From Nitrospirota bacterium (GTDB lineage: Bacteria; Nitrospirota; Thermodesulfovibrionia; UBA6902), in assembly GCA_016214845.1 (NCBI GenBank), contig JACRMS010000009.1, positions 1 to 47,890 on the forward strand: a DNA stretch of 47,890 nucleotides. Direction: 5' to 3'. The notes beneath the pieces were generated by a model, which made no database searches, had not been told where the DNA came from, and saw only the letters and a program-made list of their open reading frames with translations. The translations under genes and the position numbers were made by a program. Shown in pieces: positions 1-47,890 of the stretch; the first letter of the stretch is position 1; every line of letters begins with the position of its first letter.

Positions 1-552
1 CACGGAAAGCCAGTGCTGCAAGTCGTAGTTGCCGGATGCATAATAATTCGGGATGGTCATTGTACCGTATACATACTGAATCGCACCGATGCCCGCATTA
101 TAAGTCTTACTCTCTGTCAACAACGCAATCATCAACGACGCTTGATCAAAATCATTCCCGCTGCCGTCCAGATAAGTAAGAGTCGCCCCTTTTAGAGAGC
201 CGAAATAAGGTACGTAGTCAATGTGATTATGGACATAATCATAAATCAATTTTGGGTCATATTGCAGGCCGCGTGCGAGTTCCTTAATTTCATCGGATAT
301 CACAGTTGCGGAAGTAGCGAAAGAAGCAACGCCCATAACACCCACTGTTCCCTGTACCCCTGTTCTTCCTTGTTTGGAATTAAAGTAAGCCGTTGCCGCT
401 TCAGGACTGACGGGTTCAGCCGTTCCCATGAACCAACCGGGACCAAGCACCTCGGCTCTTATTTGAGAAGCTGTAAGGATTGAGATTAATAAGACGAAAA
501 CAAAAAAAATTGAATACGCCTGCCTGCTTGCTGCGATTAAGCTTTTCCTCAT
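1..552 (-). CDS. Secreted transglutaminase-like protein, N-terminal part (cut by window edge)
   Basis: An open frame of 184 codons runs from an ATG at 552 off the left end of the window. A G-rich Shine-Dalgarno (AAGGGGGG) lies about 10 bases upstream. Residues 1-33 form a signal peptide (basic start, hydrophobic core IFFVFVLLISIL, then QIRAE). Around residues 100-150 the protein has YDYVHNHIDYVPYFGS followed by GNDFDQASLMIALL, the pattern of transglutaminase-like domains that open many very large secreted YD/RHS-type proteins. In active transglutaminases a Cys sits where this protein has D-F-D, so the domain is probably not catalytic; that is inferred from pattern memory, not alignment. Since only the N terminus is visible, the C-terminal architecture is unknown. 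It is transcribed away from the small gene at 717-1256, with a strong hairpin between them. Confidence 0.75.
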   Translation of the reverse strand, partial: MRKSLIAASRQAYSIFFVFVLLISILTASQIRAEVLGPGWFMGTAEPVSPEAATAYFNSKQGRTGVQGTVGVMGVASFATSATVISDEIKELARGLQYDPKLIYDYVHNHIDYVPYFGSLKGATLTYLDGSGNDFDQASLMIALLTESKTYNAGIGAIQYVYGTMTIPNYYASGNYDLQHWLSV

Positions 553-625
553 GGGTCGTCCCCCCTTAAAGAATATTTGAAAAGAAAATTTGCAGATGGA
601 TTAAGTTAGCAGGTTTGAAAACATC

Positions 626-653
626 TGTCACCTGTCCGAAAGGACAGGTGACA
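626..653 (-). terminator. Perfect 12-bp hairpin, probable terminator
   Basis: TGTCACCTGTCC (626-637) and its exact reverse complement (642-653) enclose the tetraloop GAAA. It lies 64 bases after the stop of the minus-strand gene at 717-1256 and 74 bases before the start of the transglutaminase-like gene. On the minus strand the stem is followed by only a weak T stretch (GATGTTTTC). It may therefore be a terminator, a processing site or a leader hairpin. Confidence 0.5.
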
Positions 654-716
654 AAGAATTATTGGCAAGTTAAAATTTTGGGTTCAAAGTTAAAGCCGGC
701 AGGTGGCTTCTCTTCC

Positions 717-1256
717 CTATTCCCCCTCTATCGCCGGCAGCGTTTTGATCTTCAGGCTGATATTTTCCAGGCCCTTGCTTATATTATCCGAAGTCGCTGG
801 TTCTTCCTTTTTAACAGTTGCGTCTAATTCTTTGAAGGCGTCTTTTGATTCGTCTTTTACTCTCTTTATCATTTTCTGCTGGAACTCAAGGGCCTCTTTT
901 GCGATGGCGTCTATTTCTTTCAGCCGCTCGTTATAAGCCTTCATTGTGATGGCTCCTGAATTAAACCTCGTGCAAAGCTCTTTGTATCTCGCTATGATCC
1001 CCTGCACCAGCTTGTCCCAGTTTATGCTGTTCTCCTTGCCGAGGGTGATCTCGGGGCCTACGCTGAAAAGCATATTGCCCGCCTTGAAGCCAATCGTTAT
1101 GCCCGCGCTTCCTTCATAGACATCGCAGTCAAGCTTATCGGCATTTATGTATTCTTTTTTCGTTTCATCGAGGTAGATCTTCACCTTCGCGTCTGCATGG
1201 CTTGTTAGACAAAGAGATGACAAAAGGATTGATGCTGCAAGAATTTTTTTGATCAT
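717..1256 (-). CDS. Small exported protein of unknown function
   Basis: 179 residues. Residues 1-23 are a clear signal peptide (MIKKILAASILLSSLCL then SHADA), so the protein is predicted periplasmic. The mature part starts with a short beta-type stretch (KVKIYLDETKKEYINADKL) and contains two Cys, in the DCDVYEG and ELCTRF contexts. From about residue 90 to 165 it is a highly charged, probably helical or coiled-coil segment (IDAIAKEALEFQQKMIKRVKDESKDA is representative in parts). I recognise no family. It follows the Crp/Fnr gene by 58 bases in the same direction and is likely cotranscribed with it, so it may be an accessory of the upstream signalling genes. That role is inference only. Confidence 0.7.
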   Translation of the reverse strand: MIKKILAASILLSSLCLTSHADAKVKIYLDETKKEYINADKLDCDVYEGSAGITIGFKAGNMLFSVGPEITLGKENSINWDKLVQGIIARYKELCTRFNSGAITMKAYNERLKEIDAIAKEALEFQQKMIKRVKDESKDAFKELDATVKKEEPATSDNISKGLENISLKIKTLPAIEGE

Positions 1257-1314
1257 GGCCCGCCTGCCTTTCCCCAGAAGTTATTTGTTCAATTAATTCG
1301 TTGTGAAATTATTT

Positions 1315-1992
1315 CTATTCCTCAAGAAATCTGTTCAATGAAACGACCTTTATCGCTATTCTCCCGCTTGCGGATTTGATCATGCCCTGTTTCTGGAATT
1401 TGCTCATTGTTCTTATGCACGACTCAACAGTTGTGCCGACCATTTCCGCGATCTCCTGACGGGTGAGGGGGAAATTTATTTTCCTGTAACCGTCGTCTTC
1501 AACGCCCACCTTCTCGGAGAGTTTCAGGAGCAGCGCCGCTATTCTTTTTTCAACCCGCTCAGTGGCTATGTTCTTCAGCATCTCGTGGGCGTCCCTGAGT
1601 TTATCGCTGAAGTATCTTACTATCTCAAGCTTCAGTATGGGATACTCTTCCATTATCTTAATAAGGTTCTGGCGGCTGATCCTGATAGCGGTCGTGGATT
1701 CCATGGCCTGGGCGGACGCGGGATACGGTTTCTTGTCAAGGACGGCGACCCCGCCAAAGACATCCCCGGGCGACATGATCTCCAGGATGATGTCCTTGCC
1801 CATCATCGTGTGCTTCAGCACCTTCACGTTCCCCTCAGACAGGATATAAAACTTTTCCGAGGGATCGCCCTCTATGAAGATCGTCTCATCATTTTTGAAC
1901 TTCACTTCTTCAAATAGAGAGCTCATCTTCTTTATCTCGGATTCGTTGAGAGAAGAAAATATTTCGCTTTTTTTTAATGTATCAATAATCAT
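1315..1992 (-). CDS. Crp/Fnr-family transcriptional regulator, divergent effector pocket
   Basis: 225 residues with the standard layout: cyclic-nucleotide-binding beta-roll (about 5-120), long dimerisation helix (about 120-145) and winged helix-turn-helix (about 170-215, containing LTRQEIAEMVGTTVES and IRTMSKFQKQGMI). The recognition helix keeps the E and R of the Fnr/Crp pattern. The phosphate-binding cassette reads FGGVAVLDKKPYPAS, so it lacks the Glu and Arg needed to bind cAMP. No N-terminal Cys cluster for an Fnr-type Fe-S centre is present. The effector may thus be something other than cAMP, or there may be none. The gene lies 167 bases downstream of the CHASE2 cyclase gene in the same direction, with a palindromic repeat in the gap. 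A second Crp at 13204-13893 keeps the cAMP residues. Confidence 0.9.
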   Translation of the reverse strand: MIIDTLKKSEIFSSLNESEIKKMSSLFEEVKFKNDETIFIEGDPSEKFYILSEGNVKVLKHTMMGKDIILEIMSPGDVFGGVAVLDKKPYPASAQAMESTTAIRISRQNLIKIMEEYPILKLEIVRYFSDKLRDAHEMLKNIATERVEKRIAALLLKLSEKVGVEDDGYRKINFPLTRQEIAEMVGTTVESCIRTMSKFQKQGMIKSASGRIAIKVVSLNRFLEE

Positions 1993-2011
1993 CGTGTCCC
2001 GCCCGTAAATT

Positions 2012-2107
2012 TGTCATGCTGAACTTGTTTCAGCATCTAAAAATCCCCCATATCATGAGACCCTGAATCAATACTGAATCGAGTTCAGCACAAGGTCCAG
2101 GGTGACA
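2012..2107. repeat. Intergenic palindromic repeat, TGTCA...TGACA ends
   Basis: About 96 bases between the cyclase and Crp/Fnr genes, beginning TGTCA and ending TGACA. It contains two internal palindromes: GCTGAA-CTTGT-TTCAGC (2018-2034) and CTGAA-TCGAG-TTCAG (2074-2088). The GCTGAACTTGTTTCAGC core resembles the REP-like extragenic palindromes common in Nitrospirota and Desulfobacterota genomes. No ORF is inside. Confidence 0.6.
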
Positions 2108-2159
2108 GCGCAAAAAAAATCTTTTGAATTTACAAAGATTATATCATATCTTTGCATTA

Positions 2160-4139
2160 TCATTTCTCTTTCAGATGTATGACCGTCTCCTCCTCGCATT
2201 CGGTAATTACTGACCGGGCCGACGGGTCCAGGGATTTGATTTCGTAGACCCTTATCGGTTTTTCCTTGCCTTTAACAATTACATTGCCGACCCCTTTTAT
2301 GGCGACATGCCCTATCCTGCTTGCCTTCACAAGTTCTATGATCTTTTTGAAGGGCAGTTCGGTTATTAAAATATTCGTGTTGAATTTCCGCGTCAGCGAC
2401 TCGACCCTCGCCCCGATATTCACGTGGTCGCCGATAACGGTGTAATCCATCTTCTTGCCCTCCGCGCCTATGTTCCCCACGATCACCTCTCCTGTGTTTA
2501 AACCTATCCCGATTGTTAGCGGGGTCTTGCCTTCCGCTATCCACTTCTGCCTGAGCTCTTCGAGACGCTTGATCATGTGAAGCGAGCACCGCACGGCAAG
2601 CTCTGCGTGGTTTTCCTGTCTCATCGGCGCTCCCCAGAAGGCCACGATCGCGTCGCCGATAAATTTGTCCAGGGTCCCTTCCCATCTGAAGATCACGTCG
2701 GTCATCGCCCCGAGATATTCATTGAGCATCGCCACGACTTCTTCAGGCTCGTGTTTTTCGGAGAACGATGTGAACCCGCTGATGTCAGAGAACAGCACCG
2801 TTATCTCCCTCCGCTCGCCGCCAAGCTTCGCCATCTCGGGGTTTCGTATCAGCTCATTGACCACCCTCTCTGTGACATAGCTTGAAAACATCTTCCTGAT
2901 CTCCTTTGCCTTTTTTTCCTCTATGAAATACTGGTAGCTTATGATGAAGGTCCCAGTGCTCAATACCGTCAGGAGAGGGTATATCATGTTGACGCGCGTG
3001 TTGTAAAAAATAAAGACCTCCACGTTCGCAATTACGATCAGCCCGGTCAGAAAAATATAGTAAAGAAACGCGTAAAGCGCCCTCTTCCTGCGGGCAATGA
3101 AAAATGCGGCCGCGCCTGCAAACAATACCGCGAGGAGATCAACGTGCAGGGGGGCTTTCTTTATGGGATTGCCGTTGATTATATTTGCGATGACCGTCGC
3201 GTTCTTTTCAACGCCCGGCATGTTCGCTGAAAAAGGCGTGACCTTTAGATCATAAGTTGCCATGGCCGACGTCCCGATTAATACGATCCTGTTTTTAAAT
3301 ACATCTTTTGGCACGCGGCCGCTGAGAACGTCTGCCGCTGATTTGTGAATAATGCTCCCTTCCCTGCCGATGTAATTTATGTGAAGCCTGCCGAATTCAT
3401 CCGACGGTATTAATGTCCCGCCGAAATCAATCCCGGCCCCGCCGATAATGCTGACTTTGTCAAGGTTCATACCCTGCGCTATGGCCGCAGTCTTGAGAGA
3501 GAGAGAGAAGATATATTCATCGCCGTATTTGATGTAAAGGGTTTCCCACCTGAGCTTTCCGTCCCGGTCCGCAAGTGAATAGACATGACCGAATGTCGCT
3601 GCGCCCGCAATCGGTCCGGGAGGCAGAAGCACCCTGCTTGCCGTAACCGGCCTGACCTGTTTGAGCTCCTTAATGCTGCTGACCGCGTTTTCAAAAATGA
3701 CATTGTCCACTTCACCTTTGAAATCTTTGCCTTCTTCCACATCAAAACCCAGGGCGACAACAAGCCTGTCTTTATGCTTATTCAAAGCTTCTGCAAGGGC
3801 GCTGTCGGATTCCGGAGATTCCGGTTCGGGATAGAAAATATCAATTCCCACTACCTTTGGCTGTCCTTCAAATATCTTATTGATAAGTTCTGCCTGGAGC
3901 TTTCTGTTCCACGGCCACCTGCCGAATTCCTGGAGGCTCTTTTCATCGACCAGAACAGTGAGAATATCTTCAGGTATGGTGGGCGTTACAAAAACATTTC
4001 TTATCTTAAACCGGTAATCAACCAGAAGGGTCTCAATATGGTCATCTACAATTGGTGGGCTTTTAGCGGCAAGGACGATGAAGACAAGAGTGATTAGTAG
4101 CGGGACGATTAAGGCTGCTTTACCTATCAGTTTACTCAT
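2160..4139 (-). CDS. CHASE2-domain class III adenylate/guanylate cyclase
   Basis: 659 residues. An N-terminal membrane anchor (about 8-25) is followed by an extracytoplasmic CHASE2 sensor domain (about 30-320; the GRWPWNR motif near residue 77 is typical). Three hydrophobic segments come next (about 330-410), then a cytoplasmic class III nucleotide cyclase domain (about 440-630). The catalytic features are visible: FSDISGFTSFS (first metal Asp), GTLDKFIGDAIVAFWG (second metal Asp and the base-selecting Lys), and DYTVIGDHVNIGARVES (Asp for base choice, transition-state Asn and Arg). Lys and Asp at the selector positions favour ATP, so cAMP is the likely product. It probably senses an envelope signal and feeds the Crp-type and double cNBD proteins encoded upstream. 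The start lacks a strong ribosome site and follows directly on an intergenic repeat. Confidence 0.93.
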   Translation of the reverse strand: MSKLIGKAALIVPLLITLVFIVLAAKSPPIVDDHIETLLVDYRFKIRNVFVTPTIPEDILTVLVDEKSLQEFGRWPWNRKLQAELINKIFEGQPKVVGIDIFYPEPESPESDSALAEALNKHKDRLVVALGFDVEEGKDFKGEVDNVIFENAVSSIKELKQVRPVTASRVLLPPGPIAGAATFGHVYSLADRDGKLRWETLYIKYGDEYIFSLSLKTAAIAQGMNLDKVSIIGGAGIDFGGTLIPSDEFGRLHINYIGREGSIIHKSAADVLSGRVPKDVFKNRIVLIGTSAMATYDLKVTPFSANMPGVEKNATVIANIINGNPIKKAPLHVDLLAVLFAGAAAFFIARRKRALYAFLYYIFLTGLIVIANVEVFIFYNTRVNMIYPLLTVLSTGTFIISYQYFIEEKKAKEIRKMFSSYVTERVVNELIRNPEMAKLGGERREITVLFSDISGFTSFSEKHEPEEVVAMLNEYLGAMTDVIFRWEGTLDKFIGDAIVAFWGAPMRQENHAELAVRCSLHMIKRLEELRQKWIAEGKTPLTIGIGLNTGEVIVGNIGAEGKKMDYTVIGDHVNIGARVESLTRKFNTNILITELPFKKIIELVKASRIGHVAIKGVGNVIVKGKEKPIRVYEIKSLDPSARSVITECEEETVIHLKEK

Positions 4140-4163
4140 AGCTTCTACTTAATCCTAAAAACA

Positions 4164-4307
4164 GCAGTTCATTACCACTGAGGCACGGAGACACTGAGAA
4201 AATAAAAGCAATCCGGGAAAACTTATGTCACCACCACGGTGAAGATGCGTCTTGGTTCTTTCTGTTATTTTTCAACCCGGGGACTCTGTGTCTCTGTGGT
4301 TAACTGC
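4164..4307. repeat. Inverted-arm intergenic repeat, about 144 bp
   Basis: The left arm (from GCAGTT at 4164, through ACCACTGAGGCACGGAGACA) is an imperfect inverted copy of the right arm, which on the minus strand reads GCAGTTAACCACAGAGACA from 4307. The arms enclose about 80 bases without a gene. This is a MITE-like or REP-like element. The right arm overlaps the last 11 codons and the stop-proximal part of the metallo-beta-lactamase-fold gene (4272-5780). Confidence 0.6.
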
Positions 4308-5780
4308 TTTTTGTAGGTTAATTTGTTCTGCTTCTTTCTTCAAAAGGCTTTCCCTGTGATCGGAGACTATTTCCCCTCTGCTGCCTTCAGCAGTGGTCCT
4401 GACAAGCTCAACCTGTCCGTCCTCTCTTTTCTTATACACCGAACCGTTGTCCTCCAGCTTTGGATAATACCTGCCGGATATATCTTCGTACAGATCAATG
4501 TTGAAAAGTTTCTTCCCTGAATTGCCTGAGGCGGAAGCGAGATGAAGCATCCCGCCGGTTTGATATACCGCGTAACTGCCGGTTTCATTTTTGTAGCCGA
4601 CATAATACTTGCCATCTTCTTTATGATAAACGTCGGCATTCATGGGATAGAGGTTTTCTCCTGCAATTTCGAAATAGCTGTCCCGCACAACTTTGAATTT
4701 CTTATCGGGGTAGCACAAGGCCCATTCAGAAGTCAGCGTGTCGGGGCTGTGGGTCAGGATCGTTTTCCGCTTATCAAGGACTGTATTGCCGAGCCTGTTA
4801 TAACTTGTGTGGACCACGCTGTCGCGCACTGAGACATCGTGAATAACGACCGCGTCTTTAAATGCGTTGACCGCGTCTTTGTAGCGCTCTTCGCTCCACG
4901 TGCGTTCTATATAATCATTGATGTCGCCCTGGATGAAATAGGCGGCTTCAAATTCCATCCTTGACATCTTCAGGCGCTGAGTCCTTTTCTCTGAATAAAG
5001 TTCTTTCCAGAGCGCAGTATCATGGACCGTGTCGGAGCTGAAGATCAATGTCTCGGAAGCGGTCCTGAACTTTATCCCGATATTCGGCAGGCCGTGCCAT
5101 ACGGGAGACTTGACAGCCTCAATGGTAAAACCTTCCGGACCTGTGTAAATGTTCTTGTCCTCTTCATAGAATATTGATGACGAATAAGGGTAGAAGCTCT
5201 CGGGTTCGACCCATTCCCTGTATTCAGGGTCCCTGAAGAGCAGCCTGGGCCTGTTGGTCTTTGAGCTGATAACTACCTTCGCCTTTTCAGGCCCGATCAA
5301 ATTCCCAGCCCCGTCAACAACGCAAAGCTGAAATCTCCCTTTCCCCTGTGTCTTGGCTACAATTTTATATTTAGCCAAAGGGCCCAGGGTCTGGAAATTA
5401 ACATACGCGTTGCACGGGACATCAATTATGGTCTTGCAATCATTTGACAGCGTCCTGTCAAGCGCGGGCTCCGACATCCTGCAAAGCTCGCCTGTGACTT
5501 CTTCAGACGCGAAGAGGTGGACTTTTTCGGTTATGTCAGGGGCGTACCTGTGAAAAATAACAAGATCGGTAAACCATCTCTTGTGGTCATCGTGGCAATG
5601 GGTGATAATAAGCTTGTTTAAGTGCTTGAGCCCCTTTCCGCCGATCTGCTGAAACAGCGCTGCCCCGCAGTCCAGCATAAAGTCTGATTGCCCGATGGTG
5701 ACAAGGTAGCCGATGCTTTTTCCATCCCTGGAGAAAGGGCCTGAATCACCTAATATGCGTACTGTTATTCCGTCAGTCAT
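4272..5780 (-). CDS. Metallo-beta-lactamase-fold hydrolase
   Basis: 502 residues, no signal peptide, predicted cytoplasmic. The N-terminal half has the MBL fold: LDCGAAL strand, the metal motif HCHDDH at residues 61-66, a later His in SPVWHGLPN, and the bridging Asp in IFSSDTVHD. A C-terminal region (about 380-490) has short repeated YY/GYK motifs and resembles a small beta-rich domain. The substrate is unknown. Its place between cAMP-related genes suggests a nucleotide phosphodiesterase as one possibility, but other MBL functions are equally compatible. The last 11 residues (AVNHRDTESPG) are encoded by one arm of the 4164-4307 repeat, so the C terminus has probably been rewritten by the insertion. 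The gene starts 188 bases downstream of the lipoprotein gene ending at 5969, beyond a terminator, so it is likely a separate unit. Confidence 0.85.
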   Translation of the reverse strand: MTDGITVRILGDSGPFSRDGKSIGYLVTIGQSDFMLDCGAALFQQIGGKGLKHLNKLIITHCHDDHKRWFTDLVIFHRYAPDITEKVHLFASEEVTGELCRMSEPALDRTLSNDCKTIIDVPCNAYVNFQTLGPLAKYKIVAKTQGKGRFQLCVVDGAGNLIGPEKAKVVISSKTNRPRLLFRDPEYREWVEPESFYPYSSSIFYEEDKNIYTGPEGFTIEAVKSPVWHGLPNIGIKFRTASETLIFSSDTVHDTALWKELYSEKRTQRLKMSRMEFEAAYFIQGDINDYIERTWSEERYKDAVNAFKDAVVIHDVSVRDSVVHTSYNRLGNTVLDKRKTILTHSPDTLTSEWALCYPDKKFKVVRDSYFEIAGENLYPMNADVYHKEDGKYYVGYKNETGSYAVYQTGGMLHLASASGNSGKKLFNIDLYEDISGRYYPKLEDNGSVYKKREDGQVELVRTTAEGSRGEIVSDHRESLLKKEAEQINLQKAVNHRDTESPG

Positions 5781-5911
5781 ATGGCGTTATTTTAACACAC
5801 TGAGACAATCGTGAACTCGTTTGCTTTTATATAGTGAAGGGAAAAAATGTAAACTGATTTATTATCCTATACTCGCTATCCTGAATCAAGGTAATTTTCA
5901 CATATAACAGA

Positions 5912-5942
5912 AAGAAGGGCAGGCAAACTGCCTGCCCTTCTT
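5912..5942 (-). terminator. 13-bp hairpin terminator after the beta-helix lipoprotein gene
   Basis: AAGAAGGGCAGGC (5912-5924) and GCCTGCCCTTCTT (5930-5942) pair perfectly around the loop AAACT. It begins 27 bases beyond the stop of the minus-strand gene ending at 5969. The following T content is modest (TCTGTTATAT). It most likely ends the FecR/lipoprotein transcript. Confidence 0.7.
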
Positions 5943-5968
5943 ATTGACACTTCAGATACCAAGAATCT

Positions 5969-7894
5969 CTAATCCTGGCACGGAGACGGCGCCAGCGAAA
6001 AGCCTGTGTAGTCTGTGCTTCCGCCCCCCAATTCACAGATATCTTCCCAGTAGCATTCACCGCTGCTGACCTTTGGAGTGGGATCGTCATAGTCCCACTG
6101 GTTGTCTCTGGCATTTATAGCGTTAGAGGTATTGTTTACCAGGTTTGATGCTCCGCCCTGGTGATTGCAGCTCAACACATTTCTGTTGATTTCAGGATTG
6201 GCGGAATCGGATACACTGATACCTGTATCGTTATTGGTAATTGTGTTGTCTGTTATCGTGGGGGTGGCGTTAGCCCTGATCCATATACCTACAATATTAG
6301 TATTGCCGGTTATGGTATTGCCGGATATATCCGGGCTGCCGCCGCTGATATATATCCCTGCATTATTACATTCGCTCCAGTCCATGTTTTGTATGGTATT
6401 ATTGGTTACCGTTGAACTATTGCTGACCTCTATTCCCGAACAGCCGCCATCAATCAGATTGTTGTTAATTGTCATGACATACTCGTTGTCGTTTACAGCC
6501 GGGCTGCTGTTTGTTATCCTGCAACCCTCTACAGAGGCCCCCTCTGCGCCGACGATTGCACCGTTCCACCAATACCAGTCATTTTCAATTTCTGTTGTAT
6601 AATTTGCTCCCTGACAGTAGAGCCTTGTCCCGGTCTTGAGTCGAAGCGGAAAAGACTCACTTCCCCCCATTTCTTCTCCATCATGATAATATCCTGCCGC
6701 CACACAGATCGTCTCATTCCCATCTGTCTGTGTAAGCGCATAGGTGATCGATTGACAGGGACTGCCCGGATTTGTGCAGTTATTTTCTACATCGTCTCCG
6801 GTATTCACGTCAACATAAAGATCACATGACATTGACGGTGCACAGGTGTCAGTTGTGGAGAAAAGAAAACTCCTGCCTCCAAGTGTGTAGACACTGCCAA
6901 ATTGATCTGTGATGCTCTGGTAATTGATGCCGTCGCCTTTGCTTATGCCTGAGCCGTAATCGCCGCAATTTGAGCATTCAAAGTTATTGTAATCAATCCG
7001 GACCCTTCCGTCCTGAAAAAGAACTACTTCAAAGTTGTTATAGTTATCGAAGTCTTCATCATCGAAGGTTTCGGTCTCCCATTCAATAACAATTCTCTCG
7101 GGCGAAGTCTTGTGCTGCACCCTGTATCCAAATCCATAATAAACTGAACTCAGGTCCAGGTTCCACGCCGCTATAACAGGTCCCTGCCCGCTGCCTGTGG
7201 CAAGGTCGTATTCATAGTCATTTTGTGAAGTTGAATATACGTATGTAAACCAGATATTGCCGTTGGTATCAACGGTTATCTGATTATAGGAAACGCCGTA
7301 AAACGTAAACGCCCACGGCAGTGTATAAACATCATAAACGTCATCACCCGAATTCTCTAACTCAGCCTCCGTGACCCCTTCCCACGAGTACGAAGTCTCC
7401 TGAAAAGAGCATTCGTCTGTTTCAACAGCAACCATATTTACAGTGACAATTTTACTGCTGCCGTCGAGGTCTTCATATTTCTCACCTGTATAAAGCAGCG
7501 TATTGTTGCTGTCATACGCTAAGACATTAAAATGCCTCCGGCTGCCGTTAGGCACATCGAACGACTCCGTTACATCGCCCTGCCATGTCGTCACATCCCG
7601 CGTCATTGCTGTCATGTCAGATGCGTCTATGGTGAAAGAAATTTTCGCTACGCCTGAAGGCACCGCGGCAAACGCTTCATCAGACTTTATCAGGCCCTCA
7701 AAAAATTTCTTCGCCTGCGCAAAAATTGTGTTCTTCTCTATTGCCATACTTGCGGTCTTCCCGCCGTCACTGACCTTTACAGTCACAAGCGATGTGCCGC
7801 TTCCTGACTTTCCGCCCCCGCCGCTGCTGCAGGCAACGAGGCCCGCCGACAACAACATTGCTGCGACAATCATTAATAATCTTCTCATGATCAT
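5969..7894 (-). CDS. Lipoprotein with NIDO-like and right-handed beta-helix domains
   Basis: 641 residues. A lipoprotein signal peptide ends in the lipobox GLVAC (Cys22), followed by a Ser/Gly-rich linker, so it is anchored to a membrane by lipid. Residues about 34-155 are a module shared with the neighbouring lipoprotein (both contain an AK..FF amphipathic helix, SFDVPNG and a final VTV strand). Residues about 165-345 look like a NIDO/beta-sandwich domain (LPWAFTFYGVSYNQI, IVIEWET, GRVRIDYNNF). The C-terminal part (about 355-641) begins with a DUF1565-like start (DLYVDVNTGDD) and runs into Asn-rich beta-helix rungs (NTITGNTNIVGIW, NTITNNDTGISVS). It lies 61 bases after the upstream lipoprotein gene and ends at a hairpin terminator. 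It is likely a surface-displayed adhesin or polymer-binding protein; the substrate cannot be inferred. Confidence 0.88.
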   Translation of the reverse strand: MIMRRLLMIVAAMLLSAGLVACSSGGGGKSGSGTSLVTVKVSDGGKTASMAIEKNTIFAQAKKFFEGLIKSDEAFAAVPSGVAKISFTIDASDMTAMTRDVTTWQGDVTESFDVPNGSRRHFNVLAYDSNNTLLYTGEKYEDLDGSSKIVTVNMVAVETDECSFQETSYSWEGVTEAELENSGDDVYDVYTLPWAFTFYGVSYNQITVDTNGNIWFTYVYSTSQNDYEYDLATGSGQGPVIAAWNLDLSSVYYGFGYRVQHKTSPERIVIEWETETFDDEDFDNYNNFEVVLFQDGRVRIDYNNFECSNCGDYGSGISKGDGINYQSITDQFGSVYTLGGRSFLFSTTDTCAPSMSCDLYVDVNTGDDVENNCTNPGSPCQSITYALTQTDGNETICVAAGYYHDGEEMGGSESFPLRLKTGTRLYCQGANYTTEIENDWYWWNGAIVGAEGASVEGCRITNSSPAVNDNEYVMTINNNLIDGGCSGIEVSNSSTVTNNTIQNMDWSECNNAGIYISGGSPDISGNTITGNTNIVGIWIRANATPTITDNTITNNDTGISVSDSANPEINRNVLSCNHQGGASNLVNNTSNAINARDNQWDYDDPTPKVSSGECYWEDICELGGGSTDYTGFSLAPSPCQD

Positions 7895-7955
7895 ATTCTC
7901 CCTTGTATATTAAATTTGGCTTATTAACACCTCAATAAAATATTTCATTCTTCCC

Positions 7956-10496
7956 TCACATCCCCCGCTGGTAAGACTGTAGAATCTCTGCATCGCTGCG
8001 GGCCACATTGCTGATGCGGGTGTCATCGAGGAGGCCATTGAATACGGCGCTGCCTACCCTAAAGCCGGCAATATCGGTGTAACAACCGAGACCAATGTAA
8101 TGCGAAGCCCCTGACACAGCGTAGGACAGTCCTGCTACGTCGGTTGTCGTCGTGTCGATGGCCCCGTTCACATACAGGCGGTAAGTGAAGAGGTTGCCGC
8201 CCTGCGCAGTTCTTGAAACAGCGATGTGGTAGAACTGTCCGGTCTGAAGGGTGGTATTGGAAAGGCCCTCGGTATAAGTACTGGTTGTATGCCATTGCTG
8301 CCAATTGACCTTCCTGCTCGAATTGACCCCGACTTCTGCAAGAATGGTGTCGGGCTGATTAAATGAAAAGGCAAGACCGTTGTAGATAAAAAGAATGGAA
8401 TTCGCACTAAATGACGGGTCAAGGTAGACCCAGCCCTCATAGGTCCAATCGCCATTGAAGACTGTCCCAAGATTGGCATCACCAAGTCTCTGGAAGAACC
8501 TGGAGTTCCCGTCCAGAAGACGTCCGTTGCCGATCTGGCCGGAAATAATATCAGGGCTGCCGAATTGAGTGAGATTGTAACTGCCGGTTTCATCAGCAGC
8601 GTCGAAAGAAGCAGAGACTTCATCCAGTCGCCACAACGCCACCGTATTGGCATCGAGTATGTGACCCTCCCTGGGAAAGGTGCTGCCTGATTCGGCATCG
8701 AATATCTTGATGAATCCGGGGAAGGCCGCAATGCTTCCGCCCGGGACCCTGAGTTTTAATAGGGAAGAATTTTTATAGGAGCCAAGCGGTATCTGGTTTT
8801 TCAGCACACCGCCGCAGCCATCCCCGAAATCGCAATTCATTTGGTTGAATTGAATATGGGCGATTTCATTATCGCTTTCGTCAAGCAGGTAAAATTCCAT
8901 GTCCGTCATGTCGCTTTCCGGCGCGAAATGCACTATCTCAAGAACAGGATTACTGAAATTCCTGACTGCTTCAGGGACACTGAAGACCAGCGTGCCGCTT
9001 CCTTCACCGAGGGCCATCCAGTGGGGGGCCCTGTATTCAAGGTCTGAGTCTTCATTGTAACCAAACACATAACCCGGATAATCGTCAGACGTCCGATAAA
9101 AATCGATCTCTCCGGTATGGCTTTCGTAATAGCTTCCTTCCACCTGCACATCAAGCAGCACCGCTTTGCCCGACACCGAGGCCGCGTCGTATAGCTTTAC
9201 AAATGGATTAATAAAAGAATCACAGTCCGAGTTTATCCTGAAATATGAACTGTTCTTGTAATCAGTAACATTAACAATGAAGGTCTGTCCCATTTCCTCG
9301 TCGTCTTCAGAGTCGGAAAAGTACGATCCGACCAGAACACCCTCATCATCATACAGAGAAATGGTTGTCCCTCTGTCCTCTTCTCTTCCGAAATTGATCT
9401 CCATTACAGGTTCTGTCATTCCGGATACGACGTCGGAGACATTAAAGACGAGGTCGTTGCCGCCTTCAATGCAAGTACCCTCCTCGCTGTCACTGCCCCA
9501 GAAGTTTGCCGGAACGGATATGCAGTTGGTGCCGCCGCCCCATTCTGTAACAGTATCAGTTGTCAATTCCGTATTAATCCGGCTTGACCCCTGACGTATG
9601 TCGGCAACATAAACACCTGAATTGCCTTTTGTCTCTATCGGCAAAAAGCTCAAATACGCATTCAGGTTTACATTCGAACCGGCAAGAATCGTTAGGGTTT
9701 CAGTATCCTGCACCGGGACCTGCCAGGTGTAGGTATTGTGATCTTTATCATCTCCGTTCAGAGCGCTGTTTGCGATTTCGTTGTCTTTATCGTCTATGAT
9801 TGTGAAGCGTGAGGAGCCGGCATTAACGTAATTCACCTGAAGCTCCATTACAGACCCTCCTCTGAACTCGCAGGGAACATTCAGCGTGATCGAACTTTCA
9901 CCGTTTATGGTTATCAGCCCGTTTGCGCTCACATTCGATGATGAACCGGAGCCGAAGGCCCTGCTTGTAGAATATGTGCCTGTTGAGGAGGAGATTAATC
10001 CAGTAATATCGTAGTAAAACTTGTTGATATTATCTGCAAGGACTACAGTAACAGACTCTGCTCCATTGATATCGGCAAAAGTTGTCCCTTTGTAGATAAT
10101 ACTGCCGCATGAATTTTTTGCCTCTACTGTAAATATCCTGCCGGGGCCGTTTGGCACATCGAATGACTCAACCATTTCCATCCGGCCCGATGTGTCCACT
10201 TCCCTCGTTAAAGTGGTCATGTCTGGACCCTGAATTGTGAATGTTATCGTTTTGACATTTGACGGTATTGAACTGGATGCAGCTACTGCTTCGTCAGGCA
10301 GAAGAAATTTGAAGAAATCTGCAGCTTTTGCAAAGAGCGCTTTGCCTGCTTCCCTGTTAATTGCTGCCAGCGATTTCTTGCCGACCGTGACAGTGACATT
10401 AGATTTTCCTCCTGACGACCCGCTGCCGCCGCTGCTGCAGCCGGTGAGGCTTATAACCATCAGGATAAAAATAATTGCTGTCATGAATTTTTTCAT
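7956..10496 (-). CDS. Large lipoprotein with C-terminal LamG-type domain
   Basis: 846 residues from the chosen ATG at 10496. An upstream in-frame ATG at 10517 overlaps the FecR stop. The inner start is preferred because AAGGAGAG lies just upstream and it gives a clean lipoprotein signal peptide (MKKFMTAIIFILMVISLTGC). After a Ser/Gly linker, residues about 30-155 match the module of the downstream lipoprotein (ITFTI..PDMTTLTREV, VESFDVPNGPGR). The middle (about 160-610) is beta-rich, with at least two similar blocks of acidic strands ending in FVKLYDA or FIKIFDA. The C-terminal 220 residues are a LamG/concanavalin-like domain (VALWRLDE, WTYEGWVYLD, FNGLLDDTRISN). LamG domains usually bind glycans or proteins outside the cell. 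The gene is tightly linked to fecR upstream and was probably made with it. Confidence 0.88.
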   Translation of the reverse strand: MKKFMTAIIFILMVISLTGCSSGGSGSSGGKSNVTVTVGKKSLAAINREAGKALFAKAADFFKFLLPDEAVAASSSIPSNVKTITFTIQGPDMTTLTREVDTSGRMEMVESFDVPNGPGRIFTVEAKNSCGSIIYKGTTFADINGAESVTVVLADNINKFYYDITGLISSSTGTYSTSRAFGSGSSSNVSANGLITINGESSITLNVPCEFRGGSVMELQVNYVNAGSSRFTIIDDKDNEIANSALNGDDKDHNTYTWQVPVQDTETLTILAGSNVNLNAYLSFLPIETKGNSGVYVADIRQGSSRINTELTTDTVTEWGGGTNCISVPANFWGSDSEEGTCIEGGNDLVFNVSDVVSGMTEPVMEINFGREEDRGTTISLYDDEGVLVGSYFSDSEDDEEMGQTFIVNVTDYKNSSYFRINSDCDSFINPFVKLYDAASVSGKAVLLDVQVEGSYYESHTGEIDFYRTSDDYPGYVFGYNEDSDLEYRAPHWMALGEGSGTLVFSVPEAVRNFSNPVLEIVHFAPESDMTDMEFYLLDESDNEIAHIQFNQMNCDFGDGCGGVLKNQIPLGSYKNSSLLKLRVPGGSIAAFPGFIKIFDAESGSTFPREGHILDANTVALWRLDEVSASFDAADETGSYNLTQFGSPDIISGQIGNGRLLDGNSRFFQRLGDANLGTVFNGDWTYEGWVYLDPSFSANSILFIYNGLAFSFNQPDTILAEVGVNSSRKVNWQQWHTTSTYTEGLSNTTLQTGQFYHIAVSRTAQGGNLFTYRLYVNGAIDTTTTDVAGLSYAVSGASHYIGLGCYTDIAGFRVGSAVFNGLLDDTRISNVARSDAEILQSYQRGM

Positions 10497-10513
10497 ATGC
10501 CTGTCTCTCCTTT

Positions 10514-11443
10514 TCATGGAAATACAACTTGTACGCTTACAGGTGATGTTGTCGGCGGCTGCTGATCTATCGGCGGTTCAACCGGAGGCTGGACCGAAGT
10601 TATATCTTCCATCGAAGGCTGATCTTCTATCGACTGTATTACCTCTTTTGCCTTTGATGCTCCCTGTTCTATCGGGGGCAGGGTCTCAGGCGCGCCTGTC
10701 CCGGTAAACGGAGATGAAACCAGGGCTGTCTCAACAGCCTCCTGAACAGTTATCTCATAAAAGCCTACGTCGGTATCGCTGGAGAGCCTGTCCATAAGAG
10801 ACGCCGTAGCCAATTCAGGCTGCGCAGGCGGCTCTCCCTCACAAACGTCAGTCTTCCAGCCGCGCTGCAACTGTACATCTCCCTTAACATTCTCATCTAT
10901 GTTCCTGACCTCGACATCCCCTTCCCTGCTTACGATAGTTGCGCACAGCTTACACCCGCTGTCAGGAGAAAATTTCTCTCCGCTGTCCATTATTCGCTTA
11001 CATTGTTCCCCGCCTTTTACCCACGTTTCGGAAAGTATCACAGTTCCCCTTGCCGCAGTTACTGACGTAGGAGTGTGTATTTCAAGGTCCGTGTTGCCTA
11101 CGACTGTTCTCAGCTTTCCGTCGATCAGATTGAATACCGATTTCCCTCTCTTGCCCTCGTTGAACATGTATTCTTTTACGACCAGCTTTGATTTCTCTCC
11201 GAGCGTAAGGACGCTGTCGTCTTTAAAAAGCATCTTCGCCCTTGAGGCTTCAAAGGTTGTGACTGTGTCAATAGAAAGTATGCCGTCTTTCGCCTTTGCA
11301 TCGAGCTCCTGTTTTTCCCTCCCGATGACCGCCTTGTTCTTTACGGCGACTATGGCGCCCACCTCATTGTCCGCAGATGCCGGACCTGAAAAACACATGC
11401 CAAGGACCATTAAAACCAATGCCGCTTTCCATCCCGTTCTCAT
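10514..11443 (-). CDS. FecR-domain periplasmic protein
   Basis: 309 residues with a signal peptide (MRTGWKAALVLMVLGMCFSGPASA), so exported. Residues about 28-150 form a FecR domain: VGAIVAVKNKAVIGR, FKDDSVLTLGEKSKL, VFNLIDGKLRTVV and TPTSVTAARGTVI are the usual pattern. The region after it has a Cys pair (SGCKLC), possibly a disulphide with Cys148-type partners, then a Pro-rich tail (PPVEPPIDQQPP). FecR-domain proteins often occur beside CHASE2 cyclases in Gram-negative bacteria, which supports a common pathway with 2160-4139. No sigma-70 ECF factor is adjacent, so this is not a classic FecIR pair. The stop overlaps a possible ATG of the next gene (ATGA). Confidence 0.92.
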   Translation of the reverse strand: MRTGWKAALVLMVLGMCFSGPASADNEVGAIVAVKNKAVIGREKQELDAKAKDGILSIDTVTTFEASRAKMLFKDDSVLTLGEKSKLVVKEYMFNEGKRGKSVFNLIDGKLRTVVGNTDLEIHTPTSVTAARGTVILSETWVKGGEQCKRIMDSGEKFSPDSGCKLCATIVSREGDVEVRNIDENVKGDVQLQRGWKTDVCEGEPPAQPELATASLMDRLSSDTDVGFYEITVQEAVETALVSSPFTGTGAPETLPPIEQGASKAKEVIQSIEDQPSMEDITSVQPPVEPPIDQQPPTTSPVSVQVVFP

Positions 11444-11469
11444 TTTTTTAAACCTCCGTTTATGTTTAT

Positions 11470-12765
11470 TTAAAACTTAACATTCAGAAATAAACTCGTT
11501 ACCCAGCGCTCGTAATCATATGCCTCTGTATTTGAATCGTCCCTTGTGTATTGCTCCCCTGCCGTCACGCTGTATCTCTCCATGAATACTTTTGAAGCTG
11601 AGACAGAGGCTGTGTATATCCTGTCTTCCCTGTTGTCATCCGCTGCCTTTGCAGAGTCTTTATACCTCTTGTTGTAGTATTCCCCGTTAAGGCCGGCATA
11701 TATCCCGGCGGGAAAACGGAATCTTAATTCTGTAAATATTCTGTTGCCCCTGTAATCCCAGAAAGTCATTGCTGTCTCATCTTCGTTATAGTAATAACCG
11801 GCCTTCGCTGAGATAAAATCATTGACAGGAACATTCTGTATTACGCCCACAATATTATCTTCACCCGTCCTGTCAGAGTTATCTTCAAAAAGGTCGGAAT
11901 CCATGAAACGGGTGCGTTTATATTTGTATTCAATCTCCGTTGACAGACCCGCGCCCTCAGAGATCACAAGCGAAGGCGATATCGAAAAAGCATAATCATA
12001 ATCATCCCAGCCAACGTATGCATATTCCGTGGAATATAGTCCCTTGAGGGTCAACACAGGTGAGATTAGGTATGAGCCTTTCAGCTCAAACAGGTGCTGG
12101 GTCACGTTAAATTCATTCAGCCTGCTGTGCAGGCTCTGGTAAATACTGTAAGCAACAGAGCCTTCAATGTTCCGGTCTTTATAAAAATTGTATTTGCCCT
12201 TCCCGTATAATACGGTCCTCCAGTCTGATTCCCTTGAAACATTGCTTGACAGGGTCCCGTCTTCCGGGCCAAGGACAACGTTGCTGTCATACTGCTCCCC
12301 GACTGAAAAATTTACCGACCAGGGCCTGGGTTTCCCTGTGCCGGCAAGAAGCATGAGGTATCCTCTGGCATCTTCGGCAAACTCTGTGTCCCGCCCGTAT
12401 TTCAGGGTATTCTCAAAATACTCCCTCGCCTCATCATCTCTGCCCCTGTTGTAATAGTATATTCCAAGTTCAAGATTTGTCCTCGGCTCATGAGTGTTAT
12501 ATGAAAGCGCCTTTAGAAGGACCGTCTCAGCCTCTTTACCGTTTAAGCGGCTGAGGGCAATGCCGAGGTAAAGAGTTGCCGCAGGGTCCCCGGGTTTCTC
12601 TTTAAGAGCTGACCTGAACTCTGTCTCGGCGTCAGAATAACCACCTTTTTCAAGGCCCAATACACCTTTCGCAACGTGCTTCTGATAGCCTGCTTCATTT
12701 GCATGCGCTACAGCAGTAAACAACAGAAGCATACATACTGCAACCACCTGGATACTTCTTCTCAT
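11470..12765 (-). CDS. TPR plus outer-membrane beta-barrel protein (Slam/DUF560-like layout)
   Basis: 431 residues from the chosen ATG at 12765. That start has AGAGGAGA upstream and a good signal peptide (MRRSIQVVAVCMLLLFTAVAHA); the longer frame from 12891 adds 42 residues lacking signal features. Residues about 27-145 are TPR repeats (AATLYLGIALSRLNGKEAE, NLELGIYYYNRGRDDEA). Residues about 160-431 are a transmembrane beta-barrel: alternating aromatic strands such as NFSVGEQYDSNVVL and a final strand ending VKF with terminal Phe. A TPR domain before a roughly 270-residue barrel is the plan of surface lipoprotein assembly modifiers (Slam). The next genes encode FecR and two lipoproteins, which fits a lipoprotein-display function, but this is inference. 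It is the first gene of the sigma-54-promoted operon. Confidence 0.82.
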   Translation of the reverse strand: MRRSIQVVAVCMLLLFTAVAHANEAGYQKHVAKGVLGLEKGGYSDAETEFRSALKEKPGDPAATLYLGIALSRLNGKEAETVLLKALSYNTHEPRTNLELGIYYYNRGRDDEAREYFENTLKYGRDTEFAEDARGYLMLLAGTGKPRPWSVNFSVGEQYDSNVVLGPEDGTLSSNVSRESDWRTVLYGKGKYNFYKDRNIEGSVAYSIYQSLHSRLNEFNVTQHLFELKGSYLISPVLTLKGLYSTEYAYVGWDDYDYAFSISPSLVISEGAGLSTEIEYKYKRTRFMDSDLFEDNSDRTGEDNIVGVIQNVPVNDFISAKAGYYYNEDETAMTFWDYRGNRIFTELRFRFPAGIYAGLNGEYYNKRYKDSAKAADDNREDRIYTASVSASKVFMERYSVTAGEQYTRDDSNTEAYDYERWVTSLFLNVKF

Positions 12766-12942
12766 ATCATCTCCTCTTTTTACTTTCAGATTTTGGTTGA
12801 ATTTGAATGGCGGTTTAATATATATTGAACGGCTTGCCATGTAAAGGTAAAATTCACGCAATAATATTTTCTTTTCAAAGATAATATTCATTGCCTTCGG
12901 TTCAATACCATGCTTGTCAATTAAGTAAATCTTATATTAATC

Positions 12943-12958
12943 AGCAAGCGACATGCCA
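12943..12958 (-). promoter_or_regulatory. Sigma-54 (-24/-12) promoter for the barrel/FecR/lipoprotein operon
   Basis: On the minus strand the sequence reads TGGCATGTCGCTTGCT, which matches the sigma-54 consensus TGGCAC-G-N4-TTGC except for one base, with correct GG to GC spacing. Transcription would start near 12932 and give a leader of about 165 bases before the ATG at 12765. Such promoters need an NtrC-type activator; one is encoded at 45122-46819, although no direct link is shown. Confidence 0.72.
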
Positions 12959-13033
12959 CATGCTTAATCTATTGATTTTTAAATAAACTATTAAAAATGA
13001 GACTCCTTAGAGAACGCCGAAATGTTTTAAAGG

Positions 13034-13061
13034 TTTACACTTTGTCGAATTTATTTACACT
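13034..13061. promoter_or_regulatory. Two TTTACACT boxes on a 20-bp phase
   Basis: TTTACACT occurs at 13034-13041 and 13054-13061, start-to-start distance 20 bases, about two helical turns. They lie about 80-115 bases upstream of the sigma-54 promoter on the minus strand (as AGTGTAAA). This is the spacing and placement expected for an activator-binding site, but the binding protein is unknown. Confidence 0.4.
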
Positions 13062-13203
13062 CAGGTTAAGTCCGTCAATCAATTGCCCCTCATTCTAATT
13101 GTCATTGTGAATGATAAGAGCTTTTTCTTTATTTGAAATTCAACAACTGAAAGAATCTGTACCGGACAGCCCGCTTTGGGTAAAGGTAAAATTCACCGCT
13201 TGA

Positions 13204-13893
13204 TTAACTGTCCGGTTGAATTAAAAAATAACCTTCATTTTCCGTCACTGTCCCCTTGGTTGACAGGACCTTCAGCGCCTTTGACACTGCTTCTCTTGAT
13301 GCCCCTATGCTTGAAGCCAGTTCTTTATGTGTATATTTTTTAATTTTGAAAGTGCCGTTTTTGTCCCTCCCGCCTTCCTTCACCGCGTTATGCATCAGGA
13401 ACCTCATGAGCCTTTCACTGACGTCGAGAAATACAAGGGACTCTATCACCTCGTCGGATTTCCTCAGCCTTTCCACCAGAATGGAAAGCAGGTTGATGGC
13501 GATCGAAGGGTCCTGCTTCATCGTGCCGATGAACCTGTCCCGCTTTAACACGGCAAGGGACGTTGCCGCTTCTGCCATGATGTTTGCGGAGCGGGACTTG
13601 CCGTCTATCAGGCTCATCTCGCCGAAGAAATCTCCTTCGTTGAAGGTAGTCAGGACAAATTCCTCTCCGTCAGGGCCGAGGAGGCTTGCCTTCACCTTCC
13701 CTTTGAGGACAATGAAAAGGTCAGTTCCTTCATCAGACTGGAAAACAACGTCATCGCCCTTTTTAACGGAGATGATTTTAAAATCGTCAATTATATTATT
13801 GAGATGCTTATCGGAAAAACTGCTGAACAGTGGGACCCTTCTGAGAAATTTCTCTATTAACTGTTTTTCTTTTTCGCCTATGACCATTTTCAT
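13204..13893 (-). CDS. Crp-type cyclic-AMP-responsive transcriptional regulator
   Basis: 229 residues: cNMP-binding beta-roll (about 18-130), dimerisation helix (about 135-160) and winged helix-turn-helix (about 180-225; YTHKELASSIGASREAVSK). The phosphate-binding cassette reads FGEMSLIDGKSRSAN and keeps the Glu and Arg that contact the ribose and phosphate of cAMP in this family. The recognition helix SREAVSKALK resembles that of Crp (SRETVGR). It is therefore the best candidate receptor for the product of the CHASE2 cyclase. The ATG overlaps the stop of the upstream cNBD-rhodanese gene by four bases, so the two are translationally coupled. The sigma-54-promoted barrel operon lies just downstream and could be a target. 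Confidence 0.93.
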   Translation of the reverse strand: MKMVIGEKEKQLIEKFLRRVPLFSSFSDKHLNNIIDDFKIISVKKGDDVVFQSDEGTDLFIVLKGKVKASLLGPDGEEFVLTTFNEGDFFGEMSLIDGKSRSANIMAEAATSLAVLKRDRFIGTMKQDPSIAINLLSILVERLRKSDEVIESLVFLDVSERLMRFLMHNAVKEGGRDKNGTFKIKKYTHKELASSIGASREAVSKALKVLSTKGTVTENEGYFLIQPDS

Positions 13894-14978
13894 TCTCCGG
13901 GGTCCTGGGGAAGATGGATGCCATCTTTGGTCCCGCCCACAGGGCCTTCCCAGGCGCTCAAACCACCGCGTATGCCTTTAGCTTTAAACCCCAGGCTTTT
14001 CAGAATGAAGGCAGCTGGAAATCCCCAGGCCTCCATGCCGCAGTATGTATAATATTCTTTTGACGGATCCAGCTCCGTATATCTCTTGCGCAGAAATTCA
14101 AGCGGGATATTGATCGCTCCCTGTATGTGCTCCTCCTCATACTGAGGCTGAAACCTTGTATCGATAAAGATGATATTTTTTAAATCCTCAGGAGTGATAT
14201 CTTCAGGGAAAACATGTTCAAGAAACGAAGCCTTTACCGTCTTGTCGAAGTCGGACCTGGAAAGCGACAGTACAACTGTGTCCTCTATCGCACGGCACGT
14301 TGCGCTGCGCCGCTTGCCGGAGATCAAGGCCTCTTCGCCGAATCCCTCGCCTTCACTAAGCACAGCCACCTGTTCCGGGCTTTCTCTGTTTTCCTTCTTT
14401 ATGACCGCCACCTTCCCGGACTTAACAACATAATACGCGTCTCCTACCTCACCTTCTCTGATAATATCTTCACCGAAGGCATAATTCTTCTCTACGAATT
14501 TATCGGACAGGGCAAACATCTTTTCCGGCTCAAGAAGAGCGAAGGGCTGGAGAGTTTTTATTTTATTGTATTCGGAATAGGCATGGGCCTTCGTACCCAT
14601 AATGCATGAAATGGCTGAATCTATCTGGACAATCTCATCAAAGTCTTTTTTGTACAGCTTGTAGAGTTTCACATCCGTTTTGGCGGTGACGGAAGTAAAA
14701 CGTGGAGAGCAAGTGAGCAAGGCCATCTCGCCGAAACCTTCTCCACATTTCAGGGATGTTATCCTGGCCTCCTGTCCCCATTTGGTGCTTTTAAAGACCT
14801 CGACTTCGCCTTTCTCCACCAGGTAAAAAGAATCCGCGGGGGAGCCTTCCCTGATGATGACCGCCCCTTCGGGAAGCTCAACGATTTCAAGCTTCAAAGA
14901 AAGCGCCCCCAGTGCGCCGTCTGAAAGATGAGAAAAATAAGAATACAGCTTCAGAATGTTAGGTGATAAGGTTCCCAT
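13890..14978 (-). CDS. Double cyclic-nucleotide-binding and rhodanese-domain protein, variant active loop
   Basis: 362 residues with no signal peptide. Two cNMP-binding domains are followed by a rhodanese domain. The first (about 10-125) has the cassette FGEMALLTCSPRFTS, the second (about 145-260) FGEEALISGKRRSAT; both keep Glu and Arg, so both should bind cAMP or cGMP. The rhodanese domain (about 270-345) has IIFIDTRFQPQYEEEHI and GAINIPLE, and its catalytic loop reads CGMEAWG. The Cys is present, but the usual Arg at the end of the loop is replaced. There is no DNA-binding domain, so the likely role is cyclic-nucleotide-controlled sulphur transfer or a regulatory interaction. The start has GGGAGG upstream. 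It overlaps the Crp gene by ATGA and is a paralogue of the gene at 15080-16153. Confidence 0.93.
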   Translation of the reverse strand: MGTLSPNILKLYSYFSHLSDGALGALSLKLEIVELPEGAVIIREGSPADSFYLVEKGEVEVFKSTKWGQEARITSLKCGEGFGEMALLTCSPRFTSVTAKTDVKLYKLYKKDFDEIVQIDSAISCIMGTKAHAYSEYNKIKTLQPFALLEPEKMFALSDKFVEKNYAFGEDIIREGEVGDAYYVVKSGKVAVIKKENRESPEQVAVLSEGEGFGEEALISGKRRSATCRAIEDTVVLSLSRSDFDKTVKASFLEHVFPEDITPEDLKNIIFIDTRFQPQYEEEHIQGAINIPLEFLRKRYTELDPSKEYYTYCGMEAWGFPAAFILKSLGFKAKGIRGGLSAWEGPVGGTKDGIHLPQDPGE

Positions 14979-15079
14979 TTTATTCCCTCCCTTACAATTA
15001 ACAATGCCGGCTCAGCCGGGGACCTTTCCCTGCTCATTGCCGTTCTAATAAGGGGTCACGCCCCTTGTGAACCGCATGA

Positions 15080-16153
15080 TCAGGTAGGTGTAAACGCTGC
15101 ATGAACGCCTTCTGTATTGCCTTCCACCGGCCCCGGCCAGTTCATCAATCCGCCCTTAATACTTTTTGCTTTAAAGCCCTGGCTGTTTAAAAGAAATGCC
15201 CCAACCGCGCTTCTTGCGCCTAAAAGGCAATAGACAAAATATTCTTTTGATTGGTCCAGCTCCGAATATCTTTTTCTCAGTTCATCGAGCGGGACGTGTA
15301 TGGCATTGGGTATACGTTCTTCGTCAAACTCCATCTGCATACGCACGTCGAGGAAAACCGGATGTTCTTTTTTCAGCGCCTCTTCCGCTGCGATCTCATC
15401 AAGGAAAGAAGACTTCATGATCCGCTCGAAGTCGTCATGAGAAAGTGTCCAGACGACCGCATCTTCCGTGGCCCTGCATGTGGCGCTGCGCGGAGCGCCG
15501 GTGATGAGGGCCTCTTCTCCAAAACCCTGTCCTTCATGCAGAGTAGCTACCTGCTCCGGTTCGTCTCCGAACATCTTCTTTAAAACAGCGACACTGCCTG
15601 ATTTGATAATGTAGTACACGTCGCCTTTTTCGCCCTGTACAATAATATCTTCACCTGCTGGGTATTTGCGTTCTGCAAGTTTGTCCAGGATCGCTGCCAT
15701 CTTTTCAGGCTCAAGCAGGGCAAACGGCTGGAGGGTTTTCATTTGGTTGTACTGGGCAAAGCTTTGCGACTGCTTTTCAGCCATGAGAGAGAATGCGGAA
15801 TCCATGCGGACAATTTCTTCAAAGTCCGTCTTGAACAATTTCAGCAGTCTGACGTCTGTTTTTGCTTTGACGGAACAGCAGCGAGGTGAGCATGTCAATA
15901 AAGCCATCTCGCCGAAGCCTGCGGCATGACCGACAATTGAAAGCTTTGCCTTTTGTCCCCATTGAGTTTTCTTGAAGACCTCCACCTCTCCTTCTTTCAC
16001 AAGGTAAAAGGCGTCAGCCGGCACATCTTCTTTAATAATTTCAGCGCCTGCTGGAAGTTCAACTGCGTGGAGTTTTCTTGAGATCGCCTCAAGCGCCCCG
16101 TCTGACAGGTAAGAAAAGTAACAATATTTTTTAAGGTCTTTGTAATCAGACAT
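15080..16153 (-). CDS. Double cyclic-nucleotide-binding and rhodanese-domain protein
   Basis: 357 residues, closely similar along its whole length to the product of 13890-14978, so the pair arose by tandem duplication. The cNMP cassettes are FGEMALLTCSPRCCS (first) and FGEEALITGAPRSAT (second), both with the Glu and Arg needed for nucleotide binding. The rhodanese domain (about 265-345) has PVFLDVRMQMEFDEERI and the loop CLLGARS, which is the full Cys-x4-Arg active loop. This copy is thus expected to be catalytically competent, unlike its neighbour. It starts with ACGGAGGT upstream. The 101-base gap to the next gene contains a small AAGGGG/CCCCTT hairpin (15050-15066) that might attenuate transcription. 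It is the first of three cNBD genes and probably heads their operon. Confidence 0.93.
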   Translation of the reverse strand: MSDYKDLKKYCYFSYLSDGALEAISRKLHAVELPAGAEIIKEDVPADAFYLVKEGEVEVFKKTQWGQKAKLSIVGHAAGFGEMALLTCSPRCCSVKAKTDVRLLKLFKTDFEEIVRMDSAFSLMAEKQSQSFAQYNQMKTLQPFALLEPEKMAAILDKLAERKYPAGEDIIVQGEKGDVYYIIKSGSVAVLKKMFGDEPEQVATLHEGQGFGEEALITGAPRSATCRATEDAVVWTLSHDDFERIMKSSFLDEIAAEEALKKEHPVFLDVRMQMEFDEERIPNAIHVPLDELRKRYSELDQSKEYFVYCLLGARSAVGAFLLNSQGFKAKSIKGGLMNWPGPVEGNTEGVHAAFTPT

Positions 16154-16271
16154 GAAACTACCTCCGTAAAAAAATCAGTTTTTATAAAAAATAATTAGCA
16201 GCTTCACCCTTACAAAATTTTGATATTGCTACTATAAAAAATAAATCGATAATCAGAACGTGAATAAAAAT

Positions 16272-16508
16272 TTACTTGTTCAGCAACTCGTCAATCTTTT
16301 CCTGATTAAATCCGGTCACTGCCTCGCCGTTTATTAAGGTCAAAGGGAGTGTCATGATGCCCATTTTCCTCAGGTCATAAATAGCGGCAGGCTCTGTTGC
16401 AATATTGCGCTCGGTATATTTAACGCCTTTTTGTGAAAGATACTCTTTCACTTTAGTACAGTACATTCAATTGGTCTGGCTGTAAACGACGACCGTCTTC
16501 TCCGACAT
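16272..16508 (-). CDS. Selenocysteine-containing glutaredoxin (UGA at codon 14)
   Basis: 78 residues if UGA is read through. The ATG at 16508 has a perfect ribosome site (GGAGG, 8 bases upstream). Codons 1-13 give MSEKTVVVYSQTN; codon 14 is TGA (16467-16469); the frame continues MYCTKVKEYLSQKG to the stop at 16272. This is the glutaredoxin/NrdH fold: VVVYS strand, N-U-M-Y-C in place of the usual C-x-x-C, the cis-Pro motif TLPLTLING, and GFNQEKIDELL. The UGA sits exactly at the first active-site Cys. A hairpin 15 bases later fits the bacterial SECIS rule (see 16433-16451). Without readthrough, a truncated frame starting at 16466 would lack the first strand and the nucleophile, so an ordinary pseudogene is the main alternative. 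It lies divergent from a thioredoxin-reductase-like gene, its probable partner. The selA/B/C/D genes must be elsewhere. Confidence 0.85.
16433..16451 (-). promoter_or_regulatory. Bacterial SECIS-like hairpin
   Basis: On the minus strand GTGAAAG and CTTTCAC pair perfectly (7 bp) around the loop AGTAT. The stem begins 15 bases and the loop 22 bases after the UGA of the glutaredoxin gene. This falls in the distance range known for bacterial SECIS elements, and the second loop base is G, as that rule requires. It lies within the coding region, as in other bacterial selenoprotein genes. Confidence 0.7.
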
Positions 16509-16701
16509 AATAAAATCCTCCATCCGTAGTAATAATTATAATTGAAAATTCAAAAAGATGATTAATATTATATAGATAATATTCAGGAAATAGCAATAAA
16601 ATTAGTCTTTTAATCTCCTCATGAAACTATTTGCTGAAAAAGATTTTTTTATGCGATTTTTGTAGAATAGAACACTGTTTTTTCAATCTGGAGGATTTTT
16701 A

Positions 16702-17658
16702 ATGACGGAAGAATTAGAAGAATTATATGATGTGATTATCATCGGCGGCGGGCCGGCCGGACTAAGCGCCGCGCAATATGCTTCCCGCGCCAAACTTAAG
16801 ACAATTGTCCTTGATAAATCGCAGGCAGCAGGCGCATTGGCTTTTTCAAGCAGGATTGAAAATTATCCGGGACTGCCTGAACCTGTCACAGGGAAGGATT
16901 TGCTTGATACCTTCCGCAATCAGGCAATAAAATTCGGCGCCGAATATGTTGAAACCCGGGTCATAGGAGTAAAACTTGAAGGCGAATTAAAAGAGGTCAG
17001 CGCGCTGGACAATACATATAAGGGAAAAACCTTAATAATCGCAACCGGCGCAATGGGCAGGCAGGCAAGCATCAAAGGAGAGAAAGAGTTTCTTGGCAAG
17101 GGCGTGTGTTACTGTGCAATATGTGATGCCGCGATCTTTTTTGATCAAACCGTCTGCGTAATCGGCGACAGTGAAGAAGCCCTTAAGGAAACCGGGGTTG
17201 TCGCCAAATTTGCCTCAAAAGTTTACTTGATTTCTCCTTCAAAGACACTTAAGCTGTCTGAGCATCCTCCATTTGATACGTCTAAGGTAACCCTTATGAC
17301 AGGTTATCGCGTGGTGTCCATTGAAGGCAACAGCGTTGTAGAATACGTGAAGGTCAGGAATGCCGAATCAAACGAAGAGCAGGACATTCAAACAAACGGG
17401 GTTTTTGTGTATTTGCACGGCAACAAACCCATAGTGGACTTTCTTGGCGGATCTATCGAACTTAGCGAGGAGTCCTGCGTAAGCACTAATAAAATGATGG
17501 AGACTTCCATCCCCGGCATTTTTGCGGCAGGAGATGTCATTTGCACCGAAGTACGGCAGGTCGTCACCGCTGCGTCAAATGGTTGCATCGCGGCGCTTTC
17601 CGCTGAAAAATTTATACATCACAGAAAACGGATGAAGTACGACTGGGCGAAAAGCTGA
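16702..17658 (+). CDS. Thioredoxin-reductase-like flavoprotein with degraded NADPH site
   Basis: 318 residues, the usual TrxB length. The FAD motif IIIGGGPAGLSAA (about 12-25) and the C-terminal FAD motif GIFAAGDV are intact. The redox pair is C138-A-I-C141, with an extra Cys136. The second nucleotide-binding motif reads VIGDSEEAL (153-161) where TrxB normally has GGGxSA, and the 2'-phosphate-binding HRR motif is replaced by SPS. NADPH use is therefore doubtful. Flavin-type thioredoxin reductases that take electrons from ferredoxin show similar losses. It starts with GGAGG 7 bases upstream and shares a 193-base intergenic region with the divergent selenoglutaredoxin gene, a likely redox partner. 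Confidence 0.88.
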   Translation: MTEELEELYDVIIIGGGPAGLSAAQYASRAKLKTIVLDKSQAAGALAFSSRIENYPGLPEPVTGKDLLDTFRNQAIKFGAEYVETRVIGVKLEGELKEVSALDNTYKGKTLIIATGAMGRQASIKGEKEFLGKGVCYCAICDAAIFFDQTVCVIGDSEEALKETGVVAKFASKVYLISPSKTLKLSEHPPFDTSKVTLMTGYRVVSIEGNSVVEYVKVRNAESNEEQDIQTNGVFVYLHGNKPIVDFLGGSIELSEESCVSTNKMMETSIPGIFAAGDVICTEVRQVVTAASNGCIAALSAEKFIHHRKRMKYDWAKS

Positions 17659-17674
17659 ACTGCTGAAGCAGGAC

Positions 17675-17836
17675 TTAACCGGCTGCCCTTACATCCACAA
17701 CTTTGTCCACAGGCACGACGATCCACCCTTCTTCCGCCTGGAGGTATATTTCCGTCTCTCCGATCCCGACCAGGGTTCCCCGATATGTGACATCTACTGT
17801 AATGACTTCAACCTGTTTGCCAATCAATTCCTGCAT
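17675..17836 (-). CDS. 53-residue Sm-like beta-barrel protein coupled to yihY
   Basis: The frame extends upstream to 18007, but the real start is the ATG at 17836, which shares one base with the stop of the YihY gene (TAATG). This gives 53 residues: MQELIGKQVEVITVDVTYRG, then LVGIGETEIYL and GWIVVPVDKVVDV. The strand pattern (GKxVEV..., YRGTLVGI, EIYLQ, WIVVP) looks like an Sm/LSm or small SH3-type barrel. No family name is certain. It may bind RNA or the membrane partner; the tight coupling suggests it works with YihY. It is convergent with the flavoprotein gene, 16 bases away. Confidence 0.7.
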   Translation of the reverse strand: MQELIGKQVEVITVDVTYRGTLVGIGETEIYLQAEEGWIVVPVDKVVDVRAAG

Positions 17837-18621
17837 TATGATTTTCCGTTCATATTTTTTACAAATTCTCCGCCCAGAAGAAAGATACACGAAATATAAT
17901 ACATCCACAAAAGGAACAAAATAAACGTGGTCAGCGAACCGTATATCGCGCCTATATAAGAGACATTTTTTACAACCCATGTGAAAAAGTGTTTTGCCAG
18001 CTCCCACAAGACCGTCACAAGAAGAGCGCCTGCGAAGGCGTCTTTCATCAGGATCTTTCCCTTTGGGACGATCTTATAAACGGCGGCGAAACTTAACAGT
18101 ACAAGCAGAAACGGGGCGATGTATTTTAAAAAAATACCCGGCTGATATCCGAAAAAATTCATGGGAGTGCCGGCGAAGGAGCTCAGCGTAAAAGCCAAAA
18201 ACAGAAAAACGATCACAAGGGTCACTATGATAAAGGTCGATAAAATGAATAAGAGGAAGTGTCTCCTCTTTGGCGCTTTAAATATCACATCCATTGCGCG
18301 CTCTATTGAATGAAAAAGCTGAATGGAAAGGAAGGCGTAAATGATAAGCGTTATCCAGCTTATGCCCCTGAAGGTAATAACGTTTCTCAGTTCATTCGTG
18401 ATCCCTGAGGTAACAGACGGGAAAAAACTTATCAGCCTTGAAAGGGAAAACCGGTAAACATCCTCATTCACCCCCATAATGTGCCCGTAGAGCGCGATAA
18501 TGAGAAGACTTAAAGGCACCAGCGACATAATGAGAAAATATGCTATTGACGCAGCCAGATAAAAACATTCATCCCTGAAAAATGCCGTCACGCTTTTGCC
18601 GAAGACCCTTATCAGAAACAT
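17836..18621 (-). CDS. YihY/BrkB-family inner-membrane protein
   Basis: 261 residues with about six transmembrane helices (for example IAYFLIMSLVPLSLLIIALYG split over two turns, and FLLFILSTFIIVTLVIVFLF). The family signature is visible: FYLAASIAYFLIMSLVPL near the start, RAMDVIFKAPKRR in the centre, and the ending GAIYGSLTTFILFLLWMYY. YihY proteins sit in the inner membrane; their role is not well defined. The 183-base gap to the upstream der gene has no good ORF. Its stop overlaps the start of the small Sm-like gene. Confidence 0.9.
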   Translation of the reverse strand: MFLIRVFGKSVTAFFRDECFYLAASIAYFLIMSLVPLSLLIIALYGHIMGVNEDVYRFSLSRLISFFPSVTSGITNELRNVITFRGISWITLIIYAFLSIQLFHSIERAMDVIFKAPKRRHFLLFILSTFIIVTLVIVFLFLAFTLSSFAGTPMNFFGYQPGIFLKYIAPFLLVLLSFAAVYKIVPKGKILMKDAFAGALLVTVLWELAKHFFTWVVKNVSYIGAIYGSLTTFILFLLWMYYISCIFLLGGEFVKNMNGKS

Positions 18622-18804
18622 AGGACCTCTTTACTAAAAGACCCGATACCGAACAAACACAATGACGACACCTTTAGAAAATCAGGATTAAACTTGCAAG
18701 AAAAAAAATTGGGATCGAGCAATGACAATATCTCTTGCAGAGCAAAGTTAGGCATTTCAATGTCCGTCGATTCATTATGTTTGTGAGGCATTGGGTCTTT
18801 TTTC

Positions 18805-20112
18805 CTACTTCTTTTTCTCTCTGACATAGATCTCTACAGGAACACCCTTGAAGGAAAACCGCTCTCTCAATTTGCTTTCAAGAAACCTGATGTACTGTGC
18901 CTTTATCCCTTCCTTGAAGTTTGTGAATACCACAAAACCGGGAGGGCTCGTCTTTATCTGTGTAATATAAGATATCTTGACCTGCCTGCCCTTGTACATT
19001 GGCGGCTCCTTTGCCGAAAGCGCCTTGCCTAAAAATTCATTCAGCTCATGCGTATCGATTCTCTTGGCCCCTTCCGCAATAATGCTGTCTACAAGAGGGA
19101 AAAGGTTCGTGACCCTTTGTTTGTTCATCGCGGATATTGTTAAGGCCGGGGCATACCTCATGAACCACAACTTTTGATAGACCTGCTCTTTAAAATCCTT
19201 CAACAACAAACCGGTCTTATCTACAAGGTCCCATTTATTCAGGAGAAGGACCGCTCCTTTTTTCGCTTCAAATACGAGTCCGGCAATTTTCTGGTCCAGT
19301 TCAACAACTCCTTCAGATGCGTCAAGAACAATCAGGGCAACGTCACAGTCCTCGATGTTTTTTAATGTCCTGAGGAATGAGTATCTTTCAACCGTCTCCG
19401 CCATCCTGCCCTTCCTGCGTATCCCCGCTGTGTCAACTATGACATATTTTTTTTTGTAATAGGAACAAATTGAATCCACCGCGTCCCTTGTTGTCCCGGG
19501 CACGGGGCTGACGATCATCCTCTCCTTGCCGAGCAGGGAATTGACAAGTGTTGATTTTCCTACATTAGGCCTTCCCACAATCGCGATCTTCGGATAATCG
19601 GTTTCTTCCTCGGCGCCGGAAGGGAGCTGCGATACAATGCTGTCCATGAATTCTTCAAAGCCGTAGCCGTTCAGCGCGGAGACCGGCAGCGGCTCAACAC
19701 CGAGCGAATAAAAATCATAAAGGGCCTTTTCCTTTTTGGGGCCGTCTATTTTATTAACAACATAAAAAACCCTTTTGCCGTATTGCCTCAGTTTATCAAT
19801 CAACTCGGCATCAAGCGGAAGCACCCCGCTTTCAGCGTCCAGCAGCAGGAGTATAATGTCCGCTTCCTCAGCGGCAAGAAGAAGCTGTTTGTTGACCTGC
19901 CTGCCGATGTCCTCATCAGGCTCATGCTGAAAGCCCCCGGTGTCGACAAGCAGGAAGGATTTGTCTTCCCATGAAGCCTGCCCGTAGAGCCTGTCCCTCG
20001 TTATGCCGGGAATGTCTTCTATGACGGCAAGCCGCTTGCGCACCATCCGGTTAAAAAGCGTGGACTTCCCTACATTAGGTCTTCCGACAATTGCGACAAT
20101 TGGTCTTGCCAT
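18805..20112 (-). CDS. der: Ribosome-assembly GTPase Der (EngA)
   Basis: 435 residues, the standard length. It has two tandem GTPase domains: GRPNVGKSTLFNRM at residue 8 and IAIVGRPNVGKSTLVNSLL near 178. Each carries its DTGG/DTAG switch (LLVDTGGF, IVDTAGIRR) and NKxD motif (VNKIDG, LNKWDL). The C-terminal KH-like domain (about 350-435) ends in basic residues. Der assists 50S subunit maturation in the cytoplasm. The gene is divergent from the OmpA-like gene. Confidence 0.98.
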   Translation of the reverse strand: MARPIVAIVGRPNVGKSTLFNRMVRKRLAVIEDIPGITRDRLYGQASWEDKSFLLVDTGGFQHEPDEDIGRQVNKQLLLAAEEADIILLLLDAESGVLPLDAELIDKLRQYGKRVFYVVNKIDGPKKEKALYDFYSLGVEPLPVSALNGYGFEEFMDSIVSQLPSGAEEETDYPKIAIVGRPNVGKSTLVNSLLGKERMIVSPVPGTTRDAVDSICSYYKKKYVIVDTAGIRRKGRMAETVERYSFLRTLKNIEDCDVALIVLDASEGVVELDQKIAGLVFEAKKGAVLLLNKWDLVDKTGLLLKDFKEQVYQKLWFMRYAPALTISAMNKQRVTNLFPLVDSIIAEGAKRIDTHELNEFLGKALSAKEPPMYKGRQVKISYITQIKTSPPGFVVFTNFKEGIKAQYIRFLESKLRERFSFKGVPVEIYVREKKK

Positions 20113-20415
20113 TATGCTCCACCTGAGTTGTGAGGATTCTGTTGCCGCAACCTTGCAGGTTACGATTTTATTAACTGAAAAATTATTTTAAACGCCGGCT
20201 GGAGACCGCGGCTGCCAGCCAGTCATCACCAAATTTATAGAGAGACTAATTATAGCATAAGGCGGCAGGCAGAAAATTTGACATCCAAACCCGGGTTGTT
20301 TTCATATTTTTTTTTGACAAACTGTTTTTTTTGTGATAAGTGTAAAGTATCAAACATATAAATTTGAATTCTTCACGGACAATCATTAACTTTATCTGAC
20401 AGATTGGAGGGCATC
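20113..20415. other. 303-bp divergent intergenic region between der and the OmpA-like gene
   Basis: No gene is visible. A candidate sigma-70 promoter for the OmpA-like gene has TTGACA at 20314-20319 and, after 17 bases, TAAGTG at 20337-20342 (a poor -10). A homopolymer-rich stretch of T residues surrounds it. An imperfect GGCTGG/CCAGCC hairpin lies near 20200-20220. The TTGGAGGG ribosome site of the OmpA-like gene starts at 20404. Confidence 0.45.
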
Positions 20416-21801
20416 ATGGTTGGAATTTCCAAAAATATCTCATCCATAAAAAGAGGTATAATGTTAATCATTTTCAAGTTTGTCGCTGTTGCAATCGTAA
20501 TTTTGCTGACGGCTTTTCCCAATGCCGGACTGGCTGAAAACAAAGCCGGCGCGGTCACACTAAATCCTAATATCGGGGGTTATGTGTTTGAGGGGAACCA
20601 GCACATCGATAATAACGTGGCCTATGGATTAGGCCTGGGTTATAACTTTACTGAAAACTGGGGAGTCGAAGGTAATTTCAATAATATAAATACTGACGCT
20701 GACTCTCATGGAGCAGATGATGTGCAGGCTTATATTTACCGCATCGACGGGCTTTACCACTTTATGCCTGAGAAAAAGCTGGTACCGTTTGTTGCTGCGG
20801 GCATCGGCGCCATTACGCTCAATGGAGCGATCAAAGATGACGGGACCTTCGCTTTATTCAATTACGGCGGCGGCCTTAAATATTTTCTTACCCAAAATCT
20901 TGCACTTCGCGGCGACGTCCGGCACATTCTTTTCAGAGGTAAAGATGATCAAGTCAATAATCTGATTTATACATTGGGGCTGACATTCGCGTTCGGCGGC
21001 GAAGAGAAAAAGGAAGCTGTGCCTCCGCCCGCGCCTGAGCCGTCACAGCCCAAAGACAGTGACGGTGATGGTGTATATGATGATATTGATAAATGTCCCG
21101 ATACGCCTAAGGGAGTCGCAGTTGATATGTACGGCTGCCCGAAAGACAGCGACGGCGACGGGGTCCCTGATTATCTCGATAAATGCCCTGACACGCCAAA
21201 GGGTGTTGCAGTTGATATAAATGGCTGCCCGAAAGACAGCGACGGCGACGGGGTCCCTGATTATCTCGATAAATGCCCCGACACGCCAAAGGGTGTTGCA
21301 GTTGATGTTAATGGCTGCCCCAAGGACAGTGACGGCGACGGAGTGCCTGACTATCTGGACCTGTGCCCTGACACACCTAAAGGCGTCGAGGTAGATTCCA
21401 GTGGATGTCCCAGGCCTGTACCTGCCGCGAGAGCTGAAAAAACCGTAGATCTTCAAGACCTTCCTTTTGATTTTGATAAATCAACTCTAACGGAGGAAGC
21501 ACAAGGTGTACTTAAAAAGAATATACAGACCCTGAAAGAAAACCCCGATGTCAAAATCCGCATTGAAGGACATTCATGCGCTCACGGGCCAGATGATTAC
21601 AACCTCAGATTGAGCGAGAGAAGGGCAAACGCCATCAAAGAATATTTAATTAAAGAAGGAGGGATATCTCCTGATAGAATGAGCACGATTGCCTATGGCG
21701 AAACCAGGCTGGCCATGCCTGAAATACCGACCCCGCAGAATAAAAATTCAATTGAGGCAAAAACCAACAGGAGAGTGCATTTTGAATTAATTAAATATTG
21801 A
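20416..21801 (+). CDS. OmpA-family outer-membrane protein with thrombospondin type 3 repeats
   Basis: 461 residues from the ATG at 20416; GGAGG lies 6 bases upstream, and the TTG at 20404 is rejected because it is inside that site. An extended signal peptide ends near LAENKAG. Residues about 45-195 form a small beta-barrel (GYVFEGNQHIDNN, GLGYNFTENWGVEG, YIYRIDGLYHF). Residues 214-333 are four Ca-binding thrombospondin type 3 repeats (DSDGDGVPDYLDKCPD). Residues about 345-461 are an OmpA peptidoglycan-binding domain (LPFDFDKSTLTEEA, EGHSCAHGPDDYNLRLSERR). In this family the barrel sits in the outer membrane and the C-terminal domain binds peptidoglycan. Confidence 0.95.
   Translation: MVGISKNISSIKRGIMLIIFKFVAVAIVILLTAFPNAGLAENKAGAVTLNPNIGGYVFEGNQHIDNNVAYGLGLGYNFTENWGVEGNFNNINTDADSHGADDVQAYIYRIDGLYHFMPEKKLVPFVAAGIGAITLNGAIKDDGTFALFNYGGGLKYFLTQNLALRGDVRHILFRGKDDQVNNLIYTLGLTFAFGGEEKKEAVPPPAPEPSQPKDSDGDGVYDDIDKCPDTPKGVAVDMYGCPKDSDGDGVPDYLDKCPDTPKGVAVDINGCPKDSDGDGVPDYLDKCPDTPKGVAVDVNGCPKDSDGDGVPDYLDLCPDTPKGVEVDSSGCPRPVPAARAEKTVDLQDLPFDFDKSTLTEEAQGVLKKNIQTLKENPDVKIRIEGHSCAHGPDDYNLRLSERRANAIKEYLIKEGGISPDRMSTIAYGETRLAMPEIPTPQNKNSIEAKTNRRVHFELIKY
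21055..21414 (+). repeat. Four tandem 90-bp repeats encoding thrombospondin type 3 units
   Basis: Four 30-codon units follow one another in frame, each DSDGDGV..D..DxCPDTPKGVxVD..GCP. Units two and three are almost identical at the DNA level (for example GACAGCGACGGCGACGGGGT in both), so recent duplication or gene conversion is likely. Copy number may vary between strains. Confidence 0.85.
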
Positions 21802-21881
21802 CCTTATAATAAATAAACCATTTAGACAGGTTACGGCAAGAGTTAAAGCTTTCTTTAATTCCTGCCGTATATTTTATCGGG

Positions 21882-23702
21882 ATGTTGAAGATTTCAGTAT
21901 ACAGGCCTTTCATTGTTTTACTCTCCGCTGTCTTGCTTACCTCCTGCGCTGCGCAAAAAGAAAAGCCGATGATCTCAACCCCGTCTGGAAAAGAAATAAC
22001 GGTTGAAAACAATACGATACCTGACAGGAAAGAAGAAGTTAGGAGTGAGGAAAAAGAAAACAAAAAACCCGCTCAACCCTCTTCCATACACTGCGAGGAG
22101 AATACCGACACGAATTTCAATATCAGCGGCATGAAGGTCCTGCCCTTTATCAAGACCGCATTCTTCGACATGAACGGAGACGGCTTGACGGACCTGATAG
22201 CAGGAGGCAAAAACGGATTGCTTTATTTATATCAAAACTCCGGAGATCCGCAAATCCGTTACTGGAAGCCGGTGGAAGAATATTTCAGCGGGGTCAATGC
22301 AGGGGCATTTTCAGCGCCTTCAATCGGCGATATAGACGGCGACGGAAAGGCGGAGATAGTCATAGGCACCGGCGGTTTTTCATCTGATTCGGGCCGGATA
22401 TTGATCTTCAAAAATACGGGACCAGCGGAATCACCGCGATGGAGAAGGACCGATGGGACTGAAATAAAAATCGGCAATGACGCCGCTGTAACAATTGTTG
22501 ATTATAATTTTGACGGAGCTCCCGACATAATAGCCGGAAACTCAGAAGGTGAAATATCCTTTTTTAAAAACATTTCAACAGGCAGGGACGTCAGGTTCGC
22601 GCGCGACAAGTCCCCTCTGAATAAACAGTCATTTGATAAATATGCTGTTCCCGCGGCGATAAAACTGAAAGACAAGATCGTCCTGGCCATAGGCACTTCA
22701 ATGGGCAAGCTCTACATGTTTGAACTGGAAAAAGACGGCAAAAAGGTTTCGCCGAAGAATGTGAAGATCAACCTTTACGCAAAGAGATTTTTGTCCCCGG
22801 CATTTACAAATCTCCTGAATAAAAGCCGGTTCGACCTCGTGATTTCCGACGGGGACGGCATCATTTCATATTATGAAAACAGAAAAAATGATTTCTCCGC
22901 CTGGGAGAAAATCCCTGAATTGTTCAATAACAGGATATTTGCAGGACCGGCCTGCGCCCCGACAGTTTGCTCCATCGGCAGCAGGCTGTATATGGTAGTC
23001 GGCAACATGGACGGCAGATTAAAACTTTATGAGTACAGGAACGGACCCGGGGGCCTTCCGTGGGTCGAGAAAAAAGGATATCTTGATGACATCAAGGTCT
23101 CCGGTTTTTCACGCGGGGTCCTCGCAAGATGGGAAGGCAGGGACATCCTTATTACAGGGGAAAGCGGCGGCGGCATCAAGGCATTTGTTAATACCGGTCC
23201 AGAGGAAACGCCTTCATGGCGAGAGGAAAAAAAGTTTTTCAAAGGAGTACGGAAAAACTATCACAGCACCCCTGCCGTTTTTGACCTGGACAATGACGGA
23301 AGATTGGAGTTGATCACAGGAGCTGATGATGGAAAGATATACACATACAAGGTCAAGGAAATAATAAACGGCCTGCCGGTGTGGGAAGCGATCACGGGGC
23401 TGTTTGACAACATACAAGTCAAGGGTTTCTCCACGCCTTCCGTTATCAGGGTTAAAGATATTCTTTATCTTTTTGTAGGGCAGGAAGATGGAAAGATAAG
23501 AACATATACTGTTGAATTACCTGATGTCGGCAAATCCCGTATTGATCTCAATAAACTTGTATTTATGGAAAAAAATTTCCTGAATGAAATCAGAATGCAG
23601 AGCCACAGTTCTCCTTACCTGATCATAAATAACGGCGTAATTGAGATGATCTCAGGTGATTACGACGGCAACATCCGGCACTTCAACTGTATTCACGGCT
23701 AA
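21882..23702 (+). CDS. FG-GAP/VCBS-repeat beta-propeller lipoprotein
   Basis: 606 residues with a lipoprotein signal peptide ending LLTSC (Cys22). Seven or so beta-propeller blades follow, each with the FG-GAP/VCBS calcium pattern: FFDMNGDGLTDLIAG, IGDIDGDGKAEIVIG, IVDYNFDGAPDIIAG, VFDLDNDGRLELITG. It is predicted to be attached to the outer membrane, inside or outside face unknown. It is 80 bases after the OmpA-like gene and 52 bases before mscL, all in one direction, so it could share a transcript with either. The ribosome site is weak (ATCGGGATG). Confidence 0.88.
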   Translation: MLKISVYRPFIVLLSAVLLTSCAAQKEKPMISTPSGKEITVENNTIPDRKEEVRSEEKENKKPAQPSSIHCEENTDTNFNISGMKVLPFIKTAFFDMNGDGLTDLIAGGKNGLLYLYQNSGDPQIRYWKPVEEYFSGVNAGAFSAPSIGDIDGDGKAEIVIGTGGFSSDSGRILIFKNTGPAESPRWRRTDGTEIKIGNDAAVTIVDYNFDGAPDIIAGNSEGEISFFKNISTGRDVRFARDKSPLNKQSFDKYAVPAAIKLKDKIVLAIGTSMGKLYMFELEKDGKKVSPKNVKINLYAKRFLSPAFTNLLNKSRFDLVISDGDGIISYYENRKNDFSAWEKIPELFNNRIFAGPACAPTVCSIGSRLYMVVGNMDGRLKLYEYRNGPGGLPWVEKKGYLDDIKVSGFSRGVLARWEGRDILITGESGGGIKAFVNTGPEETPSWREEKKFFKGVRKNYHSTPAVFDLDNDGRLELITGADDGKIYTYKVKEIINGLPVWEAITGLFDNIQVKGFSTPSVIRVKDILYLFVGQEDGKIRTYTVELPDVGKSRIDLNKLVFMEKNFLNEIRMQSHSSPYLIINNGVIEMISGDYDGNIRHFNCIHG

Positions 23703-23754
23703 CTTACAAAAAATAAAACGTTAACCTTACACCCGCAAAAAAAGGAGGAGGACA

Positions 23755-24210
23755 ATGTTTAAAGAATTTAAAGAATTCGCAATGCGCGGCAGTGTCGTTG
23801 ATATGGCAGTGGGTATTATTATCGGCGCTTCATTCGGCACAATTGTCAACTCGCTTGTTGCCGATATGATCATGCCGCCAATCGGTATGATACTGGGCAA
23901 TGTCGATTTCTCAAATCTGTTTCTCGTATTAAAGCAGGGTGCCCAGCCCGGCCCCTACGCCTCTATCGCAAACGCAAAAACCGCCGGAGCGGTCACAGTC
24001 AACTACGGCCTGTTCCTGAACACTATAATCAGCTTTATCATAGTCGCGTTTGCAATGTTTATTTTAATAAGAGGCATCAATCAGCTTAAAAAGAAAGAAG
24101 AAATCCCGCCTCCTGCCCCGTCAACAAAAGAGTGTCCCTACTGTCTCTCAACAATTCCGGTTAAGGCCGTCCGCTGCGGACACTGCACCTCTGAGCTGAA
24201 AACAGTATAG
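23755..24210 (+). CDS. mscL: Large-conductance mechanosensitive channel MscL with C-terminal zinc ribbon
   Basis: 151 residues. The first 115 are a standard MscL subunit: FKEFAMRGSVVDMAVGIIIG for the first helix, MPPIGMILGNVDFSNLF, and IISFIIVAFAMFILIRGINQ for the second helix. The C terminus carries an added CPYC...CGHC zinc ribbon after a Pro-rich linker. AAGGAGGAGGACA lies directly upstream of the start. The channel opens under membrane tension to release solutes during osmotic downshock. Zinc ribbons are seen on MscL from some phyla; the function of this one is unknown. Confidence 0.96.
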   Translation: MFKEFKEFAMRGSVVDMAVGIIIGASFGTIVNSLVADMIMPPIGMILGNVDFSNLFLVLKQGAQPGPYASIANAKTAGAVTVNYGLFLNTIISFIIVAFAMFILIRGINQLKKKEEIPPPAPSTKECPYCLSTIPVKAVRCGHCTSELKTV

Positions 24211-24327
24211 ATTTGCAGGATAAATAACATATCCGCCGGATATCCAGCAGTGATTATCGTCACTAATAAATTCCTGTGAAATATCCGAATATATAGATAT
24301 ATGACAATTGCGCGGACAAATTATAAA

Positions 24328-24356
24328 TTGACCGGATTGCCTCATACATGTTATAT
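24328..24356 (+). promoter_or_regulatory. Sigma-70 promoter giving a leaderless transcript
   Basis: TTGACC (24328-24333), a 17-base spacer and TTATAT (24351-24356). Transcription starting 6-8 bases after the -10 would begin at 24362-24364, which is the ATG of the transglycosylase gene. No Shine-Dalgarno is present before that ATG. Promoter spacing is ideal; leaderless start is inference. Confidence 0.5.
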
Positions 24357-24363
24357 TTTTTTA

Positions 24364-25044
24364 ATGATGCAGACGATTTTTATATGCGTATTTTTATTGT
24401 TCTCCATCGCCTCGGCCTCTTCCTACGCGGATATTTACAAATACGTTGATGAAAACGGCGTCACCTATTATACAAACGTTCCGCAGGACAAAGATTACAA
24501 AAAAATCATAACTGAAAGAAAAGAAAAAGACGTTTCAACCCGCGAATACCGCGAATATTACGATGAGGTGATACACAGCAAAGCAGCTGAATACGGGATA
24601 GAGCCTTCGCTTGTAAACGCCATAATCACAGTGGAATCAAACTGGAACTATAATGCGCTGTCAAACAAGGGGGCCATGGGGCTCATGCAATTAATGCCTT
24701 CGACCGCAAGTGACATGTCGGTAAGCAATCCCTACAACCCGGAAGAAAATATCGAGGGCGGTATCAGGTATCTCCGTTTCCTGCTCGACAAATTCAATGA
24801 CGTTCCTCTTGCCCTTGCCGCATACAATGCCGGCCCAAGGACCGTGCAGGAACACGGCGGGATCCCGGCGATAACAGAGACGCGGCAATATGTAAAAAAA
24901 GTGCTTTCCATTTATCAGGGCAATGCGAGCAACAACTTATACAGCAGGCGGGCGCAGATTTACAAAGTCACCCTCGAAGACGGGACTGTCCTCTTCACAA
25001 ACACGCCATTCGCCTATCAGAACAACAAAGTTTCAAAGTTTTAA
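24364..25044 (+). CDS. Lytic transglycosylase (SLT) with DUF4124-type N terminus
   Basis: 226 residues from the ATG at 24364. The frame is open from 24301, but the upstream part is promoter. MMQTIFICVFLLFSIASA is a good signal peptide. Residues about 23-45 (DIYKYVDENGVTYYTNVPQD) are the DUF4124 start. The SLT domain (about 75-195) shows YGIEPSLVNAIITVESNWN with the catalytic Glu, SNKGAMGLMQLMPSTA and ALAAYNAGPRTV. A second DUF4124-like stretch ends the protein (IYKVTLEDGTVLFTNTPF). It is expected to cleave peptidoglycan in the periplasm. Confidence 0.92.
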   Translation: MMQTIFICVFLLFSIASASSYADIYKYVDENGVTYYTNVPQDKDYKKIITERKEKDVSTREYREYYDEVIHSKAAEYGIEPSLVNAIITVESNWNYNALSNKGAMGLMQLMPSTASDMSVSNPYNPEENIEGGIRYLRFLLDKFNDVPLALAAYNAGPRTVQEHGGIPAITETRQYVKKVLSIYQGNASNNLYSRRAQIYKVTLEDGTVLFTNTPFAYQNNKVSKF

Positions 25045-25099
25045 TTCCGTACCTTTAAAAAAATCCCCCATGTCAGTACAAAAAAAGTTAACCACGAGC

Positions 25100-25138
25100 G
25101 CGCTGAAATTTTTCATGTATAATATTAAAATTCAGCGC
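25100..25138. repeat. Intergenic hairpin GCGCTGAA/TTCAGCGC
   Basis: GCGCTGAA (25100-25107) pairs with TTCAGCGC (25131-25138), and AT-rich sequence extends the stem with one bulge. It lies between the transglycosylase gene and nadA. The surrounding TTAACCACGAG and CTCCGTGTACTCTGTGCTTT are like the arms of the repeat at 4164-4307, so it may be a degraded member of the same family. It could also act as a weak terminator. Confidence 0.45.
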
Positions 25139-25177
25139 ACGGGATTTTATTTCTCCGTGTACTCTGTGCTTTAATAG

Positions 25178-26167
25178 ATGACGATGACAGACAAAGAAAT
25201 ACTGCGTGAGCAGATATTAAAACTGAAGGAAAAGCGCAACGCCATTATCCTTGCGCACAATTATCAGCGGGAAGAGGTTCAGGACATTGCCGATTACACG
25301 GGCGATTCACTTGAACTTTCCCGTAACGCGGCCACTATAAAATGTGACGTCATCGTATTTTGCGGGGTCAATTTCATGGCTGAAAGCGCATCGATACTCT
25401 CGCCTGACAAAATCGTCCTTCTCCCTGAGATTAACGCGGGCTGCCCGATGGCAGACATGATCACAGCCGGCAGCGCGAGAAACCTGCGTACACAATTCCC
25501 CGGCTACGAATATAAAGGCGGATATAAGTATCCTGCGGATTTTACTTTAAGGGACATCAAAAATCTTCATCCCGGTGTCCCTGTCGTCACATACGTAAAT
25601 ACCACTGCTGATGTAAAGGCGGAAAGCGATATCTGCTGCACCTCGGCAAACGGCGTGAAGATAGTTGAATCACTTGATTCCGATAAGGTCATCTGCGTGC
25701 CGGACAGGAACCTCTCGGCGTGGATCGCGAAAAATACAAAAAAACAGGTCATAGCATGGGACGGCTTTTGCCACGTTCATGACAGGGTCACACCAGACGA
25801 TATAATCAAGGCAAGAAAAGACCATCCTGACGCGCTGGTGCTTGCGCATCCTGAGTGCAAGATAGAAGTTTGTGAAATGGCCGATCATGTCACAAGCACC
25901 TCCGGGATGCTCAGGTTTGCGAAATCATCTGACGCCAAAGAATTCATTATAGGGACTGAAACAGGACTTCTTTACAAGCTGAGAAATGATAATCCCGATA
26001 AGACGTTTTACCCTCTGCGAAAAGACATGGTTTGCCCGAACATGAAGAAGACAACACTTAAGAGCGTCTTTCATGCGCTCGATACCGTAACTTACAAAAT
26101 AAAGGTCCCCGAAGAGATACGCGTGCCTGCCAAAATGGCGCTTGACAGGATGCTGGAAGTAAAATAA
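25178..26167 (+). CDS. nadA: Quinolinate synthase NadA
   Basis: 329 residues. The family pattern is complete: [20 protein letters not shown] near residue 26, [26 protein letters not shown] (Cys89), CCTSANG (Cys153-154), [21 protein letters not shown], and the final CPNMKKTTL. The Cys at 89, in CCTSANG and in CPNM are the expected [4Fe-4S] ligands. The enzyme condenses iminoaspartate with dihydroxyacetone phosphate in NAD synthesis. No nadB or nadC lies in the window. The start is preceded by no strong ribosome site; an ATG two codons later is possible. Confidence 0.97.
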
Positions 26168-26193
26168 ATAATCAAGTGTAAGAAAGATAAAAA

Positions 26194-27594
26194 ATGCTTC
26201 AGAAGTTTTTCAGATTGATCACCTTTGTTGACCTTCCAATCAAAAAGAAATTCACGCTCTTTTCCCTTGGCGTCCTCTTCTGGTTCGTTGTGATGTTTGC
26301 AATAAGCATTGCTGCAAATTTTTACATCAACAGTAAAACCGGCGGCATCGTCAAGGAAGTCACCACCCTCACCTTTTACATCTTTACCGGCGTTCTTTTA
26401 ATAGCAACCGCGCTGCTTGTAATTTTTACAATATCAATCTCAAAGGCCATTGCCAAGCCGGTCAATTTAATCACCGGACAGATCCGCGCGCTGGGAGAAG
26501 GCGAAGTGGATTTTACAAAGAAGATCGATATCAGCTCAGAAGATGAGATAGGAGTACTTTCAAAAGACTTCAATACTTTGATGGATGAAATTCATGAACT
26601 GAACACCTTCAAAAAAGTCATTGAAGAAGACGACAACATTGAGGATGTTTACTCGCGTCTCGGCAAGGCCTTCAGCGAAAAGATCGGCCTGAATGAGTTC
26701 ATCATCTACGAGGTTTCCAACGGCCAGAAGATAAGGCCGGTTTACCCGATCATACTGAATGACAGGGACATCTTCTGCAGCGAGGAGATCCTGCATAACT
26801 GCGAGCTGTGCAAGGTCAAAAAAACCGGGCATATAATCTCCTCTGTCGAATACCCGGACATCTGCAGACAGTTTAAACCAGGGACCGGAAAGGTGCACGT
26901 TTGCATCCCGATGATTATCGGCGGCAAGACAGGCGGTGTCGTCCAGTTCCTTTTTGATAAAAAAGATTACAGCGTTGAAGGGAAAGACAAAAGGCTGTTC
27001 AAGGCAGAGCGGTACATAAAGGAGTCTCTCTCCGTGATCGAGGCGAAAAGGCTCACAAATACCCTGCGTGAATCGGCGCTAAAAGATTCCCTGACAGGTC
27101 TTTATAACAGGAGGTTCCTGCAGGAGTACACCGAGACGCTTGTGGCCGGAGTGCTCAGGAGGCAGAAAAACGTCGGCCTGATGATGTGCGACCTGGACTT
27201 CTTCAAACAGGTAAATGACTTTTACGGGCACAATGTCGGAGACAGCGTCCTTAAAGAGACTTCGGAGATCATCAGGAAATGCGTCAGGTCGTCCGACCTT
27301 GTAATACGTTTCGGAGGGGAGGAGTTTCTCGTGCTGATGCTTGACATCAACGCTGGTGAGACAGTAAAGGTAGCTGATAAGATCAGGGACACCGTCGAAA
27401 AAACAAAGATAAAGGTGTCTGACGGCGTGATTAAAAAGACCATCAGCCTCGGCGTAAGCGAATTCCCAGTGGATACCGAGAGCTTCTGGCAGGCGATAAA
27501 GTTCGCCGACGTGGCCCTTTACAAGGCCAAAGAAACCGGCAGGAACAGGGTCGTGAGATTCAATGAGGCCATGTGGACCGCGAAGGAGTTTTAA
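26194..27594 (+). CDS. Membrane diguanylate cyclase (HAMP-GAF-GGDEF)
   Basis: 466 residues. Two transmembrane segments (about 25-50 and 63-87) with a very short outer loop lead to a HAMP domain (about 88-140), a GAF-like domain (about 145-290) and a GGDEF domain (about 300-460). The active site reads FGGEEF and is preceded by RSSD, the product-inhibition I-site at the right spacing, so it should make c-di-GMP and be feedback-inhibited. DSLTGLYNRRFL and DLDFFKQVNDFYGHNVGD are also typical. It follows nadA by 26 bases, perhaps cotranscribed. Confidence 0.95.
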   Translation: MLQKFFRLITFVDLPIKKKFTLFSLGVLFWFVVMFAISIAANFYINSKTGGIVKEVTTLTFYIFTGVLLIATALLVIFTISISKAIAKPVNLITGQIRALGEGEVDFTKKIDISSEDEIGVLSKDFNTLMDEIHELNTFKKVIEEDDNIEDVYSRLGKAFSEKIGLNEFIIYEVSNGQKIRPVYPIILNDRDIFCSEEILHNCELCKVKKTGHIISSVEYPDICRQFKPGTGKVHVCIPMIIGGKTGGVVQFLFDKKDYSVEGKDKRLFKAERYIKESLSVIEAKRLTNTLRESALKDSLTGLYNRRFLQEYTETLVAGVLRRQKNVGLMMCDLDFFKQVNDFYGHNVGDSVLKETSEIIRKCVRSSDLVIRFGGEEFLVLMLDINAGETVKVADKIRDTVEKTKIKVSDGVIKKTISLGVSEFPVDTESFWQAIKFADVALYKAKETGRNRVVRFNEAMWTAKEF

Positions 27595-27675
27595 GAAATT
27601 AAATTTATACCTATCAAATCATTAAGAAGATATGGTAAACTGTGTTTCTAATTTTTATCCAAGGAGGTGAATTGT

Positions 27676-27768
27676 TTGGGAAGCGTTGTAAAGTGGCGTA
27701 AGAAGAAGATGAGCAAGCACAAGCACAGGAAGCTGCTTAAAAGAACAAAACATCAGAGGAGAAAATAG
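27676..27768 (+). CDS. 30-residue basic protein, AURKAIP1/COX24 type
   Basis: A TTG start at 27676 is preceded by an almost perfect Shine-Dalgarno (AAGGAGGTGA, 27661-27670). The product is 30 residues, more than half Lys, Arg or His: GSVVKWRKKKMSKHKHRKLL then KRTKHQRRK. The pattern KKKM.KHKHRKLLKRT is that of bacterial AURKAIP1/COX24-domain proteins, relatives of the mitochondrial ribosomal protein mS38. A ribosome-associated role is therefore likely. Too short for most gene finders; the ribosome site and family match are the support. Confidence 0.8.
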   Translation: MGSVVKWRKKKMSKHKHRKLLKRTKHQRRK

Positions 27769-27985
27769 GATTTGTTCTCATTCATTTCTTTTATATTTAT
27801 TGCGTTAATAAAAAAGGGCCGGTAATACAGTTCTTTTCTATTTCACATCTCTGTTTTTTTCTTTAATAAACATTCTCAAATCCTGGTTAATAAAAAAATA
27901 AACATCTGTTTACCGCACTTATGTTTATTTTTCTCCTGCCTGTTTTAACCCACGTTATTCATGGTGTACTCTGTTCCAATGATTG

Positions 27986-28153
27986 CTGAAATGGAAGTCT
28001 GCGGAAGAATTTCTATGCGACACCGCTTTAAAAGCCGATGGCAAAGAGCAGAGAGCTAAGAGTTAAAGGCATAAACACAAATTGCACTGAAGCAAAAATG
28101 TAATAAGTCGTTTGTCGATTATAGAAATTCTGGAGCAGACTTCCATTTCGGCA
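27986..28153. repeat. Long imperfect inverted repeat (about 36-bp arms)
   Basis: The left arm (27986-28021) contains GAAATGGAAGTCTGC and GAATTTCTAT followed by CGAC. The right arm (28114-28153), read on the minus strand, contains the same GAAATGGAAGTCTGC, GAATTTCTAT and CGAC with a few changes. About 92 bases lie between and include no ORF. It may be a MITE-like element or a structured RNA. Confidence 0.65.
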
Positions 28154-28225
28154 ACCAGGAAAGTGATAAGTATTCAGGAACGTAAATAACCCGGTTTCAA
28201 AAGTCATCAGGATCAAATAATTTGC

Positions 28226-28254
28226 TTGATAGAAATCTCCTGATGGTATATATT
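28226..28254 (+). promoter_or_regulatory. Candidate sigma-70 promoter for smc
   Basis: TTGATA (28226-28231), 17-base spacer, TATATT (28249-28254). It would give a leader of about 90 bases before the smc ATG. Good match but AT-rich context makes chance likely. Confidence 0.35.
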
Positions 28255-28348
28255 ATTCAGAGCTAAAAAACACATCATATTGTGAGGCAAGGAGCATAAA
28301 TTTACTACATTTAGTGGATATCATCTTAATTTATAAAAGGAATAATTT

Positions 28349-31300
28349 ATGAAAGTTGAAAGACTGGAGTTAATAGGTTTCAAATCATTCGCGGACAAGA
28401 CAGTGTTTAATTTTCATCCAGGGGTAACCGCCATTGTCGGTCCGAACGGCTGCGGCAAAAGCAATGTCGTTGACTCTTTTAAATGGGTGCTCGGCGAGCA
28501 AAGCGCCAAGAGCCTGCGCGGCGACAGCATGGAAGACGTGATCTTTCTGGGGTCCGCGACAAAGAAGACCAAGGGCCTGGCCGAGGTCACACTCGTGCTC
28601 TCTGATATCGTCAAAAATTCCTCAAACGGCTCTGAAGATGAAAGCAAAACCACAATAGAGCAAATCTCCGTTACGCGCCGTCTCTTCAGGTCCGGCGAAA
28701 GCGAATACCTGATGAACAAAGTCCCCTGCAGGCTCAAGGACATCAAGAATATGTTCCTTGATACAGGTCTTGAGTTGAAGGCTTATTCCATTCTTGAACA
28801 GGGACGTATGGACCAGATACTGAATTCAAAACCCCAGGACAGGAGATTCCTGATCGAGGAAGTCGCGGGCGTCATGAAATACAAGGTCAGGCGCACCGAG
28901 GCCCTGAACAAGCTTGAGGCGTCCAAATCAAACCTCCAGAGGCTTCAGGACATTATCACCGAGGTCAAGAGGCAGATAAACACCATAGACAGGCACGCAA
29001 AGAAGGCGGAGAGATACAAGAGAATTTTTGAAGATCTTAAAGACATCGAACTGCGCATCGCTAAGAGAGATTCAAAGGCGATGCAGGATGAAATATCCGG
29101 CCTGACCCTGTCTGAAGATGCGCACAAGGGAAATGAAGCGGAGCTGTACGCAAACCTCCACGCGACTGAGGCGTTGATCGAGGAGAAAAAGCGCATATGC
29201 GTTGACACTGAAAAGCATCTGAATGAGGTCAAGATGCAGCTCTATTCCTTTGAAAGAGAGACCACCGAAGACGAGGGCAAGATAGCCCTGCTTAAAAGCG
29301 ACTGCGAAAATTTAAGGGAAAAGATCGGGTCACTCCAGAGACAGGACGGCGAACTCGACGCGCAAAAAGAGACTGCCATCCAGTCCATAAAAGAGAGCGA
29401 AGATTCTACTGTGAAGATGGAGCAGGAGCTTACCGGCCTTGAGGCAATGCTTGCGGACAAGAACGATGCCTTCCTTTATGCAGAGGAAGAAATAAAAGTC
29501 ATGGAACGCGATCTTGAGGTCCAGAGGAAGGGCCTCTTCAACAAGGCGGAAGACATCAGCAATATGAAAAACGAGATGAACCATCTGACCTTCAGCATCG
29601 AAAATATCATCAGGAAGGCTGAGAAGAGTTCGCAGGACATTACTTCGCTGAATGACTCGCTTTTGTCAACTCAAACAGCTACAGAGGAAACAAAGAACGA
29701 ACACCTTAAGGTTTCGGCTGAAGTGAATGAAACAAAGAAGGCCAAAGAAGACCTTGCAAATAAATTAAGAGACAAGAAGACCGAGCTTTCCTCAAACGAA
29801 GAGTCCCTCTACCGGGAAAGGGAGGAATTGGCAGGGATGGTTTCCCGTCTTGATTCACTCAGTGAACTGAACCAGTTGCAGAGGACTGCTGTTGATGAAC
29901 ACGTAAAGGCGCTCTGCCAGGTCGCAGATATATTTGAAACAACGTCGCAGTACGAAACCGCGATAGAGGCTATTTTAGGAGACAAGCTTAACGCGGCAAT
30001 TGTCGAAGACCGCAATGAGATCGCAAGGGGACTTCAGTTTGTCAGGGAGCAGAAATCAAAACGGAGCGGTTTTATCGCCGCAAACTCAGAAACACATTCG
30101 CCTGATTCAGGCCACAATTTTACGGGCAATGGAATTATCGGGGCCGCGATCAATTTTGTCACGGCCAAAGACGATTTCCAGAAAATCGCGTCGCTGCTTT
30201 TGAGCGATGTGGTGCTGGTTGATAATCTCGATACCGCTTTCTCTCTCCGGGACACGGAAGCGGGCGCGAAACAGCTTTACCTTGTAACTCTTGACGGAGA
30301 GGTGCTCGAACCCTCGGGCGTTGTCTTTGGCGGAAGCGGCAAAGAGGTGCTCAAGATAAAGAGGATGATAAAGGAACTTGAGCAGGACATAACGGTCAGG
30401 AAGGGCAGGATCACCGAGGCTGAAAGAATCGTTCTTTTAAACAAGGAAGAGATCGTATCAATAGAAAATGAGATCATTTCCACCGACGCAAAAATCTCCA
30501 GCCAGGAAAAATACTGCCACACACTGGAGATCAAGATAACGAACCTCATAGAGGAAAATGAACGGCTCAGGAAAAAACATGAATTCATCTCCCTTGAAAT
30601 AAATGATGACCATGCTGAAAAAGACAATCTGAAAAACCTTCTCGATGACAAAGATTCCATATGCAGGAGGCTTGAGGAAGAGAAACTGGACATCGAGGAG
30701 CAAATAAGGTCTGTACAGGAAATGATCTCAGGCAGGAGAGAATCCCTTGAGGTGCTACGCTCGGAGCTTACAGAGATAAAACTCAACCTCGCCTCCACAA
30801 GAGAAAAGATGACCTCGATCAAAAGAGAAAACGAAAGGCTCACCCAGTTCATCCTTGATATAGAAAAGAAGAAGGAAGACATGGCTGACGAGCGCGTCGA
30901 TATCGAGCAGAGCATCAGCCATAAAGAACAGGAAGTGGTTGAGAAAGAGAACGCCCTGAAAACCAAGATCGTTTCGGTCAGCGAATTGCAGAATGAGGTC
31001 TCAAAGATCAGCGATATACTTGAGGCCAAAACCGCTGAGCTTTCAATTATTGAACAGCAGCAAAAGTCTCTTGCGTCAGGGCTTGATTCAGTCCGCACCG
31101 AGCTCAATCACATCGAGATGAAAAAGATGGAGTTGTCCATGAAGCTCAACTACCTGAAAGAAGACATCAGAAAGACGTATTCACTTGAGATAGAAACAGC
31201 GGAGATCGCGGACACGGTTTCGCAGGAGGAAGAGGAAAAACTTTCACGGCTGAAAGACCAGATCCAGGAGATAGGGCCGGTGAGCCTCGGCACCCTTGAT

Positions 31301-31873
31301 GAATATGAAGAGCTCAAATCGAGGCATGACTTTCTCACAAAACAGCGCGATGACCTTTTGGCAGCCATAGACGCCTTGCAGGACACGATACAGAAAATAA
31401 ACAGGACCACGCAGACGCGTTTGCTCGAAGCCTTCAACGCCCTGAATGAAAAATTCAGGGAGGTATTTACCACACTTTTTGGAAAAGGACGCGCAGAGCT
31501 CCACCTCACCGATGAAGGAAATATCCTGGATTCGGGCATTGAGATCGTGGCCCAGCCCCCCGGCAAGAGACTGCAAAACCTCATGCTCCTTTCAGGCGGT
31601 GAAAAGGCCCTGACAGCGCTCTCCCTGCTCTTTGCGGGATTCATGATCAAACCCACCCCGCTGTGCATACTGGACGAAGTGGACGCCCCGCTTGATGAAT
31701 CAAACACAGACAGGTTTATCCACCTGCTGAAAGAAATGTCAAAGGGCATCCAGTTCATCACCATCACCCACAACAGGCGCACCATGGAAGCCGCAAACTT
31801 CATCTACGGCATCACCATGGAAGAACCCGGTTCGTCAAAAGCAGTTTCCATGCAGCTTGCAGAAGCGGTGTGA
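28349..31873 (+). CDS. smc: Chromosome partition protein SMC
   Basis: 1174 residues, the normal SMC length. The N-terminal ATPase half has Walker A GPNGCGKSN (32-40). Two long coiled coils (about 170-500 and 660-1010) flank a hinge (about 510-650, with AAINFVTAKDDFQ and LVTLDGEVLEPSGVVFGGS). The C-terminal half has the signature LLSGGEKALTALSLLF and Walker B CILDEVDAPLDESN. SMC dimers fold and organise the chromosome with ScpA and ScpB, which are not in this window. The start follows AAAGGAATAATTT. Confidence 0.98.
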   Translation: MKVERLELIGFKSFADKTVFNFHPGVTAIVGPNGCGKSNVVDSFKWVLGEQSAKSLRGDSMEDVIFLGSATKKTKGLAEVTLVLSDIVKNSSNGSEDESKTTIEQISVTRRLFRSGESEYLMNKVPCRLKDIKNMFLDTGLELKAYSILEQGRMDQILNSKPQDRRFLIEEVAGVMKYKVRRTEALNKLEASKSNLQRLQDIITEVKRQINTIDRHAKKAERYKRIFEDLKDIELRIAKRDSKAMQDEISGLTLSEDAHKGNEAELYANLHATEALIEEKKRICVDTEKHLNEVKMQLYSFERETTEDEGKIALLKSDCENLREKIGSLQRQDGELDAQKETAIQSIKESEDSTVKMEQELTGLEAMLADKNDAFLYAEEEIKVMERDLEVQRKGLFNKAEDISNMKNEMNHLTFSIENIIRKAEKSSQDITSLNDSLLSTQTATEETKNEHLKVSAEVNETKKAKEDLANKLRDKKTELSSNEESLYREREELAGMVSRLDSLSELNQLQRTAVDEHVKALCQVADIFETTSQYETAIEAILGDKLNAAIVEDRNEIARGLQFVREQKSKRSGFIAANSETHSPDSGHNFTGNGIIGAAINFVTAKDDFQKIASLLLSDVVLVDNLDTAFSLRDTEAGAKQLYLVTLDGEVLEPSGVVFGGSGKEVLKIKRMIKELEQDITVRKGRITEAERIVLLNKEEIVSIENEIISTDAKISSQEKYCHTLEIKITNLIEENERLRKKHEFISLEINDDHAEKDNLKNLLDDKDSICRRLEEEKLDIEEQIRSVQEMISGRRESLEVLRSELTEIKLNLASTREKMTSIKRENERLTQFILDIEKKKEDMADERVDIEQSISHKEQEVVEKENALKTKIVSVSELQNEVSKISDILEAKTAELSIIEQQQKSLASGLDSVRTELNHIEMKKMELSMKLNYLKEDIRKTYSLEIETAEIADTVSQEEEEKLSRLKDQIQEIGPVSLGTLDEYEELKSRHDFLTKQRDDLLAAIDALQDTIQKINRTTQTRLLEAFNALNEKFREVFTTLFGKGRAELHLTDEGNILDSGIEIVAQPPGKRLQNLMLLSGGEKALTALSLLFAGFMIKPTPLCILDEVDAPLDESNTDRFIHLLKEMSKGIQFITITHNRRTMEAANFIYGITMEEPGSSKAVSMQLAEAV

Positions 31874-31946
31874 GGGACGTTCGCCGCATGTTGTTTAGCA
31901 CAAGGTTGATGTAACAAGCAATCTTCATACAGATCAGTTAATCAAC

Positions 31947-32494
31947 ATGAAAATAACATATGACAAAAACAAATGGTTTTACGAAAATGACCAAAGCAAT
32001 GACATCAGATATGTTTTAGGAATAAACGGAAACAATCCCCTCTTATGCTTCAGAATAAATCCAAGTACAGCTAAGCCAGACAATCTTGATACACCTTAAA
32101 ATCTGTTGAACGACTTTCTATTAAAAATGAGTTTGACAGTTGGATCATGCTAAATATCTATCCGCAAAGAGCCACAAACCCTAATAACATGCACAAAGAA
32201 ATCGACAAAAAGATTCATAAAAGAAATCTGGAATTCATTAAATCACTCTTTTTAAAAAATCAAATAAATATTTTGGCTTCATAGGGGACTTTGATTGAAA
32301 AAAGAATTTACTTGATGGATTGTTTAATTGAAATTTATAATTTGTCAAAAAAATACGACTGCAATTGGCTGACAATAGGAAAAGAATCAAAATTTGGACA
32401 TCCACATCACCCACTCTATTTATCTTCTGAGGATAGGATAAGAAATTTTAACATTGATAGTTACATTGAGAAATTAATAAAACTCGTTGGTTAA
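31947..32494 (+). pseudogene. DUF1643-family protein, broken by a frameshift and an amber codon
   Basis: An ATG at 31947 opens KITYDKNKWFYENDQSNDIR, then INPSTAKPDNLD, a typical DUF1643 start, but the frame ends at TAA (32097-32099). The homologous sequence continues in a shifted frame (TLKSVERL, SWIMLNIYPQRATNPNNMHK). It then meets TAG at 32282-32284, where the family has Trp (ILAS-stop-GTLIEKR). After that the same frame runs open through WLTIGKESKFGHPHHPLY to a stop at 32494. Two separate lesions mean the gene is dead. The intact family has no firm function. Confidence 0.85.
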
Positions 32495-32544
32495 CACTCA
32501 TTGCAACAATAATAAATAACATTTCTAATAATCAATAATGTGGG

Positions 32545-32652
32545 ATTCGAAGAATTATCGGCTGTGTCGTCCCTCTGCATAAAGAGTTAGCTGTTGGCAC
32601 ATTACACGGCATTTTAAAACAGGCAAAACTGAGCGTTGAAGAATTTATGTAA
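32545..32652 (+). pseudogene. Remnant of a HicA-type toxin (C-terminal part)
   Basis: A short frame ending at 32652 encodes VVPLHKELAVGTLHGILKQ then AKLSVEEFM. This is the C-terminal half of the HicA mRNA-interferase family (VPxHxELxxGTLxxILKQAxLxxEEF). The catalytic N-terminal His region and start are missing, and no HicB antitoxin gene follows. It is a decayed toxin-antitoxin locus, next to another pseudogene. Confidence 0.7.
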
Positions 32653-32721
32653 GACTTATAATATCAAAAGACTTCCTTCAAACTTTTCTACTATATTTGC
32701 AACGTAATCAGTAATCGCTCC

Positions 32722-33750
32722 CTAATTCATCTTCTTCTTATGACACTTCTGGCATAGCTCGAATATGGTCTCGACTTCAAACGCCCAGAGGTGGGGATAA
32801 TTCGAGGCGTGGGGGTTGTGGCAGCTTGCGCAGGTGAGTTCCTTCCCTATTCTCACGGGATCAGGACGGTTATGTGTGGGGTGGCCTTCGGTAAACATGG
32901 AGCCGCCGAGGACGTGTGTCCCGGTGGCTTTTTCAGCGTGGCAGTTCACGCACAGGTTCCACGTTGGCTTTACAAGATTGAAGGGGTTCTCCGATGCGTG
33001 GGGGCTGTGGCAAATGGTGCATTTGCCGAGGGTGACAGGGCCGTGCGTATATTTCTTGCCGCTCCATTCGCTCTTCTGGTCAGTATGGCAGCTGAAGCAC
33101 AATTCCGTGTCTGGTTTCTTCACTGAATATTTCGGGTCTGTTTTGGGATCGTGGCAGCTCAGACAGCTCCAGACTGCGGCAGGCCCGTGGACATATGTGT
33201 TGGAGGTTATTTTGTTATGGCATGTATAACAGGTGGATGTAACGGACAGCAGGGCCTTTTTGTCCAGGTCTTTGAATGTAGAGGGGTTGAGGGGTTTCTT
33301 ATCATATTCTGTCGGAGACATTATGTGGCATTTTGAGCACTGAGACCATTCTTTCATATGAAAGGAATCTTTTTTAAAGCCCGCCGGGGGGTTGATATAC
33401 GCCCCGACAATGTCCGACCTGCGGAAGACTTTTATGGTGGTATTGAATACCTGGTAATCGCCTTTGAGGGCTATGACATTTATCTTGTTGACGCCAAGCT
33501 TCAGGGGAACGGAAAAACATTTATATTCGAGATCCGAGATGATGGTCAACGGGTCTTCATTGTCATTGACATAAACCTTTATAGCATCCGCGGAACCCGC
33601 GGGCACTTTCAGCGATATCTCCGCGATGTTGTATTCAACGACCGTGCCGTCGGGAGGATATTGGAGGGTTATTTTTTCGTGGTCGGCTTCGGCATTCAGG
33701 AGGGACACAAGAACAAGGACTATGCTGTAAAGAATTGTCCTTACTGGCAT
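32722..33750 (-). CDS. Octahaem c-type cytochrome with N-terminal Ig-like domain
   Basis: 342 residues. A signal peptide (MPVRTILYSIVLVLVSLLNA) exports it. Residues about 25-112 form a beta-sandwich, Ig-like domain (TLQYPPDGTVVEYNIAEISL). The rest holds eight CxxCH haem sites: CSKCH, CYTCH, CLSCH, CFSCH, CTICH, CVNCH, CASCH and CQKCH, several spaced as doubled CXXCH units with HGP and SPHAS or NPHAS linkers. It probably acts in periplasmic or extracellular electron transfer. Its start overlaps the stop of the upstream thioredoxin-fold gene by 10 bases. It is the last gene of a three-gene operon. Confidence 0.93.
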   Translation of the reverse strand: MPVRTILYSIVLVLVSLLNAEADHEKITLQYPPDGTVVEYNIAEISLKVPAGSADAIKVYVNDNEDPLTIISDLEYKCFSVPLKLGVNKINVIALKGDYQVFNTTIKVFRRSDIVGAYINPPAGFKKDSFHMKEWSQCSKCHIMSPTEYDKKPLNPSTFKDLDKKALLSVTSTCYTCHNKITSNTYVHGPAAVWSCLSCHDPKTDPKYSVKKPDTELCFSCHTDQKSEWSGKKYTHGPVTLGKCTICHSPHASENPFNLVKPTWNLCVNCHAEKATGTHVLGGSMFTEGHPTHNRPDPVRIGKELTCASCHNPHASNYPHLWAFEVETIFELCQKCHKKKMN

Positions 33751-34748
33751 TTAGATATGGCCGAGGGGAGGACCTGTTTCTTAATGATCTTCTCCATAGC
33801 TTTTTTATACATTTCTATCGCCTTGTCTTTGTCGCCTTTCTGCTCGTACGCCTTTCCGAATTCATAATATGTCATTTGCGGATACGGATTTGCAACTGCC
33901 GCCTTTTCAAGGACCTCAAGGGCCTTATCAACTTCCCCTTTCATTACAAGCGCGCCGCCAAGCCCTGTCTGCGCATCATGGGAATTGGGGTCCAGTTGAA
34001 GGGCCTTGTTAAAGGCCTCAAGCGCCTTGTCCGCTTCTTTCAGTTCGAGATCGAGAAACCCTAGGAGGATGTATGATTGCGCCATCTCCGGCTTCGCCGC
34101 TATAGACCTGTTCACCAGCTCTACCGACTGGTCAAGGAGTCCTGACTGGGTAAATTTTAACGCGAGGTTATACAGTCTTAATGCCTCAAGCATTGCCTTG
34201 TCCTGTTCCGCTTTATGAGGGGAAAGGATTTCATTCAGTTCTTTTTCATCTATTTCGCCGATGAGTTTTTTGATATACCCTTCGAGAGTATTCTTGTACG
34301 TAAGCGGATGGCTCGGTATGTCATAGACAAGAACGCCCTGCTTATCGATGATCACAGTAGTGGGATAAACCCTTATTCCGTAACTGCTGTATAACTGCCT
34401 GTCAGGGTCTATCAGTAATGGATAGTCTATCCCTTTCTCCTTAAGCACCCCTATCGCGTCATCCTTATTATCGGTATCGGAAATAACGCTTAAGACCCTC
34501 ACGTCTTTTTTCTCATATTTTTTCAGTTCGTCATATGCGTCTTTTAAGGCAAGCGCTGAGCGGTCATGCGCCGTACGCCAGTATATGACCACAACCACCT
34601 CGCCCTTATAATCGCTGAGCGATACTGCCTTGCCGTCGGTTGAATTCAGGGTAAAGGCCGGAGCGGCCTCACCAAGTGAAATACTGATTGCTTCCGAAGC
34701 AGGACTGAACACCATCAATAACGCAATGAGGAACGTAAAGAATATCAT
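33741..34748 (-). CDS. Thioredoxin-fold (TlpA/AhpC-like) and TPR protein without redox cysteines
   Basis: 335 residues with a signal peptide (IFFTFLIALLMVFSPASEA), so periplasmic. Residues about 22-160 have the TlpA-like fold (GEAAPAFTLNSTDGKAVSL, VLSVISDT, YGIRVYPTTVIIDKQG). Where active enzymes have WxxCxxC, this protein reads YWRTAHDRS, so both Cys are missing. Residues about 185-325 are TPR repeats (AQSYILLGFLDLELKEADKA). It is encoded between two multihaem cytochromes, overlapping each, so it probably helps assemble or dock them, not to reduce disulphides. That role is inference. Confidence 0.88.
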   Translation of the reverse strand: MIFFTFLIALLMVFSPASEAISISLGEAAPAFTLNSTDGKAVSLSDYKGEVVVVIYWRTAHDRSALALKDAYDELKKYEKKDVRVLSVISDTDNKDDAIGVLKEKGIDYPLLIDPDRQLYSSYGIRVYPTTVIIDKQGVLVYDIPSHPLTYKNTLEGYIKKLIGEIDEKELNEILSPHKAEQDKAMLEALRLYNLALKFTQSGLLDQSVELVNRSIAAKPEMAQSYILLGFLDLELKEADKALEAFNKALQLDPNSHDAQTGLGGALVMKGEVDKALEVLEKAAVANPYPQMTYYEFGKAYEQKGDKDKAIEMYKKAMEKIIKKQVLPSAISKCQ

Positions 34749-36136
34749 CCGTTAATCTCCTTTTTCTCTCTATCATACTTCTTCTGTTTATGGCATCCCG
34801 GCATACAGCTTCCGCCGGTTTCGGTCTTCTGATAATTAAGCGGCAGGTCCCAGCCTCCGAAAGGCACGGCTTCCCTGATATGTTTCGGGAAATTGCTCGC
34901 GTGCGTCTCGTGACACGCGCGGCAGGTCCTTCCTTTTATTGCCTTGTTTACATGCACGAAGTGGAGATTTGTGTTTCCGTTCCTGAAATTGGTCAGCTTT
35001 GTTGTTTCGGGATTGAGCACGAGCGTCTTCTCATGGCAGCTGAAACACAGGTTGTAATTTTCAACCGCGAACGGTTCATAAAATGTAGCCGGGTAAAAGT
35101 TCCTCAGTATCCTGAAATTGTTTGAGCCGTGAGGGTTGTGACAGCCGGAACAGTCTTTCTGTTTTATCGGGCCGTGCTGGTCCTTGTTTTCACCAAACCA
35201 TTTCTGCATATTCATGATCGGCTTGCCTGCCGCATCCTTGTATTCCTTGTCGTGACAGCTCAGGCATAAATCCATGGGTTCTTTTATCAGGTTCTTCGCG
35301 ATATTTGAATTATGCGCATCGTGGCAATTCAGGCATGATTTCTCAGTTTCAAGCGCTCCGTGCTTTACAGTTACAGAAGCCAACTGGTCTTTCTTGTCTT
35401 TATGACAGTTTAAACATAAAGTTGGAGAGGAAGACTCAAGCATAAACTGCTTTGCCGCTGAATGGGGATTGTGACAACTGACGCAATTTTCAGAGACGGG
35501 TTTATGCACAAACTGGGAGTTGTGAATAGTCTCTGCCTTGTCGGTGTGACAGTTAAAACAGAGCGCGGGCCCCTCGGCTTTTAAATTTTTCGCATAATCC
35601 GCGGTATGCGGGTCATGACACGCAACGCATCCGCCTACAGCGGCAGGACCGTGCACAAAAGGCTTGCTGACAAGGGCTTCATCGTGACATTGAAAACAGA
35701 GTTCGCCGCCTTTGGCTTTTAACTGGAACTTGAAGGCCGAGCCGTGCGGGCTGTGGCATTCCGTGCATTCATTATTTTCCAGGGCGGTATGGGTGAATTT
35801 TTTGGGTTTGAATTTTTCATGACATGAAAAACACTTGTCTGATATCTTTTTTATCGCGCCGAATTTATTGTTCTTCGGATCATCTTTGTGTTTCGGCGAC
35901 TCGCCGTGACATACGGCGCATTGGCTGGCAGCAACAGGACCGTGGACAAATTTATCTTTGCCCATCTGCGCGTGACATTGGGCAGTAATGCATGTTTCCT
36001 TAGGCGCAGCCGGCGCCTTTTGCTGCGCAGTTTCAGCGGCCTTTTGCTGAGCTGATATAGGCCGCTCCGATAAACCAAATGCGATAAGGACCGCAAGCGT
36101 AAAAATAAGCAGTAAAACTGTTGATTTGTTTCTCAT
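34745..36136 (-). CDS. Large multihaem c-type cytochrome with two unusual haem motifs
   Basis: 463 residues from the ATG at 36136 (GGAGG 5 bases upstream; the frame from 36157 adds only seven residues). A signal peptide ends near ISAQ. Thirteen canonical CxxCH sites follow (CAVCH, CFSCH, CTECH, CFQCH, CVACH, CFNCH, CVSCH, CLNCH twice, CLSCH, CSGCH, CFSCH, CRACH). In addition, CITAQCH (CX4CH) lies at the N terminus and CMPGCH (CX3CH) at the C terminus. If both bind haem, the protein has 15 haems. Repeated HGP and HSPHG or NPHG linkers show the doubled CXXCH plan. It is likely exported for long-range electron transfer and heads the cytochrome operon. Confidence 0.92.
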   Translation of the reverse strand: MRNKSTVLLLIFTLAVLIAFGLSERPISAQQKAAETAQQKAPAAPKETCITAQCHAQMGKDKFVHGPVAASQCAVCHGESPKHKDDPKNNKFGAIKKISDKCFSCHEKFKPKKFTHTALENNECTECHSPHGSAFKFQLKAKGGELCFQCHDEALVSKPFVHGPAAVGGCVACHDPHTADYAKNLKAEGPALCFNCHTDKAETIHNSQFVHKPVSENCVSCHNPHSAAKQFMLESSSPTLCLNCHKDKKDQLASVTVKHGALETEKSCLNCHDAHNSNIAKNLIKEPMDLCLSCHDKEYKDAAGKPIMNMQKWFGENKDQHGPIKQKDCSGCHNPHGSNNFRILRNFYPATFYEPFAVENYNLCFSCHEKTLVLNPETTKLTNFRNGNTNLHFVHVNKAIKGRTCRACHETHASNFPKHIREAVPFGGWDLPLNYQKTETGGSCMPGCHKQKKYDREKKEING

Positions 36137-36342
36137 GAATCCTCCGTTATAATACAATTTATTTTATTATTTCAAAACAACTAACTCTCAATTAGGTGAT
36201 TTTATATTAAAAGAAAGGTTAATTATTAATCAATATCCCTAATTGTTTTTTGCTTTATAGTAGTTTTCCCCATAGAAAGGGCCCAGTAAATCATGTCTTG
36301 ATTTCTAAGATTATCGGTAATCGTGGCGGAAGTTATTTAAAC

Positions 36343-37146
36343 TTACCTTACTATCAGCCCTGCGTAACCAACAACATAATCATAATCGCCGCTTACTTCT
36401 CCGGAAGTCATATACTTAATAAGCTCAGCTTTTTTTGCGCCAAGTTTATTTGCAGCGAAAAGCATTGTTGTTACAGGCACGACGCCGCACATGGTGATCC
36501 CCTCTTTATTAACGGTTGAATAAAGCCCTTCAGGGTCCAGGGCGATGACCCTGTCGATTGCTTTTTTGTCCTTTGTGCGGGCCGTTGAGTCTGTGACATA
36601 ATGGCTCATGTCCGAGCTTGCAACGATTGTGACTGGTCCATCCGTTTCTTTAATAACATTTGCCAGCGCCTCTCCAAGGAGCCTGCAGCTCTCAAGAGAT
36701 ACGCCCATCATCGTAATTGGAACAATCCTGACGGCAGATGAAAAATGAAGAATAAACGGAAGCTGCACCTCCAGTGAATGCTCCATGGAATGTGCTAATG
36801 CATCCTCCTGAATAATGCCGGACTTCGCCATTATTTTCTTTGCAAGGTTTTCATTTATCTCTAATTCGCCGGTGGGCATTTGCCATACACCGGATGACAT
36901 TATGGAGGCAGGGCTTCCAAGGCCTGTATGATTCGGGCCGATGATAATAAAGGTGTTCGGGAATTTCAGTCTTGAAAAAACCGCGCCTGCGACCGCGCCT
37001 GAATACATAAGGCCCGCATGAGGTGAAACAACGCCGAGGGCGGTTTCTTTCGCGGCCTTTTCATCGACAAACCCACTGACCTGTTCGGTAAGCCCGGCAG
37101 GAGATGACGGATAAAACTGCCCTGCGACTGCGGGTTTGCGTTTCAT
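36343..37146 (-). CDS. amrB: MEMO1-like protein (AmmeMemoRadiSam system protein B)
   Basis: 267 residues. The MEMO family residues are visible: SPHAGLMYSG with the metal His, IIGPNHTG, MEHSLEVQLPF with the second His, SSDMSHY, and MCGVVPVTTML with the active Cys. The fold is related to extradiol dioxygenases; the bacterial proteins are linked to an AMMECR1 protein and a radical SAM enzyme, neither of which is in the window. It lies 185 bases upstream of the cytochrome operon's region in the same direction and 140 bases after dnaB, with a palindromic repeat between. Confidence 0.93.
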   Translation of the reverse strand: MKRKPAVAGQFYPSSPAGLTEQVSGFVDEKAAKETALGVVSPHAGLMYSGAVAGAVFSRLKFPNTFIIIGPNHTGLGSPASIMSSGVWQMPTGELEINENLAKKIMAKSGIIQEDALAHSMEHSLEVQLPFILHFSSAVRIVPITMMGVSLESCRLLGEALANVIKETDGPVTIVASSDMSHYVTDSTARTKDKKAIDRVIALDPEGLYSTVNKEGITMCGVVPVTTMLFAANKLGAKKAELIKYMTSGEVSGDYDYVVGYAGLIVR

Positions 37147-37172
37147 AGGTTAAATAAATTGTCCACAAATTT

Positions 37173-37233
37173 CGCAGATAACACAGATTAAAATAAAAAC
37201 TAAATCAATCTGTGCAAATCTGTGTGATCTGCG
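37173..37233. repeat. Near-perfect 17-bp inverted repeat in the amrB/dnaB gap
   Basis: CGCAGATAACACAGATT (37173-37189) and its inverse (37217-37233) match at 16 of 17 positions with a 27-base loop. The wording of the arms (CACAGATT, TCTGCG) recalls the ACCACAGAGACACAGAG arms of the 4164-4307 repeat, a common style of extragenic repeat in these phyla. It could also terminate dnaB transcription. Confidence 0.65.
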
Positions 37234-37286
37234 GCTTGATTCGTTTTTTCTCCATGTTCTCTGCGGCAAATTGTTCTTCTTATAAC

Positions 37287-38675
37287 TTAATATTCAGAAT
37301 ACTCCGAATGGTTTCTAAACTTGGTAAACGTATCAATAAAAGTAAGCTGCAATTTCTTTGTCGGGCCGTTCCTCTGTTTGGCGATGTCTAAATCCGCAAC
37401 CCCTTTCTCAGTGCTCTTGTCTTTTTTGTAATACTCATCCCTGTACAAGAATAATATCGTATCGGCATCCTGCTCAATCGCGCCTGATTCCCTTAAATCG
37501 GCAATTATGGGATGCTTGTCCTCCCCCCTCTGTTCGCAGCTTCTGTTTAGCTGGCTGATGACAATGACAGGTACTCCCAGGTCTTTCGCAAGCGCCTTTA
37601 ATGAGCGGGATATGTCAGAGACCGCCTGCTCTCTTGCGGCATAATTGCCCACGCCGCTCATGAGCTGCAGATAATCAATAACGATCATCCCCAGCCCGTG
37701 CTCCGCCTTCAGCCGTCTTGACTTCGCCCTGATATCGAGGACCGTGTTGAATGAATCATCAATATAGATCGGCGCCTCGGCCAGTCTTCCCGCGGAGTTG
37801 ACAAGTTTCCTGTAATCTTCCTTGCTGTGATAACCTGACCGTACAGCCTTGGAATCCACCTCGGCCTCGGAGCATAACATTCTCAGAACAAGCTGCTCCT
37901 TCGTCATTTCAAGACTGAAAATAGCCACCGGCGCTTTCACTTTGATCCCGACATGCGCGACGATATTCAGGCAGAAGGCGGTCTTCCCCATGCCGGGTCT
38001 CGCGCCGATTACGATCAGGTCGCCGGGATGAAAACCGGTTGTCTCTTTATCAAGGTCGTCAAACCCGGTCGGAAGCCCTGTGATCAGTTCCTTCTTGTTG
38101 TAGAGTTTGTCCACAAGCTCGATAGTGTCTTTGACCACTTTTTTCACATGGACATATGAGCTCCTGACCATTTTCTCAGAAATGTTGAAGATCTTTGTCT
38201 CGGCCCTGTCCAGGACCTCATGCACGTTATCGTCGGTATCGTAACACGTGGTTATGATCTCCGTTGCCGTTGTGATGAGGTTTCTCAGGATGGCCTTGTC
38301 CTTGATTATCTTTGCGTGATACCTGACATTGGCGGACGTTGGCACCATATTTACAATTGAGCTTAAATATGAAGCGCCGCCTATTTCTTCTAATTGTTCT
38401 TTTCTGCTGAGCTGCTCGGTGAGGGTTATCAGATCGATCGGTTCGTTCTTCTCATAGAGCTCGATCATTGAAATAAATATTTTCCTGTGGGAATCCTTGT
38501 AGAAATCATTCGGCGTGAGCTGTTCAACTGCTGCGGCGATCGCCTCGTTTTCAAGCAGCACTGCTCCGAGGACGGACTGCTCTGCCTCTATATTCTGGGG
38601 CGGCAAACGGTCAAGGTCGGCTGCCGGATATTTTCCCCCGGACAACCCGCTGTCACTGCGGCCACGTTCAAGCAT
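37287..38675 (-). CDS. dnaB: Replicative DNA helicase DnaB
   Basis: 462 residues. The N-terminal domain begins LPPQNIEAEQSVLGAVLLE; the RecA-like C-terminal domain contains Walker A GARPGMGKTAF, Walker B MIVIDYLQLM and DADTILFLYRDEYY. The start is 11 bases after the rplI stop and its ribosome site (AGGAG) overlaps that stop region, so the two are coupled. DnaB unwinds the replication fork as a hexamer. No intein interrupts it. Confidence 0.98.
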   Translation of the reverse strand: MLERGRSDSGLSGGKYPAADLDRLPPQNIEAEQSVLGAVLLENEAIAAAVEQLTPNDFYKDSHRKIFISMIELYEKNEPIDLITLTEQLSRKEQLEEIGGASYLSSIVNMVPTSANVRYHAKIIKDKAILRNLITTATEIITTCYDTDDNVHEVLDRAETKIFNISEKMVRSSYVHVKKVVKDTIELVDKLYNKKELITGLPTGFDDLDKETTGFHPGDLIVIGARPGMGKTAFCLNIVAHVGIKVKAPVAIFSLEMTKEQLVLRMLCSEAEVDSKAVRSGYHSKEDYRKLVNSAGRLAEAPIYIDDSFNTVLDIRAKSRRLKAEHGLGMIVIDYLQLMSGVGNYAAREQAVSDISRSLKALAKDLGVPVIVISQLNRSCEQRGEDKHPIIADLRESGAIEQDADTILFLYRDEYYKKDKSTEKGVADLDIAKQRNGPTKKLQLTFIDTFTKFRNHSEYSEY

Positions 38676-38686
38676 TTTAAATGCTC

Positions 38687-39145
38687 CTAAGCTTCTGCGG
38701 TAGCGGCCTGTTTAACCTCCACAGTCACATTTGCCGTAACATCCTGAAGAAGCTTGATGGATACATTATATGTTCCGAGTTTCTTGATAGGCTCATCGAG
38801 GAGTATCTTGCGCTTGTCTATCTCTATCCCCTGCTTCGCTATTGCTTCAGCGATATCCATTGTGGTCACTGAACCGAAAAGTTTTCCTTCCTCGCCGCTC
38901 AGGGCCTCAATGCTTATTGACAGGGCTGAAATCTGCTTGGCCAGATCTTCCGTGGACCTTCTGACTTTTTTGGCCTTTATGAGAATGATATTCTTCTCAT
39001 GCTCGAATTGCTTCAGGTTCTTGGTGCTCGCCTCAACCGCGAGGTTCCTCGGCAGCAAAAAGTTTCTGCCGTAACCGTTCGCTACATTTACAACAGCGCC
39101 CATTGTTCCAAGTCCCTTTACATCTTCTTTTAAAATGACCTTCAT
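38687..39145 (-). CDS. rplI: 50S ribosomal protein L9
   Basis: 152 residues, close to the usual 148. MKVILKEDVKGLGTMGAVVN and GYGRNFLLPRNLAVEAS are the N-terminal L9 domain; a long helix and the C-terminal domain (GSVTTMDIAEAIAKQGIEID) follow. The usual partners rpsF, ssb and rpsR are not adjacent: upstream lies the divergent xerC region. The rplI-dnaB pair is a common arrangement. Confidence 0.98.
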   Translation of the reverse strand: MKVILKEDVKGLGTMGAVVNVANGYGRNFLLPRNLAVEASTKNLKQFEHEKNIILIKAKKVRRSTEDLAKQISALSISIEALSGEEGKLFGSVTTMDIAEAIAKQGIEIDKRKILLDEPIKKLGTYNVSIKLLQDVTANVTVEVKQAATAEA

Positions 39146-39307
39146 GATTTTCTCTCTCCTATGTTAATAAAATTTGATATCAAGATAAAAATGGAATTAT
39201 AATATGGTTTTAAGAAGGACCATCTCTGTTTCCTGTTTTTCCGAACGTTTTAATTTATACTTTCTTCTTAATTATTGTCAATTCCGGCAGCCTTCCCCAA
39301 GCCGGTC

Positions 39308-39336
39308 TTGTAAGATACGCATTTTCATCTTACAAT
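39308..39336 (+). promoter_or_regulatory. xerC-hslVU promoter inside a perfect palindrome
   Basis: TTGTAA (39308-39313), 17-base spacer and TACAAT (39331-39336) form a good sigma-70 promoter 28 bases before the xerC ATG. The same bases form a perfect inverted repeat, TTGTAAGAT (39308-39316) and ATCTTACAA (39327-39335). A repressor binding the palindrome would cover both promoter boxes. Confidence 0.55.
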
Positions 39337-39363
39337 AGCACTGATGAATGATGAGGCAGAAGG

Positions 39364-40236
39364 ATGAAAAGGCATATCGAACAGTTTCTTGAATATTTAA
39401 AGGCCGAGCGCGGAGTGTCTGTTCACACGCTGAAGGCATACACCGAAGACTTGCGGGAGTTTAATGCGTTTCTGGATAAGGGCCCGAAGGATATTGACAA
39501 CCTCGACATCAGAAGTTTTCTTGCGTCCCTGCACCATAAAAAGCTGAAAAAAACATCCATATCGAGGAAGCTTGCAACCATCAGGTCTTTTTATAAATAT
39601 CTTCACAGGGAAGGATATGTGGACAAAAATCCCGCGAGGCTTGTATCCAGTCCCAAAGTCCCGAAGACCCTCCCGAGGTTCCTCACGATTGATGAAACAT
39701 TCACTCTTATGGAAAATCCGCAGGGTGATACGTTTAAGCCGTCAAGGGACAAGGCAATCCTTGAGCTTCTTTATTCCTCTGGCCTGAGGGTATCTGAATT
39801 GACTTCGCTTGATATAGGCGACCTCGACATCAAAGAGTCTCTTGTCCGGGTCAAAGGCAAGGGGAAGAAAGAGCGGATAATCCCTGTTGGAGGAAAGGCA
39901 ATGGAGGCAATACAAAATTACCTTTCCGAAAGAATTTCCTTAAAGAAAAAGTCTCCGGCGCTGTTTCTTAATAACCGCGGAGGCCGATTGACACAGAGAA
40001 GCGTTAGACGTATATTATTACACTATAGCAGGATGATCAACCTTAAAGGCGGTCTCAGCCCTCACACTCTCAGGCATACCTTTGCAACACACCTGCTCCA
40101 TGAAGGTGCGGATTTGAGGTCGATACAGGAACTCCTTGGGCACTCATCCCTTTCAACGACCCAGAAATATACACATGTGGATATCAAACATCTTATGGAA
40201 GTTTACGATAAGGCTCATCCCCTTAGTAAAAAGTAG
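39364..40236 (+). CDS. xerC: Tyrosine recombinase XerC/XerD
   Basis: 290 residues. The N-terminal SAM-like domain (about 1-85) and catalytic domain carry all active residues: Arg in SSGLRVSEL, Lys in VKGKGKKERIIP, the HTLRHTF box, His in LGHSSLSTTQ, and the nucleophilic Tyr in QKYTHVD. It resolves chromosome dimers. Its place directly before hslV and hslU matches the codV-clpQ-clpY arrangement of Bacillus and many other phyla, so it is a housekeeping enzyme and not a phage integrase. Confidence 0.95.
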   Translation: MKRHIEQFLEYLKAERGVSVHTLKAYTEDLREFNAFLDKGPKDIDNLDIRSFLASLHHKKLKKTSISRKLATIRSFYKYLHREGYVDKNPARLVSSPKVPKTLPRFLTIDETFTLMENPQGDTFKPSRDKAILELLYSSGLRVSELTSLDIGDLDIKESLVRVKGKGKKERIIPVGGKAMEAIQNYLSERISLKKKSPALFLNNRGGRLTQRSVRRILLHYSRMINLKGGLSPHTLRHTFATHLLHEGADLRSIQELLGHSSLSTTQKYTHVDIKHLMEVYDKAHPLSKK

Positions 40237-40278
40237 GGGCTGGTTTTAAACCCGCCCATCTATAAAAAGGAGCAACTA

Positions 40279-40812
40279 ATGTTTCAGGGAACAACTGTAA
40301 TTTGTGTCAGGAAAAATGGAAAAGTTGCAATAGGCGGAGACGGCCAGGTGACTCTCGGCCAGACCGTGCTGAAGCACAATGCAAAGAAGATAAGGAAGAT
40401 GTACAACAACTTGGTCCTTGCGGGTTTCGCGGGGGCCACGGCAGACGCGTTTACCCTTTTTGAAAAATTTGAGGGCAAGCTTGAGACCTACAGAGGCAAC
40501 ATTACAAGGGCCGCTGTTGAGCTTGCAAAGGACTGGAGAACTGATAAAATTTTAAGACGCCTTGAAGCGCTTCTCATCGTCGCAGATAAGGAGCATTCTT
40601 TTATCATTTCCGGTAATGGCGACGTTATTGAACCTGAAGACGGGATAGCGGCTATCGGCTCCGGCGGGGCGTACGCGCAGGCGGCCGCAAAGGCCCTGAC
40701 AGCCCACACACAGTTAGATCCCAAAAATATTGTCGAAGAGGCATTGAAGATAACGTCAAAGATATGCATTTATACAAATGATTCAATCAGCATCGAGGAG
40801 ATAGATGAATAA
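40279..40812 (+). CDS. hslV: HslV (ClpQ) peptidase subunit
   Basis: 177 residues. The catalytic Thr follows a short propeptide: MFQG then TTVICV (Thr5). [20 protein letters not shown] is the family signature. It forms two stacked hexamers and degrades proteins with HslU. AAAAGGAGCAACT precedes the start. The end overlaps hslU by eight bases. Confidence 0.98.
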
Positions 40813-42163
40813 CCTGACACCCAAAAAAATTGTTGAAGAACTTGATAAATATATTATCGGCCAGGGCAAGGCAAAAAAAGCGGTAGCGATCGCGCTCAGG
40901 AACCGCTGGAGAAGGCAACTGCTGTCCGATGAACTAAGGGATGAGGTCCTGCCCAAAAATATCCTGATGATCGGTCCGACAGGCGTCGGTAAAACAGAGA
41001 TAGCAAGACGGCTTTCGAGGCTTGCTCAAGCGCCTTTTATAAAAGTCGAGGCCTCAAAATTCACAGAGGTCGGCTACGTAGGCAGGGATGTGGAATCAAT
41101 GATCAGAGACCTGACGGGCCTGGCGCTTACCATGGTTAAAACGGAGCACATTGAAAAAGTACATGAAAAGGCAAAGGACCTTGCAGAGGAAAAGATACTG
41201 GACCTTTTATTGCCCCCCGCAAAAGCACCGCGAAAGGTTTCGATGGCCGAGACGTCAGAACCAGTCGAAGATGAAAAACAGAATTACAACGATACGCGTG
41301 AAAAACTGCGGGCCCAATTGGGGGAAGGGAAACTTGATAACAGGTACATTGATCTGGAAGTGCGTGAGAAGGTTGTTCCTTTCGGGGTAATTTCCAATAT
41401 CGGCATGGACGAACTTGAGTCGAATTTAAAAGAAATGCTCGGGAATTTTCTCCCTGAAAAATCAAAAAAGAAAAAGGTAAAAATAACCGAGGCCCTGCAG
41501 CTTATTCAGCAGGAGGAAGCCAACAAACTTATTGACATGGACAAGGTTGTTAAAGAAGCCATAGAGCGGACCGAACAGAATGGGATAATTTTCATAGACG
41601 AGATCGATAAAATTGCGTCCAGGGGTTCAAGCTACGGCCCGGATATTTCAAGAGAGGGCGTGCAGAGAGATCTTCTCCCGATAGTCGAGGGCTCCACTGT
41701 CTCGACAAAGCATGGCCAGGTAAAAACAGACCATATACTTTTTATTGCAGCGGGTGCCTTTACCGTGTCAAAGCCCTCCGACCTCATCCCCGAGCTCCAG
41801 GGAAGATTCCCTATCAGGGCTGAACTCGATGCCCTCGGCAAAGATGAGTTCCTCAGGATCCTGAAGGAACCGAAAAATGCGCTTATCAAACAATATATCG
41901 CCCTTATCGAAACCGAAGGGGTAAAGATAAAATTTGCGGAAAACTCCATAGAAGAAATAGCCGCTATCGCAGCTACAGTAAATGAAAAGACTGAAAATAT
42001 CGGCGCCAGAAGGCTTCACACTATACTCGAAAAACTCCTTGAAGACATATCGTTTGATGCACCGGATATTAAAGAAAAAGAGCTCGCGATTGACGCAAAA
42101 TATGTTAGAAAAAAACTGAACGATATTATTAAAGATGAAGATTTAAGCAGATATATTTTGTAA
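40805..42163 (+). CDS. hslU: HslU (ClpY) ATPase subunit
   Basis: 452 residues. [20 protein letters not shown] opens the protein; Walker [10 protein letters not shown], Walker [10 protein letters not shown], and the I domain (about 110-230, with charged and Pro-rich segments) are present. The C-terminal end DEDLSRYIL is the part that activates HslV. It unfolds substrates for HslV. Overlap with hslV implies coupled translation. Confidence 0.98.
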
Positions 42164-42293
42164 TTTAATTATGTAAAATTTATCCCGGTTCGTGTCGGAC
42201 TTCTTTACATTTTTATCCCTTATTTTATAATACTGCTTAATATCTTAAAAGCATTTTCTTTAATTCCCATGATGTTATGAATAGCTTCAGTTA

Positions 42294-42308
42294 TGGCATA
42301 TTTATTGC
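42294..42308 (+). promoter_or_regulatory. Sigma-54 promoter for the PEP-CTERM gene
   Basis: TGGCATATTTATTGC matches TGGCAC-N5-TTGC with correct spacing between GG and GC. It lies 51 bases before the ATG at 42359. Upstream (42171-42220) an ATGTAAA...TTTACAT inverted pair and two TTTATCCC copies may be activator sites. TGTAAA also occurs upstream of the other sigma-54 promoter (13034-13061, minus strand). Confidence 0.7.
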
Positions 42309-42358
42309 GGAAACTTTTGAGGAAGAAAATAGACATGATCAACCCGGAGGTCTTTTTA

Positions 42359-42859
42359 ATGAATATAAAACAAGCGTCGATAGTAACCACAATCGTCATG
42401 TTATTAGCAGTAGTTTTTTGTGCTACCAACTCCTCAGCAATTCCTTTTGATGCAATATATACTGTAGGATCAAACGGAAGCACTACCATGCAAGATACGT
42501 TTTCCCTCAATGAAACACCGTGGTTATATTTAGAACTGCCTCAAACAGGGCAGAATATTACCTGGTCGTGGTGGACAGGTCCAGATAACGATTGTTCAAA
42601 TAACCCTCTCTGCTTTGTAAGCACCGGGACGAATAACGACGCCGACGGGAAAATATGGCTTTCGTTACCGGACTGGGACAGCATTAAAGATATCGGCGAA
42701 TGGACAATTGAAGCGAATTCAACCTCCCCTCCCTGCTGTTTGGTTGAAGGAACTACATCTTTTAAAGTCTCCGTTCCGGAACCGTCGACTGTATTGCTTT
42801 TATTGACAGCCGGTGCGGGCTTTGTGGGATTATTGAGCTTCCGAAATAAGAAGCAATAA
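42359..42859 (+). CDS. PEP-CTERM-sorted exported protein
   Basis: 166 residues from the ATG at 42359, chosen because GGAGG lies 8 bases upstream. The frame also runs open from 42293, but that start lies over the sigma-54 promoter. A signal peptide (NIKQASIVTTIVMLLAVVF, cut near SSA) and a C-terminal PEP-CTERM signal are present: VPEPSTVLLLL, a hydrophobic stretch GAGFVGLLSF, and a basic tail RNKKQ. The mature part is about 110 residues, rich in Trp, Asn and Ser, with four Cys (DCSNNPLC, PPCCL). Such proteins are cut and sorted by an exosortase, usually with exopolysaccharide genes. Neither is in the window. Confidence 0.9.
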   Translation: MNIKQASIVTTIVMLLAVVFCATNSSAIPFDAIYTVGSNGSTTMQDTFSLNETPWLYLELPQTGQNITWSWWTGPDNDCSNNPLCFVSTGTNNDADGKIWLSLPDWDSIKDIGEWTIEANSTSPPCCLVEGTTSFKVSVPEPSTVLLLLTAGAGFVGLLSFRNKKQ

Positions 42860-42899
42860 AATCCCCGCTTAAAAACTTGGGCATAATTGCTTCTTATTT
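42844..42899 (+). terminator. 14-bp inverted repeat overlapping the PEP-CTERM stop
   Basis: AAATAAGAAGCAAT (42844-42857) and ATTGCTTCTTATTT (42886-42899) are exact inverses with a 28-base loop. The left arm encodes the last residues and stop of the PEP-CTERM protein. A T-rich stretch follows (GTTATTGTCC). Probable terminator or mRNA-stability hairpin. Confidence 0.5.
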
Positions 42900-43009
42900 G
42901 TTATTGTCCGCATAGTCAAATGTGTGCAAATCTACAATACAAGCCCGACAAACATGTAGCTACCTGTTTATTTTCCAAGACGGAGCTTGAAAAATTTCAT
43001 TATAATACA

Positions 43010-43032
43010 TGCTGGTTAACAATCAACCAGCA
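43010..43032. repeat. Palindrome TGCTGGTT/AACCAGCA
   Basis: TGCTGGTT (43010-43017) and AACCAGCA (43025-43032) are inverted with a 7-base centre, 75 bases before the histidine-kinase start. Possible operator or hairpin. Nothing else is seen in the 247-base gap from 42860 to 43106. Confidence 0.4.
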
Positions 43033-43106
43033 CGATTACTACTTAAAGATTGTGAAAAAAGATATTTTTTTTGTAAAATAAAATTATTTCACAATAAATA
43101 AACTTA

Positions 43107-45125
43107 ATGATTAACTCTAAACGTATGCCCCACAAAACCGGTGCAAGAGAATTATTACAGCAGGAATATGATCAATACCGCCAGATGATAGAGCTTTCTC
43201 CTGTCGCAATTGGGGCCCAATGCGACAACGAAATCATATTTTTAAACAAAGTTGCAGCAAACCTCTTCGCCGCAGTTAACCCTGAGCTGATTCTTGGACG
43301 ATCAATAATAAGTTTTCTGCCAGCGGACCATCAGGATCTCGTTAACAAACTGTTTCACGATATGATAGAGGAAGAGATAGCATTTACACCTTTAGAAACT
43401 AAACTCGCAAGAGTAGATGGAACGTGGATCGATGTAGAATTAATGGCAAGCCGTTTCGTCTTTCAGGACAAACCGGCGATCCAGTTTACTCTATATAACA
43501 TAACTAAACGTAAAAAACTGGAACAGTTGCTTTCCCAGTCAAAGCATGATTGGGAAGACACCTTTCACGCGATAACCGACGTAATCACACTTCACGATAA
43601 AGACTTCAATATCATTTACGCAAACAAAGCGGCAAAAGAGGTCCTCAGGCTGCCGTCCCTGGAAGGAATATTTGAACATAAATGTTTCAAGTATTATCAC
43701 GGCACCGAGTGTCCCCCGACCGGCTGTCCCAGTTGCGCCTGTTATCAAACTGGGGTCCCTGCCAATTTTGAAATATATGAGCCTCATTTAAACAAGTATG
43801 TTGAGATCAGGTCAATGCCCCGGTTCGATAAAGACAACCAGTTGATAGGGTTAATTCATATCGCAAGAGATATAACTGAGCGCAAGATGGTGGAAGAAGA
43901 GATCAGGAAGGCCAAAGATGAACTTGAGATGAGGGTGGAAGAACGCACCTCGGAACTGAAAAGTATTAACGATCAGCTCAAGGAAGAAATTACTGAGCGC
44001 AAGATGGCGGTTGAAGCGTTGCAGAAAAGTGAAAATAAGTATCGCAGCCTTTCACAGGAATTTCACACGCTGCTTAACTGTATCCCGGACAACCTGCTCC
44101 TTCTGTCTACCGACCTGAAGATCATGTGGGCGAACAAGGCCGCTGCTTCCGTATTCGGCAAGGACGTCTCCGACCTCGCTGATCAGTACTGTTTCAGTTT
44201 GTGCTGCGGCAATATTTCCGCCTGTGAGAACTGCCCGACGCTGAGGAGCTTTCAATCCGGCATAGAAGAGACGTCTGAAATATCCACCTCTGGAGGAAAG
44301 ATTTGGGACATACGGTCATTTCCGATTAAAGATGACTCCGGCAGGGTGAAAAATGTCATAGAGCTGGCAAGAGATATTACTGAAAAAATAAACCTGCAGG
44401 CCGGCGCCGCCCGTTCCAGGCATCTTGCATCGCTTGGAGAGCTCGCCGCAGGTGTCGCTCACGAGATAAATAATCCTATCAATAATATTATTAATTATGC
44501 GCAGATATTGATTGACGAGTTCGAACAGGAAAACAGGAATGACGAGATAGCCCGCAGGGTCATTAAAGACGGCGACAGGATTGCCACCATAGTCAGGAGT
44601 CTTCTGTCATTTGCCCGCATCAGAAAAGAAGAGAAGACCTTTGTAGATCTGCATGAGATTTTTTCAGATACTCTTTCATTAACATCAGCGCAAATACGCA
44701 AAGACGGAATTCATTTAAAAGTTAGCATTCCAAAATTTATTAAAATCCCTGTACATCTTCAGCAGATCCAACAGGTATTTCTGAACATCATAAGTAATTC
44801 ACGTTATGCCCTGAACCAGAAGTATCCGGGGACACATGAAAACAAGATACTCGATATCCACTGTGAAAAAATACTGAAGAACGACACTCCTTATGTTCGC
44901 ATTGTATTTAATGACAGGGGGTCTGGCATCCCGTCCAATATAATTGACAAGGTGGTAAACCCCTTTTTCTCAACCAAGCCTAACAGGATGGGGACAGGTT
45001 TAGGTTTAAGCATCAGCCACGGCATCATAAGTGAACATGGCGGCAAACTCATGATCAACAGCATTGAAGGAGAATATACCAAAATAATAATAGACCTGCC
45101 TATAGCAGCGAAGGAAGAAGAATGA
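43107..45125 (+). CDS. Cytoplasmic multi-PAS sensor histidine kinase with Cys-rich PAS inserts
   Basis: 672 residues with no transmembrane helix. Three PAS domains are visible (about 20-145, 147-270, 320-440), with a coiled coil (about 268-310, ERKMVEEEIRKAKDELEMR) between the second and third. PAS2 has the Cys cluster HKCFKYYHGTECPPTGCPSC and PAS3 a second one (YCFSLCCG...ACENCP); clusters like these may hold a metal, an Fe-S centre or disulphides. The kinase core has the H box VAHEINNPINNI, the N box LNIISNSRYAL and GTGLGLSIS. It is translationally coupled (ATGA) with the downstream sigma-54 response regulator. The signal is unknown but may be redox. Confidence 0.95.
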   Translation: MINSKRMPHKTGARELLQQEYDQYRQMIELSPVAIGAQCDNEIIFLNKVAANLFAAVNPELILGRSIISFLPADHQDLVNKLFHDMIEEEIAFTPLETKLARVDGTWIDVELMASRFVFQDKPAIQFTLYNITKRKKLEQLLSQSKHDWEDTFHAITDVITLHDKDFNIIYANKAAKEVLRLPSLEGIFEHKCFKYYHGTECPPTGCPSCACYQTGVPANFEIYEPHLNKYVEIRSMPRFDKDNQLIGLIHIARDITERKMVEEEIRKAKDELEMRVEERTSELKSINDQLKEEITERKMAVEALQKSENKYRSLSQEFHTLLNCIPDNLLLLSTDLKIMWANKAAASVFGKDVSDLADQYCFSLCCGNISACENCPTLRSFQSGIEETSEISTSGGKIWDIRSFPIKDDSGRVKNVIELARDITEKINLQAGAARSRHLASLGELAAGVAHEINNPINNIINYAQILIDEFEQENRNDEIARRVIKDGDRIATIVRSLLSFARIRKEEKTFVDLHEIFSDTLSLTSAQIRKDGIHLKVSIPKFIKIPVHLQQIQQVFLNIISNSRYALNQKYPGTHENKILDIHCEKILKNDTPYVRIVFNDRGSGIPSNIIDKVVNPFFSTKPNRMGTGLGLSISHGIISEHGGKLMINSIEGEYTKIIIDLPIAAKEEE

Positions 45126-46819
45126 AGGCGAAGATACTGATAATTGACGATGAAGAAGGCATAAGGTTTACTTTCAAGAAATTTTTACAAGCCAAAGATT
45201 ATGATGTCAGCACAGCCAAGGACTTTGACGAGGCAATGCAAAGCATTTCAACAATGGATTTCGACGTGATATTTGCGGACATTATTTTGCGGGGCAAGAC
45301 AGGCATTGATTTCCTCCGTGAAGTAAAACAGCGCAAGCTCACCTGCCCGGTCATAATGATCACCGGATATCCGAACATTGAGACCGCATCAGACGCCATC
45401 CGCCTCGGGGCTTTCGACTATATACCGAAACCTATTCAAAAGGACACACTGTTCCACGCTATCGATGTGGCCCTTCAGCACAAGGTGGTAATTGATGAAA
45501 GAGAAAAATACCGCCTGAACCTCGAGGCAATTTTCAGCAGTGTAAAAGACGCAATTATCACTGTAGATAAAAACTTGTCAGTGCTTGAGATCAATCAGGC
45601 AGCGCAAAGTATCTGCGGCCTGTCCCGTGATTCAATCGGCAGCAAATTCAGTACGACGCAAGCCGGATGCAAAAGCAAATGCCTTGAATCGCTTATTGAA
45701 ACGATCAATACAAAAAAATCCGTCGAGGTCCACCGCCTCGAGTGTAAACTTGCTGACCGCCCGGAACAGTTTGTTTCCCTGACCACGTCTCCCCTGCTGA
45801 ACAGGCATGGCGAATTCTCCGGGGCTGTACTTGTGGTAAAAGATGAAACCCGGTTGACCGACCTGGAGCGCGAACTGAAAGAACGCCGGCAGTTCCACAA
45901 AATAATCGGGAACAGTAAAAAGATGCAGGAAGTATACTCCCTCATAGATCTCCTGTCCGATGTTGAAACAACTGTATTAATTACAGGGGAAAGCGGCACC
46001 GGCAAGGAATTGGTGGCTGAGGCGCTTCATTACAAGGGGGGCCGAGGCAGTAATTCTCTGGTAAAGGTGAACTGCTCCGCCTTGTCCGAAAACCTGCTTG
46101 AAAGTGAGTTGTTCGGACATGTGAGAGGCTCTTTCACCGGGGCGATTAAAGATAAAATAGGTCGTTTTCAGACAGCGGACGGAGGCACAATATTTTTGGA
46201 TGAAATTTCGGACATATCTCCAAAAATTCAAATTGAACTTTTGCGGGTCTTGCAGGAAAAGGAATTTGAACGGGTCGGAGATTCAACCACCATGAAGGTG
46301 GATGTCCGTGTCATTGCGGCAACGAACCAGGACCTCGCCAAAAAAGTCCAGCGCGGTGAATTCCGTGAAGACCTCTATTACCGCCTTAATGTAATGAAAA
46401 TTTTCCTCCCCCCGCTTAGGGAACGCAGGGAAGATATCCCTATCCTTATAGAGCACTTTATTAAAAAATTCAACAATAAATTCTCTAAAGACGTTAAAGC
46501 AGTGTCTCCGGATGCGCAGAAAATATTTATGGACTATGCGTGGCCCGGCAATGTCAGGGAGTTAGAGCATGCCCTTGAACACTCCTTTATACTATGCAGG
46601 CAATCAACGATTACTATCGAACACCTGCCTTCAGAATTAAAAAATTTTGCTTTGGAAGAAATTTCCCCTTGCAATGACGAAGACATAGATGATCCGCAGG
46701 TCATCCTCCAGGCACTTGAAAAAACTTCCTGGAACAAGTCCAAGGCTGCCCAACTGCTGGGCATGAGCAGGCGTTCGATATACAGAAAGATGAAAGAGTT
46801 TAAGATCGCCCAGGATTAG
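45122..46819 (+). CDS. NtrC-family sigma-54 response regulator with PAS domain
   Basis: 565 residues. A receiver domain (1-120; phosphoacceptor Asp53 in IFADIILRG) is followed by a PAS domain (about 130-245), a sigma-54 AAA+ domain (about 255-490) and a Fis-type helix-turn-helix (about 520-562, [19 protein letters not shown]). Walker A is [14 protein letters not shown]. The sigma-54-contacting loop reads GSFTGA instead of GAFTGA, a conservative change seen in other active members. It is the partner of the kinase at 43107-45125. Candidate targets in this window are the sigma-54 promoters at 42294 and 12943. It lacks the transmembrane-linked partner expected of PrsK/PrsR systems. Confidence 0.96.
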
Positions 46820-46832
46820 ACTCCCTTAACAA

Positions 46833-47171
46833 ATGAAAAAAGCATTCACAATATTTATAGGTTTCATCCACGATTTTGCCGCGGGCTGCTGGGCGGCAAC
46901 AGTGCTTGTGATTTACTGGCTGAACAGGATCCCAGATAAGGACCTTTCGGATGTACTTACTGATATCAAAAAAGATTTTTTTTATATCAGTCTCATATGT
47001 GTTGTTATCGTCTTCCTTGCCGGTATCGGCAGGACTTTCACATACATCAGCAATGTGTACGGAGAGGATGCGGAAAGAACCAGGCGAAAGATGTTAATAG
47101 TTAAACACGTTGCTCTTTTGCTCGTTTTCGGTATCGGGATTTACTGGCAATATACAATGGTTTTCGAGTAA
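46833..47171 (+). CDS. Small integral membrane protein of unknown function
   Basis: 112 residues with three transmembrane helices (about 8-28, 49-68 and 88-107). The charged loop between helices 1 and 2 reads NRIPDKDLSDVLTDIKKD; the loop before helix 3 has RTRRKML. HDFAAGCWAATVLVIYWL in helix 1 contains a His and a Cys that could bind a ligand or haem, but I recognise no family. It starts 13 bases after the response-regulator stop, so it is probably in the same operon. Confidence 0.75.
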   Translation: MKKAFTIFIGFIHDFAAGCWAATVLVIYWLNRIPDKDLSDVLTDIKKDFFYISLICVVIVFLAGIGRTFTYISNVYGEDAERTRRKMLIVKHVALLLVFGIGIYWQYTMVFE

Positions 47172-47339
47172 GCGCATTTGCCTCCTCTGTAATTATGCTA
47201 TCCATGTTTTTTTAAGCTCATCACTCATCGTTGAAAAGACCTTCGTGTGCCACAATGGCAATCTTCTTGTTATTTTGACACGATGATGTTCCCTATTAGA
47301 TTAATAACCTCATGTTTTTTCAGAAAATAGATTACAGGT

Positions 47340-47358
47340 ATGGTTCTTGCGGAACCAT
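47340..47358 (+). promoter_or_regulatory. Palindromic site upstream of the MopE-like gene
   Basis: ATGGTTC (47340-47346) and GAACCAT (47352-47358) are exact inverses around TTGCG, about 55 bases before the gene's ATG. A second small palindrome TGCCA-CAA-TGGCA overlaps a weak sigma-54-like TGGCA...CTTGT nearby (about 47249-47267). Both are candidate regulatory sites only. Confidence 0.4.
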
Positions 47359-47412
47359 TATTGGGATACCTTAAATCACAAAATTAAATAACAATTTAAA
47401 TTGGAGGTTTGC

Positions 47413-47890
47413 ATGTTTTTTCGCAAGGGCTTAGTAGTCTTTCTCATCTGTTCAGTGTTTTTAATTATTTCAGGCATGTCTTCTGTTTACGCGGCCTGTA
47501 CAGACAATGACGCAGACGGTTATGGTAGTCCTGGAGACGCATCATGTCCAAAAGGTGCTATAACAGACTGTAACGACAACGACAACAAAGTCTATCCCGG
47601 CGCTCCGAAGATATGCGACGGCAAGGACAACAACTGCGACGGCAGGCTGGACTTCAGCACTGACAAGGACGGGGACAATGACGGAGTATTATGGTGCGCT
47701 GGAGACTGCGATGACAATGATGCAAGGCGGTTCCCCGGTAATCCTGAAATATGTGACGGCATAGACAATGACTGCACAGGCGGAGTGCCTGCAAATGAAA
47801 TCGACACTGACGGCGACACATACCGTCTTTGCAGCGTGCCGCCCGACTGCAACAATAACGATGCAAGCGTATATCCCGGCGGCCCCGAGA
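47413..47890 (+). CDS. MopE-like secreted Asp/Cys-repeat protein, N-terminal part (cut by window edge)
   Basis: An open frame of 159 codons runs off the right end. The ATG at 47413 has TTGGAGG upstream. A signal peptide (FFRKGLVVFLICSVFLIISG, cut near VYA) is followed by repeats of about 35-40 residues: DCNDNDNKVYPGAPKICDG then KDNNCDG, next DCDDNDARRFPGNPEICDG, then DCNNNDASVYPGG. These are the MopE-type metal-binding repeats (DCDDxxxxxYPGAxExCDGxDNxCDG), Ca- or metal-rich secreted modules first named from the copper-binding MopE of Methylococcus. At least three are present, and more probably follow beyond the window. Confidence 0.85.
   Translation, partial: MFFRKGLVVFLICSVFLIISGMSSVYAACTDNDADGYGSPGDASCPKGAITDCNDNDNKVYPGAPKICDGKDNNCDGRLDFSTDKDGDNDGVLWCAGDCDDNDARRFPGNPEICDGIDNDCTGGVPANEIDTDGDTYRLCSVPPDCNNNDASVYPGGPE

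Follow-up and report, generated by a model that had tools for sequence, protein, structure and literature searches.

Introduction

A selenoprotein family of glutaredoxins (Grx) with selenocysteine (Sec) at the first position of a UxxC motif was described in 2005 and 2006, with members that include Geobacter and Alkaliphilus proteins (PMC1088965, PMC1794560), and the relevant part of a 2022 review table places UxxC Grx before the families headed "Predicted" (PMC9312934). The cited passages of these three papers do not mention Nitrospirota or Nitrospirae in connection with a UxxC Grx gene, and the deep-Sep paper mentions neither glutaredoxin nor Nitrospirota. cGrx1 from Clostridium (Alkaliphilus) oremlandii (7c10, 7c12, 7c13) is a native selenoprotein with a U(or C)PXC motif and has been proposed as the reductant of cMsrA (PMC7642778). 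Sec also occupies the first active-site position of the short Grx domain in Uxx-star (seleno)proteins. The NrdH-redoxins (TIGR02194) and YruB-type proteins (TIGR02196) share the short Grx fold and have Cys at this position; NrdH is reduced by thioredoxin reductase.

We analyzed a 47,890-nucleotide stretch of DNA (the window) from a groundwater-type Nitrospirota bacterium. Positions 16272–16508 of its minus strand almost certainly hold a bacterial selenoprotein gene of glutaredoxin fold, with Sec insertion predicted from sequence. The original prediction was of an unannotated selenoglutaredoxin with UGA in place of the first active-site Cys, and both the conservation among relatives and the sel genes agree with it; none of the three outcomes that it had named as refuting was observed. 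It had also described selenoglutaredoxins as an already known class, which is correct, UxxC Grx being a listed selenoprotein family. The window gene adds a well-supported member to this family, known since 2005.

Results

The coding sequence starts with an ATG at 16508 and runs for 78 codons up to a TAA at 16272. A Shine-Dalgarno sequence, GGAGG (16517–16521, minus strand), lies 8 nt 5' of the ATG, and a sigma-70-like promoter match, TTGCTA-18-TATAAT (16567–16596, minus strand; 10/12 positions), is present by consensus only. Codon 14 is an in-frame TGA (16467–16469, minus strand), followed directly by ATG-TAC-TGT (M-Y-C). The ribosome site, the start, the TGA and the MYC that follows had all been predicted, and each can be read in the sequence. 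With TGA read as Sec, the translation is MSEKTVVVYSQTNUMYCTKVKEYLSQKGVKYTERNIATEPAAIYDLRKMGIMTLPLTLINGEAVTGFNQEKIDELLNK, with the active-site motif U14-M-Y-C17.

The protein matches the Pfam glutaredoxin domain PF00462 with 52.6 bits (cut-off 22.9; E=5e-14). An AlphaFold2 model (pLDDT 91) places the CxxC-type motif at the start of helix 1 and a cis-proline at P55, and its best PDB match is 7c10, cGrx1 (TM 0.90, rmsd 0.9 Å). The two proteins are alike in size, fold and a UxxC motif with natural Sec; they share about 48% identity over 73 columns and a similar C-terminal helix, GF(D/N)xxKI(E/D)ELL. They differ in motif, U-M-Y-C in the window protein versus U-P-x-C in cGrx1, and in the phylum of their hosts, and MsrA does not track the window gene. 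As far as the cited passages describe the UxxC Grx from the surveys of the Sargasso Sea and of Geobacter/Alkaliphilus, the family (PF00462), the motif and the recoding mechanism are the same. The Uxx-star models NF041212, NF041211 and NF047338 give 41.2, 34.5 and 33.4 bits, below their cut-offs of 66, 100 and 97, and the window protein, unlike Uxx-star, has a resolving Cys. Scores for NrdH-redoxin (54.8 versus 85.75 bits) and YruB-type proteins (72.2 versus 88.55 bits) also fall short, and in both families a Cys stands where the window protein has Sec. Because the protein scores below the curated cut-offs of all the NCBIfam models listed here, glutaredoxin and Uxx-star alike, automatic annotation plausibly misses the gene.

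A search of 150 relatives' genomes returned 10 close homologues in eight genomes (80–158 bits; 47–95% identical), the window's own included. The closest named relative of the genome is a Nitrospirae groundwater MAG, whose copy of the protein is 94% identical. Each of the 10 has a single TGA at the same codon and no other stop, and a more distant homologue, LB3_1, also has TGA at exactly this codon. Extending the search to 396 genomes of the phylum with a profile of the close homologues yielded further TGA-bearing relatives, mostly in a sister group with the motif U-x-D-C, together with more distant Cys proteins in which Cys aligns to the UGA column. The original prediction had called for a search for such Cys homologues and for signs of a conserved stop with decay in relatives; the former were found, and the relatives' frames are intact with TGA in place.

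Two members of the U-x-D-C group, in G326 and G394, carry TGC or TGT for TGA, and the hairpin at the same register is gone. The tree of 50 rows requires four Sec/Cys changes, each forced by well-supported branches, although its resolution from 77 columns is poor. The distribution of the gene is patchy: within the genus, 7 of 10 genomes give no match, though a SelB match is present in all. In one U-x-D-C homologue with TGA (L029, genome G133), the hairpin appears shifted (GGCC-UGUAA-GGCC), and a Cys version occurs in the same genus (G326), possibly a Sec-to-Cys switch in progress. L055 and L056 (3483 and 2850 onward) belong to a different Grx-like group, with TGA in the motifs U-T-Y-C and U-P-Y-C, and have no hairpin at the usual register; their SECIS, if any, must lie elsewhere. 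All matches in a plasmid collection were below 60% identity, and the one from Acetoanaerobium noterae, a nearly unannotated record, is a Cys version, CSYC.

The predicted bacterial SECIS lies at 16433–16451 on the minus strand, supported by folding, covariation and synonymous constraint. It is a 7-bp hairpin, GUGAAAG-AGUAU-CUUUCAC, that begins 15 nt 3' of the UGA; the minimum-energy fold adds a further A-U pair, which extends the stem to 8 bp and leaves GUA as the loop. The stem length, AGTAT loop and 15-base distance originally predicted are therefore as described, whereas the position of the loop G depends on the fold, being second in the 7-bp form, as predicted, and first in the 8-bp fold. 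With an energy of −8.6 kcal/mol and a UGA-to-loop distance of 22–23 nt, the hairpin falls within the published limits for bacterial SECIS elements, 16–37 nt and at most −7.5 kcal/mol (PMC13188914). A comparable hairpin (stem ≥7 bp, G first or second in the loop, permitted distance) follows 114 of the 2037 TGA triplets in the window (5.6%), and 1173 of 20,000 synonymous recodings of the same peptide also produce one. Hairpin quality is thus common by chance, so that one sequence alone would not prove a selenoprotein, and we rejected it as proof.

What exceeds chance is the conservation of the hairpin. Among the 10 close homologues, the seven SECIS codons show synonymous differences in 9 of 282 same-residue codon pairs (3%). 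The corresponding figures are 61 of 127 for the spacer and 680 of 1191 (57%) for codons 13–61 after the UGA. The SECIS codons have the lowest synonymous variation of 61 seven-codon windows and are nearly frozen as GTG AAA GAG TWT CTT TCR. Across 24 homologous sites, the stem is paired in 91.9% of cells versus 79.0% after shuffling, double-sided changes occur at 5 of 7 stem pairs, and the covariation score was reached by none of 500 shuffles. A register shift of 1–3 bases in the partner lowers pairing to 36–60%. The stem of LB3_1, GAGAUAG/CUAUCUC, is fully compensated and its loop is retained; rows L029, L055 and L056 do not fit the hairpin at the common register. The selenoprotein case is accordingly made by conservation, the hairpin by itself being weak evidence.

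These comparisons bear on whether the TGA could be a genuine stop, either within a decayed glutaredoxin or ahead of a protein that starts at ATG 16466 and lacks the nucleophile. The open frame from 16466 is visible to a gene caller, and in a single sequence a selenoprotein gene and a real stop are indistinguishable. This reading is highly improbable once relatives are compared, as the TGA is retained in 10 of 10 close homologues with the remaining frame intact. The first beta strand is built from residues encoded 5' of the TGA, which are conserved (V8 and Q11 are invariant). ATG 16466 is replaced by ATT, ATC or ATA in several homologues and has no Shine-Dalgarno sequence ahead of it, and a genuine stop would leave the conservation of the stem-loop without a reason.

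The host genome has the machinery for Sec insertion. selA (E=1e-187), selB (E=2e-107) and a tRNA-Sec with anticodon tca (selC) lie within 12 kb of one another on one contig (G000:C14), and selD is present on another (L041, G000:C18:6917-7831), so that the full set sought under the original prediction is in the same genome. The selD frame itself contains an in-frame TGA and thus probably encodes a selenoprotein, a known situation. TGA ends 11 of the 33 window genes of at least 150 aa, mostly with 0–11 codons open beyond it, which argues that UGA is not globally reassigned. Genome-wide decoding of UGA to, for example, Trp or Gly (code 4 or 25), with which a lone in-frame TGA would be compatible, was rejected as having a negligible likelihood, being refuted by this stop usage, by the alignment of the UGA to Cys rather than to Trp or Gly in homologues, and by the complete sel set. 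Scanning the window for further short frames between genes that cross one TGA turned up no protein-like candidate. Candidate Sec-MsrA genes with one in-frame TGA were observed in the same bacterial family (G015:C78:22466-22864, G017:C12:18625-19032 and G020:C232:3806-4213). At the level of sequence, comparison establishes the frame, the conservation of the UGA and SECIS, the sel machinery and the predicted fold of the selenoglutaredoxin.

Downstream of the gene and on the same strand lie two paralogous genes for cNMP-cNMP-rhodanese proteins (15080–16153 and 13890–14978, minus strand). The first adjoins the selenoglutaredoxin in the three nearest orthologous loci, those of the window subclade, at a distance of 103–173 bases. 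Both paralogues fuse two cNMP-binding domains to a rhodanese domain, and G006 and G001 also have them in tandem. On the other side, 194 bp away and divergent, is a gene for a thioredoxin-reductase-like flavoprotein (CAIC; 16702–17658, plus strand), a possible reductase that scores 312.7 bits against TIGR01292 and does not reach the cut-off of 343. The original prediction suggested that the pairing was new. In a partial test of this, the flavoprotein gene adjoined the selenoglutaredoxin in two genomes only, that of the window and that of its close relative G006. It is also found in many genomes without a selenoglutaredoxin, and a fixed functional pair was rejected on both grounds. Neighbors in the sister clade include a CsoR/CstR-family repressor and DUF302 (G014), HMA proteins (G013, G025) and a CopA-type ATPase (G013, G014). 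At L063:5478-6408, a selenoglutaredoxin, DUF302 and a CsoR/CstR-family repressor form one run, with CopA-type ATPases nearby.

Discussion

The mechanism we propose begins with SelB on the hairpin just 3' of the UGA, where it would deliver Sec-tRNA(Sec) to codon 14. The product would be a 78-residue glutaredoxin-fold protein in which Sec attacks and the thiol of Cys17 resolves. Its catalytic steps, reductant, targets and physiological role are ones that we infer. The protein most likely functions as a small cGrx1-type thiol/selenol-disulfide oxidoreductase; by analogy with the cGrx1 family, the selenolate would attack an oxidized target, and the mixed selenylsulfide would then be resolved by Cys17.

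Re-reduction would probably proceed through a thioredoxin-reductase-type flavoprotein rather than glutathione. Neither glutamate-cysteine ligase (PF04262) nor glutathione synthetase (PF02955) has a match in the genome, which is 96% complete. This result favors a reductant of the thioredoxin-reductase type, like that of NrdH, although at this completeness the missing glutathione genes are not proof of absence. Because the flavoprotein occurs in many non-carriers and is adjacent in only two genomes, naming the reductant is a guess, and we consider a thioredoxin-reductase-type enzyme to have roughly an even chance of being correct.

Alternatively, the selenoprotein could serve metal or sulfane-sulfur handling, such as persulfide or copper-thiolate reduction, rather than general disulfide reduction. 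The two cNMP-cNMP-rhodanese genes downstream in the window clade and the CsoR/CstR-family, DUF302, HMA and CopA-type neighbors of the sister clade point in this direction. Neighborhoods vary by clade, however, and those of G001b, G006b, G010 and G024 have no such genes; co-location is also not function, and we regard this role as unlikely. The rhodanese and copper-type neighborhoods are leads on function, not evidence of it. A dedicated role in reducing methionine sulfoxide reductase A, the one suggested for C. oremlandii cGrx1, is improbable. cGrx1 is the closest structural homologue and MsrA is present in the window genome, but only 2 of the 6 carriers searched have an MsrA match, several non-carriers have one, and no msrA adjoins the selenoglutaredoxin gene. 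MsrA was also rejected as an obligate partner. Quite doubtful, and offered as speculation, is a nucleotide-controlled selenol/persulfide relay in the window clade, formed by the selenoglutaredoxin and the paired cNMP-cNMP-rhodanese proteins; to our knowledge, no such relay has been described for selenoglutaredoxins.

A small selenol-dependent oxidoreductase remains our preferred reading, encoded by a short gene that ordinary annotation is likely to truncate just past the catalytic residue. The finding extends UxxC glutaredoxin selenoproteins across Nitrospirota, in two related groups that keep Sec, UxYC/UxFC and UxDC, the latter with at least two Sec-to-Cys swaps in which the hairpin was lost alongside. 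The loci with rhodanese and copper-type genes provide a testable lead on the role of such proteins in organisms that apparently lack glutathione.
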